A stretch of 64,000 nucleotides of DNA, taken from assembly GCA_947458455.1 (NCBI GenBank), contig CANGYJ010000005.1, positions 62,001-126,000 of the forward strand, given 5' to 3'. This DNA comes from Verrucomicrobiaceae bacterium. Lineage in GTDB: Bacteria; Verrucomicrobiota; Verrucomicrobiia; Verrucomicrobiales; Verrucomicrobiaceae. The first letter of the stretch is position 1. Each line of letters opens with the position of its first letter. Shown here one piece after another: positions 1 through 64,000 of this stretch. The position numbers were made by a program, and so were the translations under genes. The notes under the pieces are model-generated. The model was not told the origin of the DNA and made no database searches. It worked only from the letters and a program-made list of their open reading frames with translations.

Positions 1-456
1 ACACAGAGGTTTGTCCAAGCACCCTCTCTCTGTGCTCTCCGTGTCCTCGGTGGTTTTCAAGACCCTGCGGAAGACGATTTGTCTCACGCAAAGCCGCAAA
101 GACCGGAGAGTTTCTGATCCTTCGCGCCTTTGCGCTTTGGCGTAAGACTTCTTCAGGGGCTTGGGAACCCTTTCCGTGTCTTCCGTGTGTTCCGTGGTTG
201 TCTCCATTCGGCGGTGTTTCAGGGCTGGCAGACCTTCTTCGAGGCGAAGAACTAGCTCGAACTCGGGGGGGGGAAGCAGGGTCGCAAACGGGAGGCGGTT
301 CCGCCGAGGCTCCCCAGCGGCTGGACAGCGGGGCTCGACCTGGATCGCTTGAGGGGAGGCTTTCAGAAAACGGCTGGAAGCACCGCGAGAGGCTGGAAAG
401 ACGCCGAGGTGGAGCGGTCAGATTTTTGAACCCTGACCACGTTTCCCCTTGGAGTG
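1..456. other. Gene-free start of window with dispersed repeat motifs
   Basis: I see no convincing gene in these bases. Instead there are low-complexity motifs of the kind scattered between genes elsewhere in this window: CTCTCCGTGTCCTCGGTGG near 36-54 and a similar stretch ending in TTCCGTGGTTG near 199, plus an inverted repeat (listed separately). The remainder (about 220-456) has no recognisable feature and probably lies beyond the end of the small minus-strand operon that stops at 457. Confidence 0.5.
82..147. repeat. Inverted repeat of the GCAAAG type
   Basis: Arms at 82-101 and 128-147 are about 17/20 complementary, and each carries a version of ACGCAAAGCCGCAAAG. A related GCAAAAGACCGCAAAG palindrome lies at 19012-19144, so this looks like a dispersed family rather than a single terminator. 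Function is unknown. Confidence 0.6.
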
Positions 457-651
457 TTAAGTCGTGGCCTGCTCAAACAAGGAATCTACCGTTTCTCCCG
501 CGAAGAGGGCTTCGCGTTCCTGGGTATAGTCTCCTTGGCAGACCTGCCAGATGGAGAGCAGACGGGCCACTTTGTGCAGAGGCAGATTCTGCTGGAGAAT
601 GCGGAGGGCTTCCCCGGTCAGCTCTTGTTCGGTTTCGATGGCTGTGCTCAT
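457..651 (-). CDS. Small helical protein, possible antitoxin-like
   Basis: This 64-residue ORF begins at the ATG at 651, 34 nt after the DUF2442 gene stops, and is probably the last gene of the thiC-DUF4160-DUF2442 transcription unit. It looks wholly helical; its centre (LPLHKVARLLSIWQV) resembles the LP-x-x-hydrophobic helix of small DUF2281/VapB-like antitoxins, but that is only a pattern resemblance. I do not recognise a family with certainty. A longer frame extends upstream, but that extension is antisense-like sequence over DUF2442, so the internal ATG is preferred. It could be a real small protein or a remnant. Confidence 0.45.
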   Translation of the reverse strand: MSTAIETEQELTGEALRILQQNLPLHKVARLLSIWQVCQGDYTQEREALFAGETVDSLFEQATT

Positions 652-685
652 GACGCGAAAGTGGCAGGCTGGCCGAATGGGGGCA

Positions 686-994
686 TCACTTCTTTGCAGC
701 TTTCGGAGGGAGCTCGCGGATGAAGGCCCAGGAGACTTCGGCGGTCTGGCCGTTGTCGTAGTGGATATAGAAGCCGTGGCGAAGATCCTCGTCCAATTCG
801 ACCGACTGCACGGAAGCAGAGGCAGCAATCTTGTTGGCCTTGCGGATGGTGGCGTGGGGCTCGAGGAAGCTGACCCCATCATCAAAATCCACATCAAAGG
901 CATCCTCCCATTGGAGGAAGCGGACGGTGCGTATCGCCACGCCTTTAGCTGTGCCGAAGGGGACCTTGAGTGGGTTGAGTGTTTTCGTTTTCAT
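686..994 (-). CDS. DUF2442 domain-containing protein
   Basis: This 102-residue protein starts MKTKTLNPL. It carries the short beta-rich signature of DUF2442 proteins (VRFLQWEDAFDVDFDDGVSF, then a C-terminal half with HYDNGQTAEVSW). Members are small proteins of unknown function often found beside DUF4160 genes in pairs that behave like toxin-antitoxin or small regulatory modules. The start at 994 overlaps the DUF4160 stop in an ATGA arrangement, indicating translational coupling; the in-frame extension upstream to 1054 is rejected because it would overlap DUF4160 extensively. The tail is Lys/Ala-rich (PPKAAKK). Biochemical role unknown. Confidence 0.75.
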   Translation of the reverse strand: MKTKTLNPLKVPFGTAKGVAIRTVRFLQWEDAFDVDFDDGVSFLEPHATIRKANKIAASASVQSVELDEDLRHGFYIHYDNGQTAEVSWAFIRELPPKAAKK

Positions 995-1191
995 AGGCGG
1001 CCTTCTTTTTCGAGTGCGGCGATGATTTCTAGCACCTTCCGGGGCGGAGTCCAAGCGTCCATCGGCTGCTTCGTGGCAAGCACGACGCGCCCGAGGATGC
1101 GTCCGTCCATCTTGGAGACGTGGATATGGCGGGGATCGTGGTCACCGATCCACCATTCAAAAACATAGCCTCCTCGGCGGACTTTTCCCAT
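991..1191 (-). CDS. DUF4160 domain-containing protein
   Basis: This 66-residue protein has the DUF4160 hallmark, a glycine/tryptophan segment followed by DHDPRHIHV, then a short helical C-terminus (PRKVLEIIAALEKEGRL). The family is of unknown activity and commonly sits next to DUF2442 genes, as here. The ATG at 1191 lies only 3 nt downstream of the thiC stop codon, and its own stop overlaps the DUF2442 start. The pair is therefore probably cotranscribed with thiC and under the same riboswitch, unless an internal promoter exists within thiC. Whether it acts as a toxin-antitoxin pair cannot be read from the sequence. Confidence 0.8.
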   Translation of the reverse strand: MGKVRRGGYVFEWWIGDHDPRHIHVSKMDGRILGRVVLATKQPMDAWTPPRKVLEIIAALEKEGRL

Positions 1192-1194
1192 GGC

Positions 1195-3411
<2,217 letters not shown>

Positions 3412-3426
3412 TCAAGCCGAGGTTTT

Positions 3427-3753
3427 GGCAGAATGATGGGTGGCAAAATGATTTTCTGAGTCCTGATCATTCGGCAACTACCCCATTCATGCCCGGCCAT
3501 GTGGACTGCGGCAGCCTGCTGCCGCTTTTCCAAGGCAGCCCTGCTGCCCCCGGAGACTCCTCATGAACAAAGAATGTCTGCCGCTGGCGCAAACGCGAAA
3601 GCACCTCGGCGTGCCATCCCTCGGAAGCCCTCGACGGCCAGCAGGCTGGCCTCCCGAAAGCGGCAGCAGGCTGCCGCAGTCCATGTCACGCCATCGGGTT
3701 TGAGAATCCTTTTTTCCGAAGAACCGGATCATTCTGCCATCCATCATTTTGCC
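3427..3753. repeat. Nested palindromic intergenic element
   Basis: Outer arms: GGCAGAATGAT-GGGT-GGCAAAATGAT at 3427-3452, answered in inverse orientation at 3728-3753 with the two half-motifs swapped. Inner arms: GGACTGCGGCAGCCTGCTGC at 3503-3522, answered by its inverse at 3662-3682, with flanking matches extending to 3499 and 3685. Between them lie two more small hairpins (near 3533-3555 and 3628-3646). There is no coding signal. The layout is that of a non-autonomous, REP/MITE-like element between the thiC riboswitch and the next gene. Confidence 0.7.
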
Positions 3754-3754
3754 A

Positions 3755-3791
3755 ACAAAAACCGCCCGCCGTGGGTGACACGGCGGGCGGT
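3755..3791 (-). terminator. Rho-independent terminator of the Gfo/Idh gene
   Basis: Read on the minus strand, a 13-bp GC stem (ACCGCCCGCCGTG paired with CACGGCGGGCGGT) is followed directly by TTTTTG. It starts 28 nt after the stop codon of the oxidoreductase at 3819. Confidence 0.85.
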
Positions 3792-3818
3792 GAAGGCGTG
3801 GTGGTCTGGGGAGATGGA

Positions 3819-4856
3819 TCAGGCGAGTTCGCTGATTTTCACCGGGCGGCCGCCTTGCTCGGCGCTCTTGTCGGCGGCGAAGATGACTTCGAAGGACTTT
3901 TGGGATTCTTCGAAGCTGGTGAGGGGCATGGGCTTGCCGGCATCGAGGGCATCGAAGAAGGCCTGGAACTGGCTCTGGTAGGGGTGATCGCTCACGTCGC
4001 CGGAGTCGAGCATCTTCATGGAGAGCTTGCTCCAGGCGTGCTTGTCGGTGTGGAGCTTCATCGAGTGGAATTTGTCGTCGAGGAGGCTGCCCTGGCTGCC
4101 GCAGAGGTGGGTGTGGAAGTAGTAGGGCTGGAGGCAGTCCACGATGGCGGCGGATTTGCCGACGGCACCGTTTTTGAAGCGGATGATGGTGGTGCTGCTG
4201 GTGTCGTATTCGTAGGGCTTGAAGATCTCGCTGCTGCTGCGGGTGGAGAAGGAGGAGACGCTTTCCACTTCGCTACCCATCATCATGAGGAGGGCATCGA
4301 GGGCATGGCAGCCAGCGGTGAGGAGGGCGCTGCCGCCGTCTTTCTTGCCGGTGTTCCAGCGGAACTGGCCATACCAGGGGCCAATGCCGTGGTAATAATC
4401 GACCTCGCCGTAATGCAGGCTGCCGAGCAAGCCTTCGTCGATGAGTGCCTTCGTGACGGTGAACTGGTTCGAGAAGCGGCACTCGAAGCAGACGCAGCCC
4501 TGCACGCCGTTGGATTTCGCGGCAGCGGTGATTTCACGCACTTCCTGGAGGCTGTTCGCCATCGGCTTTTCGAGGATGATGTGCTTTTTGGCGTTCGCGG
4601 CAGCGATGGCCTGATCGCGATGCTGGCTGGGGTAGCTGGTGATGTCCACGACGTGGATGGACGGATCGGAGAGCATGGCATCGATGCTCTGGTAGCTCTT
4701 GATCTGGCCGCCGTGCTTGGCGCTGAGCTCGGCATCGTCGAGCTTCCGCGAGGAATAGATGGCCGTGACCTGGCCCTGGGTGGTTTTATTGATCGCTTCG
4801 ATGTGGGCGGTGGCCGCCCAGCCGTATCCGATGATGCCGACGTTGTATTTATTCAT
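3819..4856 (-). CDS. Gfo/Idh/MocA family NAD(P)-dependent oxidoreductase
   Basis: This 345-residue protein has the N-terminal Rossmann fingerprint VGIIGYGWAATAHIEAI and the family EKP motif (ILEKPMANS), followed by the alpha/beta substrate domain with GGSALLTAGCHALDALLMM. Such enzymes oxidise or epimerise sugars and inositols with a bound nicotinamide cofactor; the substrate cannot be assigned here. The start is the ATG at 4856 (MNKYNVGII), because the frame upstream runs into the divergent promoter region. No signal peptide, so cytoplasmic. It is single, ends in a strong terminator, and is divergent from the secreted protease gene at 4973. Confidence 0.93.
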   Translation of the reverse strand: MNKYNVGIIGYGWAATAHIEAINKTTQGQVTAIYSSRKLDDAELSAKHGGQIKSYQSIDAMLSDPSIHVVDITSYPSQHRDQAIAAANAKKHIILEKPMANSLQEVREITAAAKSNGVQGCVCFECRFSNQFTVTKALIDEGLLGSLHYGEVDYYHGIGPWYGQFRWNTGKKDGGSALLTAGCHALDALLMMMGSEVESVSSFSTRSSSEIFKPYEYDTSSTTIIRFKNGAVGKSAAIVDCLQPYYFHTHLCGSQGSLLDDKFHSMKLHTDKHAWSKLSMKMLDSGDVSDHPYQSQFQAFFDALDAGKPMPLTSFEESQKSFEVIFAADKSAEQGGRPVKISELA

Positions 4857-4972
4857 GATGGGGATTGCTTCATTCCAGCCGTGGGCCGGAAACGTGTCAA
4901 CCTCATACCCGGTGAGCGGGGAAGATGTTTCAAAGAGTGGCGCGAGGCGGTGATTCGAGCTAAAAATCCGCG

Positions 4973-7090
4973 ATGCGTCCATCCATCCTCGCGCTGCTAT
5001 TCTTCATGCCCCTGCTGCACGCGGCGGAGGCACGCTGCTGGCGGCTGGGCGGAGCGGCGGAGCCGAAGACGCTGCGGCATGCGGGATTCCGCCTGCTGCT
5101 GAACACGGCGGAACATTCGGAAGGCGTGCTGCGGCTGCGGGTGGGCATGCAAAACAGCACGCAGAATGCGGCGATGCCGCCCAGCCTGATGGACGTGCGT
5201 GCCATTCACCTCCGCAAGGCGGCTGGAGGCTCCAACGTGACCTGCACAGATGCCGGTGAGGGTTGGCGGGTGGGAGAGGCGGTGCTGCCGCAGGAGCTGG
5301 TTATGACGACGCTGAGCTTTCCGTGGCCTGCGGAGGATCTGGATGAAATCACGGTGCTGGATGTGGAATCGCATTCACCCATGAAGTTTCTTTTGAATGA
5401 TACGATGGCCTTCAAAGCGCCGGATCTCTCACGCGTGGAAGGAAAGACCATGACGCTCGATTCGGCGCTGGAGCCGCTGAACGCGGGAAACCAAAACGTG
5501 GGCCTGCGCCTTGGCCAGATGCGCTGTGCGGAAGGGGCGCTCGCGCTGGAGGTGAGCTTCACCAATATCGCTCGCTATCCCACCGAACTCGAACGCTGCC
5601 CGAAGGGCGGCGAGGCACGTCTGCTCGATGCGGATGGCCATCGGCTGACCGTGCTCGATGTGCGTGGCGGCATCGTGGACCGCATCGCGCCGCCAGGGGT
5701 GTGGCCGCCGGGCGTGGAGAATCGCGGCATCCTGCGCTTTGCCCTGCCGCATCCGCATGCGGCCACGCGGCTGTGGTTCTGGTTCCCCGGCTATCCACAC
5801 CTGCCGCTGCTCTTTGATGAGAAAGAAGGCCTGTGGAAGGTGGATCATGCGAACAAGCAAACGCCGACCTTCACCGCCGCCCGCATGCACTCGCTGGCGG
5901 AACAGAAGCTCTTCGATCATGTGACGAACTTCTGGGCTGGCGTATCCAAATCCATCACCGAGGGCCGCCTCGACGAGGCGCGGAAGCTTTTCGAGGTGGA
6001 GAAGGAGCCGGAGCTTTTTCACCACCTCGACCGCATGGCCTTTGAGAGCGTGGACATCCGGCCGTTTGACTCGCAAAGCATGGACCTCGAAAACGGCGAG
6101 CTGCGGGTGGTCAGCCTGCGTATGAATTACCGCCTCAAAGGCCATCGCGGCACGAATGCCTTCTACATTCCCATGTATGCTCGCATGCAGGCCACGGGCG
6201 AAGGAGGCTGGAAGGTCAAGGCGCTAACCTTTCCGTATGGCCCGCCCTTTTGGAGCCGTGGTTACGACCGCGTGCATGCCAGCCATCGCATCCTCGTGGT
6301 GCACAAGCACACGCCGGAGGATGCGCGGCATGCGCTGGTGATGTCCAATCAGCTCGAAGCGGCCTACGATCATCTGCTGGCGGCGGGTCTGCCGATGAGC
6401 GCCACCTATGTGGCCTTTCATTGCTCCGATGCGGGTGATTTCCAAATCCTCAGCGGAGCCGATCCCGGCATGGCAGCCGGTGCCGCGCCCGGTGTGACGA
6501 TCGTCGAGAACGGCAAGCTGCAGACCTACAACCTCGCCATGTATGCCAACAACGCCGGGGTGAGAGGTCATCAGGCCTTTGCGGATCGCGGGAACCAGCA
6601 GCAGGTCACGATGGAGCATGAACTCACGCATCTGGCACTCGGCGAGTGGTCACGCCCGTGGACGCCGGGATGGCTCGTGGAAGGCGCGGCGGTGTATTTT
6701 TCCTCGGAGCGATTCACCGAGCGGCCGGATGTGCTGCGAGATGCGATGGCTCGTGGCATCAGTCTCACCGAGCTGACTCGGCATGGCACGCTGCGCCGCG
6801 AGAAGGATGATCCGCTCACGCTGCATAGCCGCTACATGCTCAGCGCCTACGCCGTCGGCTGGATCGCGAAGGTATTTGGTGAGAAGCGGCTGCTGGAGCT
6901 CTACCGCGCCTTCAGCGAGGAGTTTCCCGCCGAATGGAAGCGGGAGGACGGCGCCGTGAATTATGATGACGAGGATGGCGTGGCCAAACAAGAGGCGCGG
7001 GCAAGGCTCACCCGCCTGCTGCTGCAAAAACACCTCGGCACAGATGTCACTGCCATGGAGCAGCAGATCATTCAGATGCTGCGGAGGTAG
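4973..7090 (+). CDS. Secreted HExxH metallopeptidase (gluzincin / peptidase MA-like)
   Basis: This 705-residue protein begins with a clear signal peptide (MRPSILALLFFMPLLHAAEA). Residues about 25-300 look like beta-rich domains without a name I recognise. A helical/SnoaL-like linker follows (about 305-420). The C-terminal third is a peptidase: HELTH at about residues 549-553, then E570 in the segment GWLVEGAAVYFSSER, giving the HExxH...E zinc triad of gluzincins (peptidase MA/M1-like). It is probably exported to the periplasm. The gene stands alone, with a 116-bp divergent gap to the oxidoreductase. The substrate is unknown and the assignment rests on the zinc motif. Confidence 0.8.
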   Translation: MRPSILALLFFMPLLHAAEARCWRLGGAAEPKTLRHAGFRLLLNTAEHSEGVLRLRVGMQNSTQNAAMPPSLMDVRAIHLRKAAGGSNVTCTDAGEGWRVGEAVLPQELVMTTLSFPWPAEDLDEITVLDVESHSPMKFLLNDTMAFKAPDLSRVEGKTMTLDSALEPLNAGNQNVGLRLGQMRCAEGALALEVSFTNIARYPTELERCPKGGEARLLDADGHRLTVLDVRGGIVDRIAPPGVWPPGVENRGILRFALPHPHAATRLWFWFPGYPHLPLLFDEKEGLWKVDHANKQTPTFTAARMHSLAEQKLFDHVTNFWAGVSKSITEGRLDEARKLFEVEKEPELFHHLDRMAFESVDIRPFDSQSMDLENGELRVVSLRMNYRLKGHRGTNAFYIPMYARMQATGEGGWKVKALTFPYGPPFWSRGYDRVHASHRILVVHKHTPEDARHALVMSNQLEAAYDHLLAAGLPMSATYVAFHCSDAGDFQILSGADPGMAAGAAPGVTIVENGKLQTYNLAMYANNAGVRGHQAFADRGNQQQVTMEHELTHLALGEWSRPWTPGWLVEGAAVYFSSERFTERPDVLRDAMARGISLTELTRHGTLRREKDDPLTLHSRYMLSAYAVGWIAKVFGEKRLLELYRAFSEEFPAEWKREDGAVNYDDEDGVAKQEARARLTRLLLQKHLGTDVTAMEQQIIQMLRR

Positions 7091-7107
7091 GTTGGAGCGG
7101 TTCCAGT

Positions 7108-7133
7108 CGGCAAACTGACGTTTGCCGCTACGG
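7108..7133. repeat. Small hairpin of the GCCGCTACGG family
   Basis: CGGCAAAC-TGAC-GTTTGCCG forms a perfect 8-bp stem (7108-7127) followed by CTACGG. Comparable hairpins next to GCTACG lie at 19843-19866, with a related pair of arms at 33363-33418. It sits between two converging genes and could serve as a bidirectional terminator, but it has no U-tract. Confidence 0.6.
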
Positions 7134-7155
7134 AGGCGCCGTGAGATGCATTGGA

Positions 7156-8196
7156 TCAGGCCAGCCCGAGTTCTTTTTTCACGATCGCCACGCCGGCGCA
7201 CATGCTGGCGAGCTTCTTCTTCGCGGCCCAGCGGGCGGTTTGGGAGAGACCGCAGTCGGGGGCGAAGACGAGTTTGTCGGCGGGAACATGCTTCAAGCAC
7301 TCACGCACGGCATCGGCGATCTGCTCGGGTGTTTCGATGTGATAGCTCTTCACGTCGATGATGCCGACGGCAACATCGTAGCGCTCGGACATCGGTTTGA
7401 TGACCTCAAGCTCGGCGTATTCGCTGTTCGCCATCTCGACATGAACTTCATCGCAATGAAGATCGAGGAAGGCCGGAAAGAGCGGCGCGTATTTGCGCCA
7501 TCCGACGGGATGGCCTTTGAAATTGCCGAAGCAAAGGTGCGTGCAGATGCGGGCCTTGCCGTAACCGCTGGCGACGGTGCGGTTGAAGATGTCCACGAAG
7601 CGTTTCGTGTCCTCGCGGTAGCCGTAGCAGCTCATGCTGGGCTCATCGACGCAGATTTCCTCCGCACCGGCCGCGACGAGGTCGGCGATCTCTTGGTGAA
7701 CGATGGGCAGCAGAGCCTCGGTGATGGCGTAACGGTCTTTGTAGCGATTATTTGGCGAAAGTCGGCCACTGAGCGTGTAAGGACCGGGAACGGAGACTTT
7801 CAGGCGCTTGCCCGTGTGGCCTGCGAGATGCTTCAAACGCTGAAATTCATCCACCGCGCCGAGTCCGCGTGGTGCTTTCAATTCGCCGACGATCTCGTGT
7901 TTGCCACGCTGATCATGTGCCGGTGGTCCAAAGCGTCGTGGACTGGCCGGTTCGAGTGCGATGCCCTCGATGAAACCGTAGAAGCTGAGGTTGAAGTCGA
8001 AACGTGTCTGTTCGCCATCCGTGATGACATCCAGCCCGGAGCTGATTTGATCTTGAATGGCCACCTGCGCCGCGTCGTCCTGCATTTCGGCGATATCCGC
8101 CGTTCCGAAGCTGCCGAGGTGCTGCGCGGAGAATTCCAGCCAGCCCGGAAACGGATAGCTGCCGATGACGGAGGTGCGAAGCGGTTGGGATTTCAT
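7156..8196 (-). CDS. Core MetE-like cobalamin-independent methionine synthase family protein
   Basis: At 346 residues this corresponds only to the C-terminal catalytic half of MetE (UROD/MetE-like barrel). It begins RTSVIGSYPFPGWL, a typical core-MetE opening. The zinc-site pattern is present: His and Cys in ICTHLCFGNF, Glu in DEVHVEMAN, and Cys in FAPDCGLSQTARW. Family members transfer methyl groups to homocysteine or related thiols, some using methylcobalamin rather than methyl-folate as donor. The acceptor here is not certain; it may be a methionine synthase or another thiol methyltransferase. Cytoplasmic; no operon partner; the downstream gene converges. Confidence 0.88.
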   Translation of the reverse strand: MKSQPLRTSVIGSYPFPGWLEFSAQHLGSFGTADIAEMQDDAAQVAIQDQISSGLDVITDGEQTRFDFNLSFYGFIEGIALEPASPRRFGPPAHDQRGKHEIVGELKAPRGLGAVDEFQRLKHLAGHTGKRLKVSVPGPYTLSGRLSPNNRYKDRYAITEALLPIVHQEIADLVAAGAEEICVDEPSMSCYGYREDTKRFVDIFNRTVASGYGKARICTHLCFGNFKGHPVGWRKYAPLFPAFLDLHCDEVHVEMANSEYAELEVIKPMSERYDVAVGIIDVKSYHIETPEQIADAVRECLKHVPADKLVFAPDCGLSQTARWAAKKKLASMCAGVAIVKKELGLA

Positions 8197-8282
8197 GGTG
8201 TGGGGATGAAACGGCAGAGGAGGCCGTCATGCCACGCATGAACCGCAAAGGACAACCGATGCGGCGGGAAGGTGCAACCTAA

Positions 8283-8373
8283 CCAAGCCCGTAGGGCTGC
8301 CACAACCATAGCCGTGGGTGCACCCCACGGATGCGTGTATCCCAGCGTCCAACCGCGTAGTGGTGACACAAAC
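8283..8373. repeat. REP-like hairpins left of the transposase, with left inverted end
   Basis: Three palindromic units occur in 91 bp: AGCCCGTAGGGCT (8285-8297), CCGTGGGTG-CACCCCACGG (8312-8330), and CCGCGTAGTGG inside the 24-bp stretch 8350-8373. The last stretch matches, as an inverse, 8873-8896 on the other side of the transposase with one mismatch. Similar units recur at 8930-9087. Confidence 0.75.
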
Positions 8374-8394
8374 CGCCGACCATGTCACTGGTGA

Positions 8395-8847
8395 TCAACC
8401 CGCGATGTATTGGTCGTCGTATTGGATTTTCGCTTCCTCCAACAGATGTCGGTATTCATCCAAATAGCCCGTCTTCTGATGATGAATCTGCTGGTCTTTA
8501 ATGTAGCGGATCACGGCGTCTTTTTCACGCACAGAGACAGTGAAAGCACCGTAACCGTCCTGCCAGCCTGTGAAATCGGGGAAGATAGTCTCTTTGCTGA
8601 TCCATCGGCTGGTGCCGGTTTTCAACTCGCGCATGTAGTCAGTCAGTGAAAGCGTCGGATGCAGGGACGTGAGGATGTGAAGGTGGTCTTCCATGCCATT
8701 GACGCGGTAGAGATGGCATTGCAGCCCCTGCTGGATGCCCCAGATGTAGCGAAACAGCTCCTCGCGGCGATCAGCGTGCAAAACCGGAGCGCGATTTTTC
8801 GTGGAGAACACGATGTGATACAAAATCTGCGTGTAGGTGTTTGCCAT
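8395..8847 (-). CDS. IS200/IS605-type (RAYT-like) Y1 transposase
   Basis: This 150-residue protein has the IS200 TnpA features: an opening TYTQILYHIVFSTKNR, the HUH motif in MEDHLHIL, and a later helix AVIRYIKDQQIHH that holds the likely catalytic tyrosine plus Q-x2-HH. Y1 transposases cut and rejoin single-stranded DNA at hairpins; RAYT relatives are tied to REP palindromes. There is no accessory tnpB. The gene is bracketed by 24-bp inverted copies of a REP-like palindrome (8350-8373 and 8873-8896), and more hairpins follow to 9087. It appears intact (complete motifs, normal length), so it may be active or domesticated. The start at 8847 gives the usual MANTYTQ opening. Confidence 0.9.
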   Translation of the reverse strand: MANTYTQILYHIVFSTKNRAPVLHADRREELFRYIWGIQQGLQCHLYRVNGMEDHLHILTSLHPTLSLTDYMRELKTGTSRWISKETIFPDFTGWQDGYGAFTVSVREKDAVIRYIKDQQIHHQKTGYLDEYRHLLEEAKIQYDDQYIAG

Positions 8848-8872
8848 GATGGTGACGTTGGGTGGATGGGAT

Positions 8873-9087
8873 GGTTTGTGTCACCGCTACGCGGTTCAAC
8901 CGAAATATTGGCTGGGTTTCTGGACGTGCGTCCGTGGGTTTCACCCACGGCTACGATTATGCCAGCCCTAGCGGGCTTCCAATCAGCACCGCATAGCGGT
9001 GATACAATAATAGCCGTGGGTGACAACCCACGGAACGAATGGCCAATAAACCACCGTTCGGCAGATGAAACCGCGTAGCGGAGACAC
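8873..9087. repeat. Cluster of REP-like hairpins right of the transposase
   Basis: The right inverted end is 8873-8896 (GTTTGTGTCACCGCTACGCG core). Further units are CCGTGGGTTTCACCCACGG (8931-8949), AGCCCTAGCGGGCT (8963-8976), CACCGCATAGCGGTG (8988-9002), CCGTGGGTGACAACCCACGG (9014-9033) and CCGCGTAGCGGAGACACA (9071-9088). The same palindromes appear in both orientations. This fills the whole 248-bp gap up to the SIS gene stop at 9096; no other feature is visible. Confidence 0.75.
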
Positions 9088-9095
9088 AGAAGCGT

Positions 9096-9875
9096 TCAAA
9101 CGCCCAAGCCCGCGTAGTAGCGTGAGATGCGCCGCGCGTGCTCGTCATACGCAGCTTCAAACAACTCGGTGGCCTTGGCGGCTCCGACGACGGCTCCGGC
9201 GGTGAGAACCTTCGGCGGCTGGCCAGCCTTGGTGAGACGATCTGCCACCTCGGCTTTGATGGCGTTCACGAGAAGGCAGCCACCGACGGTACTGCCGGGT
9301 GCCACGGGAGTTTCGAGGCCGTCGATTTTCACCATGGCGTCACCAACGGGTGCGCCGGTGTCGAGCACGATGTCGGCGAAGTCCTGGAGCTTTTTGCCAT
9401 CGCGATGACGGCTGGTGCTGGCTTCGCTGTGCGTGGTGCTGATGATGGCGACGACTTTGACACCGCGTCGTTGGAACTCCTCGGCCATCTCGACCGGGAC
9501 AACGTTGCAGCCGCCGCTGGAGATGACCAGGGCGCTGTCGCCGGGCTGGAGATCAAAATTGCGCAGGATGCGGCTCGCAAAGCCGCTGACGTTTTCGAGG
9601 AACATGGCCTGCCGCTGGCCGTTCGCACCGACGACGAGGTTGTGGAAGGTCAGCGAGAGCTCAACGATGGGATTGAAGCCCGGGAAGGAGCCGTAACGCG
9701 GCCACATTTCCTCGACGAGGATGCGACTGTGGCCGGAGCCGAAGACGTGAACCATTTGTCCGGCGAGGATCGTCTTGGCGAACATGTCAGCGGCCTGCTG
9801 GATGAGCGGAAGTTGGTCGCGGACGCGGTTGAGAAGGCCTTGGCTAGCTTCGAGGTATTGGAGGGCGGGAGTCAT
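9096..9875 (-). CDS. SIS domain sugar-phosphate-binding protein
   Basis: This 259-residue protein has a sugar isomerase (SIS) fold: AKTILAGQMVHVFGSGHSRI forms the first phosphate loop, and DSALVISSGGCNVVPVEMAEE and VVAIISTTHS belong to the second strand-loop region. It resembles the UPF0309 group that accompanies amino-sugar utilisation genes. It probably isomerises, cleaves or senses a phosphosugar. The start is the ATG at 9875 (MTPALQYLEAS), since the upstream in-frame stretch translates a palindromic repeat. The ROK kinase gene lies upstream in the same direction, separated by that palindrome, which suggests a kinase plus phosphosugar enzyme pair. Confidence 0.88.
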   Translation of the reverse strand: MTPALQYLEASQGLLNRVRDQLPLIQQAADMFAKTILAGQMVHVFGSGHSRILVEEMWPRYGSFPGFNPIVELSLTFHNLVVGANGQRQAMFLENVSGFASRILRNFDLQPGDSALVISSGGCNVVPVEMAEEFQRRGVKVVAIISTTHSEASTSRHRDGKKLQDFADIVLDTGAPVGDAMVKIDGLETPVAPGSTVGGCLLVNAIKAEVADRLTKAGQPPKVLTAGAVVGAAKATELFEAAYDEHARRISRYYAGLGV

Positions 9876-9900
9876 GAGTGGTGAAGGAAGGTTTGGTTTA

Positions 9901-9970
9901 ACCACAGAGGTCACAGAGAGGCACAGAGATATGAATTCCGAACTCTGTGCTCCTCCGTGACCTCTGTGGT
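9901..9970. repeat. Palindromic repeat between ROK and SIS genes
   Basis: Arms at 9901-9928 (beginning ACCACAGAGGTCACAGAGAG) and 9943-9970 are close to perfect complements around a 14-bp loop. The wording CACAGAGGTCACAGAG is akin to the ACACAGAGG at the very start of this window. It begins immediately after the ROK stop codon (9974) in transcription order and may fold in the mRNA between the two genes. Confidence 0.8.
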
Positions 9971-9973
9971 AGA

Positions 9974-10873
9974 TCAATGAAGGTGCATGAGATTGAAAAC
10001 GGAGCCGAGGCATCCGGCGCTATCGCCGAGCATCGCTGGAGCTAGGCGAGCTTGGTTGCCGCCGGGACGCCACTCGAAGTCGTCGAGGGCTTGTTGGAGT
10101 GGTTTGAAGAGAAGGTCTTTGGCACCGGTGGCGATGCCGCCGCCTAGGATGATGAGTTCGGGGTCGAGGACGTTGATCAAGGACGCAATGGCGGCGGCGA
10201 GATGGCGGACGGAGGTAAGCCAGACTTTCTGAGCGTGCGCATCGCCAGTGGCATAAGCATCGAGCAACGCGTGCGTGGTAGCGTAACGGCCTTCGCCGCG
10301 AAGGCCGATGGTTTGATTGCCGATGGCGTCTTCGAGACTGCCGGGCGTGTTGAAGTCGTCGCGTGGCGCATTCGAGTCGATGCTGAGATGGCCGAGATGA
10401 CCGGCGCGGCCGATTTTGCCGGTGAGGAGTCGTCCGCCCGTGTAGATGGCCCCACCGACGCCGGTGCCGAGGGTGAGCATGAAGACATCGCGGCAATTCT
10501 TCGCGGCTCCAGCCCACACTTCGCCGAGCAGGGCGGCGTGGGCGTCGTTGAGCACGCGGCAATCGCGTTCGAGGAAGGCGGACCAATCGAACTTTTCGAG
10601 GCCGTGCATGCGTCCAGGCATCCAGTCGATGCCTTGGCCGTTCGGATTGGCCAAACCGGGCGCGGAGAGGCCGACGGCGAGTTTTTGGCCTGCCTGCGCT
10701 TCGAACTCGTGGACGACCTCACTCACGGTGAGGGCGAAGCGCGGCGTGTTGTTTTCGAATTCGCCATCGCGGGTCGGTTTCGAAAGCGTGGCGATGGTTT
10801 TCGCGGACTGAGTGTCCACGAGCGCGGCTTTGATGTTCGTGCCGCCGAGGTCGATGCCGATGGAGAGGTTCAT
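9974..10873 (-). CDS. ROK family sugar kinase
   Basis: This 299-residue protein begins MNLSIGIDLGGTNIKAALVD, the ROK/actin-fold phosphate-1 motif. The catalytic region VLNDAHAALLGE and the second phosphate loop MLTLGTGVGGAIYTGG are present, as is GHLGHLSID with the family histidine. ROK kinases phosphorylate glucose, N-acetylglucosamine, allose or similar sugars at the expense of ATP. The usual zinc cysteines (CxCGxxGC) after the GHL motif are absent here: the corresponding segment reads NTPGSLEDAIG, so the zinc site is probably lost, as in some ROK members. The start at 10873 is chosen because the sequence upstream is repeat DNA. It is likely paired with the SIS protein downstream. Confidence 0.92.
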   Translation of the reverse strand: MNLSIGIDLGGTNIKAALVDTQSAKTIATLSKPTRDGEFENNTPRFALTVSEVVHEFEAQAGQKLAVGLSAPGLANPNGQGIDWMPGRMHGLEKFDWSAFLERDCRVLNDAHAALLGEVWAGAAKNCRDVFMLTLGTGVGGAIYTGGRLLTGKIGRAGHLGHLSIDSNAPRDDFNTPGSLEDAIGNQTIGLRGEGRYATTHALLDAYATGDAHAQKVWLTSVRHLAAAIASLINVLDPELIILGGGIATGAKDLLFKPLQQALDDFEWRPGGNQARLAPAMLGDSAGCLGSVFNLMHLH

Positions 10874-10898
10874 GTTCGCTGTTCTCGGTTCGCTGTTA

Positions 10899-10940
10899 TT
10901 CAATGTTCAACGTTCAACGTTCAACGTTCAATGTTGAATG
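10899..10940. repeat. Heptamer tandem array
   Basis: Six 7-bp units occur in a row: TTCAATG, TTCAACG three times, TTCAATG, TTGAATG. The array overlaps the last five codons and stop of the SDR gene at 10928 and extends into the leader of the ROK kinase gene. Confidence 0.85.
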
Positions 10941-11713
10941 TTCACTTGGCCTTCGCTGACAGTCCAGCCGCCATCGACGGCGAGGACTTGGCCGGTGATG
11001 AATTTGGAATCGGGAGACAGCAGCAGGAGAGCGGCGGCATCGCAGTCTTCGGGATGGCCGATGCGGCCGCCGTCGAGGGGTTGCTTGGTTTTGATGAAGG
11101 TCATGATGTCGTCGTTGGTGGCAGCACGTTTGGACATGGGCGTCTCGACGAGGGCGGGGGCAATGACGTTCACGCGGATGTTTTGCGGGGCGTAGTAGGC
11201 GGCGATGGATTTGCTGAAGCCGATGATGCCGGCCTTCGCGGCGGCGTAGGCGTGGGAGGCGAAAAACTTGGGCGAGGGCGAATAACCGAGCACGCTGGCC
11301 ATGTTGAGGATGACGCCACCGGTGCCTTGCTGGATGAATTTCCGCACGGCGGCGCGATTCGAGAGCACGACGGACTTCAAATTGAGGTCGAGGGTGTAGT
11401 CGAGGCCGTCATCGGTCATTTCGTGGAGCGGGCCATCGCCTTTGGAGCGTCCGCTGCCGCCGGCGACGTGGTAGAGGGCGTCGAGTCGATCAAACATGGC
11501 CACCGCACGTTCGGTGGCCTCGGGCGTGGCAGCATCGGCGGCGAAGCCACGGGCCAGCGGGCCGAGTTCGGCCAAAGCGGCATCGACATTGGCCTGCGTG
11601 CGGCTGGTGACGACGACGTTGGCCCCGGCAGCGGTGAGTTTTTTCGCGGCGGAAAGGCCGAGGCCGGTGGTGCCGCCGACAATGATCACGTTCTGGCCTT
11701 GGAGAGAATGCAT
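10928..11713 (-). CDS. SDR family NAD(P)-dependent oxidoreductase
   Basis: This 261-residue short-chain dehydrogenase has the cofactor loop IIVGGTTGLGLSAAKKL (TGxxxGxG-like) and the active-site Tyr-Lys pair in SHAYAAAKAGIIGFSKS, with a serine in ILNMASVLGYSP. The C-terminal DGGWTVSEG is also typical. It reduces or oxidises a small alcohol/ketone or sugar; the substrate is unknown. The last residues (VNIQH) and the stop codon are encoded by a heptamer tandem array, so the original C-terminus may have been rewritten by the repeat. It lies upstream of the ROK and SIS genes on the same strand and diverges from the TIM-barrel gene at 11773; a sugar-related role is an inference. Confidence 0.92.
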   Translation of the reverse strand: MHSLQGQNVIIVGGTTGLGLSAAKKLTAAGANVVVTSRTQANVDAALAELGPLARGFAADAATPEATERAVAMFDRLDALYHVAGGSGRSKGDGPLHEMTDDGLDYTLDLNLKSVVLSNRAAVRKFIQQGTGGVILNMASVLGYSPSPKFFASHAYAAAKAGIIGFSKSIAAYYAPQNIRVNVIAPALVETPMSKRAATNDDIMTFIKTKQPLDGGRIGHPEDCDAAALLLLSPDSKFITGQVLAVDGGWTVSEGQVNIQH

Positions 11714-11772
11714 GGTCGGAATGTCGAATGACGATTGAAGAATGTCGAATAAGGAACGTTGATCGAACCACC

Positions 11773-12669
11773 ATGAACACCCGCCGCGCCTTCGTCCGCA
11801 ACCTCTCCGCTTTGGCTTTTACCGCTCCGTTGTTGGCGGAAACGCCGAAACCGAAGAACAAGATCTGCTTTTTCACGAAGCACCTCATCAGCCTGGGCTA
11901 TGACGACATCGCGAGTCTGGGCGCGGAGATGGGCGTGGATGGCATCGAGGCGCCGATTCGTCCGAAGTCCGGGCACATCACCCCAGAGCAGGTGGTGGAT
12001 GAACTGCCAAAATTCGTCGAGGCGCTCAAAAAGCAGAACCTCGACATGATGATCATGACCTCCGGCATCAACGAGGTGAGCGCGGAGCAGCGCACGGAGG
12101 AGGTGCTGCGCACGGCGGCGAAGCTGGGCGTGAAGCGCTTCCGCATGAACTACTTCAAGTATGACCTCAAGCAGCCGATCTGGGAGCAGCTCCAGGCCAT
12201 TCGTCCGAAGATCAAAGACCTCGTGGCTCTGTGCGCGGAGATCGGCATCCAGCCGATGTTTCAGAATCACAGCGGGCAGGATTACTTCGGGGCGCCAGTG
12301 TGGGACATCTTCTCCATCATGCGGGAGTATCCGGCCGAGCAGTTCAGCTTCGCCTTCGACATCCTGCACGCCACCTGCGAGGGCGGGAAATCTTGGCCGC
12401 TGGAGTTCAACCTCGTCAAAGACCAAATCGGCGCGGCTTACTTCAAAGACTACACGTGGGACGGCCGCAAGCTGGTCACCGTGCCGCTCGGCGAAGGCCA
12501 GGTGGACCCGGCGTATGGCAAGATGCTCATGAAAACTGGCTACAGCGGTCCGATCTCCCTCCACGTCGAGTATCTCGAAGGCAATCCGAAGGATGCCGCC
12601 GTGCTGAAGGGCTTCCGCGAGGCGCATCTGCGGGATATGAAGACGCTGCAAAGCTGGATCACCGCGTGA
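11773..12669 (+). CDS. Tat-exported sugar phosphate isomerase/epimerase-like TIM barrel
   Basis: This 298-residue protein begins MNTRRAFVRNLSALAFTAPL, a twin-arginine signal. The mature part is a xylose-isomerase-like TIM barrel: SLGAEMGVDGIEAPIRP, the metal-site region MFQNHSGQDYFGAP, FSFAFDILHATCEGG, and the final strand PISLHVEYLEGNPKD. Such proteins isomerise or epimerise sugars, but exported members often have no known substrate. The start codon is in an ACCACCATG context. It diverges from the SDR gene; an 11-bp direct repeat (GAATGTCGAAT at 11719 and 11740) lies in the gap. Confidence 0.9.
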   Translation: MNTRRAFVRNLSALAFTAPLLAETPKPKNKICFFTKHLISLGYDDIASLGAEMGVDGIEAPIRPKSGHITPEQVVDELPKFVEALKKQNLDMMIMTSGINEVSAEQRTEEVLRTAAKLGVKRFRMNYFKYDLKQPIWEQLQAIRPKIKDLVALCAEIGIQPMFQNHSGQDYFGAPVWDIFSIMREYPAEQFSFAFDILHATCEGGKSWPLEFNLVKDQIGAAYFKDYTWDGRKLVTVPLGEGQVDPAYGKMLMKTGYSGPISLHVEYLEGNPKDAAVLKGFREAHLRDMKTLQSWITA

Positions 12670-12730
12670 TCGGCTTTCCGAGATTTATTTTCATCGTGCG
12701 AAAAAGCGCGACTGGACCATTTTGTGACGC

Positions 12731-13297
12731 ATGTCCTCTTCCAAAAAACCTTCTTCCGATCCCTCACCGCTCGCTGGCACGCTGCTGTTGGCCTCGCCCG
12801 TGATGGATGATCCGAACTTTGCTCGGACGGTGATCTTCATGGCCGCGCACAATCAAAAGGACGGTGCCTTTGGCTACATCTTGAACCGCCCGCTGGAGCA
12901 GCAGGTGGGTGATCTGCTGCCGGATCAGGATCTGGGTCCACTGGGTGAAGTTCCTGTCTTCATGGGAGGACCGGTGGCCACCGATAAGCTGGCCTTTGCC
13001 GCGCTGCACTGGAACAAGCGTAAAAGCACGCTGCGCTGCCAGACGCATCTATCGGTGCCCGATGCGCTGAAGGCGCTGAAACTCGGTCACGAAGTGCGCG
13101 GCTTTGTGGGCTACACCGGCTGGACCGGTGGCCAGCTCGAAAATGAAATCCAGCGCCGCTCCTGGATCACCGCGAAGGCGCGCCCGCTCGTCCTCACTCT
13201 CGCCACGCCTGAGGATCTCTGGGGAGCCATTCTGCATGACATGGGGCCCACCTTCGGCCTCATGGCTGGCGTGCCCGAGAAGGTGCGGTGGAATTAA
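12731..13297 (+). CDS. YqgE/AlgH family protein
   Basis: This 188-residue protein matches the UPF0301 (YqgE/AlgH) family along its whole length: PLAGTLLLASPVMDDPNFAR at the N-terminus, GYILNRPLEQQVGDLLPD, VFMGGPVATDKLAF, and the glycine-rich GFVGYTGWTGGQLENEI near the middle. The family is widespread and conserved but its molecular role is unclear; AlgH was named as an alginate regulator in Pseudomonas. Cytoplasmic, no domains beyond the family fold. The N-terminal Ser/Lys/Pro stretch is variable in the family. A palindromic repeat follows the stop codon and separates it from the converging DUF350 operon. Confidence 0.95.
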   Translation: MSSSKKPSSDPSPLAGTLLLASPVMDDPNFARTVIFMAAHNQKDGAFGYILNRPLEQQVGDLLPDQDLGPLGEVPVFMGGPVATDKLAFAALHWNKRKSTLRCQTHLSVPDALKALKLGHEVRGFVGYTGWTGGQLENEIQRRSWITAKARPLVLTLATPEDLWGAILHDMGPTFGLMAGVPEKVRWN

Positions 13298-13311
13298 AAG
13301 AGCGGTCAAGT

Positions 13312-13387
13312 GGGTCAAGGAAGGTCAAAAAGGTCAAAGCGTTGTCAGAGGGCATTCATGACGTCTTGACCTTTGACTTCTTGACCC
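13312..13387. repeat. Inverted repeat of the GGTCAA type between converging genes
   Basis: GGGTCAAGGAAGGTCAAAAA at 13312-13331 is answered by CTTGACCTTTGACTTCTTGA at 13365-13384, each built from GGTCAA words. It lies exactly between the converging yqgE-like and DUF350 genes and may act as a two-way terminator. Confidence 0.7.
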
Positions 13388-13391
13388 GTCC

Positions 13392-13595
13392 TCAATGTAT
13401 CGCCGCCGCGATGATCAGGCAGATGCCGAGCGCCGCCGCGCCCACGACGATGGCAAGGGCGATGTTCTTTTCCTCGACGAGCTGCTTCCACAGATCGTAA
13501 GGCGTGAGTTTGTCCACGATGATGAAGCTGGTGATGAAGATCACCACGCCGAGCAGGGCGTAGATGAGGGAGTTGAGGAGGATGGCGGGGTCCAT
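13392..13595 (-). CDS. DUF350 family membrane protein
   Basis: This 67-residue protein consists of two hydrophobic helices (LLNSLIYALLGVVIFITSF and IALAIVVGAAALGICLIIAA) joined by a short polar segment with DKLTPYDLWKQLVEEKN. That layout fits DUF350 (YjfL-like), a small inner-membrane family of unknown function; longer members have two copies of this unit. It is the last gene of a three-gene operon with a Gly/Ser-rich small protein and a DUF4178 protein. DUF350 and DUF4178 genes occur together in many bacteria, often near polyamine enzymes; none is present here. Confidence 0.85.
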   Translation of the reverse strand: MDPAILLNSLIYALLGVVIFITSFIIVDKLTPYDLWKQLVEEKNIALAIVVGAAALGICLIIAAAIH

Positions 13596-13628
13596 GGCGT
13601 GATGAGAGATAAGGGATAAGGGATAGGA

Positions 13629-13835
13629 TCACTTGTGGAAGCCACCGCCACCACCCGAAAACCAGCCACCGGAGCTGCCGCTGCTGGTGTTGGTGGCGGG
13701 GCGATAGCGGTAGCTCGTGCTGGAGAAGGCGCTGCGATTGGCGCTGGAGGTGAAGTAGTTCCAGCCGCGAAGGTTCGCGAGGCCGAGGTAGAGGCACGAG
13801 GCGATGGCCAAGGCGGAGTAGAAAGGAGTTTTCAT
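13629..13835 (-). CDS. Small exported Gly/Ser-rich protein
   Basis: This 68-residue protein has an N-terminal hydrophobic segment (FYSALAIASCLYLGLANL) followed by a low-complexity Ser/Tyr/Gly tail ending GGWFSGGGGGFHK. I do not recognise a family. It is either anchored by the single helix or exported; the tail resembles the flexible glycine ends of small surface proteins. It sits 15 nt downstream of the DUF4178 gene and 33 nt upstream of DUF350, so cotranscription is likely. A GATAAGGGATAAGGGATAGG microrepeat fills the gap to DUF350. Confidence 0.65.
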   Translation of the reverse strand: MKTPFYSALAIASCLYLGLANLRGWNYFTSSANRSAFSSTSYRYRPATNTSSGSSGGWFSGGGGGFHK

Positions 13836-13850
13836 GTATCGCGAGGTGGG

Positions 13851-15776
13851 TCAGTCGTCGTCCGTGCTGGAGCTGGCGTAGGGGCTGAAGTCGCTCTCCA
13901 TCCAACGTTGTTTTTCAAAATTGGAGGAGCGCATCAGTACCCAAAAAGGCCAGAGGCAGATGGCGATGAGGCCCATCCAGAAATTCGACCAGAAGAGGCC
14001 GCCGCGCTGCACGGTGAGGCGGACCGGTGCCTGGGTGATGATGGAGGAGGCTTCCGGCTCCAGGCGAAAGTAATACTCGCCGGCCGGCACCGCTGGCAGC
14101 GTGACATCACTGCGCTGCTCCTCGGCGACGGATTGGTAGTTGGTCATCGGCAGCAGCACGGGCGTGGCGTGCTGGTCTTTGGCGTTCACGAGGCTGCCCT
14201 TCAGCGCCAGATAGCCGCCGAGCGGCAGGGCGCTGGTTTCGGTGTGGACGTGCAGCGGCGCAGAGCCGCCGCTGACGGTGAAGGGCTTGGTGACGATGGT
14301 TTTCTCCAGCGGATTGCCGGTCGAGACGATGCCGCTCAGGTCATACACCTGGGTCTGCGTGGCAAAGCCGAGGCAGAGCAATTGAATCAGGATGTAAGCC
14401 CCCAGCGCGAGAAAGAAGGTGCCGCGCATGCCGCGCCAGCGTTCCTGATGCGGATTCGGCTCGTTGAGATAGCGGCCGCTTGGATAGGGTAGGCGAGTGC
14501 CATCGGTGAGGAAGGCTCGCTGCACCTCCAGGTGGTCGATGTATTCACCCGCCGACCAGGCGACCTCGTTGAGGACCTTGCTGAACTCGGCGGAAAGCAC
14601 GCGAGGCGGGGAGATGTAGTCCGTGAGCTGCACTTTTTCCCCGGAACGCACCCGCCAGTAAAACTCGCCGAGCACATTCATCGTGGTCACTTCCTCACGG
14701 GCGAAAAGAGCAAAGCGCTCCTCCTCCAGACGGTCATGCGTGTGATGACCGGGAAGGAGGCGAATGAAGGACCAATGGCCGCGAAAGGTCACCAGGAAGC
14801 GAAAGCCGAGCCAGGGATTGAAGAGCAGAAACTCATCCCACGAGCACCACTGATCCTTCCGGCGCATGAAGCCGATCACCTCCCACATCTCGCCCTTCAG
14901 CACCCCACGAGCACCGATGGGCAGCACGGGCTTGATTTGCAGCGTGGACTTCATCACCTGACCCACCTCCGCGAGGCCGGGCTTCGAGGTATCGAGAATG
15001 GTGGCGCACGAGCCACACACGGCGGACATCGACAGGCCCTCGGCACGGATGTGAACCGGCGCGGCACAGTTCGGGCAGTTCTCTGCCTGACTCTGATGCC
15101 GCGTGATTTCCGCGTGCTGATCCCAGCCGGGCACTTGGCGCAGTTCGGTGAAGTTCAGCTCTTCAAACTGGGCATAATGTCCCGCATAAAAGGTGCGCTG
15201 ATCCCCGCTAATCTCGACCGTGCCAAAGCCGCCATCCGGCCCGGTGAGATCAAGGCCGGTGCGCAGAGCATCTGGAGCCACCGCAAAGGGCAGCTCGCCC
15301 TCCGCCGCGAGGCAGCGTGCCTTTTTCACATCATTCACCAGCCAGCTCTGACCCGCGAGCGTGATGCGGGCACCGGCATTCACATTCAAATCGACCTGCG
15401 CCACCTCTGGCGCGGTCTGCTCAAAGCTCACCATGTAAAAACCCATCGCCTCCGCGATCCAGCCGATGGTCCCACCGCCAAAATCCGCACACCATTCCGT
15501 CCAGCTCCCATCGCCCCAGTGCAGTCGCAGGCGGCCGATGAGCGCGAAGCCGCGTCCCGCGTAATGGCCTTTTGTGCCGATTTGCAGCGGCGAAAGGTCC
15601 GGCGGCAGCTCCGCCATCGTGCCAAAGGTCTGCACCTTAAAATCCTTTCGCACCACCGAGGAGCGGCAGTGCTCGCACACGGCAAAAATGGCAATCGACG
15701 AGCGAAACGGCAAGGGGGCCCCGCATTGAGGGCAGTCATAACGGCGTGAATCGAAAGATGGAATCGGCTCGGGCAA
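13851..15776 (-). CDS. DUF4178 domain-containing membrane protein with zinc ribbons
   Basis: This 641-residue protein starts with a zinc ribbon (C15, C18, C34, C37 in YDCPQCGAPL and VCEHCRSS), then a DUF4178 beta domain (KGHYAGRGFALIGRLRLHWG). A second ribbon (ENCPNCAAPVHI and SAVCGSCATIL) and a second DUF4178 copy (IGARGVLKGEMWEVIGFM) follow. The C-terminal part has two membrane helices (near AYILIQLLCLGFA and SNFWMGLIAICLWPFWVL) flanking a beta-rich domain. Function is unknown. It leads an operon with a small exported protein and DUF350. Ribbons and paired domains suggest a membrane-associated scaffold or sensor; that is inference only. Confidence 0.9.
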   Translation of the reverse strand: MPEPIPSFDSRRYDCPQCGAPLPFRSSIAIFAVCEHCRSSVVRKDFKVQTFGTMAELPPDLSPLQIGTKGHYAGRGFALIGRLRLHWGDGSWTEWCADFGGGTIGWIAEAMGFYMVSFEQTAPEVAQVDLNVNAGARITLAGQSWLVNDVKKARCLAAEGELPFAVAPDALRTGLDLTGPDGGFGTVEISGDQRTFYAGHYAQFEELNFTELRQVPGWDQHAEITRHQSQAENCPNCAAPVHIRAEGLSMSAVCGSCATILDTSKPGLAEVGQVMKSTLQIKPVLPIGARGVLKGEMWEVIGFMRRKDQWCSWDEFLLFNPWLGFRFLVTFRGHWSFIRLLPGHHTHDRLEEERFALFAREEVTTMNVLGEFYWRVRSGEKVQLTDYISPPRVLSAEFSKVLNEVAWSAGEYIDHLEVQRAFLTDGTRLPYPSGRYLNEPNPHQERWRGMRGTFFLALGAYILIQLLCLGFATQTQVYDLSGIVSTGNPLEKTIVTKPFTVSGGSAPLHVHTETSALPLGGYLALKGSLVNAKDQHATPVLLPMTNYQSVAEEQRSDVTLPAVPAGEYYFRLEPEASSIITQAPVRLTVQRGGLFWSNFWMGLIAICLWPFWVLMRSSNFEKQRWMESDFSPYASSSTDDD

Positions 15777-15924
15777 GGTGCGCCGATTGAAACGGGCGTT
15801 CAGCGCTTTGGAAACTGAAAATTGGTCCTGGAATCGGAATATCTACTCCGCTTCACCGGGAAGGGTGATTTCGAAGAGATGGAGCCGTGGAGAGTTGCAG
15901 TCATGGAGTGGTGGGCTGATGGAG

Positions 15925-16012
15925 CCAACACTCCAACACTCCAACACTCCAACACTCCAACACTCCAACACTCCATTACTCCAGTACTCCAGTACTCCAA
16001 CACTCCAGTGCT
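15925..16012. repeat. Octamer tandem repeat array (CCAACACT)
   Basis: Eleven consecutive 8-bp units occur without interruption: six exact CCAACACT (15925-15972), then CCATTACT, CCAGTACT, CCAGTACT, CCAACACT and CCAGTGCT. Variants cluster at the right end. The surrounding 268-bp gap (15777-16045) between the DUF4178 gene start and the stop of the dimethylformamidase-like gene (both on the minus strand) holds nothing else obvious. An 8-bp period is not a multiple of three, so this is not a coding repeat, although it reads open on both strands. Confidence 0.95.
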
Positions 16013-16045
16013 CCAAGAACGTCTGGGTGCTCATGCGTGTGCAGC

Positions 16046-17509
16046 TCACCCCAGCGCTCGCTTCAGCAGATTCGCCGTGATGCGCTGCACACGCTTATCG
16101 GTGCCATGGGGACGGGAGTAGTGACTCCACACCGGCATGTGACCGGGTGGTTTGCTCAGGCCCTGTGCCCACCAGATGGTGGAGGCATTGAAGATGAAAT
16201 TGCCCTTCGGACCCTCAAAAATGACTGACTGCCATTGCTGCGGGTTGCGACCACCTTGGAAGGCGGTGCCTGCGGCGAGGACTTCGAGGCCGGGAAGGTC
16301 TTTGGGCGGATCGCCATGATATTCCCAGCCGATCATGCCAGGGATGGAATCCCCCTTCTTCATGCCGGTGCCATCAAAAAGCCAATGCTCGGGCTTCACG
16401 CAGGTCCAATCGCCACCGCCGTTGACGGGGTCGATGTTTCGCACGCCCATCAGGTAACCTTCATCCGGGCCGCGATGCGGATAGGGGCCATGCTCTTTCT
16501 CGCGACCCACCGCGTATTTGTAGTCACCCCCATACGGCCCGCCACGGAAGATGCGGCGGTTTGGCACGCCCGAGGCATTGGGCGAGAAGGGCGTGACCCA
16601 GCAGACGGAATTGCCGGAGAGGAAGAGAAGGTTCACGCCAGCATCGCGCATCTTTTCCACGCTTTGATACTGACGAATGTCCCAATACTCATCGTGGCCC
16701 ACACTGATGAAGGCCTTGGACTTCAAGCCGCGCTCCGGGGAGATCATGTCCTCATTCGAGCAGTAGCTCACGTCATAGCCCTGCTCCTCCAACCAGTAGG
16801 CCAGCGGGAATTCGAAGCACAACCACTCGCCGCTGCCGACCGACTGCGGGTTCTCATAGATCTGCGCATACTTCGCGTAAGGCCGGTCAAAGCTCACCTC
16901 GCTCGTTGAGCCTTGGTTCCCCTTCGGATCGGTGTAGAGCGAGTAGTCATCCGGCCATTTGTTGTAGGCCTGCCAGGTGTTGTCACTGCATTGGAGAAGG
17001 ATGTCCGCCTTTCGGTCATCGGTGATGATGAAGACGATGTAGCTCTGCCAGTAGGGTAGATCGCTCGTCGTTCGGCCTTCAGGCCGTTCCGGGGACGGGC
17101 TGAAGCCCGAACTACGAACCTCCGGGATCGTCGTCAAACGACCCAGATAGACGCCGCTGACCCAATCCGCCGGAATCTTGATCGACGTGGATTTCTCCCA
17201 CTGGCATTCGCGGAGGCGCTTTTCGCCAATACCGGGCGTGGGCTGCTCTTTGCCTTCAAAAGGACCCAGCTCGGCCAGTTTGCGTGCGCCACGGCCTTGA
17301 TAGAAACCGGTGCGGAAGATCTCCATCTTGAAATTCGCCGCCGGTTTTGTGCTCACGAAGACATCGAGCACCTCGCCGGCTTTCACCGACTGCCGCGAAC
17401 AGTACCCCTCAATCACTGGCGAGCGATAGCCGCTGCCATCCAGCCGCATCCGCGTGAGCTGCCAGTCGTTGGAGCCTGCGCGGGCGTTTTCTTGTTGGAT
17501 CACATTCAT
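16046..17509 (-). CDS. N,N-dimethylformamidase beta-subunit-like protein
   Basis: This 487-residue protein resembles the large-subunit C-terminal domain of N,N-dimethylformamidase: a beta domain first (PVIEGYCSRQSVKAGEVLDVF, MEIFRTGFYQGRGARKL), then QCSDNTWQAYNKWPDDYSLY, KAFISVGHDEYWD and LLFLSGNSVCWV, ending with NFIFNASTIWWAQGL. The parent enzyme is an iron amidohydrolase, but most relatives are uncharacterised. No signal peptide is visible. Residues about 130-149 (EVRSSGFSPSPERPEGRTTS) are encoded by a REP-like palindrome that sits in frame between two conserved strands, probably as a surface loop. The gene diverges from the sulfatase. Confidence 0.85.
   Translation of the reverse strand: MNVIQQENARAGSNDWQLTRMRLDGSGYRSPVIEGYCSRQSVKAGEVLDVFVSTKPAANFKMEIFRTGFYQGRGARKLAELGPFEGKEQPTPGIGEKRLRECQWEKSTSIKIPADWVSGVYLGRLTTIPEVRSSGFSPSPERPEGRTTSDLPYWQSYIVFIITDDRKADILLQCSDNTWQAYNKWPDDYSLYTDPKGNQGSTSEVSFDRPYAKYAQIYENPQSVGSGEWLCFEFPLAYWLEEQGYDVSYCSNEDMISPERGLKSKAFISVGHDEYWDIRQYQSVEKMRDAGVNLLFLSGNSVCWVTPFSPNASGVPNRRIFRGGPYGGDYKYAVGREKEHGPYPHRGPDEGYLMGVRNIDPVNGGGDWTCVKPEHWLFDGTGMKKGDSIPGMIGWEYHGDPPKDLPGLEVLAAGTAFQGGRNPQQWQSVIFEGPKGNFIFNASTIWWAQGLSKPPGHMPVWSHYSRPHGTDKRVQRITANLLKRALG
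17065..17119. repeat. REP-like palindrome inside a coding sequence
   Basis: CGTTCGGCCTTCAGGCCGTT (17069-17088) is followed by ACGGGCTGAAGCCCGAACTA (17095-17114), two facing hairpin units of the type also found intergenically at 29757-29823. The repeat is read through without a stop codon by the dimethylformamidase-like gene. Confidence 0.85.
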
Positions 17510-17599
17510 GGGATGCAGAATAAGCCGTGGGAAGCACTTCCCTTTCCAGTCTTGCCGATGAGGTGAAGCAACCTGCCACCTCAGGCCGTTGAAGGCGGC

Positions 17600-18988
17600 A
17601 TGCGTCTTCTGATTTGCCTCTCTCTTGCCGTGACGAGCCTTTGGGCCTCGCCACCGAACGTCGTGCTCATCATCAGCGATGATCAGGGCTATCCCGATCT
17701 CGGTTGCATCGGCTCGAAGCCGCTCATCACGCCGAACCTCGACAAACTGGCCGCCGAGGGCGTGCGGGCGACGAGCTTTTATGTGACCTGGCCTGCCTGC
17801 ACGCCATCACGCGGCAGCGTGCTCACGGGACGCTACCCGCAGCGCAACGGGCTCTACGACATGGTGCGCAATGACATGGTGAACTACGGCTACCAGTTTT
17901 CGCCGGAGGAGTATGCCGTATCCCCGGAGATGACGCTGGGACTCGATGTGCGCGAGGTGACGATTGGCGACATGCTCAAGAAGGCCGGTTACGCCACTGG
18001 TTGCGTGGGCAAGTGGGACATGGGGCAGGCGAAACGCTACCTACCGCTGCAGCGTGGCTTTGATTTCTTCTACGGCCATGGGAACAACGGCATCGATTAC
18101 TACACGCACGAGCGTTACGGCGTACCGTCGATGTTTCGCGGCAATGAACGCACGCAGGAGGACAAGGGCACCTATGTGACGGATGTCTTTCGTCGCGAGG
18201 CGCTGCGCTTCATTGGCGAGCATGCGGGGAAGCGGCCCTTCTTCCTCTATCTGCCTTTCAATGCGCCGCACAGCGCTTCGACCTTTGGTGAAGGCACGAA
18301 GGAAGGTGAAAAGAAGAAGGGTGAGGGCGTGCAGGCACCGGAAAAGTCTATCGCCATGTATCGCGGAAAGGTCGAGGACGAGAAGCTGGCACGTTACTGC
18401 GGCGCGGTGACGTGCATGGACGAGGCCATCGGTGCCGTGATGGAGGCAGTGGATAAGGCGGGGCTCACGCAGGACACGATTTTCATCTTCCTCTCCGACA
18501 ACGGCGGCAGCGGCAATGGCGGCAACGCCCCGCTGAAAGGCAGCAAGAGCACGATGTGGGAGGGCGGCCTGCGCGTGCCCTTCCTCCTGCGCTGGCCCGG
18601 CAAGGTTCCGGCAGGAAAAGTGACCGATGAATGCCTCACCTCACTGGAGCTTGTGCCCACCCTGCTGGCCGCCGCAGGTGCTAAAGCTCCCGATGGGGTG
18701 AAGCTCGATGGCCATGACATGCTGCCCGTGCTGAGAGGCGAGGCGAAATCACCGCGCCGTGAGATGTTCTGGCAGCGCCGAGCGGATAAAGCCGCTCGCT
18801 TTGAAAACTGGAAGTGGGTGGAATCCGGCAAGGGCGGCGGCCTCTATGATTTGAGCACCGATCTGGGCGAAAAACACGATTTGAGCCGCGAGAAGCCCGA
18901 GGTGGCGAAACAGATGCGCGAGCGTTTTGCCGCCTGGCAGGCTGAAATGGATGCCAGCGAACCTCGTGGGCCGTTTCGGGATTATTGA
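17600..18988 (+). CDS. Secreted type I sulfatase (arylsulfatase family)
   Basis: This 462-residue protein begins with a short signal peptide (MRLLICLSLAVTSLWA), then the sulfatase N-terminus NVVLIISDDQGYPDLG with its calcium-binding Asp pair. The active-site motif CTPSR is present in WPACTPSRGSVLTGRYPQRNG, where Cys would become formylglycine. GCVGKWDMG and FLSDNGGSGNGG supply the other metal and substrate residues. It removes sulfate from sulfated sugars or aryl esters in the periplasm; the substrate cannot be told. No maturation enzyme is in the window. It diverges from the dimethylformamidase-like gene; a palindromic repeat follows its stop. Confidence 0.95.
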   Translation: MRLLICLSLAVTSLWASPPNVVLIISDDQGYPDLGCIGSKPLITPNLDKLAAEGVRATSFYVTWPACTPSRGSVLTGRYPQRNGLYDMVRNDMVNYGYQFSPEEYAVSPEMTLGLDVREVTIGDMLKKAGYATGCVGKWDMGQAKRYLPLQRGFDFFYGHGNNGIDYYTHERYGVPSMFRGNERTQEDKGTYVTDVFRREALRFIGEHAGKRPFFLYLPFNAPHSASTFGEGTKEGEKKKGEGVQAPEKSIAMYRGKVEDEKLARYCGAVTCMDEAIGAVMEAVDKAGLTQDTIFIFLSDNGGSGNGGNAPLKGSKSTMWEGGLRVPFLLRWPGKVPAGKVTDECLTSLELVPTLLAAAGAKAPDGVKLDGHDMLPVLRGEAKSPRREMFWQRRADKAARFENWKWVESGKGGGLYDLSTDLGEKHDLSREKPEVAKQMRERFAAWQAEMDASEPRGPFRDY

Positions 18989-19011
18989 TCCTGAAATCGA
19001 AGATGGGAACC

Positions 19012-19144
19012 GCCGCAAAAGACCGCAAAGACCGCAAAGAGAAGGAGCAGAGAACAAAACTTCATTCCGACGGATTCACTCGGATAATGAGTCGAGTAGC
19101 CGTCTCCAAGGCTTTGATTTTGCGCTCTTTGCGTTCTTTTGCGG
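19012..19144. repeat. Inverted repeat of the GCAAAG type after the sulfatase gene
   Basis: GCCGCAAAAGACCGCAAAGA at 19012-19031 (extended to 19041) is answered by CGCTCTTTGCGTTCTTTTGC at 19122-19141, giving a long imperfect palindrome of the same family as 82-147. It lies between two converging genes. Confidence 0.75.
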
Positions 19145-19202
19145 CTATTCATTCCCGTTTCTAGGTTGAGCGGTGCGTTCGCCAAGGCCTGCGCCTTGAA
19201 AC

Positions 19203-19796
19203 TCACTTCTTCATCCGCTGTCGCACGCACTCGAAAAGGCACACGCCGGTGGCGACGGAGACGTTCAGGCACTCGACTTTGCCGCCCATGGGGATCTTCA
19301 CGAGGAAATCGCAGTGCTCGCCCGTGAGGCGACGCATGCCGGGGCCTTCGGCACCCATGACGATGCCAATGCCGCCTTTCAAATCGAGATCATAAAGGCT
19401 CTGCGTGGCTTCGTCGGCGGTGCCTACCAGCCACACACCGAGTTCTTTGAGCTTGTCCATGGCACGGGCGAGGTTCGTCACGCGGACGAGCGGCACATTC
19501 TCCGCGCCGCCGCAGGCCACACGAATGACCGTATCGCTGATGGGGGAGGATTTATCCTTCGGCATCACCACCATCGAAACACCTGCCGCATCGGCGGTGC
19601 GCAGGCAGGCACCGAGGTTGTGCGGGTCCTGCACGCAGTCGAGGATGAGCACGAGCGGGTCTTTTTTATCCTCCAGCAGGCTGGCGAGATCCGTCTCGTC
19701 GTAGGTGTGGACGTGATTGTCACTCCGCGAATGGCGGTTTTGACGAGCGGTGGGATTGTCTGGACGGTTCGGGCGCATGCGTGATGGACCGGACAT
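19203..19796 (-). CDS. TrmH/SpoU family RNA 2'-O-methyltransferase
   Basis: This 197-residue protein has the three SpoU signature motifs: [16 protein letters not shown] (motif 1), [13 protein letters not shown] (motif 2) and [14 protein letters not shown] (motif 3). These form the trefoil-knot SAM site that methylates ribose in rRNA or tRNA. It lacks the N-terminal substrate-binding domain of RlmB and begins with a basic, disordered stretch ([14 protein letters not shown]) that may bind RNA. Start 19796 is chosen because the upstream in-frame sequence is noncoding hairpin DNA; 19778 is an alternative. It is downstream of the haloperoxidase-like gene on the same strand, but 86 nt and a hairpin intervene. 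Confidence 0.92.
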
Positions 19797-19842
19797 AGGC
19801 CGCTGAACCGCGTTTGGCAAAAATCTTCGCGTCGGCAATGCG

Positions 19843-19866
19843 GGAAGACTCACGTCTTCCGCTACG
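19843..19866. repeat. Small hairpin of the CCGCTACG family
   Basis: GGAAGAC-TCAC-GTCTTCC is a perfect 7-bp stem followed by GCTACG, just like 7108-7133. It lies right after the stop codon of the haloperoxidase-like gene (minus strand). Confidence 0.65.
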
Positions 19867-19882
19867 AAGCAGCCTTTTTCTC

Positions 19883-22030
19883 TCACGGCGCGGCGGACCA
19901 CACCACGCGGTAGAATTTGCAGCCGGGATCGGGACTCGTGTCGGTCCAGGTGCCGGTGGTGGTGTAGGTTTGAGTGGCGGTGGTGGCATCGGTCCAGGTC
20001 GTGAGATCGGTGGAGACTTGGACCTTTTGATACATGCCGCGCACGGCGGTCCAGCTCAGCGTGGCACTGCCGGAGCCGAGGGTGACGGCGGGTGAGAGGC
20101 TCTGGCTGAAGATGGTGCCGCTCCAGTATTTCTCCGCGAGGGAGAAGGCGCTCTGACCGGCCTGCGAGCCGACGTGGCGGCCATGGAAGTCGTCCTCGCT
20201 GGGATGGATGCCGCCGTAGCGTCGTGACTGACCGGCCTGATCGGCGGCATCGAAATACGAGCACCATTGCAGATCGACGGCGGCGCTGGGGCCTTTGTCG
20301 ATCTGCATGGAATTGGCGGCGTAGGTGTGATGGTGAAAGCCGCCGGGGAAGTAGGGACTGCCAGTGATGCTCGCCAAAACCTCCGCCGCAGCGCGGCTGA
20401 AGGTGCTGTGACCGCTGATGTAACCGGGAAAGGCGGGCGTGTTGAAAGTCTTGCGCTGAAAGGGCAGCCAGTCCTTCGCCAGCATCCAGGTGACGAGGCT
20501 TTGATTCGTGGCGATGGAAGGCGCGGGGAGGTTGTTGTTGTGCTCTCCAGGCCAGGACTTCACGGCGATCTGGCCGATGAAGTTCGTGCCGAGCTGCGTG
20601 AAGCCGGTGTTGAGGTCGAAGATGTTGCGATGCTTGCCGCCGACAGCGGCGGTGTCGCTGGTGATGACCTCACACACGTCCGTCAGCAGCGGCAGGCCTT
20701 GCACATGATACGACGGGCCAGTGGGGTTCGATGACTGGCCTTTGCTGGCCATGTAGCGGATCATCGTGATGGGTCGCGGGCCGGAGTAGTAGCGCTTCAA
20801 AGACCACGCGGCACAGGCGGCATCGTGCGTGGCAGCGGAGAGGGAAAAATAGACCTTCACATCCCATTCCAGGTCGTTCACGACCGGGCCGATGCCACGG
20901 ATGCGCTTCACCGTGGCGGGCATGTCAGCCACTTGATTCGCCAGCACATGCCAGTGGCCGGGCGGTGTTTCGGAATGCGGTCCGTCGGCCCAAAATTCAG
21001 CCAGCACGCGGGTGTAATCACCGCGTTTCACGTTGTTCGCGGCGTAGGTACCACCAGCCACGGGATTGCTAGAAAAGCCGGTGCCGCCATCGCTGCCGAG
21101 AGCGTTGTTGCCGATGGCACCGGGGGAGATGTTCACGAGCGTGTTGTCGTTGAGCTGGCTGCTGGCGATGAGCACGCCGAGAGCCTGCTGCTTGTATTCA
21201 TGGTCCGTGGCGCTGGTGGTGCCGCCATGGCTGAGCCGCGAAGGGCCGGCAAAGGGATCGAGCCAGGGCTTCGTGGCATCGCTGCGGGTGAGGCTGAAGG
21301 GCGTGGTGGCGAGGCTTTGCACGCCGAGAAAGCTCTGTGCCCCGCCGGGGATCGGAATGCCGTTTTGCGTGACGCTCGTGGCGAGATCGAGCGGCTGCCA
21401 GTAGTTCGGATGCGTGCCGGTGGGAATGCCAAAGCCGAGGGGGCGATTCGAGACGAAGCTGGCATTCTGACCGAGCACGGAGAGGGAGAGGCCGGTGCTC
21501 AGATTGGGATTGATGCTCACCGTGTAGGCCTGCGGATAGCCCGTTTGATCAAAACCGTCATTCGCCGACCAATTCAGCACCGTCTGGCCGAGGCGTTTGC
21601 CGAGTTCCGCCGGTGTGGTGGCCGTGGTGATGGTCCCCTGCCCTGTGACCGGCGAGTAGCCGAGCGCGGTGAGCTTCGCATCGAAGGCATTTCGCAGCGT
21701 GGTGGTGGTAAAACGCTCGCGCAGCACACGATAGGCCGCGTAGCTGATGGCCTCGTGACGTGCCGCTTCGATGTCCGAGGGCCGCGGCGAGATCTTTTCG
21801 TTTTGCAGGTAGCCGATGGCCATGGCGTCATAAGCCGCCCAGGCATTGTACATGGCCGTGGCCAAGTGGAAGAGATTCCGCGCATGCAACGGCGGATTCG
21901 GGATGGTCTGCCGGATGGCGCTGAGGAGCTGCTCATTCCATTCCCTTGCCGCACTAAGAGCACGCAAACCTCCCGCTGAGGCCAAAAAGGCTAACACGAG
22001 CACCGCAGCGAATGGAAGACGTCGATTCAT
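19883..22030 (-). CDS. Exported vanadium-dependent haloperoxidase-like protein
   Basis: This 715-residue protein has a signal peptide ([21 protein letters not shown]) and the complete PAP2/vanadium haloperoxidase signature: K-x6-RP in [14 protein letters not shown] in [15 protein letters not shown], and S-R-x5-H-x3-D in [13 protein letters not shown]. The metal or phosphate site is therefore intact. Family members oxidise halides with peroxide or act as acid phosphatases; the sequence does not distinguish these. The last 80 or so residues form a separate beta sandwich (from about [17 protein letters not shown]) of the fibronectin-like kind found at the ends of many exported proteins. It diverges from the PmoA-like gene at 22150. 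Confidence 0.88.
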
Positions 22031-22149
22031 GAATGAGAGGGATTCTAGCAGAAGACCCAGTGGCCTGTCTGCATCGAAATCTCCCGGTTCGCCGAGCAAA
22101 GTTACCGCTGGACGAAGAATTCATGCGGGGCATGCGTTCTCACCCGACC

Positions 22150-23118
22150 ATGAAAATCGCCTCGCTGCTCGCCACCACCCTTGTTTTCAGTTTTCAGGCT
22201 CTCGCCGCCGAATTCACCGTCACGGAGACGCCCACGGGCGGCGCGGTGGTGAAGGTGGATGGGCAGGCCTTTGCCGAATACGTCGTCGATCAGGCGAACA
22301 AGCCTTACCTCTGGCCGATCTACGGCCCCACAGGCAAATCCATGACGCGGGCTTATCCGATGCAAAACGTGCCCGGCGAGAAGCAGGACCATCCGCATCA
22401 TCGCGGGCTGAACTTTGGTCACCAGAGCATCAATGGCTCCAACACCTGGGCGGAGAAGGCCACCTACGGCGAAAAGGCCAAGCCGGAATCCCTGGCGCTG
22501 CTGGGCAGCATCAAGCACTCCCGCTTTGGCACGCTGAAAGGCGGCTCCACGGCGGTCATCGAAGCCTATGCGGACTATGTGACCTCCGAAGGCAAGAAGA
22601 CCGTCTCCGAGAAACGCGTGATGACTTTCATGGTCGAAGGCGACACGCGGATCATTGATGTGGACATCGACCTGATCGCCTCAAACGGCGATGCGGTGGT
22701 GGGTGATGAAAAGGATGCCGGCCTGAGCATCCGCGTGCCGCACAGCATGAGCGTGGACGCCAAAGAAGGCGGCCAGATCATCAACGCCAATGGCGACAAA
22801 GATGCCGACGCCTGGGGCAAGCGGGCGACGTGGTGTGATTTCCACGGTCCGGTGGAGGGCGAGCATCTCGGCATCGCCATGCTGAACCATCCCGCGAGCT
22901 TCCGCCATCCCACGCCCTGGCATGCCCGCACCTACGGTCTCTTCACCGCGAATGCCTTTGGTTTGTCTTCTCTCAAAATTCAGGCTGAGAGCGGCGAGAT
23001 GATGCTGAAGCAAGACGAGCGCATCAAGCTGCGCCACCGCTTCATCTTCCACAAAGGCGACGAGAAGGCCGGCAAGATCGCCGAGGCCTTTGAAAAGTAT
23101 GCGAAGGAGGAGAAGTAA
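22150..23118 (+). CDS. Exported PmoA-like (DUF6807) protein
   Basis: This 322-residue protein begins with a signal peptide (MKIASLLATTLVFSFQALAA). The family marks are QDHPHHRGLNFGHQSINGSN and, near the C-terminus, FRHPTPWHARTYGLFTANAFG with conserved histidines. It is the DUF6807 family, annotated PmoA-like from methane monooxygenase nomenclature, but it is unrelated to methane oxidation in these bacteria; it is probably a carbohydrate-associated beta protein. The start codon is preceded by CACCCGACC. The following Gfo/Idh gene is on the same strand, and this pairing is frequent in sugar-catabolic clusters of such bacteria. Confidence 0.88.
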   Translation: MKIASLLATTLVFSFQALAAEFTVTETPTGGAVVKVDGQAFAEYVVDQANKPYLWPIYGPTGKSMTRAYPMQNVPGEKQDHPHHRGLNFGHQSINGSNTWAEKATYGEKAKPESLALLGSIKHSRFGTLKGGSTAVIEAYADYVTSEGKKTVSEKRVMTFMVEGDTRIIDVDIDLIASNGDAVVGDEKDAGLSIRVPHSMSVDAKEGGQIINANGDKDADAWGKRATWCDFHGPVEGEHLGIAMLNHPASFRHPTPWHARTYGLFTANAFGLSSLKIQAESGEMMLKQDERIKLRHRFIFHKGDEKAGKIAEAFEKYAKEEK

Positions 23119-23253
23119 GACATTGAATCGCCTGCGGGGTGAATGACGAAGGTCCAAAAACCAATGACGAAGGAGGCTCTTGCAAAACCCCCGCATTCTG
23201 GCGAATGCGCCCACACCGCGCCTCGCAGGCTCGTTCGCCAGAACGAGGATTTC

Positions 23254-24321
23254 GTGAGTCTTTTCAGGTTCTCTGTTTGCTTGCTTCTTCTGCTCCCTCT
23301 TCCTCTCATGGCTGAAAACCTGCGCATCGGCATCATCGGGCTGGATACCTCGCACGCGGAGCAGTTCACGCTGCGGCTGAACGACACGGCGAATCCGAAC
23401 CATGTGCCTGGAGGTCGCGTGGTGGCGGCGTTTCCCGCAGCGAGTGCGGACATTGAGGAGAGCCGCAGCCGCGTGGAGGGCTTCACCGCCATCGTGCGGG
23501 ATAAATTCGGTGTGCGAATCGCCGGCGGCATCGAGGACGTGTGCAATAACGTGGATGCCATCCTCCTGCTCACGTTGGATGGCCGTCCGCGACTGCCGCA
23601 GATGAAGCAGATCCTTTCCTTCGGCAAACCGGTGTTCATGGACAAGCCCGTGGCGGCCTCGCTGAAGGATGCAGTGGAGATTTATAGGCTCGCCGAGGCC
23701 GCGAAAGTGCCCGTTTTCAGCGCCTCAGCCATCCGATGGTATCCCGGCGTGCTCGAAGTGGCCAATGTGGAGAAGGAACCCGCTAACGGTGCCCTCTCGT
23801 ATGGTCCGGCGCACATCCTGGCGCATCATCCTGATCTGTTCTTTTACGGCATCCATCCCACCGAGGCGCTTTTCACCATCATGGGCACCGGCTGTCTCTC
23901 GGTGAGCCGCGTGACCACGCCCGCTTCATCGGTCGTCACCGGCCTGTGGCAGGGAAGCCGCACGGGCACACTGCATGCCATTCATGAAGGCGTGAAGGCT
24001 TACAAGGTCATCCGCTTTGGCAAAAACGCCGTCACCGAGCAAAAGAGTGAGGGCGACTACACGCCGATGCTGCGCGAGATCATCAAATTCTTCCAGACGA
24101 AGCAGCCGCCCATCTCCGCGAAGGACACGCTGGAGATTTACGCCTTCATGGAAGCCGCCGAGGAGAGCAAACGCCGTGGCGGCAAGTCCATCTCCCTCCG
24201 CGAAGTGCTCAGCAAAGCCGGTGCGCCCGATGCCTGGCTCACCGCCGATCCGAAAGCCACGCCCGCACCTTCCACGAAGCCCACCGACAAGAAAAACCTC
24301 CCGCAACCGGGGAGTGAGTGA
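23254..24321 (+). CDS. Exported Gfo/Idh/MocA-type oxidoreductase
   Basis: This protein has about 355 residues with the Rossmann start LRIGIIGLDTSHAEQFTLRL and the family motif FMDKPVAASLKDAVE. The glycine loop is atypical (GLDTSHAE instead of GxGxxG), so cofactor binding may be altered. I chose the GTG at 23254, which gives a signal-like N-terminus (SLFRFSVCLLLLLPLPLMA) and has GAGGA a few bases upstream. The frame is open back to 23143, but that part is repeat-like leader (AATGACGAAGG at 23142 and 23163). The C-terminus is Pro/Lys-rich. It probably processes a sugar together with the PmoA-like protein. Confidence 0.8.
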   Translation: MSLFRFSVCLLLLLPLPLMAENLRIGIIGLDTSHAEQFTLRLNDTANPNHVPGGRVVAAFPAASADIEESRSRVEGFTAIVRDKFGVRIAGGIEDVCNNVDAILLLTLDGRPRLPQMKQILSFGKPVFMDKPVAASLKDAVEIYRLAEAAKVPVFSASAIRWYPGVLEVANVEKEPANGALSYGPAHILAHHPDLFFYGIHPTEALFTIMGTGCLSVSRVTTPASSVVTGLWQGSRTGTLHAIHEGVKAYKVIRFGKNAVTEQKSEGDYTPMLREIIKFFQTKQPPISAKDTLEIYAFMEAAEESKRRGGKSISLREVLSKAGAPDAWLTADPKATPAPSTKPTDKKNLPQPGSE

Positions 24322-24323
24322 GG

Positions 24324-25040
24324 TCACTTCCTGCGCCGCAACATCAAGCTCATGAGCGTGCCCACTGCGAGCATGAAGCGTGAAGGCTCGGGCACGGCGG
24401 AGGCGGATAAAATGAGCGCGGGGCGGTTTAATGCAGTGCCGAAGTTTCGTGCGTTCACCACCATGCTCACATCCGCATTTCCTGCGGCGAGGCGGAAACT
24501 GGCGGTGATGCCGTTTTGGAGGTCATTCGCGAGTCCCGTGCTGGCGGTGAGCGTGGCGAGGACGGTGCCGGAATTTGCGCCGTTGTAGCTCACACTCCCG
24601 AGAGACTCATTTCCAGCGCCGACGACGGCTGCCATGCCGTTCCAAGTGATGGCGTTTTCGAGCCAGGTATCATCGGCGAGCCATTCAATGAGCACGAGAC
24701 CGGCGGCGTTGGCATTGAAAGTGCCATTGAGCGGCGTGGCGGCGGTGAGTTGGAGCTGGAGGCTATCAAGCGTCCATCCTCCCACGCCGTACGCGGCATC
24801 AAACGTGGTCTTGGCGGTGGCGAGATCGAATTTCAGCAGTGAGGCAAACGGGCCGTTGGTGTTCGCCACGCCCGAACCAGACACGACCAAAGCACCAGAT
24901 GAACCGAAATTCGACGCGGCTGCAGCAGCGCGGAGATAGGCATCGCCCGAATTTGGCGTCGCAGCAGCGGGTTGGATCGTCACCACCGTGGCAGCGGAGG
25001 CGGAGACGGCGAAGACGAGATACCAAAGCCCGCGCATCAT
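24324..25040 (-). CDS. PEP-CTERM protein with DNRLRE-like domain
   Basis: This 238-residue exported protein has a short signal peptide (MMRGLWYLVFAVSASAATVV), a DNRLRE-type beta domain (DAYLRAAAAASNFGSSGALV, SLLKFDLATA), and a C-terminal sorting signal: VPEPSRF, a hydrophobic helix, then LRRRK. In PEP-CTERM systems an exosortase cuts at the PEP motif and transfers the protein to the cell surface or matrix. No exosortase is visible in this window. The start overlaps the stop of the upstream sugar dehydrogenase gene in an ATGA arrangement, so the two are translationally coupled. A second ATG at 25037 is an equally possible start. Confidence 0.88.
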   Translation of the reverse strand: MMRGLWYLVFAVSASAATVVTIQPAAATPNSGDAYLRAAAAASNFGSSGALVVSGSGVANTNGPFASLLKFDLATAKTTFDAAYGVGGWTLDSLQLQLTAATPLNGTFNANAAGLVLIEWLADDTWLENAITWNGMAAVVGAGNESLGSVSYNGANSGTVLATLTASTGLANDLQNGITASFRLAAGNADVSMVVNARNFGTALNRPALILSASAVPEPSRFMLAVGTLMSLMLRRRK

Positions 25041-27529
25041 GGCATCCGCGTGATTTTGAGACGGATGAAGGTTTTCCCTTCGATGATCGGGCCTGAAGCC
25101 GTGACGAGGCGAATGGGCTCCTCACCGCTGATTTCCACATCACTAACAAAGGCCGTGCCGGTAGGTGTGCCGCCTGCCGTGCTGGTGACGATGGTATCCC
25201 AGGTGTGGAGATCTTCGCTGGCCTGGAGTTCGTAAGTGAGATCGGTGGCACGCGGATCACGGCGGAAAGTCCCAGTGGCACCGGTGCCGCCCCCGGTGGA
25301 TGCGAGCACGAGCCCAGCCATGCTGTTGCGGGTGGTAGGATCAAAGCCGTAGGCGTATTCGATGAGATTGCCGATGCTATCGCCATCGCCGTCGCCATCC
25401 GGCTGGATGTAGCCACCGGTGGGAATGCTGGGAAAATAAAGCGGTGCCCAGCGGTCATACTGCGGACTGGCGCTGGCAGGCAGGACGGCGTGGTAAAGGG
25501 TGAGCAGAGGCCGCTGGGCGGCGTTCAGCTCATCACGCGTGGCGAAACGCCGGGCCGTGCCCGTGGTGCCTTCCGAGATGCGGAGCACCCAGCCATGATT
25601 GGTTTCAGGAAGGTCACGCCACATCTGCAAATCTCGAGCGATGTAGGGCGAGGACCAGGTGAAGTCACCGATGGAAACCATGTTACTGACCGAGGCGGAC
25701 GAGAAGGGGGAGAAATCCCCCCCACTGCTGTCCCAAGCGGTGCCGTCGAAGCTGGCATGACTCCAAGTGGCATCTCCAGCACCTGCAGATGCGGGAACCC
25801 CTTGCCCGTCGCCGCTTTGCACAGCACCCGCATCGGTAAGCCCCTCTCCCCAGGTATGCAGCATGCGATGCAGCGTGCCGATGCCAGCGGCGAGACCGCT
25901 TTGCGGGACTTTATTGACCGTAAGCCTGAGTGTAGCCGCAGCGATGCTGGTGCCTTCCGGCAGACTGCTGAGATCAAAGCCGAGCAGCGCACGCCGCAGG
26001 TGCCCGCCACCGCCGGAGATGAGCCTGCCCGCGAAAAGACCCGAGCCGAAGGAATTGCTGTGCGTGGTGAACTCCTCAAAGAGGGAGGTATCACGCACGG
26101 TCGTCATGGTGGTCATTTCGGCGCTGCTGGCGACGGGGACGATCTTAAAGAGGCTGCCAGCAGGCAGGCCATTCGCCAGCTCCAGCACTCCACCGGTGGT
26201 CTTCGTCCCGATGTAAAGCTCCCCGGACTCGTCTTCCCCCATGCACAGGATGCGCTGCCCAAGGATGGGATTTGGCCCCACGATCGGCAGCGCATTGGTG
26301 AGGGTAAAAACGCCACTGCCTAGGCTCGTCTCCTCAAGGCCCATGATTCGGCCATTGGTGTTGCTGGAGGTGGCACTATAGTCGCCAAACACGTACTTCC
26401 CCTGCATAGCAGGAATGGCGCTGCCACGATAAATGTAGCCGCCGGTGACGCTGAGCCCCAGCTGCGGCATCGTGGTGCCGGTGAGAGCGGAGGTCACTGT
26501 CACACCGGGGTGGGCGTATTCGGCGATGGGAGCGATCAGCGTTCCGCCTGGATGCGGTAGCGTGGAGGAAAAGCTTGGACGCTCCGTACCCTCCATGTAG
26601 CGCCAGCCGTAGTTCCCACCGCTGACGATGAGATTCACCTCCTCGATGCGACCCTGGCCCACATCGGCGCAAAAGCAGCGGTTCGTGCCGCCGGGGCGTT
26701 TATCAAAGCTGAAGCGCCAAGGATTGCGCAGGCCGTAGGCGTAGATCTCTTTTTTCAATCCCGGCGTGGAGGAGCCAAAGAAGGGGTTATCCACCGGGAT
26801 CGTGTAGGTGAGAGGTCCTGCACCATCGGGATCGAGCGGCTCGATGCGGAAGATCTTCCCAAGGTAGTTCGTGAGATCGAGCGAGTTCCCGAGAGCATTC
26901 GAGGGCCGGGAGCCGCTGCCGCCCGTGTGGCCCACGTTGTTGTCATTGCTGCTGCCGCCGTCTCCAGTGCCTAAATAGAGCATGCCATCCGGCCCAAACT
27001 CGAGCTGGCCGCCATTGTGATTGTTTTGAGGCTGTCCGAACGTCAGCATCACGCGCTCTGTGGACGTATCCGCCTCATTCCCATTCGCGGCGGAAGCCTG
27101 GAACTCCGCCAGTACGCTCACATTGTCCTGCGGCGTGACCGGATTCGCCGTCGGCGTGGAGGCCGGGGCGCTGTAATACACATAGAAGCGGCGGTAGCCC
27201 GGCGAGCTCGAGTTTGCATACCCAGGATGAAACGCCATGCCAAGCAACCCGCGCTCCGAATAGCCTGTGTTGACAGCGATGACACGACCCAGGCCCGTCG
27301 AAGAGAGGTCGAGGAAAGGGGTGGGCAGCAGCATGCCTCCCTGGAAGATAAAAACCTTTCCCATTTGGTCACAGACAAACATGCGCCCGCTGCCGTCATT
27401 GGCGGTGGTGATATTCGTCGGCGAATGAAGCTGCTGGGTGCAGACCGGCTTCAAATACAGCGTGGGAAACGCCGCCTGGACAGCGGTGGCAGCTGACAAG
27501 GTAAACAGGATAGCGTAAATCAGTTTCAT
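25037..27529 (-). CDS. Exported PQQ-type sugar dehydrogenase with DNRLRE region
   Basis: This 830-residue protein has a signal peptide (MKLIYAILFTLSAATAVQAA). Residues about 25-450 match soluble aldose sugar dehydrogenases (six-bladed propeller): PTNITTANDGSGRMFVCDQ, ERGLLGMAFHPGY, GGQLEFGPDGMLYLGTGDGG, YGLRNPWRFSFD, EVNLIVSGGNYGW. Residues about 480-700 form a DNRLRE-like beta domain (TSIAAATLRLTVNKV), followed by a fibronectin-like end. Such enzymes oxidise aldoses with bound PQQ. It is coupled by ATGA to a PEP-CTERM protein that has the same type of DNRLRE domain, suggesting joint surface location. Start 27529 is picked because the upstream sequence is not signal-like. Confidence 0.88.
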   Translation of the reverse strand: MKLIYAILFTLSAATAVQAAFPTLYLKPVCTQQLHSPTNITTANDGSGRMFVCDQMGKVFIFQGGMLLPTPFLDLSSTGLGRVIAVNTGYSERGLLGMAFHPGYANSSSPGYRRFYVYYSAPASTPTANPVTPQDNVSVLAEFQASAANGNEADTSTERVMLTFGQPQNNHNGGQLEFGPDGMLYLGTGDGGSSNDNNVGHTGGSGSRPSNALGNSLDLTNYLGKIFRIEPLDPDGAGPLTYTIPVDNPFFGSSTPGLKKEIYAYGLRNPWRFSFDKRPGGTNRCFCADVGQGRIEEVNLIVSGGNYGWRYMEGTERPSFSSTLPHPGGTLIAPIAEYAHPGVTVTSALTGTTMPQLGLSVTGGYIYRGSAIPAMQGKYVFGDYSATSSNTNGRIMGLEETSLGSGVFTLTNALPIVGPNPILGQRILCMGEDESGELYIGTKTTGGVLELANGLPAGSLFKIVPVASSAEMTTMTTVRDTSLFEEFTTHSNSFGSGLFAGRLISGGGGHLRRALLGFDLSSLPEGTSIAAATLRLTVNKVPQSGLAAGIGTLHRMLHTWGEGLTDAGAVQSGDGQGVPASAGAGDATWSHASFDGTAWDSSGGDFSPFSSASVSNMVSIGDFTWSSPYIARDLQMWRDLPETNHGWVLRISEGTTGTARRFATRDELNAAQRPLLTLYHAVLPASASPQYDRWAPLYFPSIPTGGYIQPDGDGDGDSIGNLIEYAYGFDPTTRNSMAGLVLASTGGGTGATGTFRRDPRATDLTYELQASEDLHTWDTIVTSTAGGTPTGTAFVSDVEISGEEPIRLVTASGPIIEGKTFIRLKITRMP

Positions 27530-27602
27530 CGAGGCGTGTAGGTTGAGCCTCGATTGAATCAGACCGCTCGGAATCCGGCAAGACCTGTTTTGCCACAAAA
27601 AA

Positions 27603-27648
27603 GAATGACGAAGGCACCCGTCATTCGTCATTCCTCATTCGGCCTTCG
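27603..27648. repeat. GAATGACGAAGG inverted/tandem words
   Basis: GAATGACGAAGG is followed by TCATTCGTCATTCCTCATTC and CCTTCG, so the segment folds back on itself. The same GAATGACGAAGG word opens the leader at 23141. It lies after the stop codon of the NagB-like gene and before the sugar dehydrogenase gene. Confidence 0.6.
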
Positions 27649-27667
27649 CCATTTCCGCCGCAGGCGG

Positions 27668-28606
27668 TCAATGCATCTCCACCTCGCAGTGGCCGAGGCC
27701 GCCGCGGAAGTAGTTGAACTGCACGTTTTGATGATCGGCGAGCAGGGACATCGGCACGGCGCTATCGGCGAGGCGTTTCGAGATCATGAGAGCCGTCAGG
27801 CGCTGGCCGAGCGGGTTGTCATGCATGCCGGCGTGCCAGATGCTGACCTTCTCCGCCATCCACGTTTCCTTCGGGCCGACGGTGATGGCCATTTGTGGGA
27901 CCATCGTGATATTGCCGCCTCCTGAGGTGCGGGCATTTTGCATCAGCGTGGCAGGATGCAGATCGACGATGCGGGTGCTGAGCTTGCGATATTCGGCAGG
28001 AGGTGGCGGCTCGTTCTTCCATTTGCCGGTGCGCTTGGGGGGATCGTTGAAGGCCCAGTGCTTGATGTCGCCCTGACCGCCCTGCATCAGCACGCAGCGC
28101 ACGCCGCTTTGCCAGCTCTTCACATACTCGGCCACATCGGCCTTCGGGAAGTGCAGATGCGTATCCGGCATGCAGAGCTTCTTCTGCATGCGGTCAAAGC
28201 ACAGCTCGCGTCCCGCCCGCTCGAAGGAAAGGGGATGCTCCATGCTCACCTCCTTTTTCGTGGCTTCATCATACCATTCATCCATGCCCCAGAAGTGGCC
28301 GTCCTTGATGGAAATGCCCAAGTCATTGATGAGGCGGGCCACCAGCGGAAGCTGCTCCGTGGGACCGATGGGGCCGCAGATGCCGGTGGGATTGTCCGGG
28401 GTGGCTTGTTTCCACGCGTGGATGTATTCGAGAGCTTCGGCGAGGTAAAAATCCTCCAGCGTGTCATACATGACGACCTTAAACCCAGGCCGGGAGAGCT
28501 GGCGAAGGTCACGCTCGGTAAGCCGGGCGGCGTCATTGATGAGATCGTAGTCCAGGGTGGTGTAGTCCCACCAGTCCGGGGCGATGTGGCTGATTTTGCG
28601 CGGCAT
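27668..28606 (-). CDS. Glucosamine-6-phosphate deaminase-like protein
   Basis: This 312-residue protein has a NagB-like core. [20 protein letters not shown] is the N-terminal strand-helix, [20 protein letters not shown] corresponds to the DEY region holding the catalytic Asp, and [18 protein letters not shown] corresponds to the GIGxDGHIAFNEP loop holding the catalytic His. The Asp before Pro-Pro replaces the usual Glu (FND instead of FNE), and the loop has extra residues. NagB converts glucosamine 6-phosphate to fructose 6-phosphate plus ammonia; the changes suggest a different sugar substrate or a sub-family. Cytoplasmic. It could work with the SIS/ROK pair elsewhere, but it is not in the same operon. 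Confidence 0.75.
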
Positions 28607-28762
28607 GATTCGTAATCGGTTAGAAAGTTGATTCTCAGGGAGAACGCCCGGTTTGCCAAGAACTCATCGTGAAAAGGCATGAAAACAAAGGCCGCCCCCT
28701 GCCGCCCGGCCTCTCGATACGTCACGCAGCCCCCGAGGCCTGCGCATCCCCTTGACCATCGC

Positions 28763-28791
28763 TTGACCGCATCCTGAGCTCCATTTATCGA
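28763..28791 (+). promoter_or_regulatory. Possible sigma70-type promoter upstream of fabD
   Basis: TTGACC (28763-28768) and TATCGA (28786-28791) are separated by 17 bp, 32 bp ahead of the fabD ATG. The -10 match is partial. Another TTGACC lies at 28752. Confidence 0.4.
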
Positions 28792-28822
28792 TAGCCTTTC
28801 AATCTTCCAAATACCCTACCCC

Positions 28823-29755
28823 ATGTCACTCCCCGCAGTTCTCCTCTTCGCTGGTCAAGGCGCTCAAAAAGTCGGCATGGGCCAGGATCTCGCCGAGGCC
28901 TTCCCCAAAGTCCGCCGCCTGCTCGACCAGGCGGATGCCGCACTCGGCTTCTCGCTGACCCAAGTGATGTTTGAAGGCCCGATGGAAGATCTGACGAATA
29001 CCAGCCGCTGCCAACCCGCGCTCTATGCCCACGGCCTCGCCCTCCTCGAAGTGCTCAAAGCCAAGGTGCCGCAGCTCGAAATCACCGCCACCGCCGGTCT
29101 CTCCCTCGGCGAATTCACCGCGCATGCCGCCGCGGGCACGTTTGACTTCGCCACCGGCCTGAAGCTCGTCTTCCAGCGCGGCAGCTTCATGGAAGAAGCC
29201 TGTGAAAGCACGAAGGGCGCCATGGTCGCCATGCTTGGTGGTGAGGAGTCCGCCATTCGCCAGCTCGCCGCCGAATGCGAGGTGGATGTGGCGAACCTGA
29301 ACGCCCCCGGGCAGATCGTGCTCAGCGGCAGCGCCGCTGGCATCGAGGCTGCCGCAGCCAAAGCCAAGGACAAAGGCATCAAGCGTGCCATCCCCCTGCC
29401 CGTGGCCGGAGCCTACCACAGCCGCCTCATGCAAACGGCCCAGGACAAACTAGCCGCCGTGCTGGCCGAAACCGCCCTCGCCACACCTCGCTGCACCGTC
29501 ATGAGTAATTTTGCCGCCAAAGCCGTCTCCACCGCCGAAGACATCCGCGAGACATTGACGAAACAGGTCACCGGCAGTGTCCGCTGGGTGGAATGCATGC
29601 AAAGCCTCATCGACGCCGGTCACACACGTTTCATCGAACTCGGCCCCGATGGCACGCTGGCGGGTCTGATGGGCAAAATCGATAAATCGGTGCAGGTGAT
29701 CACCATCAAAGATGTGCTGAGCCTGGAAGCCGCCATCGCCACGCTCACCGCCTGA
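28823..29755 (+). CDS. fabD: Malonyl-CoA:acyl carrier protein transacylase FabD
   Basis: This 310-residue enzyme has the FabD start ILLFAGQGAQKVGMGQDLAE, the nucleophile motif ATAGLSLGEFTAHAAAGTFD (GLSLG with catalytic Ser), and the active-site His in PVAGAYHSRLM. It loads malonyl groups from CoA onto acyl carrier protein for fatty acid synthesis in the cytoplasm. Length and motifs agree with the family. It is not next to other fab genes here, unlike in many bacteria. The start is preceded by TACCCTACCCC with no Shine-Dalgarno. A REP-like palindrome immediately after the stop may terminate it. Confidence 0.97.
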   Translation: MSLPAVLLFAGQGAQKVGMGQDLAEAFPKVRRLLDQADAALGFSLTQVMFEGPMEDLTNTSRCQPALYAHGLALLEVLKAKVPQLEITATAGLSLGEFTAHAAAGTFDFATGLKLVFQRGSFMEEACESTKGAMVAMLGGEESAIRQLAAECEVDVANLNAPGQIVLSGSAAGIEAAAAKAKDKGIKRAIPLPVAGAYHSRLMQTAQDKLAAVLAETALATPRCTVMSNFAAKAVSTAEDIRETLTKQVTGSVRWVECMQSLIDAGHTRFIELGPDGTLAGLMGKIDKSVQVITIKDVLSLEAAIATLTA

Positions 29756-29756
29756 G

Positions 29757-29823
29757 GTTCGTCGCTCGGGCTTCAGCCCGTTTTGGAGCGTAAACTCACG
29801 GGCTGAAGCCCGAACTACGAACA
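29757..29823. repeat. REP-like palindrome after fabD
   Basis: GTTCGTCGCTCGGGCTTCAG opens the left arm at 29757; the right arm is its near-inverse, 29799-29823 (ACGGGCTGAAGCCCGAACTA plus CGAAC). The sequence is of the same family as the repeat embedded in the coding region at 17065-17119. It lies between converging genes. Confidence 0.85.
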
Positions 29824-29842
29824 AAGCCTTCAGCAGTTCAGA

Positions 29843-30865
29843 TCACCACACCCGCTCCAGCACCTTGTCAAGGAAGCCACGAGTGGCACCGGGGCGGAAA
29901 CGCTTCTTCGCCCCATCTCCCGAAAAACTCGCCATGGGGCCTTTCTGATCCACCACGCGGATGGAGTCCACCTCGATGCGAGCCACTGGGCAGTCATTGC
30001 TATCCACCGGCATTTTCGAGATATGCTGGAGCACATCCAGGCCGCTCACCACCTGCCCGAAGACGGTGTACTTGCCCTCGAGAGCCGAGTAATTGCCGAG
30101 CGAGATGTAAAACTGCGAGCCATTCGATTTGCGGGAAGGGTTCACGTTGTCACTGCGGCGGGCCATGGCCACGGAACCGACCCGATGTGGGCGGCGGATC
30201 TCAGCTGTGATGCTGCGGTCCTCACCGCCGGTGCCCCACTGATCCCGCTTGTCTTCATCAGCCGTCAAAGGATCGCCCGTCTGAACGAGGAAGTTCTCGA
30301 TGGCACGGTGGAAGGCCAAACCATCGAAAAATTTGCTCTCACAGAGGTCGATGAAATTCGCCACGGTCTGGGGCGCGGCATCGGGATAAAGGGCGATGAC
30401 CACCACCTCCTTCGTCGCGCCGTAGGAGATGTCCATGATGGCCAGTTGGTGAACAGAATCCGGTGCCCACTGGGCAGGATCGTCCGCACGGGGCGTGAGC
30501 ACCGGCGGTGGCTTGAAATTGCTACTCTGGCGTCCACCACGCGTGATGATGCGGGCACCTGGAGCCATTCCGCTGCTGGGGATCTGAGTGACGCCATTGA
30601 TCGTACTCATCGGCAGGCCAGTTCCGGCAGAGCTGCCAGCATTCCCGGGTTTCTCCGCTGCCTGAAAGACGGATCTTTGAGCCTGCTCCGCGAGCTTATC
30701 GAGTTCCGCCTGAGACAACGTGGGGGCCGTGGTGGGCAGCACCGTGGGCGAAGCCTGCTGAGACGGGATGCTGGGGGAGACCGGCAGCGTCTGCGCCAGG
30801 GTAGGTGCAGCGAAAGCGACCAGGCAGGCCAGGAATCGGATCGGGAGCGGGGTCTTCACAGGCAT
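29843..30865 (-). CDS. Exported cyclophilin-type peptidyl-prolyl isomerase
   Basis: This 340-residue protein has a signal peptide (PIRFLACLVAFAAPTLAQ), a Pro/Ser/Thr-rich linker (about residues 28-120), then a cyclophilin domain: DAAPQTVANFIDLCESKFFDGLAFHRAIENFLVQTGDP, with the catalytic Arg in FHR, and later SNGSQFYISLGNYSALEGKYTVFGQVVSG. It would catalyse proline isomerisation of exported proteins in the periplasm. The domain carries a longer loop around EDKRDQWGTGGEDRSI. A small lipoprotein gene starts upstream on the same strand, so the two may be cotranscribed. The start at 30865 has an AAATG context without a Shine-Dalgarno. Confidence 0.93.
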   Translation of the reverse strand: MPVKTPLPIRFLACLVAFAAPTLAQTLPVSPSIPSQQASPTVLPTTAPTLSQAELDKLAEQAQRSVFQAAEKPGNAGSSAGTGLPMSTINGVTQIPSSGMAPGARIITRGGRQSSNFKPPPVLTPRADDPAQWAPDSVHQLAIMDISYGATKEVVVIALYPDAAPQTVANFIDLCESKFFDGLAFHRAIENFLVQTGDPLTADEDKRDQWGTGGEDRSITAEIRRPHRVGSVAMARRSDNVNPSRKSNGSQFYISLGNYSALEGKYTVFGQVVSGLDVLQHISKMPVDSNDCPVARIEVDSIRVVDQKGPMASFSGDGAKKRFRPGATRGFLDKVLERVW

Positions 30866-30905
30866 TTAAAAAAGGCGTTCACATTCAAGCAGCTTCTGCG
30901 CCTTC

Positions 30906-31223
30906 TCAGCGAAGGTTCGCAGGCACGCTCACGGAGGGCTGGGCAGGAGCGGCAGCCGCCGGGGACTGGACAGGCGCGGCAGCAGCGGGGGCCTGGGCCG
31001 GTGCGGCAGATTCTGGATTGCCATAACCGGCCGCCGCAGCCGCCGAAGAATTGGATTGGAAGAACTGCTTCGGACCCCCGCGGGTCTTCCGTTGTGGCAG
31101 GCCCCATTTCACATCCATCTCGTCAGCCTGGGCTACCGAGGGATACTTCAGATCGGCGTTGTGGCCGCAGGAGATTAAAGCACAGGAGGCGATCAGGACG
31201 AGGGTGAGGCGGACAAGTGTCAT
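30906..31223 (-). CDS. Small Ala/Pro-rich lipoprotein
   Basis: This 105-residue protein begins MTLVRLTLVLIASCALISCG, a lipoprotein signal with lipobox LISC. After about 50 ordinary residues it becomes a low-complexity Ala/Pro repeat (AAAAP, APAQ, PAQP). I do not recognise a family. The repeat is of the type seen in cell-wall-spanning linkers. The start at 31223 is chosen for the lipoprotein signal and a CCCACCATG context. It lies 40 nt upstream of the cyclophilin gene on the same strand, and both products would be exported. Confidence 0.75.
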   Translation of the reverse strand: MTLVRLTLVLIASCALISCGHNADLKYPSVAQADEMDVKWGLPQRKTRGGPKQFFQSNSSAAAAAGYGNPESAAPAQAPAAAAPVQSPAAAAPAQPSVSVPANLR

Positions 31224-31386
31224 GGTGGGAAAAGGTGAAAATCTTCTGGCTGGCGAGGCGGCGATAGTAGGCTGCCGGATTTCCGCTGGCAACTGCGAAT
31301 CCTCCCCCTCTTGACTCGCCGCGCTACCCCTGCCATCTCAAGCCAGTCCATTTCATCAATCAAAAGTCATAATTCATAAATTCCCC

Positions 31387-33339
31387 ATGGCCGCCCCCGC
31401 CCACAACTACACCGAAGACAGCATCAAGTCCCTCGACTGGCGTGAGCACATCCGCCTCCGCCCCGGCATGTACATTGGGAAACTCGGCGATGGCTCCCTC
31501 CCCGAGGACGGCATCTACGTTTTGCTCAAAGAAGTGGTCGATAACTGCATCGACGAGCACGTCATGGGCTTCGGCAACACGATCGAAATCGAGATCGACG
31601 ATGCGCAAACCGTCACCGTGCGTGACTACGGCCGTGGCGTGCCGCTGGGCAAGCTCATGGAATGCGCCGCCCAGATCAACACGGGCGCGAAATATGATTC
31701 CGAGGCCTTCAAACGCTCCGTGGGCCTCAACGGCGTCGGCATCAAAGCCGTGAACGCTTTGAGCGAGTTCTTCGACATCCAGGCTTTCCGCGAAAACCAG
31801 ACTCGCAGCATCGAATTCAGCCAGGGCCTTGTGCAATACGACATGGGCAAGCCAAAGCCCTGCACCGAGCCAAACGGCACCCGCATCGCCTTCCGCGCCG
31901 ATACCGAGACTTTCGCGGATGACACGCACTACCGCGTCGATTTCGTCCGCGAGATGCTGCGCTTCTACGCCTGGCTCAATCCCGGCCTCACGCTCATTTT
32001 GCGCACCCATGCCGGTGAGGAGAAATTCAAATCTAAGGACGGCTTGATGGACCTCATCCGCACCAAATTGACCGAGCAGCCGCAGTATCCCATCATCCAC
32101 ATCGCCGGGAAGGACGTGGAAATCGCCTTCACACACGGCACCGGCTACGGCGAGGAGTATTACAGCTTCGTGAACGGCCAGAACACCACGCAGGGTGGCA
32201 CGCACATCGCCGCTTTCCGGGAGGCCATCGTGCAGGAATGCCGCGAGTTCTTCAAAAAGCAGTTCGAGCCCGCCGACGTGCGCGGCAGCATCGTGGCCGC
32301 CATCAGCGTGAAAGTGCAGGAACCCGTCTTCGAATCCCAAACGAAGACCAAACTCGGCTCCACCCACATGGAGCCCAACGGTCGCAATCTGCGCACCCAT
32401 ATCCTCAATACCGTCGTCACCCAGCTCGATAACTTCCTTCACAAGCACGCCGATGTGGCCAAGGCGCTTCAGGAGAAGATCAACGCCAACGAAAAGGAGC
32501 GCAAAGAGATCAGCGGCATCCAAAAGGCCGCTCGCGAGAACGCCCGCAAGGCCAAAGTCTGCAACAAGAAGCTTCGCGACTGCCGCGTCCACTTCGATAC
32601 CAAGGACAAGCGCCGCGACGAGAGCACGCTCTTCATCACTGAGGGTGACAGCGCCTCCGGCAGCATCACCAAGAGCCGCGATGTCGAGACGCAGGGCGTT
32701 TTCAGCCTTCGCGGCAAGCCGCTCAACTGCTACGGCCTCACCCGCAAGATCGTCTATGAGAACGAGGAGTTTTATCTGCTCGCCAACGCCTTACAGATCG
32801 AGGAAGACCTCGAAGAGCTGCGCTACAACCGCATCGTGCTCGCCACCGATGCTGATGTGGACGGCATGCACATCCGCCTGCTGATGATCACCTTCTTCCT
32901 CCAGTTCTTCCCCGAGCTCGTGCGTAAAGGTCACCTCTACATTTTGCAGACGCCGCTCTTCCGCGTCCGCAACAAGAAGGACACCTTCTACTGCTACAGC
33001 GACGAGGAACGCCAGCGAGCCATCCACATCTGCGGCAAAAGCTCCGAGATCACCCGCTTCAAAGGCCTCGGCGAGATCAGCCCCGATGAGTTCAAGCACT
33101 TCATCGGCCCACACATGCGCCTGGAGCCTGTCACCATCCGCGATCAGGCCCTCGACGAGCAAGGCCAGCCCATCCCCACCGAGCACAAGACCGTCAAAGA
33201 GATGCTCACCTTCTACATGGGCAAAAACACCCCCGAACGCCAAGGCTACATCGTCGAAAACCTCCGCATCGAGAAGGAACTCGAGTTCAACGAGAAAGGC
33301 GAACTCAAGACCGAAGACGACTTCAAACTCGCCGCCTAA
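31387..33339 (+). CDS. parE: DNA topoisomerase IV subunit B (GyrB/ParE type)
   Basis: This 650-residue type IIA topoisomerase ATPase subunit has the GHKL ATP site ([40 protein letters not shown]). It also has the transducer segment ([11 protein letters not shown]), the TOPRIM motif [18 protein letters not shown], and the metal residues in [15 protein letters not shown]. The sequence style ([18 protein letters not shown]) is that of the ParE-like proteins of Bacteroidetes and PVC bacteria. It decatenates chromosomes together with subunit A. The gene for that partner does not follow; a toxin-antitoxin pair and cdd come next. The start is in an ATTCCCCATG context. Confidence 0.93.
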
Positions 33340-33362
33340 GCCTTCCCCACCACCACGATCTC

Positions 33363-33418
33363 CGTAGCGGCGGGCGGCAGCACGCCGAAATCGTGTAAGC
33401 CTCACGTTCTCCGCTACG
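33363..33418. repeat. Inverted CGTAGCGG arms after parE
   Basis: CGTAGCGG at 33363-33370 is the inverse of CCGCTACG at 33411-33418. The 153-bp gap between parE and the antitoxin holds no gene. The arms are the short word shared by the hairpins at 7108 and 19843. Confidence 0.5.
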
Positions 33419-33492
33419 ATCTCAGGCACTCCACAAACACGCGGCCTAACAATCATTGACGTTCTTGGCGCATGACGACAAACTCTCGCGTC

Positions 33493-33693
33493 ATGAGCAC
33501 CTTGATCGACATCGAAAAAGCCATCGAAAAGCTGCCCCAGGAGGATTTTCATCAGCTTCGCCGTTGGATAGCCAACCGGGATGATTCGCATTGGGATGAC
33601 GAAATCAGCCAGGATGCCGCCGCAGGTCGATTTGACGATCTCCGCCGCCGCATCACCCAGGATCACAAAAACGGCCTTTGCACCGACCTGTGA
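33493..33693 (+). CDS. Type II antitoxin (RelE/ParE partner)
   Basis: This 66-residue protein, starting MSTLIDIEKAIEKLPQEDFH, has an N-terminal helix pair (LPQEDFHQLRRWIANRDD) and then WDDEISQDAAAGRFDDL, as in small antitoxins that precede RelE/ParE-type toxins. The start at 33493 follows an unrelated upstream ATG at 33472, which is possible but less likely. The stop codon overlaps the GTG start of the toxin (GTGA). The antitoxin would neutralise the toxin and repress the operon. The pair sits between topoisomerase IV subunit B and cdd, in an intergenic region with no visible mobile element. Confidence 0.85.
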   Translation: MSTLIDIEKAIEKLPQEDFHQLRRWIANRDDSHWDDEISQDAAAGRFDDLRRRITQDHKNGLCTDL

Positions 33694-33950
33694 AACACAA
33701 AGCTCATCCTGACTTCTGGCAGTGCTACAACCAATTGAACGCCTCCATCCAGCGGCTGGCGGATAAGAACTTTGAGCTTCTCAAAACCAACCCACGCCAT
33801 CCATCCCTCCAATTGAAGAAAGTCGGCTCGGACCTCTATTCGGCGAGAGTGGGCCTCGAGCACCGGGCGCTAGCCTTTGATCTGGGTGAAGAGTGGGTCT
33901 GGTTTTGGATTGGTCCTCATGATGCCTATGAGCAGCTCATTCGTAGGTAG
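33690..33950 (+). CDS. RelE/ParE-family toxin
   Basis: This 86-residue protein (KHKAHPDFWQCYNQL onward) has the RelE/ParE toxin outline: a helical hairpin (QRLADKNFELLKTNPRHPSL), a beta sheet with SARVGLEHRALAFDLG, and the closing strand WVWFWIGPHDAYEQLI. Toxins of this group cut mRNA on ribosomes or poison gyrase; which applies cannot be told from sequence. The GTG at 33690 overlaps the antitoxin stop codon, implying translational coupling; an in-frame ATG at 33678 inside the antitoxin is an alternative. Confidence 0.88.
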   Translation: MKHKAHPDFWQCYNQLNASIQRLADKNFELLKTNPRHPSLQLKKVGSDLYSARVGLEHRALAFDLGEEWVWFWIGPHDAYEQLIRR

Positions 33951-34018
33951 CCCCAAGCTCACCTCCATTTACAAAACACCGCGCTGGAAACACCTGCTTC
34001 TCCGCTGTTTCATAACCC

Positions 34019-34405
34019 ATGACTGATTTCACCGAACTGACGAACCGTGCCCGCGAGGCAGCGGCTAGGGCGTATGCGCCTTATTCGAAGTTCCAGGTCG
34101 GCTGTGCGCTGGTCACGCAGGCGGGCGGCTTGTTTACTGGGTGCAATGTCGAGAATGCCAGCTACGGGCTCACGATCTGCGCTGAGCGGAATGCCATTTT
34201 TCATGCCGTCGCCTCCGAAGGACCGCAGATGCGTATCGCCTTACTCGCGGTCATCGCGCTCGGGCATGAGTTTCCGCCGTGTGGAGCCTGCCGGCAGGTC
34301 ATCGCGGAATTTGCCGCGCCGGATGCACCCGTGTGTTTTCTTCAAAACGGCCTTCTCGTCGCGCAAACCCTGGCCGAACTGCTTCCATCCACCTTCCAGC
34401 TATGA
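34019..34405 (+). CDS. cdd: Cytidine deaminase
   Basis: This 128-residue enzyme has the signature of the homotetrameric cytidine deaminase: SKFQVGCALVTQ, GCNVENASYGLTICAERNAI with the CAE zinc/acid motif, and FPPCGACRQVIAEF with the two further zinc cysteines (PCxxC). It converts cytidine and deoxycytidine to uridine forms in pyrimidine salvage. Its stop codon overlaps the start of the mutarotase gene (ATGA), so the two are in one operon. The context before the start is TAACCCATG. Confidence 0.97.
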   Translation: MTDFTELTNRAREAAARAYAPYSKFQVGCALVTQAGGLFTGCNVENASYGLTICAERNAIFHAVASEGPQMRIALLAVIALGHEFPPCGACRQVIAEFAAPDAPVCFLQNGLLVAQTLAELLPSTFQL

Positions 34406-35319
34406 AACTGCCCTCCTGTGTCCAACTCCTCGAAGCGAAGCCCGGCTATCCCGTGCTCGAAATCCAGCATCCGAATGCCACCGGTCGCGTGGCGCTGCAT
34501 GGAGCGCATGTGATGGAATGGATGCCGAATCACAGCGATCCTGTGCTCTACATGAGCCCGGATGCACTCATTGAACTCGGCAAACCGATCCGTGGCGGCA
34601 TTCCCATCTGCTGGCCTTGGTTCGGACCGCATGCAGACAGCTCCAAGCCCGCTCACGGCTTCGTCCGCACGATGATGTGGGAGTTTGACCGGGCACGCGA
34701 GACGCCCGCCGGAGTCGATCTCGTGCTCAAACTGGCCGATTCATCCGAGTCGCGGCTTCTCTGGCCCTTCGGCTTCGAGGCGCGGTTGCACATCAGCATG
34801 GGTTTGGAGCTTGAGGTGGGCCTGGAGGTCACGAATACCGATTCGAAGCCCTGGACCATGACCGGTGCCTTGCACACCTACTTCAGCGTTGGCGATGTGC
34901 GGCAGATCACCCTCCATGGCCTGCATGGCACGCAGTATGTCGAAGGCCGTCTTTCACCGGACAAGCGCCCGCAGGAAGGTCCCATCGTCATCGACCAAGA
35001 GGTGGACCGCCTTTACGCCTCCGACGCCCCCGTGATCGTCGATGATCCCGTCCTCAGCCGCGAGCTGCGCATCGAAAAAGCCGGCAGCCTCAGCACCGTC
35101 GTCTGGAATCCCTGGATCGAAAAATCCACCCGCCTCGCCGATCTCCCCGATGAGGCCTACCCGGACTTCGTCTGCGTCGAGACCACCAACGCCGGCGATG
35201 ACGCCGTCACCCTCGAAGCCGGCGAAACTCACCTCCTCTTCACCCGCCTCTGTGTCCGCCCACTCAAAGATGCGCCGATGCCCTCGCCGACGCTGCCTGA
35301 GAGCGGGCTGTTTGCGTAA
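34402..35319 (+). CDS. D-hexose-6-phosphate mutarotase (YeaD family)
   Basis: This 305-residue protein is of the aldose 1-epimerase-like YeaD family: HGAHVMEWMP, PIRGGIPICWPWFGPH, AHGFVRTMMWEFDRARE, GALHTYFSVGDVRQITL, and VVWNPWIEKSTRLADLPDEAYPDFVCVE with the catalytic Glu. It interconverts anomers of glucose 6-phosphate and related sugars. The ATG at 34402 overlaps the cdd stop codon, so it is translated with cytidine deaminase. A longer in-frame start at 34279 inside cdd is unlikely. The downstream gene converges. Confidence 0.95.
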   Translation: MKLPSCVQLLEAKPGYPVLEIQHPNATGRVALHGAHVMEWMPNHSDPVLYMSPDALIELGKPIRGGIPICWPWFGPHADSSKPAHGFVRTMMWEFDRARETPAGVDLVLKLADSSESRLLWPFGFEARLHISMGLELEVGLEVTNTDSKPWTMTGALHTYFSVGDVRQITLHGLHGTQYVEGRLSPDKRPQEGPIVIDQEVDRLYASDAPVIVDDPVLSRELRIEKAGSLSTVVWNPWIEKSTRLADLPDEAYPDFVCVETTNAGDDAVTLEAGETHLLFTRLCVRPLKDAPMPSPTLPESGLFA

Positions 35320-35328
35320 TACACCAAC

Positions 35329-36978
35329 TCAAAGCGACACGCCCCGTTTCCACGGCAGGAAGTCATCTTGGCCAAGCGACACGGCTTTCGGCACATAGCC
35401 GCCACTCGCGGTGGCGATGACGAGGTCGAGGACTTCCTCGCCGCATTGCTCGACAGTCTTTTCGCCAGTGATGATAGGGCCGCAGTCGTAGTCGATGAGG
35501 TCCGGCATGCGTTTGGCGAGCGTGGTGTTGGTGGCAAGCTTCAGCGTGGGGCACACGGGATTGCCAGTGGGCGTGCCGAGGCCGGTGGTGAAAAGAATCA
35601 TGGTGCATCCCGCGCCCGCGAGTGCGGTGGTGGACTCGACATCGTTGCCCGGCGTGCAGCAGAGCGTGAGGCCGCCGCCCTTGCGAATCGGCTCGGCGTA
35701 GTCGGTCACATCCACGATGGGTGCATTGCCGCCTTTTTTCGCGGCTCCGGCGGATTTGATGGCATCGGTGATGAGGCCATCGCGGATGTTTCCAGGGCTT
35801 GGATTGGCGTCGAAACCACTGCCGCAGGCCTGCGCCGCGCCTTCGTAAGCACGCATGAGGCTCACAAACTTGTCCGCCAGCTCCGCAGAGACGCAGCGGT
35901 CGCACAGGCTTTGCTCCACGCCGCAGAGTTCGGGGAACTCGCTGAGCACCGGTGCCCCGCCGAGCGCGGCGAGGAGGTCGGCGGTGTGGCCGATGGCTGG
36001 ATTTGCCGAGATGCCGCTGAAGCCATCGCTGCCGCCGCATTCCACCGCCATGATGAGATCACTCAGCGGGCAGGCTTCGCGGGTCTGCTCGTTCGCGGTG
36101 GCGATGCCGAGGAAGGTATCGCGAATGGCCCGCTGCATCATGTCACGCTCGGACTGGCTTTTTTGCTGCTCATAGACCAGCAGCGGCTTTTCGAGCTTCG
36201 GATATAACGCGGCCATTTCCTGCTCCAAAAGGCTCACCTGCGCATGCTGGCAGCCGAGGCTCAGCACCGTGGCTCCGCAGACATTCGGGCTGTGGATGTA
36301 ACCGGCCAGCAGTCGGCAAAGCGCCTGCGCATCCTGCCGTGTACCGCCGCAGCCGAGGCCGTGCTCGAGGAATTTCACACCATCGACATTCGGAAACAGC
36401 CGCGAGGCCTTCTCCGCCGATTCCGCCTCCAGCATCGCGGCCTCGATCTCCTCACGCGAGGCACCGCGACGGTGCAGATCGGCCAAGGTGCGAGCGAACC
36501 GCTCATACGGCGAGGTTTTGCCATAACCCAGCTCCCGCACCAGCGCCTCACGCATGAACCCGAGGTTGCGATTCTCACAGAAAACGAGCGGGATGACCAC
36601 CCAGTGGTTCGCCGTGCCAGCGGGGCCGTGTGGGCGTTTAAAGCCATTGAACGTGCGTGTCTTCCACTTCGAGACATCCGGCGGCGCCCACGAATAGGCG
36701 CTCTGCTTTCCGGCAAAGGTGGCGCTGGCATGCTGGAGGTTGCCCGTGTGGAGTAAGGCGCCTGCGGGCACGGCCTGCGTGGTCTTGCCCACCAGCACGC
36801 CATACATCGTGACCCTGTCGCCAAGGGCGAAATCCTTCGCGGCGAACTTCTGCTTCGCGGGAATCTTCTCGCGCAGTGTCCATGATTGGCCGTCGAGGTT
36901 CACTGAGGTCGCGGCGTCGAGGTCGCGAAGGGCGACGATGGCATTGTCAGCAGGATGGATGCGCAGGATGGGCGTCAT
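35329..36978 (-). CDS. Altronate/galactarate dehydratase family (UxaA-like)
   Basis: This 549-residue protein has the full UxaA layout: an N-terminal SAF domain (ILRIHPADNAIVALRDLDAA to about residue 100), then the dehydratase domain with GFKRPHGPAGTANHWVVIPL, GLGCGGTRQDAQALCRLLAG, VLSLGCQHAQ, MAVECGGSDGFSGISANPA and GLGTPTGNPVCPTLKLATN. It dehydrates a hexarate or hexonate such as altronate or galactarate using a metal. The exact substrate is not decided by sequence, but altronate is the commonest for this length. The gene is isolated; no other uronate genes are here. The start at 36978 fits the SAF domain. Confidence 0.92.
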   Translation of the reverse strand: MTPILRIHPADNAIVALRDLDAATSVNLDGQSWTLREKIPAKQKFAAKDFALGDRVTMYGVLVGKTTQAVPAGALLHTGNLQHASATFAGKQSAYSWAPPDVSKWKTRTFNGFKRPHGPAGTANHWVVIPLVFCENRNLGFMREALVRELGYGKTSPYERFARTLADLHRRGASREEIEAAMLEAESAEKASRLFPNVDGVKFLEHGLGCGGTRQDAQALCRLLAGYIHSPNVCGATVLSLGCQHAQVSLLEQEMAALYPKLEKPLLVYEQQKSQSERDMMQRAIRDTFLGIATANEQTREACPLSDLIMAVECGGSDGFSGISANPAIGHTADLLAALGGAPVLSEFPELCGVEQSLCDRCVSAELADKFVSLMRAYEGAAQACGSGFDANPSPGNIRDGLITDAIKSAGAAKKGGNAPIVDVTDYAEPIRKGGGLTLCCTPGNDVESTTALAGAGCTMILFTTGLGTPTGNPVCPTLKLATNTTLAKRMPDLIDYDCGPIITGEKTVEQCGEEVLDLVIATASGGYVPKAVSLGQDDFLPWKRGVSL

Positions 36979-37072
36979 GGGAAAGGGAGTGGAAATCAAA
37001 CGAAGTCACTGGGGGTTGTCGAGAGCGAATGAAACTTGCCTTGTCATCCTCTTTTCCGCTAGAAGTGTCCGC

Positions 37073-37516
37073 ATGATCCCAAATCATTCACCCTCCGAGG
37101 TCGCCCGTGAATGGTTTCAAAAGGTCTGGAACGAGCGGGATGAATCCGCCATCGACCGCCTGCTGAGCCCCGAGACAGGCATCGACAGCCTGCACTTTGA
37201 GGACATGACCGTCTTGCGCGGCCCGGAGCCGTTCAAGCCCTTCCACAAGGCCATGCTCAGCGCCATCCCTGACCTACAGGTGACCATCAACAAGGTCATC
37301 GAGCAGGGCGACTGGGTTTCCGTGCGCTTCGTCTGCCAAGGCACCCACACCGGTCCCGGCCTCGGCTTTGAGCCGCATGGCAACCTCGTCCAGTCCTCCG
37401 CCATGGCCATGGGGCGCGTCGAAAACGGCCAGTGGGTCGAAGGCTGGATCGTCGTGGACTTCTTCGCCCTTCAGAAGCAGGCGAATGGAGCGATGCGGAT
37501 CTCGCGGGTGGAATGA
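37073..37516 (+). CDS. SnoaL-like / polyketide-cyclase-like protein
   Basis: This 147-residue single-domain protein has a SnoaL fold: SEVAREWFQKVWNERDESAID, LHFEDMTVLRGPEPFKPFHKAM, FPDLQV-type segment AIPDLQVTINKVIEQGDWVS, and a strand ending GQWVEGWIVVDFFALQKQ. The family covers small epimerases, cyclases and unknown enzymes; activity cannot be predicted. The ATG at 37073 is preferred; a long in-frame extension to 36719 lies over the UxaA gene on the other strand. Cytoplasmic, monocistronic, divergent from the UxaA-like gene. Confidence 0.88.
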   Translation: MIPNHSPSEVAREWFQKVWNERDESAIDRLLSPETGIDSLHFEDMTVLRGPEPFKPFHKAMLSAIPDLQVTINKVIEQGDWVSVRFVCQGTHTGPGLGFEPHGNLVQSSAMAMGRVENGQWVEGWIVVDFFALQKQANGAMRISRVE

Positions 37517-37526
37517 GGTCAAATGC

Positions 37527-38138
37527 TCAATGCATCAAATCCAAGAAGCTGCGCAGGAACTCAGCCGTGGCGTTGATATGCTTGATGTCTTGGTAATGTT
37601 TACCTGTGGAGATGCACAGCCAGAGGTGGGCCGTTAAGCTACATTGGAAGCGAGAATTCTCGGGATCGCAGTCCGCAGCCTGATCAGGATCGTATCCCCA
37701 CATATTGAGTAGAGCGATACGGCGCGGAAGGGAACTCAGAGGCTGTTCATTCCAATCGTATTCTTTCCTATAGTAACGCAAACCCCAGTCACTATGGGTA
37801 GATTCTCGGTCGAAAACGATGACGACAGGGACTTCACCATCGAACTGCACGGCGATAGGCTCATAAAGCCCCTCCCAGACGAATCGACTGCCATGCCTTT
37901 CGAATTCGAGCCGCTCTCGCCGGTCGCCGCCACCGAATCCGAACGCGTGCCCAAAGCTGAAGTAGTGCCATTCGGAGCCTTGATTGCGCACCTCAAGAGT
38001 AGTGCCATCTGCCAAGGTCACATTTACACGATCATCCCAATGATCGTGCAGGAGGTAGGAGAACACACTTAAAGCCAACAGACCGAACAAGCCGATGAGC
38101 AGCAGGGTAAGCGCAATTTTTTTTGGCCGATTTATCAT
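37527..38138 (-). CDS. Hypothetical single-pass membrane protein
   Basis: This 203-residue protein has an N-terminal membrane helix (IALTLLLIGLFGLLALSVFS) and a polar, aromatic-rich extracytoplasmic domain (NVTLADGTTLEVRNQGSEW, FDGEVPVVIVFDRESTHSDW, WGYDPDQAADCDPENSRFQC). I do not recognise a family. Cysteines are few. It converges with the SnoaL-like gene, with only 10 bp between the two stop codons. Base composition near the start is less GC-rich than its neighbours, in line with acquired DNA, and the gene borders the pnp-tail duplication. Confidence 0.7.
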   Translation of the reverse strand: MINRPKKIALTLLLIGLFGLLALSVFSYLLHDHWDDRVNVTLADGTTLEVRNQGSEWHYFSFGHAFGFGGGDRRERLEFERHGSRFVWEGLYEPIAVQFDGEVPVVIVFDRESTHSDWGLRYYRKEYDWNEQPLSSLPRRIALLNMWGYDPDQAADCDPENSRFQCSLTAHLWLCISTGKHYQDIKHINATAEFLRSFLDLMH

Positions 38139-38202
38139 GCCGAAACTAGGTCAAAGAGTCCCGAAAGAGAAACGTAAAGATGACACTCTGCCAAAGGACC
38201 AC

Positions 38203-38231
38203 AAAAAAGAGGCCGCTCGAAAGCGGCCTCT
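38203..38231 (-). terminator. Duplicate copy of the pnp terminator
   Basis: On the minus strand the 10-bp stem AGAGGCCGCT with loop TTCG is followed by six T. It is the same structure as the terminator after the true pnp gene (39028-39057) and would terminate transcription of the PIN cassette. Confidence 0.85.
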
Positions 38232-38261
38232 CCGTGAGTTGGGAACTGTTGGCGTCAGCGA

Positions 38262-38379
38262 TTAGCCGTTGTCTTCAGCAGGGGCGGGAGCGCCTTCACA
38301 AGCGGCGGCAGCGGCGTCCCTCTCCTTCATGGCGGCTTTGCGGCTCATCTTGATGCGGCCTTTGTCGTCGATGCCGATG
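38262..38379 (-). pseudogene. Orphan 3' fragment of pnp
   Basis: The minus strand reads IGIDDKGRIKMSRKAAMKER, then DAAAACEGAPAPAEDNG and a stop. This is the end of the PNPase S1 domain and tail, with a few changes relative to the intact gene (KER for KDK, ACEG for AGGD). It has no start codon or catalytic part. The frame remains open, so the fragment has not decayed far, consistent with either recent duplication or arrival from a related pnp allele. Confidence 0.9.
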
Positions 38380-38391
38380 TGGCCGACTGGG

Positions 38392-38823
38392 TCACGGACA
38401 AGGAGTCATGCCTTCGGCGGCGGCCAATTTGCTTTGAGCACGATCAAAGCAGACAAAATGATAGGCTCCGAACTCCTGAGCGCTGGCGACGTGAATGATG
38501 TCCATGGTGCCAAAGGTCTCCGGGCCGGTGTTGCGCATGCAAATGCGCTGCGCGGCGGGATACATTCTCCGGCTCGTAAGGTCTCGCCTGACCAGTACAC
38601 CATCGGCAAGGGCACGTTTAAGCAGGTTCAAAGCCTCAATGGAATCCCGTTGGCTGACTCCGCGCTGAAACACACTGCTGCGAATGGCATTTTCCGTTTC
38701 GAGTAGCACAAGCGGAGTGACGTGGAGCACCACGCGGCTCTCTGCCCACCATTTCCAGGCTCTGGGGCCATTTTGATCACCCAAAAAGGCAGACACGAGA
38801 AAGCTGGCGTCCGCGAAGTGCAT
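38392..38823 (-). CDS. PIN-domain toxin-like protein (VapC-type)
   Basis: This 143-residue protein has the PIN nuclease acidic residues in order: D5 in MHFADASFLVSAF, E42/E44 in LLETENAIRSS, Asp in GTMDIIHVASAQEFG, and Asp in FVCFDRAQSKLAAAEGM. VapC-like PIN toxins cut tRNA or rRNA and depend on an adjacent antitoxin. A 51-codon ORF ends just upstream; its stop overlaps an in-frame TTG (38832) that could also start the PIN protein, but the ATG at 38823 fits the family N-terminus. The gene ends 12 nt before the duplicated pnp tail, whose terminator it probably uses. Confidence 0.88.
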   Translation of the reverse strand: MHFADASFLVSAFLGDQNGPRAWKWWAESRVVLHVTPLVLLETENAIRSSVFQRGVSQRDSIEALNLLKRALADGVLVRRDLTSRRMYPAAQRICMRNTGPETFGTMDIIHVASAQEFGAYHFVCFDRAQSKLAAAEGMTPCP

Positions 38824-38828
38824 CCAGC

Positions 38829-38984
38829 TCAACGTCCCTGACGAAGTTCACGCACGAGATCAGTTGCATTCCAGTTCTGCCCTTCACCCCTGCTGGCGCA
38901 TGCTTTTTGATACTTGGCAAAAACAGCCTCGGGTATCCGACGAGTGCGTGCAGGTCGAGCTTTGGCAGTTGCGGCGCTTTTCAT
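38829..38984 (-). CDS. Putative 51-residue antitoxin of the PIN protein
   Basis: Reading the minus strand from ATG 38984 gives MKSAATAKARPARTRR, then IPEAVFAKYQKACASRGEGQ, NWNATDLVRELRQGR and a stop at 38829. It has a basic N-terminus and a helical C-terminal half, as expected for a small DNA-binding antitoxin (possibly ribbon-helix-helix), but I cannot assign a family. Its stop codon lies 5 nt before the PIN ATG and overlaps an alternative TTG start (TTGA). It lies between the PIN gene and the intact pnp terminator. It is shorter than most gene finders accept. Confidence 0.72.
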   Translation of the reverse strand: MKSAATAKARPARTRRIPEAVFAKYQKACASRGEGQNWNATDLVRELRQGR

Positions 38985-39027
38985 GGCGGGAAAATGCTCT
39001 TCCGAATTCGTTTGGCAATGGGGGAAT

Positions 39028-39057
39028 AAAAAAGAGGCCGCTCGAAAGCGGCCTCTT
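39028..39057 (-). terminator. Rho-independent terminator of rpsO-pnp
   Basis: On the minus strand AAGAGGCCGCT-TTCG-AGCGGCCTCTT forms an 11-bp perfect stem running into six T. It begins 32 nt after the pnp stop codon. Confidence 0.92.
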
Positions 39058-39206
39058 CGTGAGTTTTGGGAGCTGTTGGCGTCAGCGATTAGCCGTTGTC
39101 TTCAGCAGGAGCAGGAGCGGCGTCACCACCAGCGGCGGCGGCGTCTTTGTCCTTCATGGCGGCTTTGCGGCTCATCTTGATGCGGCCTTTGTCGTCGATG
39201 CCGATG
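39028..39206 (-). repeat. Direct repeat copy 2: native pnp 3' end plus terminator
   Basis: This is the copy attached to the intact pnp gene. It contains the last 39 codons and the terminator. Together with 38203-38379 it brackets a 648-bp segment that holds only the PIN gene and its putative antitoxin. Confidence 0.92.
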
Positions 39207-41245
39207 CACTTGGCGGTGACGATGTCGCCGGTCTTGACGACGTCTTCGGTCTTGTTGACACGGAAGTCGGCGAGTTCGCTGATGTGGATGAGGCCGTCTT
39301 TCTTGCCACCGAGGTTCATGAAGGCGCCGAAGTTCGTCGTGCTGACGACCTTGCCGGTGTAGAGCTTGCCGACTTCGATCTCCTGGGAGGTGCCGCTGAT
39401 CATTTCGATCGCACGCTCGATGCCTTCCTTGCGGCTGGCATAGACGTACACAGTGCCGTCGTCTTCGATGCTGATTTCAGCACCGGACTCAGCCTGGATG
39501 GCTTTGATGTTTTTGCCGCCAGGACCGATGAGTTCGCCGATCTTGTCAGGGTTGATCTTGATGATCTCGATGCGTGGAGCGTAGGGGCTGAGCGGACGGA
39601 CTTCGGCGATGGCCTGAGCCATGGCAGAGAGAACCTGGGTGCGACCGGCCTTGGCTTTGGCGATGCCTTCTTCAAGGATGCTGAGGGGCAGGCCGGGGAG
39701 CTTGAGGTCGAGCTGGAAGCCGGTGACGCCTTCGCTGGTGCCGCAGAGCTTGAAGTCCATGTCGCCGAAGTGGTCCTCACTGCCGATGATGTCGAGCATC
39801 GTGAGGTAGCGTTTCATGTTGTCGCCATCGAACTCGGTCACAAGACCGACGCTGATGCCGCCGACAGGGCGCTTGAGAGGCACACCGGCGTCGAGGAGGG
39901 CCATGACGCCGGAGCAGACGGAGGCCATCGAGGTGGAGCCGTTGGACTCCATGACTTCGCTGCTCACGCGGATGGCGTAGGGGAAGGTGGCCTTGTCAGG
40001 GATGACAGGCTCGATGGAGCGCTCGGCGAGAGCACCATGGCCGATTTCACGACGGTTCTGACCACCGAAGCGGCCGGTCTCACCGACGGAGAAGGGTGGG
40101 AAGTTGTAGTGAAGGATGAAGCGCTTGGACTCTGGGCCACCGGCGTAGGTGTCCATTTCCTGGGCTTCGTCAGCCGGGGCGAGGGTGGCGATGGAAAGGG
40201 CCATCGTTTCGCCACGGGTGAAGCTGGCGGAACCGTGCGTGCGAGGAAGCACGGAGGCTTCGCCGGAGAGCTGGCGGAGCTGGTCGATGCCACGTCCGTC
40301 GCAGCGGCTCTGCTTGTCGAGGATGGAGATGCGGAAGGCTTTCTTCTGGAGGTAGTCGAAAGCCTGGCTGACTTCGAAGGCGGTAGCTTCGGGAAACTTG
40401 GCCTTGATGGCCTCGGCGACTTCGTCTTTCAAAGCGCCGACGGCTTTGCCACGGGCGACTTTAGACGGCGTGTAGAGAGCGCCTTCGATGCGGTCGCCAG
40501 CGACGGCGTAGGCGATTTCGAGGAGTTCGTCCTTCACCAGCATGAGGGGCACTTCACGCTTGGCTTTGCCAGCGAGCTTGGTGAGCTCTTCCTGGGCGGC
40601 GACGATCTTGGTGACTTCGGCTTGAGCGAAGTGGAGGGCTTTGACGAACTCAGCCTCAGGCAGTTCGTTGGCGGCACCTTCGATCATGATGACGTCGGTC
40701 TTGTTGCCGACGTACACGAGGTCGAGGTCGCTATCGAGGCGCTGGGCCTGGGTGGGATTGATGACGAACTCACCATTGAGGCGGCCGATGCGCACCGCAC
40801 CGACAGGGCCGGCGAAGGGAATGTCGGAAACGCAAAGAGCGGCGGAGGCACCGTTCATGGCGCAGATGTCCGGGTCGTTCTCGCCGTCGGCGCTGAGGAG
40901 GATGGCGACGACCTGGGTGTCGTAGTAGTAGCCTTTCGGGAAGAGCGGACGCAGTGGGCGGTCCGTCATGCGGCAGGTGAGGATTTCTTTTTCCGTGGGG
41001 CGGCCTTCGCGCTTGAAGTAACCACCGGGGAAGCGGCCTGCGGCGGAGGCTTTTTCCTTGTACTCGACGGAGAGCGGGAAGAAGTCCTGGCCGTCCTTCA
41101 CTTTCGTGGCGGAGACGGCGGTGACGAGGACGATGGTGTCACCGAGACGGACGGTGACGGCGCCATCGGCGAGTTTGGCAAATTTGCCGGTTTCGATCTG
41201 GAGGGTTCCAGCACCGAGCTGGATGTTTTGTGTGTGGATAGCCAT
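39089..41245 (-). CDS. pnp: Polyribonucleotide nucleotidyltransferase (PNPase)
   Basis: This 718-residue enzyme has two RNase PH-like domains (ETGKFAKLADGAVTVRLGDT; FFPLSVEYKEKASAAGRFPG; the second with GRGIDQLRQLSGEASVLPRT and the active-site region VTEFDGDNMKRYLTMLDIIG). These are followed by a KH domain (INPDKIGELIGPGGKNIKAI) and an S1 domain (LYTGKVVSTTNFGAFMNLGG). It degrades RNA from the 3' end with phosphate and is part of RNA turnover. It follows rpsO on the same strand, the conserved bacterial order. Its 3' end has been duplicated together with the terminator. The start is in a GCCACCATG context. A long antisense open frame is a composition artefact. Confidence 0.98.
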   Translation of the reverse strand: MAIHTQNIQLGAGTLQIETGKFAKLADGAVTVRLGDTIVLVTAVSATKVKDGQDFFPLSVEYKEKASAAGRFPGGYFKREGRPTEKEILTCRMTDRPLRPLFPKGYYYDTQVVAILLSADGENDPDICAMNGASAALCVSDIPFAGPVGAVRIGRLNGEFVINPTQAQRLDSDLDLVYVGNKTDVIMIEGAANELPEAEFVKALHFAQAEVTKIVAAQEELTKLAGKAKREVPLMLVKDELLEIAYAVAGDRIEGALYTPSKVARGKAVGALKDEVAEAIKAKFPEATAFEVSQAFDYLQKKAFRISILDKQSRCDGRGIDQLRQLSGEASVLPRTHGSASFTRGETMALSIATLAPADEAQEMDTYAGGPESKRFILHYNFPPFSVGETGRFGGQNRREIGHGALAERSIEPVIPDKATFPYAIRVSSEVMESNGSTSMASVCSGVMALLDAGVPLKRPVGGISVGLVTEFDGDNMKRYLTMLDIIGSEDHFGDMDFKLCGTSEGVTGFQLDLKLPGLPLSILEEGIAKAKAGRTQVLSAMAQAIAEVRPLSPYAPRIEIIKINPDKIGELIGPGGKNIKAIQAESGAEISIEDDGTVYVYASRKEGIERAIEMISGTSQEIEVGKLYTGKVVSTTNFGAFMNLGGKKDGLIHISELADFRVNKTEDVVKTGDIVTAKCIGIDDKGRIKMSRKAAMKDKDAAAAGGDAAPAPAEDNG

Positions 41246-41431
41246 GGTGGCAGTATGTTTGTGTTTTGGTTTAGGGGAAAAAGTAGCCGCGAAGGGCTAA
41301 GGGCGTAGGACAGAGAGACAGGCTCCGGTATGCGGGTGCGCTAAGGGTGTAGGCTGCGCCAAAAACGAGGACGATCATGCGTCCTGAAAATGGCTCGATG
41401 CTCTTCGCCTTTTGCTCTACGCTCTGAAACA

Positions 41432-41462
41432 CGAAGGGCGATGCGTGTGGCATCACCCTTCG
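41432..41462 (-). promoter_or_regulatory. rpsO-pnp intergenic hairpin
   Basis: A 13-bp imperfect stem (CGAAGGGTGATGC / GCATCGCCCTTCG on the minus strand, loop CACAC) begins 14 nt after the rpsO stop, followed by TGTTTC, a weak U-tract. It may be an attenuating terminator or a processing site of the kind that separates rpsO from pnp in other bacteria. The rest of the 230-bp gap holds no gene. Confidence 0.65.
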
Positions 41463-41475
41463 GTAAATTTGGAGA

Positions 41476-41736
41476 TTAGCGGCGGAGGCCGAGGCCCTTG
41501 ATGGCGGCCAGATAGCGCTCGTTGGCGGTCAGCTTGAGGTAATCAAGCAGTTTGCGGCGGCGGGCGACCATTTGCAGGAGGCCACGACGGGTAGAATGAT
41601 CTTTGGAATGCGCGGCGAGATGCTGCGTCAGTTCGTTGATTCGCTTCGTGAGGATGGCAATTTGCACATCTGAACTGCCGGTGTCTTTGGCATGCAGTTT
41701 GAAGGAGGCGGAATCGATGGTGGAGGCTTCGCTCAT
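41476..41736 (-). CDS. rpsO: Ribosomal protein S15
   Basis: This 86-residue protein matches S15 throughout: [60 protein letters not shown]. It binds the central domain of 16S rRNA in 30S assembly. The N-terminal segment ([16 protein letters not shown]) is shorter and different from the usual SITAEKKQE opening. rpsO-pnp is a conserved operon, as here. There is no Shine-Dalgarno upstream of the ATG, and a candidate promoter -10 box ends only 5 nt before it. Confidence 0.98.
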
Positions 41737-41741
41737 GTGAG

Positions 41742-41770
41742 GTATAAAATTACCAGCAACTTGCCGGCAA
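41742..41770 (-). promoter_or_regulatory. Candidate rpsO promoter
   Basis: On the minus strand TTGCCG (41770-41765) and TTATAC (41747-41742) are spaced by 17 bp. The -10 box ends 5 nt before the rpsO ATG at 41736, so transcription from it would begin at or next to the start codon. Confidence 0.4.
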
Positions 41771-41946
41771 GGTGTGTTTTTGGTGGGTTGAGGGTCGTGA
41801 TTCTGGCATCGAAGGATGTTTTGGCAAGCAGAAGTTTCCTTCTCAGGCTGACCATGGGACTCACTTTTGGCAAATGACGCGGGCTATCGGCATCAAAGCC
41901 GCAAGTTGTGCAACGGAAGCCCTGAAGGCGGCGTTCCTTCCATCTC

Positions 41947-43251
41947 ATGACTTCCCTGCGGCTGCTATTCCCCTTCATTCTGACCTCCACCGCCCTGCTC
42001 CAAGCGGAAAACTGGCCGCAGTGGCGCGGGCCTCGGCTGGATGGCACGTCGAAGGATTCCGGCTTTCCGGTGACGACCGAGGGAAATGTGACGTGGCAGG
42101 TGACGCTGCCCGGCAGCGGCCATGCCTCGCCGATCGTGTGGGAGGACCGTCTTTTCACGGTGGCGGCCCGGGCCGAGAACGAGGAACGCGTGCTGCTGTG
42201 TCTCGATCGAGCCTCCGGGAAGCTCCTGTGGCAGTCCACCGTGCTGAAAGCGCCGCCGGAGGGCATTCACAAGCTGAACTCCCTGGCCTCCAGCACGCCG
42301 GCGACGGATGGCATCTATGTTTTCACCGCGTTTCTCGACAACACGCCCACCGAGGCCACTCGCCAGGCCAACGAAGGCCGCGTCATCCCGAAGGGCGAAG
42401 TGCCGAAAGGCACGGTGGTGATCTCCGCGCATGATTTTTCCGGCAAACAGGTGTGGCAGGTGCGTCCGGGCCTCTTCTCCAGCAAGCACGGCTTCTGCTC
42501 CAGCCCCATCGTTTTCGAGGACAAAGTCATCGTGAACTGCGATCACGATGGCGATGGCTACATCGTGGCTCTCGCCAAAGCGGACGGCAAAGAGCTGTGG
42601 CGCATCGAAAGGCCAAACAACACCCGCAGCTACTGCGTGCCGCTCATTCGCGAGATCGGCGGTCGCACCCAGATGGTGCTCAGCGGCACGATGTGCGTGA
42701 CGAGTTACGATCCACGCACCGGAAAACTGCTGTGGATCATTGATGGTCCGACGGAGCAGTTTGTGGCCTCGCTGGTCTTCAGCGATCAAACAGGTCTTCT
42801 TTATATGACCGGCGGCTTTCCTGAGCATCACCTGCTGGCCATCAAGCCGGACGGCAGCGGCAATGTGACGGATACCCACATCGTCTGGCGCACGAACAAG
42901 GGCGTAGCCTATGTGCCATCTCCCATCGTGGAAGGCGGGCACTTTTTGATCGTGTCCGATTCCGGCGTGGCGCACTGCTTTGATGCCAAATCGGGCGAGA
43001 TCCTGTGGGAGGAGCGTCTCCGCGAGCATCACGCCAGCCTCAGCAGCGCCGAAGGTCGCGTGTATTTCATCAATGACTTCGGCATCCTGCGCAGCGTGAA
43101 GCCCGGCAAGGCCTACGAACTCGTGGCGGAGAGCGAGCTGAAGGAGAAAGTCTTCGCCTCGCCCGCTCTGAGCGAGGGGCAGATGTTCATTCGCGGTGAA
43201 AAATCACTCATCTGCCTCGGCAAACGCGGAGCGAAGACGGCGTCGCGTTGA
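41947..43251 (+). CDS. Exported PQQ-binding-like beta-propeller protein
   Basis: This 434-residue protein has a signal peptide (TSLRLLFPFILTSTALLQA), then NWPQWRGPRLDGTSKDSGFP, the usual opening of verrucomicrobial/planctomycetal PQQ-propeller proteins. Repeated blades follow, with motifs such as CLDRASGKLLWQSTV, GYIVALAKADGKELWRIERP, SYDPRTGKLLWIIDGP and HCFDAKSGEILWEERL (each with the AxDxxTGxxxW pattern of BamB/quinoprotein repeats). Cofactor residues are not evident, so it is probably a structural or binding protein rather than an oxidase. It lies upstream of the large kinase gene on the same strand. Confidence 0.9.
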   Translation: MTSLRLLFPFILTSTALLQAENWPQWRGPRLDGTSKDSGFPVTTEGNVTWQVTLPGSGHASPIVWEDRLFTVAARAENEERVLLCLDRASGKLLWQSTVLKAPPEGIHKLNSLASSTPATDGIYVFTAFLDNTPTEATRQANEGRVIPKGEVPKGTVVISAHDFSGKQVWQVRPGLFSSKHGFCSSPIVFEDKVIVNCDHDGDGYIVALAKADGKELWRIERPNNTRSYCVPLIREIGGRTQMVLSGTMCVTSYDPRTGKLLWIIDGPTEQFVASLVFSDQTGLLYMTGGFPEHHLLAIKPDGSGNVTDTHIVWRTNKGVAYVPSPIVEGGHFLIVSDSGVAHCFDAKSGEILWEERLREHHASLSSAEGRVYFINDFGILRSVKPGKAYELVAESELKEKVFASPALSEGQMFIRGEKSLICLGKRGAKTASR

Positions 43252-43349
43252 TTTGAGGTGGTATCGCGAAGTCGTCAGAAATGCGGCTTGTGAACGGCGT
43301 GGGCTTTGAGGTAGGCTCGGCACGAATTTTTCTCTCAAAATTCCCCCCG

Positions 43350-46300
43350 ATGAGCGACGACACCTCTCCCCAGGTCCCGGAAGATCCCTCCGACTCCATG
43401 TTTCCCTCGCTGGAGGAGCTGGCGGCGCTGCTGCCCCAGTATGAGTTTCACGAGCTGATCGGCACGGGCGGCATGGGAGCCGTATATCTGGCGCGGCAGT
43501 ATTCGCTGGACCGCTGGGTGGCGATCAAGGTGCTGCCGAGGTCCGCCTCGCAAAACCCGGAGGACGCCTCTCGCTTCATCACTGAGGCGCGGTCCATGGC
43601 CAAGCTCACCCACAGCCATATCGTGGCGGTGTATGATTTCGGCCAGACGGTGCAGGGGCAGTTGTACCTCGTGATGGAGTATGTGAAGGGCCATGACCTC
43701 CATCATCACATCCATCAGGGAGATCTGAATGAGACCCGCATCCGCGCCCTGGTGAGGCAGCTCTGCGAAGCGCTGCAATACGCCCACGAGCACAGCATCA
43801 TCCACCGCGACATCAAGCCCGCGAACATCCTTATCAACGAGGACTGGCAGGCCAAGATCGTCGATTTCGGCCTCGCCAGCCATCAGTCGATGGTCATGAC
43901 GGATGTGGAATACGGCACGCCCGAGTATGTGGCGCCGGAGCGGCTGGAGACTGGGGCCGTCGTCGATCACCGGGCGGATATTTATGCCCTCGGCGTGGTC
44001 ATTCACGAGATGTTTACGCGGAAGACACCGCAGGCCGCAGGCTCCTCCGCCATGAGCGGCATGCCGGAGGCTTTTACCAATGTCATCGCCCGCTGCATCG
44101 CCCCCAGCCCGGGGAATCGTTTTCAGAAGGCGGGGGAAATTTTGACCTACCTAGCCACGGCGGATTCACTGCGCAAAGCCGCGCCGCAGGCCGCCGCGAA
44201 GGCCCCTGCCCCGCCGCCGCACCTCCAGGCCCGCGTGAAACGCCCCTCGCGGGACGTGGATACTGGCCCGCAGGGCAATGGCGAGGCGATGAAATGGCTC
44301 TGGGCCGCCGCCGTCGTGGTGCTGCTGGCCGCGGGCTACTGGTTCATTCAAAATCAACGCACCAAAGGCCCGGCACCCGCCTTGGTGAATGCTGAGAGCA
44401 AAAAAGACGAACCTGCGCCACCGCCGCCTTCCGAATCTCCTGCCAAGGAAGAACCCAAAATGGCCGAAACGGGCACGAAACCTGCCGAGCCTGCTCCCAC
44501 GCCCGAAACGCCGAAAATGGCCGCCGTTCCCGAGGGTCCCTTCAAACTCGCTCCGGGCGATTTCGGCATCGAAAAGCGCCTCAAAGGCCACGAGATGCAG
44601 CTCTACGCCTGCGCCATTCTCGCCGACCAGCGCCGCGTGGTCACCTCTGGCCGGGACAACACGATCCGTGTCTGGGACGCGGCGAAAGGGAAGGAACTAA
44701 AAAAGCACACCTCACCCATCGACACTTTGTCCAACATGTCGCCCTCGCGACAGGGCACTCAAATCCTCCTTTCATCCGCCGCCTCGGACCAAGCCGCCAT
44801 TTTCGATGTCGAGACGGGCAAAACCATCGCCACCGTGCGAGTGCCTGGCCCGAATTTGCAGGAGGCGGTTTGGGGGCCGGATGAATCCAGCGTCTTCCTC
44901 ACCTGCCGGGACATGAAAGGCGGCGTCTATCGCTGGGAGCCAGCCACCGGGCCAAAGCTCACCCGGCTCGAATGGCCGCAGACTGCCTACCAGGTGCTCA
45001 TCGAGCGTGATCCGGCCACCCTGGAGCCGCAAAACCTCCTCATCACCGGAGCCACCATCAAGATCGACACCGCCCCGAGCACCACAACGAACAACTCGAA
45101 CACTCCTCGTTATATCAATGACAAGGTCATGGCCGGCTTTTTCTCCCTCGATGGCAAGACGAACCTCGGCCGCCCATCGGGCTACTCCGGCCATTATAAC
45201 CGCCTCTCCATTTCCCCGGATGGCACCCGCGCCGCTGGCGGTAGCCAAACCTATGCCGTCTTCGATGCGAAGACCTTCAACCGCCTCGTCGTCCTCTCCC
45301 CGCCGGGGGCCAACACCTTCACGATGCACTCCGCCTGGCTCGCCGGAGGCCGCGTGCTTGTCGTTTCCAATGTCATCAACAATGCCAGCAGCATGCTGCG
45401 CCTGATCGAAGCGGATACCGGAAATGAATTAGCCCGACTGGATCTCGGTGGCCTCCGTGCCACCCAGCTCGCCGTCTCACCCGAAGGCTCCTGGATGCTC
45501 GCCACTGGCTTTTCGGTGAATGGAAACGACACCAAGCCCGAGCATTTTGACGGCCTCATCATCCGCCTGCCTGATTTTTCTAAAATGGGCACGGACAAAG
45601 GCATCGCCGCCTTTGCCGGCAGGCAGCTCGCCCGACTCAGAACCGTCGATCCTGAGCTCGACGGCCAGCTCAAGGCCGCCGTGACGGCTCCTGGGCTGCT
45701 TTTGGGAGACGAACCCATCCTCGCCCAGGTGCGTGACCTCACCACCAAGTATGGAGCCGCATTAAAACGTGCCGCCGCCACCGCCGCGCCGAAGGATCGC
45801 CCGCTCATGATTGCTGAGGCCGATGCCATCGCCACCGGCGCAGGCGTCCCCGATGCCGCCACCGATGCCGCCACGACCGGCGAGCACCTGCGCTTTCGCG
45901 GCATCTACCGCCAGCAGCTGGCTCAATTGGAGGCCAAACGGAAGCAAAGCGCCGAAAGCGTCCGCCAAACCTTCGAGGCCAGCGCCAAAGCTCTCGCCGC
46001 GACACGCTCACAAGCCGGAGACCGCCTCGGTGCCGCCCGCTGCACGGCTTTGCTCGCCAGTTTGGCTGATTTGAAGCCCTTCACCGAGGTCGTCGCCTCC
46101 GCCTTCACCACCGCGAAACCGGCCCCCTTTCCCTCTTCCGCACCCACCGTCGCCGCCACTCCCACCACTCCTTCTCCGGCCCCCGCGCCGTCCTCAGGCC
46201 AGCGGCTCCAGCGCACGGGCAAGCCCGGCGAGCTGATCAAAATCGAACGCACCACCAAAAACGGCTATATTGGCAACAACCGTTCCCGAGTCGGTTCCGT

Positions 46301-47120
46301 GCCACCAAATATCGGCCCCGTCCTCCAAGTCGTGAGCACCGATTACCATGGCATCGCCCTTTTGCCCGATGGCAGCCTGAAAAGCTGGGGAGCCTGGGAC
46401 GGGGAATCCACCGCTCACAGCATCCCCGCCGAGGCCAAGGACGTGGTGCTCATCCAGACCACCGGCAATGAAAGCGCCGCCCTGCTAGCCGATGGCCGCC
46501 TCTTGGTGTGGAACGAAACGGGCGAAAATCGGTTCAGAAACACGCCCAAGGGCGTCACCATCACCGCCATCCGGCCCATGGGAAACTACGGCTTCTACGC
46601 CCTTGGTGACGATGGCAGCGCCACCCATCTCACCACTTACAACGTCATCGACGGCGTCGCCGTTCCTTCCGGCACCACGGGCGTGACAGATCTCTCCGGC
46701 GAATACAGCACTGGCTGGTTTGCCGCGAAAAAGGACGGCAGCATCCTCCACTGGGGCAAAGACAACCTTTATATCGGCCAGCAGCATGTCTCCGTGAAGG
46801 ACGCCCTCGCCGTGGCGGTTTCGGATGAGTTTCTCGTCGTCCTCCACCAAGACGGCACCGTGGACGGCTGGGGAACCACGGAGGACCGCCAGCGCTTCCG
46901 CGTCCGCAAATATCCCGGTGCCCTCCGCGTCCTGCCAGATCCCGCCGGCCGCATCTTCCTCATCGAAAAAGCCGGAGGCGAATGGGCCGCCGAGCTCAAT
47001 CCCTCCAATTATGAGTACCACGAGGAGCAGCGCCTCGGCACCATTGAGGGGAAACTCAAAGGCTGCACCAGCGTGGCCCTCTCCTCGATGTACATCTTTG
47101 GCGTGAAACCAGCCCCGTAA
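43350..47120 (+). CDS. Transmembrane Ser/Thr kinase with WD40- and RCC1-like propellers
   Basis: This protein has 1256 residues. Kinase domain about 32-300: GTGGMGAVYLAR (P-loop), K60 in VAIKVLP, E79, the HRDIKPANIL loop (152-161), DFGLAS (172-177) and GTPEYVAPERL. Next come a membrane helix at about 314-334 (WLWAAAVVVLLAAGYWFI) and a Pro/Ala/Glu-rich linker. A WD40-like propeller follows from about 409 (ERRLKGHEM-type block KRLKGHEMQLYACAI, TSGRDNTIRVWDAAKGKEL), then a helical stretch at about 750-930. RCC1-like repeats make up about 987-1256 (ALLPDGSLKSWGAWDG, LLADGRLLVWNETGE, KKDGSILHWGKD, HQDGTVDGWGTTED). The kinase lies inside and the propellers outside, so it is probably a sensor kinase. 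Start 43350 is preferred. Confidence 0.93.
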   Translation: MSDDTSPQVPEDPSDSMFPSLEELAALLPQYEFHELIGTGGMGAVYLARQYSLDRWVAIKVLPRSASQNPEDASRFITEARSMAKLTHSHIVAVYDFGQTVQGQLYLVMEYVKGHDLHHHIHQGDLNETRIRALVRQLCEALQYAHEHSIIHRDIKPANILINEDWQAKIVDFGLASHQSMVMTDVEYGTPEYVAPERLETGAVVDHRADIYALGVVIHEMFTRKTPQAAGSSAMSGMPEAFTNVIARCIAPSPGNRFQKAGEILTYLATADSLRKAAPQAAAKAPAPPPHLQARVKRPSRDVDTGPQGNGEAMKWLWAAAVVVLLAAGYWFIQNQRTKGPAPALVNAESKKDEPAPPPPSESPAKEEPKMAETGTKPAEPAPTPETPKMAAVPEGPFKLAPGDFGIEKRLKGHEMQLYACAILADQRRVVTSGRDNTIRVWDAAKGKELKKHTSPIDTLSNMSPSRQGTQILLSSAASDQAAIFDVETGKTIATVRVPGPNLQEAVWGPDESSVFLTCRDMKGGVYRWEPATGPKLTRLEWPQTAYQVLIERDPATLEPQNLLITGATIKIDTAPSTTTNNSNTPRYINDKVMAGFFSLDGKTNLGRPSGYSGHYNRLSISPDGTRAAGGSQTYAVFDAKTFNRLVVLSPPGANTFTMHSAWLAGGRVLVVSNVINNASSMLRLIEADTGNELARLDLGGLRATQLAVSPEGSWMLATGFSVNGNDTKPEHFDGLIIRLPDFSKMGTDKGIAAFAGRQLARLRTVDPELDGQLKAAVTAPGLLLGDEPILAQVRDLTTKYGAALKRAAATAAPKDRPLMIAEADAIATGAGVPDAATDAATTGEHLRFRGIYRQQLAQLEAKRKQSAESVRQTFEASAKALAATRSQAGDRLGAARCTALLASLADLKPFTEVVASAFTTAKPAPFPSSAPTVAATPTTPSPAPAPSSGQRLQRTGKPGELIKIERTTKNGYIGNNRSRVGSVPPNIGPVLQVVSTDYHGIALLPDGSLKSWGAWDGESTAHSIPAEAKDVVLIQTTGNESAALLADGRLLVWNETGENRFRNTPKGVTITAIRPMGNYGFYALGDDGSATHLTTYNVIDGVAVPSGTTGVTDLSGEYSTGWFAAKKDGSILHWGKDNLYIGQQHVSVKDALAVAVSDEFLVVLHQDGTVDGWGTTEDRQRFRVRKYPGALRVLPDPAGRIFLIEKAGGEWAAELNPSNYEYHEEQRLGTIEGKLKGCTSVALSSMYIFGVKPAP

Positions 47121-47307
47121 AGCCCCCGGCACGGGAAGTCCGAAATTCGAGACTCGTTTAGCGCCACACTGCGCCCGAGCTGTCCCTTGGGTCCTTCACG
47201 TCCCTTCTGTCCCTCCCGTTACTTTTTCACCCCTCCAAAGCTCGCACTTGCCAAAAAGCACTCATGATGTAATAATTTGATCAAATTAACTTCTCATATA
47301 TAAAAGT

Positions 47308-47330
47308 TTTTTAGCTTTTGGAGCTAAAAA
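47308..47330. promoter_or_regulatory. AT-rich palindrome upstream of the MarR gene
   Basis: TTTTTAGCT-TTTGG-AGCTAAAAA is a perfect 9-bp inverted repeat, about 105 bp upstream of the MarR start codon and 25 bp upstream of the -35 box. It may be an operator for the regulator or a DNA structure element; it lacks the U-tract of a terminator on the plus strand. Confidence 0.5.
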
Positions 47331-47354
47331 GTTATGAAATATATGGATTTAATG

Positions 47355-47383
47355 TTGCCTCTATCTTTTTGATTACCTATAAT
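47355..47383 (+). promoter_or_regulatory. Sigma70-type promoter of the MarR gene
   Basis: TTGCCT (47355-47360) and a perfect TATAAT (47378-47383) are 17 bp apart. Start of transcription would be near 47390, leaving a leader of about 44 nt that contains AAGGAACC as a ribosome binding site 7 nt before the ATG. The 312-bp gap 47121-47433 is strikingly AT-rich from about 47265 on and otherwise empty. Confidence 0.75.
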
Positions 47384-47433
47384 ACCGGAAACCGAGATCA
47401 TTTTAAAACCCATAGCTCTAAGGAACCTACACC

Positions 47434-47880
47434 ATGACCAACGGCATCAAGAACCCAGCCAAAGACCACGCCCAATTAGCAGACTTCATTCTGTTCAGCC
47501 AGCGTGAGTTCCTGCTGAACCTCTCCCGCGAGCTGAATCGGGATAATATCTCCTTCGCCCAGTTCTTCCTGCTGAGCTATCTCTCCACCTCCCCGGAGCT
47601 CACCATGACGGACATCGCCCGCAAGATGGGTCACTCCACCGCAGCCGCCACCGGCCTCGTCGATCGCCTCGAAAAGCTCGGCTACATGGAGCGCACCCAC
47701 GCCATCGAAGACCGCCGCAAGGTCCTCGTCCGCATCACCTCCCAGGGTCTTCAGCTCGTCTCCCGCCTGCGTGACGAACTCCAAAACCAGGTCGCCGCCG
47801 CCATGAGCGAGACCTCCGCCACGGATGCCGCCCAGTTCATTACCTCGTATCGCAACCTCGATACCGCCGTCGTGCGCTAA
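47434..47880 (+). CDS. MarR family transcriptional regulator
   Basis: This 148-residue protein has the winged-helix MarR core: FFLLSYLSTSPELTMTDIAR (first DNA helix), KMGHSTAAATGLVDRLEKLG (recognition helix), YMERTHAIEDRRKVLVRITS (wing with D-R-R), and helices at both ends for dimerisation. It would repress or activate genes in response to a small molecule; targets unknown. It has its own strong promoter in an AT-rich pocket, with a clear AAGGA ribosome site, unlike most genes of this window. An AT-rich palindrome upstream may be its operator. The pgeF-like gene follows on the same strand after 90 bp. Confidence 0.93.
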   Translation: MTNGIKNPAKDHAQLADFILFSQREFLLNLSRELNRDNISFAQFFLLSYLSTSPELTMTDIARKMGHSTAAATGLVDRLEKLGYMERTHAIEDRRKVLVRITSQGLQLVSRLRDELQNQVAAAMSETSATDAAQFITSYRNLDTAVVR

Positions 47881-47970
47881 GCGCCCTTTTCCCCAACACA
47901 GCCAGAAACCATCGAGGGCGCAGCGGATTCTCCGTTGCGCCCTTGGTGTTTATTCAGGATAAGAGCCGCC

Positions 47971-48630
47971 ATGCCCTCGATGACCTTCCCCGCCCTCGAC
48001 GCCCTCGCCAGCGGCGGATTCGCCCATCGCTTCACTCTCCGCCACCCGGAGATCGATGTGAACGAGGAGCGTGCCGTGGTCGTCGAGCGCCTCTGGGCCT
48101 GGCACCGCCAGCAGGCCGCCGAGATAGGTTTTGATCCCGATCACCTCTGCATCGGCGAGCAGGTCCATGGTTGCGAGGTGGCCGTGATCGAAAAAGCGCC
48201 CGAAAAGCCTGTCCCCGGCACCGATGGCCTCATCACCTGCGTTCCAGGCCTCGTGCTCGGCATTTATGTGGCCGATTGCGGAGCCGTTTTCATCCTCGAT
48301 ACCCGCACCGGAGCCTGCGGCCTGCTCCACTCCGGCAAAAAAGGCAGCGAGCTAGGCATCACCGCCCGCGCCTTGAACCTCATGGCCGAGCGATTTGGCT
48401 CCAAGCCGGAGGATTTGCACGTCCAGCTCGCCCCCTGCATCCGCCCGCCCGCCTACGAGATCGACTTCGCCGCGCAGATCCGCCAAAACGCCCTCGATTT
48501 CGGCATCCCCGCCGCTCAGTTCCATGATTGCGGCATCTGCACCTCCTCAGACGCCTCTCGCTACTACTCCTACCGACTCGAAAAAGGCCGCACCGGCCGC
48601 ATGCTCGCCCTTTTGGGCCGAAAAGCCTGA
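47971..48630 (+). CDS. PgeF/YfiH family (laccase domain) protein
   Basis: This 219-residue protein resembles the YfiH/PgeF family (DUF152, multicopper polyphenol oxidase-like): LCIGEQVHGCEVAVIEK (conserved VHG), GLVLGIYVADCGAVFILD (ADC motif), and LLHSGKKGSELGITARAL in place of the common HAGWRG. PgeF removes misincorporated L-Ser from peptidoglycan precursors in E. coli; other members act on purine nucleosides. Divergence in the HAGWRG motif makes the exact activity uncertain. The start at 47971 (MPSMTFPAL) is preferred over the upstream TTG frame. It lies just upstream of ispE. Confidence 0.85.
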   Translation: MPSMTFPALDALASGGFAHRFTLRHPEIDVNEERAVVVERLWAWHRQQAAEIGFDPDHLCIGEQVHGCEVAVIEKAPEKPVPGTDGLITCVPGLVLGIYVADCGAVFILDTRTGACGLLHSGKKGSELGITARALNLMAERFGSKPEDLHVQLAPCIRPPAYEIDFAAQIRQNALDFGIPAAQFHDCGICTSSDASRYYSYRLEKGRTGRMLALLGRKA

Positions 48631-48668
48631 TTTTAGCTTTTAGCCTTCATCTTTGATCTTTTCCCTCA

Positions 48669-49508
48669 ATGACGCTCCTTTCTCCCGCCAAGATCAATCT
48701 CAGCCTCCGCATCCTCGGCAAGCGCCCGGACGGCTTTCACGAGATCGAAACCCGCCTCGTCCGTCTTGCCTTTGGTGATACCGTGGAGGTCGAGCACCTC
48801 GGCGCAGGCACGAATGTGGCCTTCACCTGCTCCGATCCCACCGTCCCTTCCGACGAGTCCAATCTCGCCCTCAAGGCCCTCCGCGCCTTTGAGAGCCGCA
48901 CCGGTCAGCAGTCCTCCTGGCGCATCCATTTGGAAAAACGCATCCCGCATGGGGCTGGCCTCGGCGGCGGCAGCAGCAATGCCGCCACCATCCTCCGCGC
49001 CGCGAACGACCTCACCGGCAGCCCGCTCAGCCTCCCGCAACTCCTCGAAATCGCCGCCCAGATCGGCTCGGACGTGCCTTGCTTCCTCCTCGATAGCCCT
49101 GCGGCCGATGGCACCGGCCGTGGCGAGATCGTCCAGCCCGCCTCTTTTCCCCACCGCCTGCCAGTCGTCCTCATCAAGCCCCCCTTCCCCATTCCCACCC
49201 CTTGGGCCTACAAACAATGGGCTGGCTCCAAAGAAATCCTCGGCGTGCTTTACGCCCCGCAGCTCTGCGAATGGGGAGCCATGGTCAATGACCTCGAACG
49301 CCCCGTCTTCCAGAAATACCTCCTCCTGCCAGCGCTGAAAAACTGGCTCCTCGAGCACGGCGAAGTGCGTGCCGCCCTCATGTCCGGCTCCGGCTCCACC
49401 ATGCTCGCCATCACCGATACCGATGTGCAGGCCGCCGAACTCGCCGAAAAAGCCCGCGCCTGGTGCGGCGAAACCTCCTGGACCCTCGCCACCTGCACGG
49501 CAGCTTGA
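48669..49508 (+). CDS. ispE: 4-diphosphocytidyl-2-C-methyl-D-erythritol kinase
   Basis: This 279-residue GHMP kinase begins TLLSPAKINLSLRILGKRPD, with the IspE-typical PAKINL and KRPDGFHEIET motifs. The ATP loop is PHGAGLGGGSSNAATILRA, and the C-terminal motif is ALMSGSGSTMLAI. It phosphorylates CDP-methylerythritol in the non-mevalonate isoprenoid pathway. Length and motifs are normal for the family. An AATCAACA-type repeat and a thioesterase gene follow. Confidence 0.96.
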   Translation: MTLLSPAKINLSLRILGKRPDGFHEIETRLVRLAFGDTVEVEHLGAGTNVAFTCSDPTVPSDESNLALKALRAFESRTGQQSSWRIHLEKRIPHGAGLGGGSSNAATILRAANDLTGSPLSLPQLLEIAAQIGSDVPCFLLDSPAADGTGRGEIVQPASFPHRLPVVLIKPPFPIPTPWAYKQWAGSKEILGVLYAPQLCEWGAMVNDLERPVFQKYLLLPALKNWLLEHGEVRAALMSGSGSTMLAITDTDVQAAELAEKARAWCGETSWTLATCTAA

Positions 49509-49513
49509 AAAAA

Positions 49514-49612
49514 CTTCAACAATCAAAAATCGACATTCAGCAATCGTCATTCCCATCTTCGCCCACGACTCAAACCGCCGATTGATGAACTCCCATTGCT
49601 GATTGTTGAAGT
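49514..49612. repeat. Inverted repeat of the CAACAATCA type after ispE
   Basis: ACTTCAACAATCA at 49514-49526 is answered by TGATTGTTGAAGT at 49600-49612, an exact 13-bp inverse. Between them lie further words (AATCG, CATTCAGCAATCG) of the same flavour. No gene is present in the 122-bp gap. Confidence 0.8.
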
Positions 49613-49630
49613 AAATCCACCCTCCCCACC

Positions 49631-50089
49631 ATGGCCCATCGCTTCACCTGCATCGAACGCGTCCAGTTCTCCGATACCGACATGGCCGGCATCGTGCATT
49701 TCTCGAATTTCTTCCGCTACATGGAGCGCGTCGAGCACGGCTTCTTCCGCAGCCTCGGCTTCTCCATCGTCGATCCGCCCACCATCGGCGAGGAACGTGT
49801 CGGCTGGCCCCGTGTGCATGCCTCGTGCGATTACCTCAGCCCGCTGCGCTTCGAGGAGGAGTTTGAGAGCGAGCTGCTCGTCGAAGAAGTGCGCAGCAAG
49901 GTCATCCGCCACCTCATCCGCTTTTGGAAAACCGATGGCAGCCTCGCCGCCGAAGGCCGCATCACCGCCGCCTGCGTGCGCCGCGATCCCGCCACCGGCA
50001 AAATGAAAGCCATCGAGATCCCCCAGCGCTTCCGCGATCAAATTGAAGCCGCCCCCGCCGAGCTGCTCCGCCGCCCCGAGAAGCGATAA
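49631..50089 (+). CDS. YbgC-type acyl-CoA thioesterase
   Basis: This 152-residue hot-dog-fold protein has the 4-hydroxybenzoyl-CoA thioesterase/YbgC signature near the N-terminus: ERVQFSDTDMAGIVHFSNFF, with the catalytic Asp in SDTDMAG, then YMERVEHGFFRSLGF. It hydrolyses an acyl-CoA thioester; YbgC acts on short acyl-CoA or acyl-ACP in connection with the Tol-Pal cell-envelope system, but no tol genes are here. The start codon has the CTCCCCACCATG context. Cytoplasmic. It is followed 12 nt later by a small membrane protein gene. Confidence 0.9.
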   Translation: MAHRFTCIERVQFSDTDMAGIVHFSNFFRYMERVEHGFFRSLGFSIVDPPTIGEERVGWPRVHASCDYLSPLRFEEEFESELLVEEVRSKVIRHLIRFWKTDGSLAAEGRITAACVRRDPATGKMKAIEIPQRFRDQIEAAPAELLRRPEKR

Positions 50090-50101
50090 CCTTCAAAAAC
50101 C

Positions 50102-50395
50102 ATGCTCGGCTCCGGCAATCCCACGCCCTACGATGTCCCGGCCATCATCGTGCTCGTGCTGTTCGGCCTCACCCTGCTCACCGGAGCCATCCTCGGCCCT
50201 CGCTGGAGCGGCGACGCTGCCACCCTCACCCGCTGGTCCTCCGCCATGGTCAGCGCGCTCCTTCTCGCCGCCGTTCATCACCTCACCCCCACGACCAACG
50301 GCATCATCGGCGCTGGCCGCCTGATCACCCTCTGGCCCGCCTTTGCAGCCAACATGCTCCTTTTCGCCCTCTGGACCTGGCGAGTTACCTCCTAG
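50102..50395 (+). CDS. Small membrane protein, 97 residues
   Basis: Three hydrophobic helices are visible: VPAIIVLVLFGLTLLTGAIL, SSAMVSALLLAAVHHL and LITLWPAFAANMLLFALWTW. Connecting loops are short, with a conserved-looking GAILGPRWSGDAATL segment. I do not recognise a family. It starts 12 nt after the thioesterase stop, so it is probably cotranscribed with it. The downstream 146-bp gap to the DUF1501 gene contains CCCTTCCGTCCCTCC words similar to those at about 47201-47219. Confidence 0.6.
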   Translation: MLGSGNPTPYDVPAIIVLVLFGLTLLTGAILGPRWSGDAATLTRWSSAMVSALLLAAVHHLTPTTNGIIGAGRLITLWPAFAANMLLFALWTWRVTS

Positions 50396-50541
50396 CTCTC
50401 CCGTCACTTCGGTCCCTTCCGTCCCTCCCCCTCCCTTGCGAAGCATTGCACTTGGATTGGCACATTGGCCTCACGAGGCAAAACCGGCCCATCATGAGCG
50501 CGTAGGCGTGTGAACCCTTCCAAATCACCCCCCGCCACGTC

Positions 50542-51876
50542 ATGAAAATGCATCCCCTTTGCTCCGGCCATCACACGAACCTCTTCGCCACCTCGCAGGG
50601 CCGCCGTGATTTCCTCCAGGTCGGTGCCATGGCCGGACTCGGCCTCACCTTGCCGGAACTCTTCAAGGCTCAAGCAGGGCACACCGTCGCGGATGTGGCC
50701 AATTTCAAAGCGGTGGCCCAATCGGTGATACACATCTATCTGCCCGGTGGCATGGCCCAGCATGAATCGTGGGACCCCAAACCCTTCGCCGCCCCCGAGT
50801 ATCGCGGCCCCTTCAGCCCCATCAAAGGCGTCACTGGTGAGTATGTCGGCGAGAAGTTCGCCAGCATCGCCAAGATCCTCGACAAGATGACGCTCATCCG
50901 CTCCGTCACGCATGGCGAGGCGGCGCATGAACGCGGCACGCACAACATGTTCACCGGCTACCGCCCCAGCCCCGCGATCAAGTTTCCCAGCTTTGGCTCC
51001 ATCATCTCCCACGAGCAGGGCAGCCGGAACAATCTGCCGCCTTACATCGCCATCCCGTCTGTCATCGCCCCGGAGCAAGGCAGCGGTTACATGAGCAGCG
51101 CCTACGGCCCCTTCGCCCTCGGCAGCGATCCTGCGGATGCCAATTTCACCGTCCGCGACCTCGCCACGCCGAAGGACATCGACACCCGACGCTTTGACCG
51201 CCGTCGCGGACTCCTCGCCGCCGTGGACGAGCACTTCCGCGCCTCTGAAAAATCCGATGCGCTCAGCGCCATGGATGATTTCTACAGCGCCGCCTACAAG
51301 CTCATCAGCTCGCCGCAAGCCCGTGAGGCCTTCAACCTCGCCGCTGAACCCGCCAAGCTCCGCGATGAATATGGCCGCCACGCCGCCGGGCAGCGCTTCC
51401 TCCTCGCTCGCCGCCTCGTCGAGGCCGGCACACGCATGGTCTCCGTCAATTTTGGCAGTTGGGACCATCACTCGAACATCAAAGGGGCCTTCGAAGGCCA
51501 AGCCACGCAGTTTGACCAGGCCTTCGCCCGCCTCATCCGCGATCTCGAAGAGCGTGGCCTGCTCGATAGCACGCTCGTGCTCGTCAGCTCCGAATTCGGC
51601 CGCACGCCGAAGATCAACAGCACCAACGGTCGCGATCATTATCCCCGCGTCTTCTCCGTCGCCATGGCCGGTGGCGGCGTGAAGAAAGGTTTTGTCTATG
51701 GCAAGTCCGATGCCCTCGGTGCCGAGCCCGATGAAAACCCTGTCGGCCCCGAAGACCTCGCCAAGACCATGTACCGCCTCCTCGGCATCAACGGTGAGAA
51801 GCGCATCCTCGTCGAAAACGTCCGCCCCGTGGACATCGTCAACGGTGGCCGCATCCTCACCGAGGTCATCGCCTGA
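50542..51876 (+). CDS. Tat-exported DUF1501 protein
   Basis: This 444-residue protein has a twin-arginine signal at residues about 18-45 (GRRDFLQVGAMAGLGLTLPE). The mature part is the DUF1501 fold: SVIHIYLPGGMAQHESWDPK, SITHGEAAHERG-type block RSVTHGEAAHERGTHNMFTG, VSVNFGSWDHHSNIKGAFEG, and VLVSSEFGRTPKINSTNGRD. These features place it in the sulfatase/phosphatase-like superfamily. DUF1501 proteins are abundant in planctomycetes and verrucomicrobia, usually paired with a DUF1800/DUF1553 gene; none is adjacent here. The enzymatic role is unknown. An ATGAAAATG start is used. Confidence 0.95.
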   Translation: MKMHPLCSGHHTNLFATSQGRRDFLQVGAMAGLGLTLPELFKAQAGHTVADVANFKAVAQSVIHIYLPGGMAQHESWDPKPFAAPEYRGPFSPIKGVTGEYVGEKFASIAKILDKMTLIRSVTHGEAAHERGTHNMFTGYRPSPAIKFPSFGSIISHEQGSRNNLPPYIAIPSVIAPEQGSGYMSSAYGPFALGSDPADANFTVRDLATPKDIDTRRFDRRRGLLAAVDEHFRASEKSDALSAMDDFYSAAYKLISSPQAREAFNLAAEPAKLRDEYGRHAAGQRFLLARRLVEAGTRMVSVNFGSWDHHSNIKGAFEGQATQFDQAFARLIRDLEERGLLDSTLVLVSSEFGRTPKINSTNGRDHYPRVFSVAMAGGGVKKGFVYGKSDALGAEPDENPVGPEDLAKTMYRLLGINGEKRILVENVRPVDIVNGGRILTEVIA

Positions 51877-51936
51877 TCGGCTTTCAGAAGAAGCGTTTGC
51901 CGTGGTGAAATCGCGGTTCTATGAGCACGCGCCCGC

Positions 51937-53532
51937 ATGCTCCAGCTCAGCCAAGTTTTGCTTCCCGTCGATCACGCCGACGCCACCCTTCGTCAGGCGG
52001 CGCTGGAGGTGTTGAAGGTCAAAACGGACCAGTTGAAGCATCTTCATGTTAAACAACGCGCCATTGATGCCCGTCGCGGTCATGTGAATTTCAGTTACAC
52101 GCTGCTCGCCGAGCTCAATGATGAGTCCCACGTGCTTCAGCGACTCGATCAAGCCGCCCGCGTGCTAATCGCGGAGCCGGAGGAGTATCAGCTCCCCCGC
52201 CCGGCGCATGGCATCTCGGATCGTCCCATCATCGTCGGCACTGGCCCCTGCGGCTTGTTTTGCGGCCTCATGCTTGCCCGCGCCGGATGGAAACCCATCC
52301 TCCTCGAACGCGGCAAGGCCGCTGGGGATCGGGCACGCGATGTGACCGGCTTTTGGAATCGCGGCTGGGCCTTCAATCCCGAATCGAACGTGCAGTTTGG
52401 CGAAGGCGGCGCGGGCACCTTCTCTGATGGTAAACTTTACACCCAGATCCGCGACCGCGAGCACCGCATCCCCTGGCTTCTGAAGGAGATGGTCAAAGCC
52501 GGGGCACCCGAGGACATCCTCATCAAAGCGCGTCCGCACATCGGCACGGATCGCCTCATCAAAGTGGTGCGCCATATCCGCCAGGAAATCATCGAGCTGG
52601 GCGGTGAGGTGCGCTTTGAATCGAAAGTGAGCGATGTGGTCATCGAGGACGGCATCATGCGTGGCGTGGTGTTGGCCGATGGCAGCACGATTGAAGGCAG
52701 TCGCATCATTTTCAGCATCGGTCACAGCTCACGCGATACTTTTGAGATGCTCCATCACCGTCGCGTCCCGATGGAGCGCAAGCCCTTCTCCATCGGCGTG
52801 CGCATCGAGCATCCGCAAAAGCTCATCGACAGCTCGCTCTACGGCCGCTGGGCCGGTCACGAGCGCCTCGGCTCAGCGCCCTACAAATTCGTGGCGCACT
52901 GCGGCACCGGTCGCACCGCCTACAGCTTCTGCATGTGCCCCGGCGGCCTCGTTGTCGCCGCGAATTCCGAACCCGGCACCGTCGTCACCAATGGCATGAG
53001 CAGCTACGCCCGCGCCGAGGCCAATGCGAACGCCGGATTCATGGTCGATGTGCGGCCGGAGGACTTCGCGGGTGATGACACACTCGCCGGCATCGCCATG
53101 CAGCGTGGCCTTGAAAAAGCCGCCTTCGATCTGGCAGGCGGCACTTATGCGGCTCCCGCGCAGCTCTTGGGTGATTTCCTCGCTGGCAAAGCCTCCACCG
53201 GTCCCGGCAAGGTGCAGCCTAGCTACAAGCCCGGCGTTGTGTGGACGGATCTCACCTCCGTGCTGCCGGACTACATCACCGAGACGCTTCACCAGGCCAT
53301 TCCCCGCATTGAAAAAGGCCTGCGTGGCTTCGCCCTCGAAGACGCCGTGCTCACCGGTTTCGAGACACGCAGTTCCTGTCCCGTGCGCATCCCACGCGAT
53401 GCCGAGACGCTCGAATGCACCGGCGTGAAGCACTTTTACCCGGCCGGTGAAGGTGCTGGCTATGCCGGCGGCATCATCTCCGCCGCCGCCGATGGCCTTC
53501 GCGTGGCAGAAGCGATCCTGAAGCATGCGTGA
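51937..53532 (+). CDS. FAD-dependent dehydrogenase (COG2509-like)
   Basis: This 531-residue flavoprotein has an extra N-terminal domain of about 90 residues (VLLPVDHADATLRQAALEVL; RGHVNFSYTLLAEL) before the FAD-binding GxGxxG loop (IIVGTGPCGLFCGLMLARAG) at about residue 93. Other FAD-contacts are NVQFGEGGAGTFSDGKLYTQ and, at the end, YPAGEGAGYAGGIISAAADG. This agrees with the uncharacterised COG2509 dehydrogenases; the substrate is unknown. The gene overlaps the next gene's alternative start by 8 nt. Cytoplasmic, normal length. Confidence 0.9.
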   Translation: MLQLSQVLLPVDHADATLRQAALEVLKVKTDQLKHLHVKQRAIDARRGHVNFSYTLLAELNDESHVLQRLDQAARVLIAEPEEYQLPRPAHGISDRPIIVGTGPCGLFCGLMLARAGWKPILLERGKAAGDRARDVTGFWNRGWAFNPESNVQFGEGGAGTFSDGKLYTQIRDREHRIPWLLKEMVKAGAPEDILIKARPHIGTDRLIKVVRHIRQEIIELGGEVRFESKVSDVVIEDGIMRGVVLADGSTIEGSRIIFSIGHSSRDTFEMLHHRRVPMERKPFSIGVRIEHPQKLIDSSLYGRWAGHERLGSAPYKFVAHCGTGRTAYSFCMCPGGLVVAANSEPGTVVTNGMSSYARAEANANAGFMVDVRPEDFAGDDTLAGIAMQRGLEKAAFDLAGGTYAAPAQLLGDFLAGKASTGPGKVQPSYKPGVVWTDLTSVLPDYITETLHQAIPRIEKGLRGFALEDAVLTGFETRSSCPVRIPRDAETLECTGVKHFYPAGEGAGYAGGIISAAADGLRVAEAILKHA

Positions 53533-53566
53533 TGCGCCGCCCGGGCCGCGTTTTGACCTGCTCACC

Positions 53567-54577
53567 ATGCTCAAAACCACCCGCCGCCGCCTTCTCGCCG
53601 GACTTCCTACTCTCGGCCTCTTTTCCGCTCACGCCGAGGACTCCCGACCGCTCGAAAACATCCTCTTCGGCTCCTGCCTCGATACGCATGAGCATCCCAT
53701 GCTTGATCGTACGCTCACGCTGCCACGCGATCTCTTCATCTTCATGGGCGACAACATCTACGCGGATCAAGGCGGCATCCCGATGATGCAGGAAAAGTAT
53801 GCGCGGCTGAAAAGCAGTCGCTTCTTTCGTGAGCTCAAAAACAAGCCCACCCTCGCCACCTGGGATGATCACGACTTCGGCCTCAATGACGGCGGCAGCG
53901 AGTATCCGCAGAAGAAGGAGGCACAGGCCGAGTTTTGGAACTGGCTCGATGAACCGGCGAATTCACCGCGTCGCCAGCAAGTGGGCGTTTACCAGGCGCA
54001 AACCTTCGGCCCCGCAGGCAAGCGAGTGCAAATCATCCTTCTCGATACCCGCTACTTCCGCAGCCCACTCAAGAAGGTGTCCAAGGAAAAAGCCATGCTC
54101 GGCGGCAGCAGCATTCCCACCGAGGATGAAACGACCACGATCCTCGGCGCCGCTCAGTGGCGCTGGCTCGGAAAAGTGCTCCAAGAACCTGCGGACCTGC
54201 GAATCCTCGTCTCCAGCATCCAGTTCGCTCCCGAAGCCCACGGCGGCGAATGCTGGGCCAATTTCCCCCACGAGCAAAAACACCTCCTCAGCCTGCTCCA
54301 AGGCCAAAAAGCCCTCGTTTTGAGCGGCGACCGCCATTGGTGCGAATTCTCCAAGAACGGCATTATCGATTTCACCTCCAGCTCAATGACTCAAAAGCAT
54401 CCTCGCGGCACCCCCACGCCCAACAAGCACCGTATCGTGCCCAAAACCTACCACCTTCCCAATGTGGGCCTTTTGAACATCGACTGGGCGGCTCAAAGCA
54501 TCACCGCAAAAATCTTTGGCGAGGCTTCCGTGGCCCAGATCGAGCTTCGTGTGCCGTTTGGCGATCTGGTGGTCTGA
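53567..54577 (+). CDS. Tat-exported PhoD-like phosphatase/phosphodiesterase
   Basis: This 336-residue protein begins MLKTTRRRLLAGLPTLGLFS, a twin-arginine type signal. The PhoD metallophosphatase motifs are DLFIFMGDNIYADQGG, ATWDDHDFGLNDGGSEYPQK, VQIILLDTRYFRSPL and ALVLSGDRHWCEFSKNG. PhoD-family enzymes are exported phosphodiesterases or phosphatases with an iron/calcium site. The start at 53567 is chosen for the signal sequence; 53525 is an alternative that would overlap the FAD gene. It is probably cotranscribed with the FAD dehydrogenase. Confidence 0.92.
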   Translation: MLKTTRRRLLAGLPTLGLFSAHAEDSRPLENILFGSCLDTHEHPMLDRTLTLPRDLFIFMGDNIYADQGGIPMMQEKYARLKSSRFFRELKNKPTLATWDDHDFGLNDGGSEYPQKKEAQAEFWNWLDEPANSPRRQQVGVYQAQTFGPAGKRVQIILLDTRYFRSPLKKVSKEKAMLGGSSIPTEDETTTILGAAQWRWLGKVLQEPADLRILVSSIQFAPEAHGGECWANFPHEQKHLLSLLQGQKALVLSGDRHWCEFSKNGIIDFTSSSMTQKHPRGTPTPNKHRIVPKTYHLPNVGLLNIDWAAQSITAKIFGEASVAQIELRVPFGDLVV

Positions 54578-54666
54578 ACCGAGCGATGAGTGAGTCGCAT
54601 GCCTACCTTCGAAAGGGCCTGCGGCCCAGCTTGCCAATCCCCGCTCATGCGGCTAGCCTTTGGGCC

Positions 54667-55167
54667 ATGAGCGCAGCAGTCCTTGCAGCACCTGAAACGC
54701 CCCGCGTCCCGGAAGACGTGGTCGAAACCTATTTCAAAGAGAGAGGGAAGCCCATGCCTGGAGCCGAACATGCCCGTTGTCAGATGCGACTTGGATTCCA
54801 GTTCATGAAAGACATTTCGCATGATGTCTATAGCGAGCTCAATCTCGACCTTGATGGCTATCGCTGCGTGCCGGACCTCTGCGTTTATCGCAAGGAAGAC
54901 GAGGCTGCCCTCCGTCACCTCACCTGGGTCACCAAGGTGCCGCAGATCGCCGTCGAGATCATCTCGCCCAGCCAGACGATTGATGAAATGACCGCCAAGA
55001 TCGAGCAACTGCTCGCGCACGGCGTGCCCAGCGTGTGGTTCGTCTTGCCTTTCGCACGCGTCATCACCGTCTATCAAAAGTCCGCCCCCCTCATCAGTTG
55101 CGCGGCGGGCATTCTCGCTGATCCCGTCACTGGCGTGAAGGTCAATGTGGACGAGGTCTTCGCCTGA
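54667..55167 (+). CDS. Uma2-family (DUF820) protein
   Basis: This 166-residue protein has the Uma2 PD-(D/E)xK-like layout: LNLDLDGYRCVPDLCVYRKE (Asp in VPDL), PQIAVEIISPSQTIDEMTAK with the E-I-I-S-P-S segment, and AHGVPSVWFVLPFARVITVY. Uma2 proteins are putative restriction-like endonucleases of unknown role, very numerous in cyanobacteria and PVC bacteria. The start at 54667 follows a noncoding leader; the open frame further upstream overlaps PhoD. Another Uma2 protein is at 58310. Length is a little short for the family. Confidence 0.85.
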   Translation: MSAAVLAAPETPRVPEDVVETYFKERGKPMPGAEHARCQMRLGFQFMKDISHDVYSELNLDLDGYRCVPDLCVYRKEDEAALRHLTWVTKVPQIAVEIISPSQTIDEMTAKIEQLLAHGVPSVWFVLPFARVITVYQKSAPLISCAAGILADPVTGVKVNVDEVFA

Positions 55168-55210
55168 TTCGTCGTTCGACATTCGCCATTCGTCGGCCAT
55201 CTTTCCCACC

Positions 55211-56092
55211 ATGGTGAACGATCACGAACCTCGCATCCCGCTCCTGCCCACGCTCATGACGGCTGGGAACATCCTCTGTGGGTTCATTGCCATCCTGCAA
55301 ATCTTCGATGGTCGCCACCTCGATGAGAATCTGCACTACCACTACGCCATCGCGCTGATCCTGGCGGCCTGCCTGTTTGATGCGCTGGACGGTCGCGTGG
55401 CCCGCATGAGCGGCACGGAGAGCCCATTTGGCCGTGAACTGGACTCGCTGGCGGACATCGTGAGCTTCGGCATGGCCCCGGCGCTGCTGGTGCATGACAT
55501 CGTTTTGAAGGAACTGGATACGCCCAAGGGCATCGGCCTGCTGATTTCCTGCGTGTATCTCGTCTGCGGAGCGATGCGCCTCGCCCGGTTCAACTGCCTG
55601 GCGGCGGCGGATGTGAAATGCAGCAGCAAGAGCTTCCGTGGCTGCCCCATCCCCGCCGCAGCGGGTGTGATCTCGTCTTTGACGCTGCTGCTGATGTGGC
55701 TGGACAGCAATGAACGTGAAATCGGCAACTGGAAGTATGCGCTGGCAGGCCTGATGGTGCTGCTGAGCTACCTGATGGTGAGCAGCCTGGAGTATCCGAG
55801 CTTCAAAGCGGTGAACTGGCGCACGAAGCGCTCCTTTCACTGGGTGCTGGTGAGCATCTTCTTCATCGCTTTCACGGTGATGAACTGGCACTGGATGCCT
55901 TCGGTGATCTTTGTGACCTACCTGCTCTACGGCCTCGCCCGACCTTGGGTGAGCCGCAAATGGCGCCGTGAGATCGAGATCGAGCAGGAGGTGCCTGATG
56001 CTGACATCATGGACGAAACCGCCGTGCTTTCTGGCAGCGAGGATGAGATGGATGCGGCGCGGATTCTCGACGCGGACCGCCGCGGCGTGTGA
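55211..56092 (+). CDS. pssA: CDP-diacylglycerol-serine O-phosphatidyltransferase
   Basis: This 293-residue integral membrane enzyme has the CDP-alcohol phosphatidyltransferase motif D-x2-DG-x2-AR-x8-G-x3-D-x3-D (in DALDGRVARMSGTESPFGRE then LDSLAD). It begins HEPRIPLLPTLMTAGNILCG, a typical PssA opening, and has several membrane helices (IALILAACLFD, GIGLLISCVYLVCGAM, ALAGLMVLLSYLMV). It makes phosphatidylserine, the precursor of phosphatidylethanolamine. No psd gene for the decarboxylase is next to it. The acidic C-terminus is an extension. The start is in a CCCACCATG context. Confidence 0.93.
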   Translation: MVNDHEPRIPLLPTLMTAGNILCGFIAILQIFDGRHLDENLHYHYAIALILAACLFDALDGRVARMSGTESPFGRELDSLADIVSFGMAPALLVHDIVLKELDTPKGIGLLISCVYLVCGAMRLARFNCLAAADVKCSSKSFRGCPIPAAAGVISSLTLLLMWLDSNEREIGNWKYALAGLMVLLSYLMVSSLEYPSFKAVNWRTKRSFHWVLVSIFFIAFTVMNWHWMPSVIFVTYLLYGLARPWVSRKWRREIEIEQEVPDADIMDETAVLSGSEDEMDAARILDADRRGV

Positions 56093-56145
56093 TTCTCACG
56101 AAATTCACTTCACAGAACCGTCGCTTGCGTTAAACGAAGACGCTC

Positions 56146-57369
56146 ATGGCGGATTTTTACCAGCATGCCCGTGTCCCCACGCTGCATCACCTGGCGCACG
56201 CAGACGCGGCGCTTCGTGAGGAGGAACTGCGTGGATGGAGCACGCAAAAGCCCGTGGTGCTACTGCTGCCCGCCCTGTACGCCGAATGTGAGCGTCCCGC
56301 ACTGCCGCTGATCCTCGAGCGTGCCGCCGATCTGCCCTATGTGCAGGAGATCGTGCTCAGCATGAACTGCATGGACGCCTCGCAGCACGAGTTGGCGCTG
56401 GAGCTGTGCCGCCGCATGCTTCGTGGGAAACCCGCCCGCATCATCTGGAATGACAGCCCGGAGATGAGCCGCGCCTTTGAGCTGATGGAGCAGGCGGAGC
56501 TGCCCGGCTATCTGGCTGGCAAAGGCACGAACATCTGGATGGGCATCCTCGAGCTGCACTCGCGCGGCTTTGACGGCGTGGTCGTCAGTCACGACACGGA
56601 CATTTTGAACTACAGCCGTGATCTCATCTGGCGGCTCTGCTACCCGCTCATGCATCCACGCATGGGTTACCGCTTTGCCAAAGGCTACTACAGCCGCGTG
56701 GCGGAACGTTTGTATGGCCGCGTGACGCGGCTGCTCATCTTCCCGCTCATTCAGGCCTGTCGCGATGTGCTGGGACCCAAGCCGCTCATCGAGCATCTGG
56801 AGAGTTTTCGCTACCCGCTGAGCGGCGAGTTCGCGGCGGACATGTCGGCCATCAACAGTTTCTCCCTTCCGGGCGGCTGGGGGCTGGAGATCTCCACGAT
56901 GTGCGAGTCACATCACAAGATGCCCGTGAGCGAGGTCTGCCAGGTGGACCTCGGTTTTCACTTCGAGCACCGCCATCGCACGCTGAATCCCGGCAAATCC
57001 GGCCGCAAAGAACCCGGACTCGTCACCGCAGCAGCGGATGTGGCCCGCTGCCTCGCCTGGCAGGTGCTCCGCGATACCGAGCCTCGCAGCGCCGAGGAGA
57101 TGCTGCGCCTCATCGTGGCCCGCTACCATATCCGCGCCACGGAATGGCTCGCACGCTACGAGCACGTCGCCCTGCTCAACGGCCTGGAACACGATCCTGC
57201 CGAGGAAACGGCCGCCGTGAATGCCTTTGGGCATGCCTTGGAGCAGCTCCTCAAAACCACCGCTATCGAAGGCCTCCGCGTTCCCGCGATGCGCCCGCCC
57301 GTGAGGAGCGTCCTCCAGCGACTCCCTCACATCGGGGAGCTGATCGCCGCAGCCACGACCCAAGTCTGA
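56146..57369 (+). CDS. GpgS-like (GT81) glycosyltransferase
   Basis: This 407-residue protein resembles glucosyl-3-phosphoglycerate synthase and relatives: PVVLLLPALYAE at the N-terminus, LPGYLAGKGTNIWMGIL (sugar-nucleotide region), FDGVVVSHDTDILNYSRDLI with the DxD-like DTD, then ESFRYPLSGEFAADM and FSLPGGWGLEISTM. GpgS makes a precursor of glucosylglycerate, a compatible solute; other relatives make mannosylglycerate. No phosphatase gene is adjacent, so the product remains open. Cytoplasmic. It follows pssA on the same strand and precedes an EamA transporter. Confidence 0.82.
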   Translation: MADFYQHARVPTLHHLAHADAALREEELRGWSTQKPVVLLLPALYAECERPALPLILERAADLPYVQEIVLSMNCMDASQHELALELCRRMLRGKPARIIWNDSPEMSRAFELMEQAELPGYLAGKGTNIWMGILELHSRGFDGVVVSHDTDILNYSRDLIWRLCYPLMHPRMGYRFAKGYYSRVAERLYGRVTRLLIFPLIQACRDVLGPKPLIEHLESFRYPLSGEFAADMSAINSFSLPGGWGLEISTMCESHHKMPVSEVCQVDLGFHFEHRHRTLNPGKSGRKEPGLVTAAADVARCLAWQVLRDTEPRSAEEMLRLIVARYHIRATEWLARYEHVALLNGLEHDPAEETAAVNAFGHALEQLLKTTAIEGLRVPAMRPPVRSVLQRLPHIGELIAAATTQV

Positions 57370-57379
57370 GGGTGCGAGC

Positions 57380-58270
57380 ATGAGCGCCCCCAAAGCTGAA
57401 CTCCTTCACCAGCCGCGTCTCGGCGCGTTCTGGATGCTCGTCTCGCTTATCTGCTTCACCGGAAACGCCCTCTTGTTGAAGGTGCTCGCCTCCGTTCGTC
57501 ATGCCGATCCGTGGCTGGCGCTGGTGTTTCGCGCTTTCATCGGACTGATTTTCACCTGGATCGTCTTTGCGCCGAAGGGCACGCTGCGGTTGAAGCGCAG
57601 TTTTCAAAGCTGGCTGCTGGCCTCACGAGGTGTGTTGGGAGCCTTTGGCACCGCCGCCTACTACCTCACCATCGGTCCGCTTGGCGCGGGCAAAGCCACG
57701 CTCATCGGCAACACCTGGTGCGTCTTTGCCGCCATCATGGCGACCTTCGTTTTGCATGAAAAACTCGGCCTCGTGAAGGTGCTCGGCATCGCGCTGGCCC
57801 TCGCAGGCCTCGCCCTGCTCACCGGCATGACGCCCGGCTCGCTCGTCGTCTTTGGCCAACACGAGGCCATCGCGCTCGGCGGCGCTGTTTTGGCCGCCGC
57901 GGTCGTGGTGGTGATCCGCCAGCTCACCCGCACGGAGACCAGCGCCACGATTTTTGCCTCGCAATGCCTCTACGCCCTGCTCATCGGAAGCCCCATCGCC
58001 GCGATGAACTTCAGCTCGCTGGGCTGGACGGATGCCGGGCTGCTCTCCGCAGCGGCTTTGTGTGCCACGATCGGTCAGCTCGCCATGACGGAAGGCTTCC
58101 GCTTCCTCTCCGTCGCCGCCGGTGGAGCCTTTCAAAACACCGTGCCCGTGCTCACCACCATCGGCGGCATTCTGTTTTTCGCTGAGCCGTTCTCCACGCT
58201 TCAAACCATCGGTGCCGTGCTGGTGCTCTGGGGCAGCTTTCAGACTGTGCTGGGAGGACGCAGGAAGTAA
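57380..58270 (+). CDS. EamA/DMT-family transporter
   Basis: This 296-residue protein has about ten hydrophobic helices in two homologous halves, typical of EamA (drug/metabolite transporter) proteins: FWMLVSLICFTGNALLLKVL, AFGTAAYYLTIGPLGAGKAT, LGIALALAGLALLTG, then the second half with GAVLAAAVVVVIRQLT and TIGQLAMTEGFRFLSVAAGG. It moves small metabolites across the inner membrane; the substrate is unknown. It starts 10 nt after the glycosyltransferase stop and is probably in the same operon. Length is typical of the family. Confidence 0.92.
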   Translation: MSAPKAELLHQPRLGAFWMLVSLICFTGNALLLKVLASVRHADPWLALVFRAFIGLIFTWIVFAPKGTLRLKRSFQSWLLASRGVLGAFGTAAYYLTIGPLGAGKATLIGNTWCVFAAIMATFVLHEKLGLVKVLGIALALAGLALLTGMTPGSLVVFGQHEAIALGGAVLAAAVVVVIRQLTRTETSATIFASQCLYALLIGSPIAAMNFSSLGWTDAGLLSAAALCATIGQLAMTEGFRFLSVAAGGAFQNTVPVLTTIGGILFFAEPFSTLQTIGAVLVLWGSFQTVLGGRRK

Positions 58271-58309
58271 AAAGAGCTTCCAGAATAATTTTAACGAATA
58301 CATTTCGCC

Positions 58310-58927
58310 ATGTTCGATGCCACTCCGCTCGTTCGATTACCTCCTCGCGTCACCGAGGAGGAGTATGAGGCCATTCTGGAGAAATCGGTGGAGAAGCTGG
58401 AGTTCCGCAACGGCCAGATCGTGATGATGGCGGGCGGCACGGACACGCACAGTCTTGTGAAGAGCAATCTCGTCCGCCAGCTCGGCAACGCCCTCTCCAA
58501 ACGCCCCTGCCGCGTCTATGACAGCGACATGAAGGTCAAGGTGGAGGCATCCGGCCTGAACACTTTTCCTGATGCCTCGATTGTCTGCGGTCAGCCCAAG
58601 TTCAATTCCGAGAAGCGCATCACGCTTCTGAACCCTGGCGCCATCTTCGAAGTCCTCTCCGATGGCACCGAGGCCTACGACCGTGGCGAGAAGTTCTGGC
58701 ATTACCGCCACATTCCATCGCTCAAGACCTTTGTGCTCGTTTCGACGGCCCAGGCACGCGTGGAGGTCTTTGAGCTTGGCGAGGGAGATCAATGGCAACT
58801 CACCACCTTTGACGGTTTCGACACCACTCTGCACCTGAAGCACTGCGACATCGAGATTCCACTCGCGGCCGTTTACGACAAGACTGATCTCGATCCGTCC
58901 ACGCCGGCGAATGACGAACAGGGCTGA
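58310..58927 (+). CDS. Uma2-family (DUF820) endonuclease-like protein
   Basis: This 205-residue protein has a full Uma2 outline: VTEEEYEAILEKSVEKLEFR, NGQIVMMAGGTDTHSLVKSN, NTFPDASIVCGQPKFNSE with the key Asp, AIFEVLSDGTEAYDRGEKFW, and YRHIPSLKTFVLVSTAQARV. The PD-(D/E)xK-like nuclease fold is inferred for the family, but activity and role are unknown. It is preceded by a short AT-rich gap and followed 6 bp later by the converging FAD enzyme. A second, shorter Uma2 protein is at 54667. Confidence 0.92.
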   Translation: MFDATPLVRLPPRVTEEEYEAILEKSVEKLEFRNGQIVMMAGGTDTHSLVKSNLVRQLGNALSKRPCRVYDSDMKVKVEASGLNTFPDASIVCGQPKFNSEKRITLLNPGAIFEVLSDGTEAYDRGEKFWHYRHIPSLKTFVLVSTAQARVEVFELGEGDQWQLTTFDGFDTTLHLKHCDIEIPLAAVYDKTDLDPSTPANDEQG

Positions 58928-58932
58928 TCAGC

Positions 58933-60498
58933 TCACCCTAACCACGCACGCACCTCCGCGGCGACGCGTTCACCACGGGTAAAGGCTTCTTCAAAGAGTG
59001 CCATGCCACTCATGTCGGAGTGGGCGTGGAAGACGGGCGGTGAGGCGCTTTGCATCGCTTCGCGGGTCTTTCCCCAGATGAAGCCGGGCGCAGGGCGGAT
59101 CATGCCGTGGCCCCAAAGCCACACATCGGCTTGCGTCACATGATCTCGCAGTTCGGGATGCGGCGCGGCAAGGGCCTCGAGAGCCCGCTCACACCACTGC
59201 GCATGTGTTTGCGTGAGCATCCACTCACGCAGCTTCGCCGGTGGCTGGCCGCACAGGGCCTCGTAATGCGTGATGACGGTGGCCTGCGGCACGGAGGCGA
59301 GGCTTTGATGCGTGGCGTTGACGTAGCCGAGTGTCTCGGAGCCGAAAACAACATTGTCCCAGGCTGGCAGAACGCCGGGACTCGGCGGCAATTCGTCGAG
59401 GGTGAGATTCGTCACCACCCACGGCGAATAGGCGAGATCAGGCGATGCCTTCGCGGGATCAATCAGACGCCTCGCGACAAAGCGCGGCACGCAGAGCAGC
59501 ACAGCGCGGGCTTCGATCTCGAAGGCCTCACCGCGTTCGTCGATGGCTTTGACCTTGGGGGTGCCGTTGGTGATCTCCACGCCGAAGGCCATGGCGTTGA
59601 CTCGCAGACCTTCCAAGCCTTCGGCGAGCAGTTCGACGAGCTTTCCATTGCCTTGAGGCCAGGTGAGCACCGTGTCGCGCTCAGCATTCGCGGCTTCGCC
59701 GGTGCGGCTGGCGAAGTAGTGCAGGCCTGCCCACGCGGAAACTTCGTCGAGATTCCCGCCGAAATCATCGCGGCAGGCATACTCGACATGCCAGCACAGG
59801 GCCTGGCTGTCGAAACCATGCTCGTGCATCCACTTCGCCATCGTCATCGCATCCAGCGCGAGAATATCGAGATCGCGGCTCGAAGCATCCACGGGAAGCA
59901 CAAAAGCCATTTTCCCATCGCGTCCGCGTTTGGACCTCCAATGCTCGATTTCAGCCTGAAAGGCCGCGAACTGCGCTTTCTCGCGTTTGGGCAGTCCGTC
60001 CTGCGGATTCAAACCTTCGATCCATTCGCCATGAATGAAAAGTCGCTCGTGCGGATCATGACAGAGAGCCAGTTCATCATAAATGGGCCGCCCCGCCGCA
60101 TCGTGACCCGTGATGATGCCCGTCTCTTCAAAGAAGCGCCGCACCTCCACGCAGTCGCGTCCCGGCAGCGGCACATAGTGAGCGCCCCAGGGATAGGCGC
60201 TGACCTTGTTTTGACCGGCGCAGGACGTGCCGCCGAGTTGCGACTCCAATTCGAGCACGCAGATTTTTTCCACGCCGAGTTTTCTCAAACGCCGCGCTGC
60301 GGCCAGCCCCGCCACCCCGCCACCCACGATCACCACCTCGGCCTTTTCCTTCCGCCCGATCTTCGGCAGGCCGCCATCGCGCAGGCGATGCCCGCGAGCA
60401 TGCGAACCACCGACGATGCGGCCTGGAATGCCTCCACGACCTTCACATCCCGCGAGCAGGAGGGCGGGTGTGGACTGGAGCAGGCGGCGGCGATTCAT
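58933..60498 (-). CDS. Tat-exported FAD-dependent amine oxidoreductase-like protein
   Basis: This 521-residue protein begins MNRRRLLQSTPALLLAGCEG, a twin-arginine signal that also contains a lipobox (LAGC), so it may be a Tat lipoprotein. The FAD loop is VVIVGGGVAGLAAARRLRKL. LELESQLGGTSCAGQNKVSA continues the flavin-binding site as in amine oxidases/phytoene desaturases, and the C-terminal FAD region is HSDMSGMALFEEAFTRGERV. The substrate is unknown. It converges with the Uma2 gene and diverges from mutY across a small gap that must hold both promoters. The start at 60498 fits the signal. Confidence 0.88.
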   Translation of the reverse strand: MNRRRLLQSTPALLLAGCEGRGGIPGRIVGGSHARGHRLRDGGLPKIGRKEKAEVVIVGGGVAGLAAARRLRKLGVEKICVLELESQLGGTSCAGQNKVSAYPWGAHYVPLPGRDCVEVRRFFEETGIITGHDAAGRPIYDELALCHDPHERLFIHGEWIEGLNPQDGLPKREKAQFAAFQAEIEHWRSKRGRDGKMAFVLPVDASSRDLDILALDAMTMAKWMHEHGFDSQALCWHVEYACRDDFGGNLDEVSAWAGLHYFASRTGEAANAERDTVLTWPQGNGKLVELLAEGLEGLRVNAMAFGVEITNGTPKVKAIDERGEAFEIEARAVLLCVPRFVARRLIDPAKASPDLAYSPWVVTNLTLDELPPSPGVLPAWDNVVFGSETLGYVNATHQSLASVPQATVITHYEALCGQPPAKLREWMLTQTHAQWCERALEALAAPHPELRDHVTQADVWLWGHGMIRPAPGFIWGKTREAMQSASPPVFHAHSDMSGMALFEEAFTRGERVAAEVRAWLG

Positions 60499-60563
60499 CG
60501 GCACACTGAAAAGAACCGGGAAACCTCTTGCCACAAGCCCGCGAAATGCGCTCCCAATGCCGC

Positions 60564-61598
60564 ATGCCCGCGCATCATTACGAACCTGATCCCTCCGCCA
60601 CGGTGGAGGCACTGATGGCGTGGTTTCGTGATCATGGGAAAGACTATCCCTGGCGTCGCACGCAGGACCCGTATGCCATTCTCGTCTCCGAGGTGATGCT
60701 GCAACAAACGCAGATCGCCACCGTGCTCGACCGTGGCTACTACACGCGATGGATGGCGCAGTTTCCTGACTGGCAGACGCTCGCCGCCGCCTCCGAAAGC
60801 GTCGTCTTGAAGGCCTGGGAAGGTCTCGGCTACTATCGCCGGGCGCGACATCTTCAGAAGCTGGCTCAAACCATCATGGAAGAGCATGGCGGCGTGTTTC
60901 CACAGGATCACGCGGCCATTTTGAAGCTCCCCGGAGTCGGCCCCTACACCGCCGGTGCGGTGGCGAGCTTTGCCTTCAACCTCCCGCATCCCATCGTGGA
61001 TGGCAACGTGGCCCGTGTGCTCTCGCGCCTGCACAATGACGCCACACCGATCGACTCCGCCAAAGGCCGTGACCTGCTCTGGCAGCGTGCCACCACGCTC
61101 GTGCAGACCACCACCGATCCACGCACGCTGAATTCCGCGCTCATGGAGCTGGGCCAGACGCACTGCCGCCCTACGAAGCCCGCCTGTGATCTCTGCCCGG
61201 TGCGTGGCGAGTGCCGCGCCACCGATCCCGAGCACCTGCCGGTGAAATCCGCACGCCCCGAGATGACGGAGGTCACCGAGCGAGTCTTCTTCCTGCGCAC
61301 GACCGAGGGTGTGCTGCTCGAACAAGAAACCGGCAGCCGCCGCACCGGCCTGTGGAAGCTGCCCGCACTGCCCGAGAGCCTGCACGCCAAACCACCGCCC
61401 GTGCTGATGAAATCGCACTACGGCATCACCCGCTACAAAGTCACCCTGTGGGTCCACGAACCGCCGAAAGGAAAGCTCCCATGGCCGGAAACGCATGCGA
61501 TCGTGCCCCACGAGCGTCTCGCCGATCTGCCCATGCCCAGCCCATACCGCCGCGCTTTGAATGCCATGCTCAAATCGCACGCAGAGGATCTCCTGTAG
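60564..61598 (+). CDS. mutY: A/G-specific adenine glycosylase MutY
   Basis: This protein of about 344 residues has an HhH-GPD core: PYAILVSEVMLQQTQIATVL (catalytic Glu in SEVM), LPGVGPYTAGAVASFAF (helix-hairpin-helix) and IVDGNVARVLSRL with the essential Asp. The 4Fe-4S ligands are C-x6-C-x2-C-x5-C in CRPTKPACDLCPVRGEC. The C-terminal NUDIX-like domain recognises 8-oxoguanine (TEGVLLEQETGSRRTGLWKL). It removes adenine opposite 8-oxo-G. Starts at 60546 or 60528 are also possible, but 60564 (MPAHHYEP) gives the usual N-terminus. It is 38 nt upstream of a TPR gene. Confidence 0.96.
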   Translation: MPAHHYEPDPSATVEALMAWFRDHGKDYPWRRTQDPYAILVSEVMLQQTQIATVLDRGYYTRWMAQFPDWQTLAAASESVVLKAWEGLGYYRRARHLQKLAQTIMEEHGGVFPQDHAAILKLPGVGPYTAGAVASFAFNLPHPIVDGNVARVLSRLHNDATPIDSAKGRDLLWQRATTLVQTTTDPRTLNSALMELGQTHCRPTKPACDLCPVRGECRATDPEHLPVKSARPEMTEVTERVFFLRTTEGVLLEQETGSRRTGLWKLPALPESLHAKPPPVLMKSHYGITRYKVTLWVHEPPKGKLPWPETHAIVPHERLADLPMPSPYRRALNAMLKSHAEDLL

Positions 61599-61636
61599 CC
61601 GCAAAAGCCAGCCTCGACCTCTCGTTCATTCTCCCC

Positions 61637-62251
61637 ATGAAAATCCTCACCGCCCTCCTTTTGCTCGCCACCACCTCGTTGGCCGAAGAAACCGCTCAAA
61701 GCGCCTTCAAACGCGGTGTGGAGATGTTCTTCGAGGCAAAGCCCAAGGAGTCCGTCGAGGCCTTTGATGCGCTGTTGAAGCTCGAACCCCAAGCGAAGCC
61801 GGAACTGTGGCAGCGCGGGCTTTCACTCTACTACGCGGGCGATTTCAAAGGAGGTCGCGAGCAGTTTGAGACGCACCAGACCTTCAACACGAACGACGTC
61901 GAGAACGCTGCTTGGCATTTTCTCTGCGTGGCAAAGGCAGAAAGCGTCGAGGCCGCTCGCAAGCTGCTCATTCCCATCGAAGGCGATGCCCGCGTACCGA
62001 TGAAGCAGGTGCATGAGCTCTTCGCTGGCAAAGCTAAGCCCGAAGACGTGCTCAAAGCCGCCGAAACCGGCGAAGGCAATGACCTTCGCAATCATCGCTG
62101 CTACGCCCATCTCTACCTCGGCCTCTATTTCGAATCGATCGGCGACAACGCCAAAGCCAAAGAACACATGGTCAAAGCCGCCACCGACTACAAAATGGAT
62201 CACTACATGGGCAAAGTCGCCCAGGTGCACGTGAAGCTGCGCGGGTGGTAG
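61637..62251 (+). CDS. Exported TPR-repeat protein
   Basis: This 204-residue protein has a signal peptide (KILTALLLLATTSLAEE) and tetratricopeptide helices: SAFKRGVEMFFEAKPKESVE, PELWQRGLSLYYAGDFKGGR, and near the C-terminus HLYLGLYFESIGDNAKAKEH. TPR proteins act as scaffolds for protein complexes; this one is likely periplasmic. It does not carry a lipobox. The start at 61637 follows a TCTCCCC context. It converges with the amidohydrolase gene, with a 2-bp gap between stop codons. Confidence 0.88.
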   Translation: MKILTALLLLATTSLAEETAQSAFKRGVEMFFEAKPKESVEAFDALLKLEPQAKPELWQRGLSLYYAGDFKGGREQFETHQTFNTNDVENAAWHFLCVAKAESVEAARKLLIPIEGDARVPMKQVHELFAGKAKPEDVLKAAETGEGNDLRNHRCYAHLYLGLYFESIGDNAKAKEHMVKAATDYKMDHYMGKVAQVHVKLRGW

Positions 62252-62253
62252 CC

Positions 62254-63072
62254 TTACCCCAGAAACGCCCTCGCATTGTCCACCGTCAATGCGGTCAATA
62301 GCGTCCCGCTCAGCTCCGATTCCACGAGTTTCAGCAGCGAGGACTCAGGATAAAAAAACGGGGCGTGCGTGCCGAAGCAGAGTTTTTCGGCGGGCCAGGC
62401 TTTGAGCGTGTTTTCGAGGCCGCCGACACCTTCGATCATGGCGCCGTCGAGCCAGAGTGAATCGCAGCCGCGCAGCGCGGTGGTGATCATGGCGGCGTTC
62501 GCATTCAAAACCATCACGCGAGCCTTCGGGCGCACTTTGAGCAGATCGTGAAGCGGCTTGAGATCGACGGGAGCGGCCTGCACGAGCGGATGCTGCGTGC
62601 GCTGATCCTCCATCTGCACCACGATTTGCACGGCGAGACCGGCGTCGGTGATCGCATCGAGCAATTCGGCAAAAATGGGCTCGGCGAGCGTGTAGCCGTG
62701 GTAGTTCGGATGCAGGCGGATGACCTTCATCGCGTGCTCATCCCGGCAGCGGCGCAGGTCCTCACGCCACGCGGGGAGCAGCGGATGCAGCGCTCCGGCA
62801 GGGAGCAGCACGCCACCGCTTTCCGTGCACGCGGTGGCGAGCCGGGCATTCACGGCGGCGATGTCACGCGTGAGCAGGGCTTCGAGAGAGCCAGTGATGG
62901 CCTGGGTGATGCCGCGTTGTTTCAAGGAATCGCCATCGAGCTTGGGGAGATCGCGGAAGGGCCAGGGGCCGGTGGCGAAGTTCACATCGAGGCGCTCGGC
63001 GGCTTGTTCGAGGGCCATCAAAGGCGTGGCGGCGGCTGCGGCGGTGCTTTGGAGGAAGAGTCGGCGGTTCAT
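62254..63072 (-). CDS. Tat-exported amidohydrolase-like protein
   Basis: This 272-residue protein begins MNRRLFLQSTAAAAATPLMA, a twin-arginine signal. The mature part looks like an amidohydrolase-2 TIM barrel (VIRLHPNYHGYTLAEPIFAE, LAVQIVVQMEDQRTQHP, ENTLKAWPAEKLCFGTHAPF), but the usual metal-binding HxH near the N-terminus is replaced (DVNFATGPWPF), so the zinc site is likely incomplete. The ATG overlaps the stop of the upstream amidohydrolase gene (ATGA), so the two are translationally coupled. Substrate unknown. Confidence 0.85.
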   Translation of the reverse strand: MNRRLFLQSTAAAAATPLMALEQAAERLDVNFATGPWPFRDLPKLDGDSLKQRGITQAITGSLEALLTRDIAAVNARLATACTESGGVLLPAGALHPLLPAWREDLRRCRDEHAMKVIRLHPNYHGYTLAEPIFAELLDAITDAGLAVQIVVQMEDQRTQHPLVQAAPVDLKPLHDLLKVRPKARVMVLNANAAMITTALRGCDSLWLDGAMIEGVGGLENTLKAWPAEKLCFGTHAPFFYPESSLLKLVESELSGTLLTALTVDNARAFLG

Positions 63073-63905
63073 GCCTGGATGCCTTTCGCTTGGAGGATGG
63101 GATTCATGAGGCTGCGTAGCGTGCCGTGGAAGATCTGCTGCTTCTGCGCCTCGGTGATGGCGGCTCCATGCACTTTGGCCAGTTGGCTGGCGAAGCTGCG
63201 CCCGCCGCAATCGCTGCCGTAGATGACACGCTCCGCGCCCAGTTCCCGCACGGCCATCTCGGTGATGCCTGCGGTGGGATCAGAGCCGGCGAGATCGGCG
63301 AAGAGGTTCTTTTGATCGCGAATGGCGCGGATGCCGAGTTCCCAAGTGCCGCCAGTGTGACCGCAGATGATGGGCACCTTCGGAAAACGCTTCGCCAAGG
63401 CCACGAGGTCATCGGGCGTGGATTCGCCGGGATAGTTCGCGGTCGTTTTGAACCAGGTGTGCTGGAAGATGACGGCTTTCAATTCGGCGGCACGGGCGAT
63501 GAGCGGGTCGATCTCGGGTCCATCGCAGCGTTTCGCCACCCACAGCTTCACGCCGACCATCGGCCCGTTCGCCACGCAGCGTTCCAGCTCGGCGAGGGAT
63601 TCGGGCACATGCTTCGGATTCAGCGTGACGAAGCCAAAAGCGCGGTCGGGATGCTTCGCGATGGCTCGCAGCACCTCATCGTTCTGTTTCCGAAAATCAT
63701 CCGGTGAAGGATCCTGTGACCATTTCATGCCCATGTACACACAGAGCCGCTCGATGCCCACGCGGTCGGCATAGCGCAGGAGCTGCCCCAGCCGCTCCTC
63801 AGGCGTGAGGCCGGGCACGCCGGAAAGATGGCAATGCAGGTCCCAGATGCGGAATTTCGGATTCATGAGCTTTTGCATACGCGGCAGCAGGTCGGACTCG
63901 CGCAT
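63069..63905 (-). CDS. Amidohydrolase-2 family protein
   Basis: This 278-residue protein has a metal-dependent hydrolase barrel with the N-terminal HxH in FRIWDLHCHLSGVPGL, KAVIFQHTWFKTTAN with the next His, VPIICGHTGGTWELGIRAI and the final Asp in RVIYGSDCGGRSFAS. These are the residues of the amidohydrolase-2 (ACMSD-like) group that hydrolyse or decarboxylate small compounds. It has no signal peptide, whereas its coupled partner downstream has a Tat signal. The start at 63905 is used; MNPKFRIW a few codons on is an alternative. Confidence 0.9.
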   Translation of the reverse strand: MRESDLLPRMQKLMNPKFRIWDLHCHLSGVPGLTPEERLGQLLRYADRVGIERLCVYMGMKWSQDPSPDDFRKQNDEVLRAIAKHPDRAFGFVTLNPKHVPESLAELERCVANGPMVGVKLWVAKRCDGPEIDPLIARAAELKAVIFQHTWFKTTANYPGESTPDDLVALAKRFPKVPIICGHTGGTWELGIRAIRDQKNLFADLAGSDPTAGITEMAVRELGAERVIYGSDCGGRSFASQLAKVHGAAITEAQKQQIFHGTLRSLMNPILQAKGIQA

Positions 63906-64000
63906 TAAAAACTCTGAGGCAGGCTTTACTCACGAACTGCTAACCATCCTCACTGTTCGCCAAGAAAACAGATTCGACTGCGACCTCTGACCATCGGCGG
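63906..64000. other. Gene-free end of window
   Basis: This is the upstream region of the amidohydrolase gene. It probably holds its promoter, but I see no clear element. Confidence 0.4.

Follow-up and report, generated by a model that had tools for sequence, protein, structure and literature searches.

REP sequences of Escherichia coli are typically extragenic. Intragenic GTAG REPs that are read in frame and code for 20–30 residues have been described by Di Nocera et al. (2013, PMC3733652); in that account, they are most numerous in Opitutus terrae (Verrucomicrobia), and REPtrons can be lacking in REP-bearing species. Classical in-frame palindromes in genes are the RPEs of Rickettsia (Ogata 2000, 2002, reviewed in PMC10969869). 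The window analysed here, a 64,000-nt stretch of contig CANGYJ010000005.1 of a Verrucomicrobiaceae bacterium (genome G000), carries a REP dimer inside a gene for a dimethylformamidase-like protein (gene A). Since GTAG REPs and Rickettsia RPEs have been published, the basic finding of an in-frame REP is already known.

The present family resembles the GTAG REPs of Di Nocera et al., as described (PMC3733652), in consisting of tagged palindromes, often opposed dimers, that are read in frame and include tRNA synthetase genes among their hosts. The other hosts, DMFA2_C, PSD1 and DUF7133 proteins, differ from those of that set, for which a single same-site case is given, recB of two Xanthomonas species (PMC3733652). 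An insert common to paralogues, one site occupied in many paralogues and two families per loop distinguish the present case from the set as described there. Rickettsia RPEs, as reviewed in PMC10969869, are likewise mobile palindromes that many unrelated genes tolerate in frame as extra protein segments; however, they are about 150 bp long, whereas the element considered here is a 57-nt GTAG dimer of PVC bacteria, and the two are likened by behaviour. The element works like an RPE and is not filed as one. A GTAG tag followed by a hairpin, in facing pairs, is also the arrangement of the E. coli REP/BIME system with TnpA-REP (RAYT) (PMC8266576). Unlike in that system, no cis RAYT was found for the present family: in the incomplete G000 assembly, the REP unit (≤4 mismatches) does not occur in the roughly 1.5 kb around the Y1_Tnp genes. 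What is added to the known picture is the sharing of an insert between paralogues and the recurrent occupation of a single loop by repeats of different families, and no report of either was found among the open-access papers searched.

The REP dimer and its host gene

The features of the locus are as follows (positions in the window):
16046–17509, minus strand: host gene A, DMFA2_C (N,N-dimethylformamidase beta-like), ORF of 487 aa; ATG at 17507–17509, stop at 16046–16048
17063–17119, minus strand: GTAG-type REP dimer in frame, coding for V131–S149, VRSSGFSPSPERPEGRTTS
17096–17115, minus strand: REP unit 1 with the canonical GTAG tag, GTAGTTCGGGCTTCAGCCCG
17067–17086, plus strand: REP unit 2 with the tag GTCG, GTCGTTCGGCCTTCAGGCCG, facing unit 1 across a 9-nt spacer
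29757–29823, no strand assigned: intergenic REP dimer of the same family, immediately downstream of a TGA stop

Read directly, the plus strand of the element is GCTCGTCG-TTCGGCCTTCAGGCCG-TTCCGGGGA-CGGGCTGAAGCCCGAA-CTACGAAC. Within the 57 nt, a pair of 26-nt inverted arms, complementary at 85% of positions, contains two 6+6 sub-hairpins. Folding energies of the separate strands as single-stranded DNA are −20.8 kcal/mol (z = −4.5) and −21.0 kcal/mol (z = −5.0), and none of 200 shuffles folds as well. The unit TMGTTCGGSCTTYAGSCCG (≤3 mismatches) occurs four times in the window, with 0.21 expected from dinucleotide shuffles; two of these units lie within 17065–17119 and two within 29757–29823. The whole genome contains 58 stretches matching the element at E < 0.001, and the REP unit pattern gives 119 matches versus 19 for the reversed control. 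Most REP loci examined in G000 consist of two facing units; in the element, the GTAG tag stands 5′ of the short palindrome in unit 1, and the facing unit 2 has GTCG. Judged by sequence, the element is a member of a GTAG-type REP family dispersed through this Prosthecobacter-like Verrucomicrobiaceae genome. The palindrome proposed in the original prediction is thus real on the evidence of its sub-hairpins, shuffle excess, fold z and genome matches, and its kinship with the intergenic palindrome holds, both having the same units; the position given, 17065–17119, was right, and the true element is 2 nt longer on one side.

Host protein A scores 262.4 bits against PF20254 (gathering score 27). The top Foldseek matches of its model are dimethylformamidase (6lve/6lvd) and an acylase (8huy); identity to these solved enzymes is about 10%, and the dimethylformamidase-like activity is putative. 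The reading frame runs unbroken through 487 codons with no internal stop, in agreement with the prediction that the repeat is read without stop or frameshift. Values of dN/dS are 0.095 and 0.074; gene A is therefore under purifying selection (dN/dS about 0.08) and is not decaying. In the AlphaFold2 model (mean pLDDT 65.9), residues 132–153 lie between strands 119–128 and 156–163 with pLDDT below 50, as a flexible loop would, so that at low confidence the insert may be placed in a flexible loop between two strands; a surface loop had been expected.

A tandem CCAACACT-like array is located at 15920–16010, just past the 3′ end of gene A. A REPtron-like unit is also present in the window: a 150-aa IS200/RAYT-like Y1 transposase gene (8395–8847, minus strand) is flanked at 8308–8334 and 8928–8954 by a different GTAG-type palindrome, GTAGCCGTGGGTGAAACCCACGG, with none expected by chance.

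Recency of the insert and further coding copies

The loop from ...GRLTT to PYWQ has 24 codons in A versus 7 in its orthologues, a net gain of 17 residues; the figure of about 20 residues predicted earlier is right for the element itself. As the net gain is only 17 residues for a 57-nt element, the insertion took the place of about 6 nt of native loop sequence. In the genus collection, the 25 other A-type orthologues examined all lack the insert at exactly this position, even those 90–93% identical to A (among them G029 and G014, at 92–93%), as do the 30 B-type orthologues examined there, B being the paralogue treated below. In a wider set of 80 homologues, drawn from public Verrucomicrobiota and Planctomycetota genomes, almost every member has a stretch of 25–27 residues at the loop and lacks the insert. 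The exceptions are L224, L237, L247 and L254: L224 has a REP dimer in the DMFA2_C loop and belongs to the sole other species with one among the 80, L237 (Brevifollis gellanilyticus) has an insert of the type found in genome G005, and L247 has a CCCTCTCCC/GGGAGAGGG palindrome. With absence from the 25 A orthologues and a REP dimer in just 1 of 80 wider homologues, residues 131–149 are not conserved repeat look-alikes, and the alignments place the insertion in A as recent. Absence from orthologues, together with the loop model, supports the earlier reading of a repeat turned protein loop.

In a Planctomycetota bin (L247/L305), the DMFA2_C loop contains another palindromic repeat, CCCTCTCCCCCGGTGGGAGAGGG, in frame. 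The B loop of genome G024 has a 12-residue insert that matched no repeat family.

The REP family has at least 15 coding copies in 14 recognisable G000 genes, according to a census of about 40 REP loci and pattern counts. Three loci with ORFs over REPs and no recognised family (L003, L063, L065) and two probable N-terminal cases (L059, L079) were left out. The genes are:
A and B, six PSD1/DUF1553 genes, and four of DUF7133 or HEAT/cytochrome-c-type
one squalene-hopene-cyclase-like gene, and an isoleucyl-tRNA synthetase gene with two single units

Given these copies and the published in-frame REPs, the statement that repeats are normally purged from coding sequence is too strong.

The six PSD1/DUF1553 dimers (L004, L005, L007, L008, L076, L155) occupy one identical site, with a common joint and frame, YxQSS|(E/A/S)FVVR...GLKPE, replacing the native loop; relatives have REP dimers at that site in L134, L135, L136 and L141. 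Seven further PSD1 paralogues (L151, L153, L157, L160, L161, L178, L179) have TSFP(T/S)RS at the loop, encoded in L153 by another palindrome, GTAGAACGAGTTTTCCAACTCG. A second palindrome family, with CGAGTTTTCCAACTCG units, thus appears to occupy the PSD1 loop, the DNA having been examined in L153 only. One PSD1 insert is common to the G000 and G029 orthologues (L144, L194), so REP inserts can outlive speciation. Isoleucyl-tRNA synthetase L056 (G000:C3:217456-219843) contains two single in-frame units, EVRSSGFSPSG and DVRSSGFSPSG, both in loops variable among relatives; the second of these loops holds a different insert in G009.

A partial C-terminal duplicate of this synthetase lies downstream of L056 (C3:216680-216802). 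In HEAT/cytochrome-c-type proteins L061 and L066 (G000) and L137 (G029:C50), REP dimers are similarly placed before an 'LsxLFG' motif.

Paralogue-common inserts

The second-best genome match of the REP dimer (93% over 68 nt) falls in paralogue B (G000:C1:390090-391544), whose protein is 62% identical to A. The insert in B is at the identical residue, strand and frame, and this most unusual part of the finding had been missed in the original prediction. The two inserts have 4 differences over about 63 nt, whereas identity over the remainder of the two genes is 65.7%. The 19 common codons contain 3 differences, all synonymous. With only these 3 changes, the insert dS between A and B is 0.22, versus 0.68–0.78 when A is compared with its nearest orthologues; the sharing thus looks younger than the split of A from them. 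The 9-nt spacer of the A and B inserts was not found in the other REP copies examined. The source genome may be a metagenome bin, as many of its relatives are; an assembly artefact is argued against by the location of both copies on contigs over 400 kb and by the 4 bases that differ.

Parallel cases occur in two further genomes. In G056 (JAGKWZ), A and B each contain a REP dimer at the site used in G000; the two dimers share a spacer (3-nt gap), which differs in length from that of G000 (12–15-nt gaps). G005 has CAGGGAACTGAGAACCC in the matching loop of both genes. Thus, in 3 of 3 genomes with an insert in A, B has one too; G028 has an insert in B alone, its A having been examined and found without one, and no genome examined has it in A alone. 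In comparisons of G000 with G056, the flanking sequences match gene for gene (A–A 80.5%, B–B 87.1%), and outside the loop A clusters with A and B with B. As the insert follows the genome and the flanks follow the gene, concerted evolution appears confined to the loop. Within this grouping, G000 B and G056 B are sister sequences, and G000 A and G056 A are not.

Selection on the insert peptide was considered but is not claimed. All three A/B changes are synonymous (about 27–33% expected per change), and a PSD1 orthologue pair has 3 synonymous versus 2 nonsynonymous changes; both sets are too few.

Origin of the insert in gene A

The preferred reading, with a probability of about 0.7, is in-frame REP insertion into a tolerant hairpin loop followed by gene conversion that carried the loop segment from B into A. 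The GTAG REP dimer, a mobile palindrome that is small and non-autonomous and was presumably mobilised by a RAYT-type transposase, entered the hairpin loop between strands 119–128 and 156–163. It could survive as protein because each strand of the REP unit has two of its three frames open and because extra residues are tolerated in the loop; the insert is putatively without effect on protein function. Paralogue B would have been hit first, and the loop segment then copied into A over the conserved flanks (...IPADW-SGVYLGRLTT / PYWQSY...). An insert at the identical spot in a paralogue points to the copying of such inserts from one related gene to another. The presumed direction from B to A follows from the B-only insert of G028 and the absence of A-only inserts in the genomes examined, from the sister relation of G000 B and G056 B, which the A genes lack, and from the canonical REP ends kept in G000 B. 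No clean conversion tract was seen in the flanks: G000 A–B identity near the loop is high, at 75–82%, but within the range of insert-free genomes and no outlier among 24 genomes. A short A-like patch, ATT CCG GCG GAT TGG, occurs in G000 B. As the flanks hold no decisive tract, gene conversion is put forward as the presumed route. Insert identity alone is not decisive, A versus B within G000 being no higher than G000 B versus G056 B (88.9%), and the argument for copying therefore rests on the common spacer length and sequence.

Same-site inserts could also come from a preferred or repeatedly tolerated target, as the PSD1 site, with its unrelated spacers and second palindrome family, indicates. 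Were the REP machinery to prefer a loop sequence or structure, A, B and the PSD1 paralogues would have been hit separately at the same nucleotide. The six G000 PSD1 paralogues and four in relatives, with one joint (YxQS/T|), one frame and differing spacers, fit such target-specific insertion, as do the G056 and G000 A genes, which are not sisters in the tree yet have common joints. However, separate hits predict something other than a private spacer common to A and B within a genome and differing between genomes, and no obvious common target is seen by eye around intergenic copies; this explanation is unlikely, though it is the strongest competitor. Somewhat less likely is pure tolerance, by which insertions are random, only in-frame ones in a few permissive loops survive and nothing is copied. 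Unrelated repeats in one DMFA2_C loop (the REP dimer, the GGAACTGAGAAC repeat and, in a Planctomycetota bin, the CCCTCTCCC-GGGAGAGGG palindrome) and the variable synthetase loop with different inserts in G000 and G009 speak for tolerance, but it accounts for the loop and not for the same nucleotide, frame and spacer in A and B. Tolerance probably acts together with copying.

An insert ancestral to A and B and lost in other lineages would account for both paralogues having one in G000 and likewise in G056. However, the native loop hardly varies in length among more than 50 A- and B-type orthologues, and the dS of 0.22 between the A and B inserts falls far short of the divergence between the two genes; on these grounds, ancestry was rejected as highly improbable. 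That the residues are native and their likeness to the repeat coincidental is hardly credible, given their absence from orthologues, the DNA fold z and the 58 genome matches, and no point in its favour was found. As for how insertion and copying might be linked, it is conceivable, though doubtful, that spread is homing-like, with the hairpin of a REP in one paralogue, or a RAYT, driving transfer of the loop to the corresponding site in sister genes and hence concerted loop evolution.

In three genomes, paralogues that remain diverged elsewhere have repeat-derived protein segments in common. If the copying reading is true, REP insertions would be a source of new protein loops passing from one member of a gene family to another, for which PVC bacteria, with their many PSD1 and DMFA2_C paralogues, would constitute a natural experiment.
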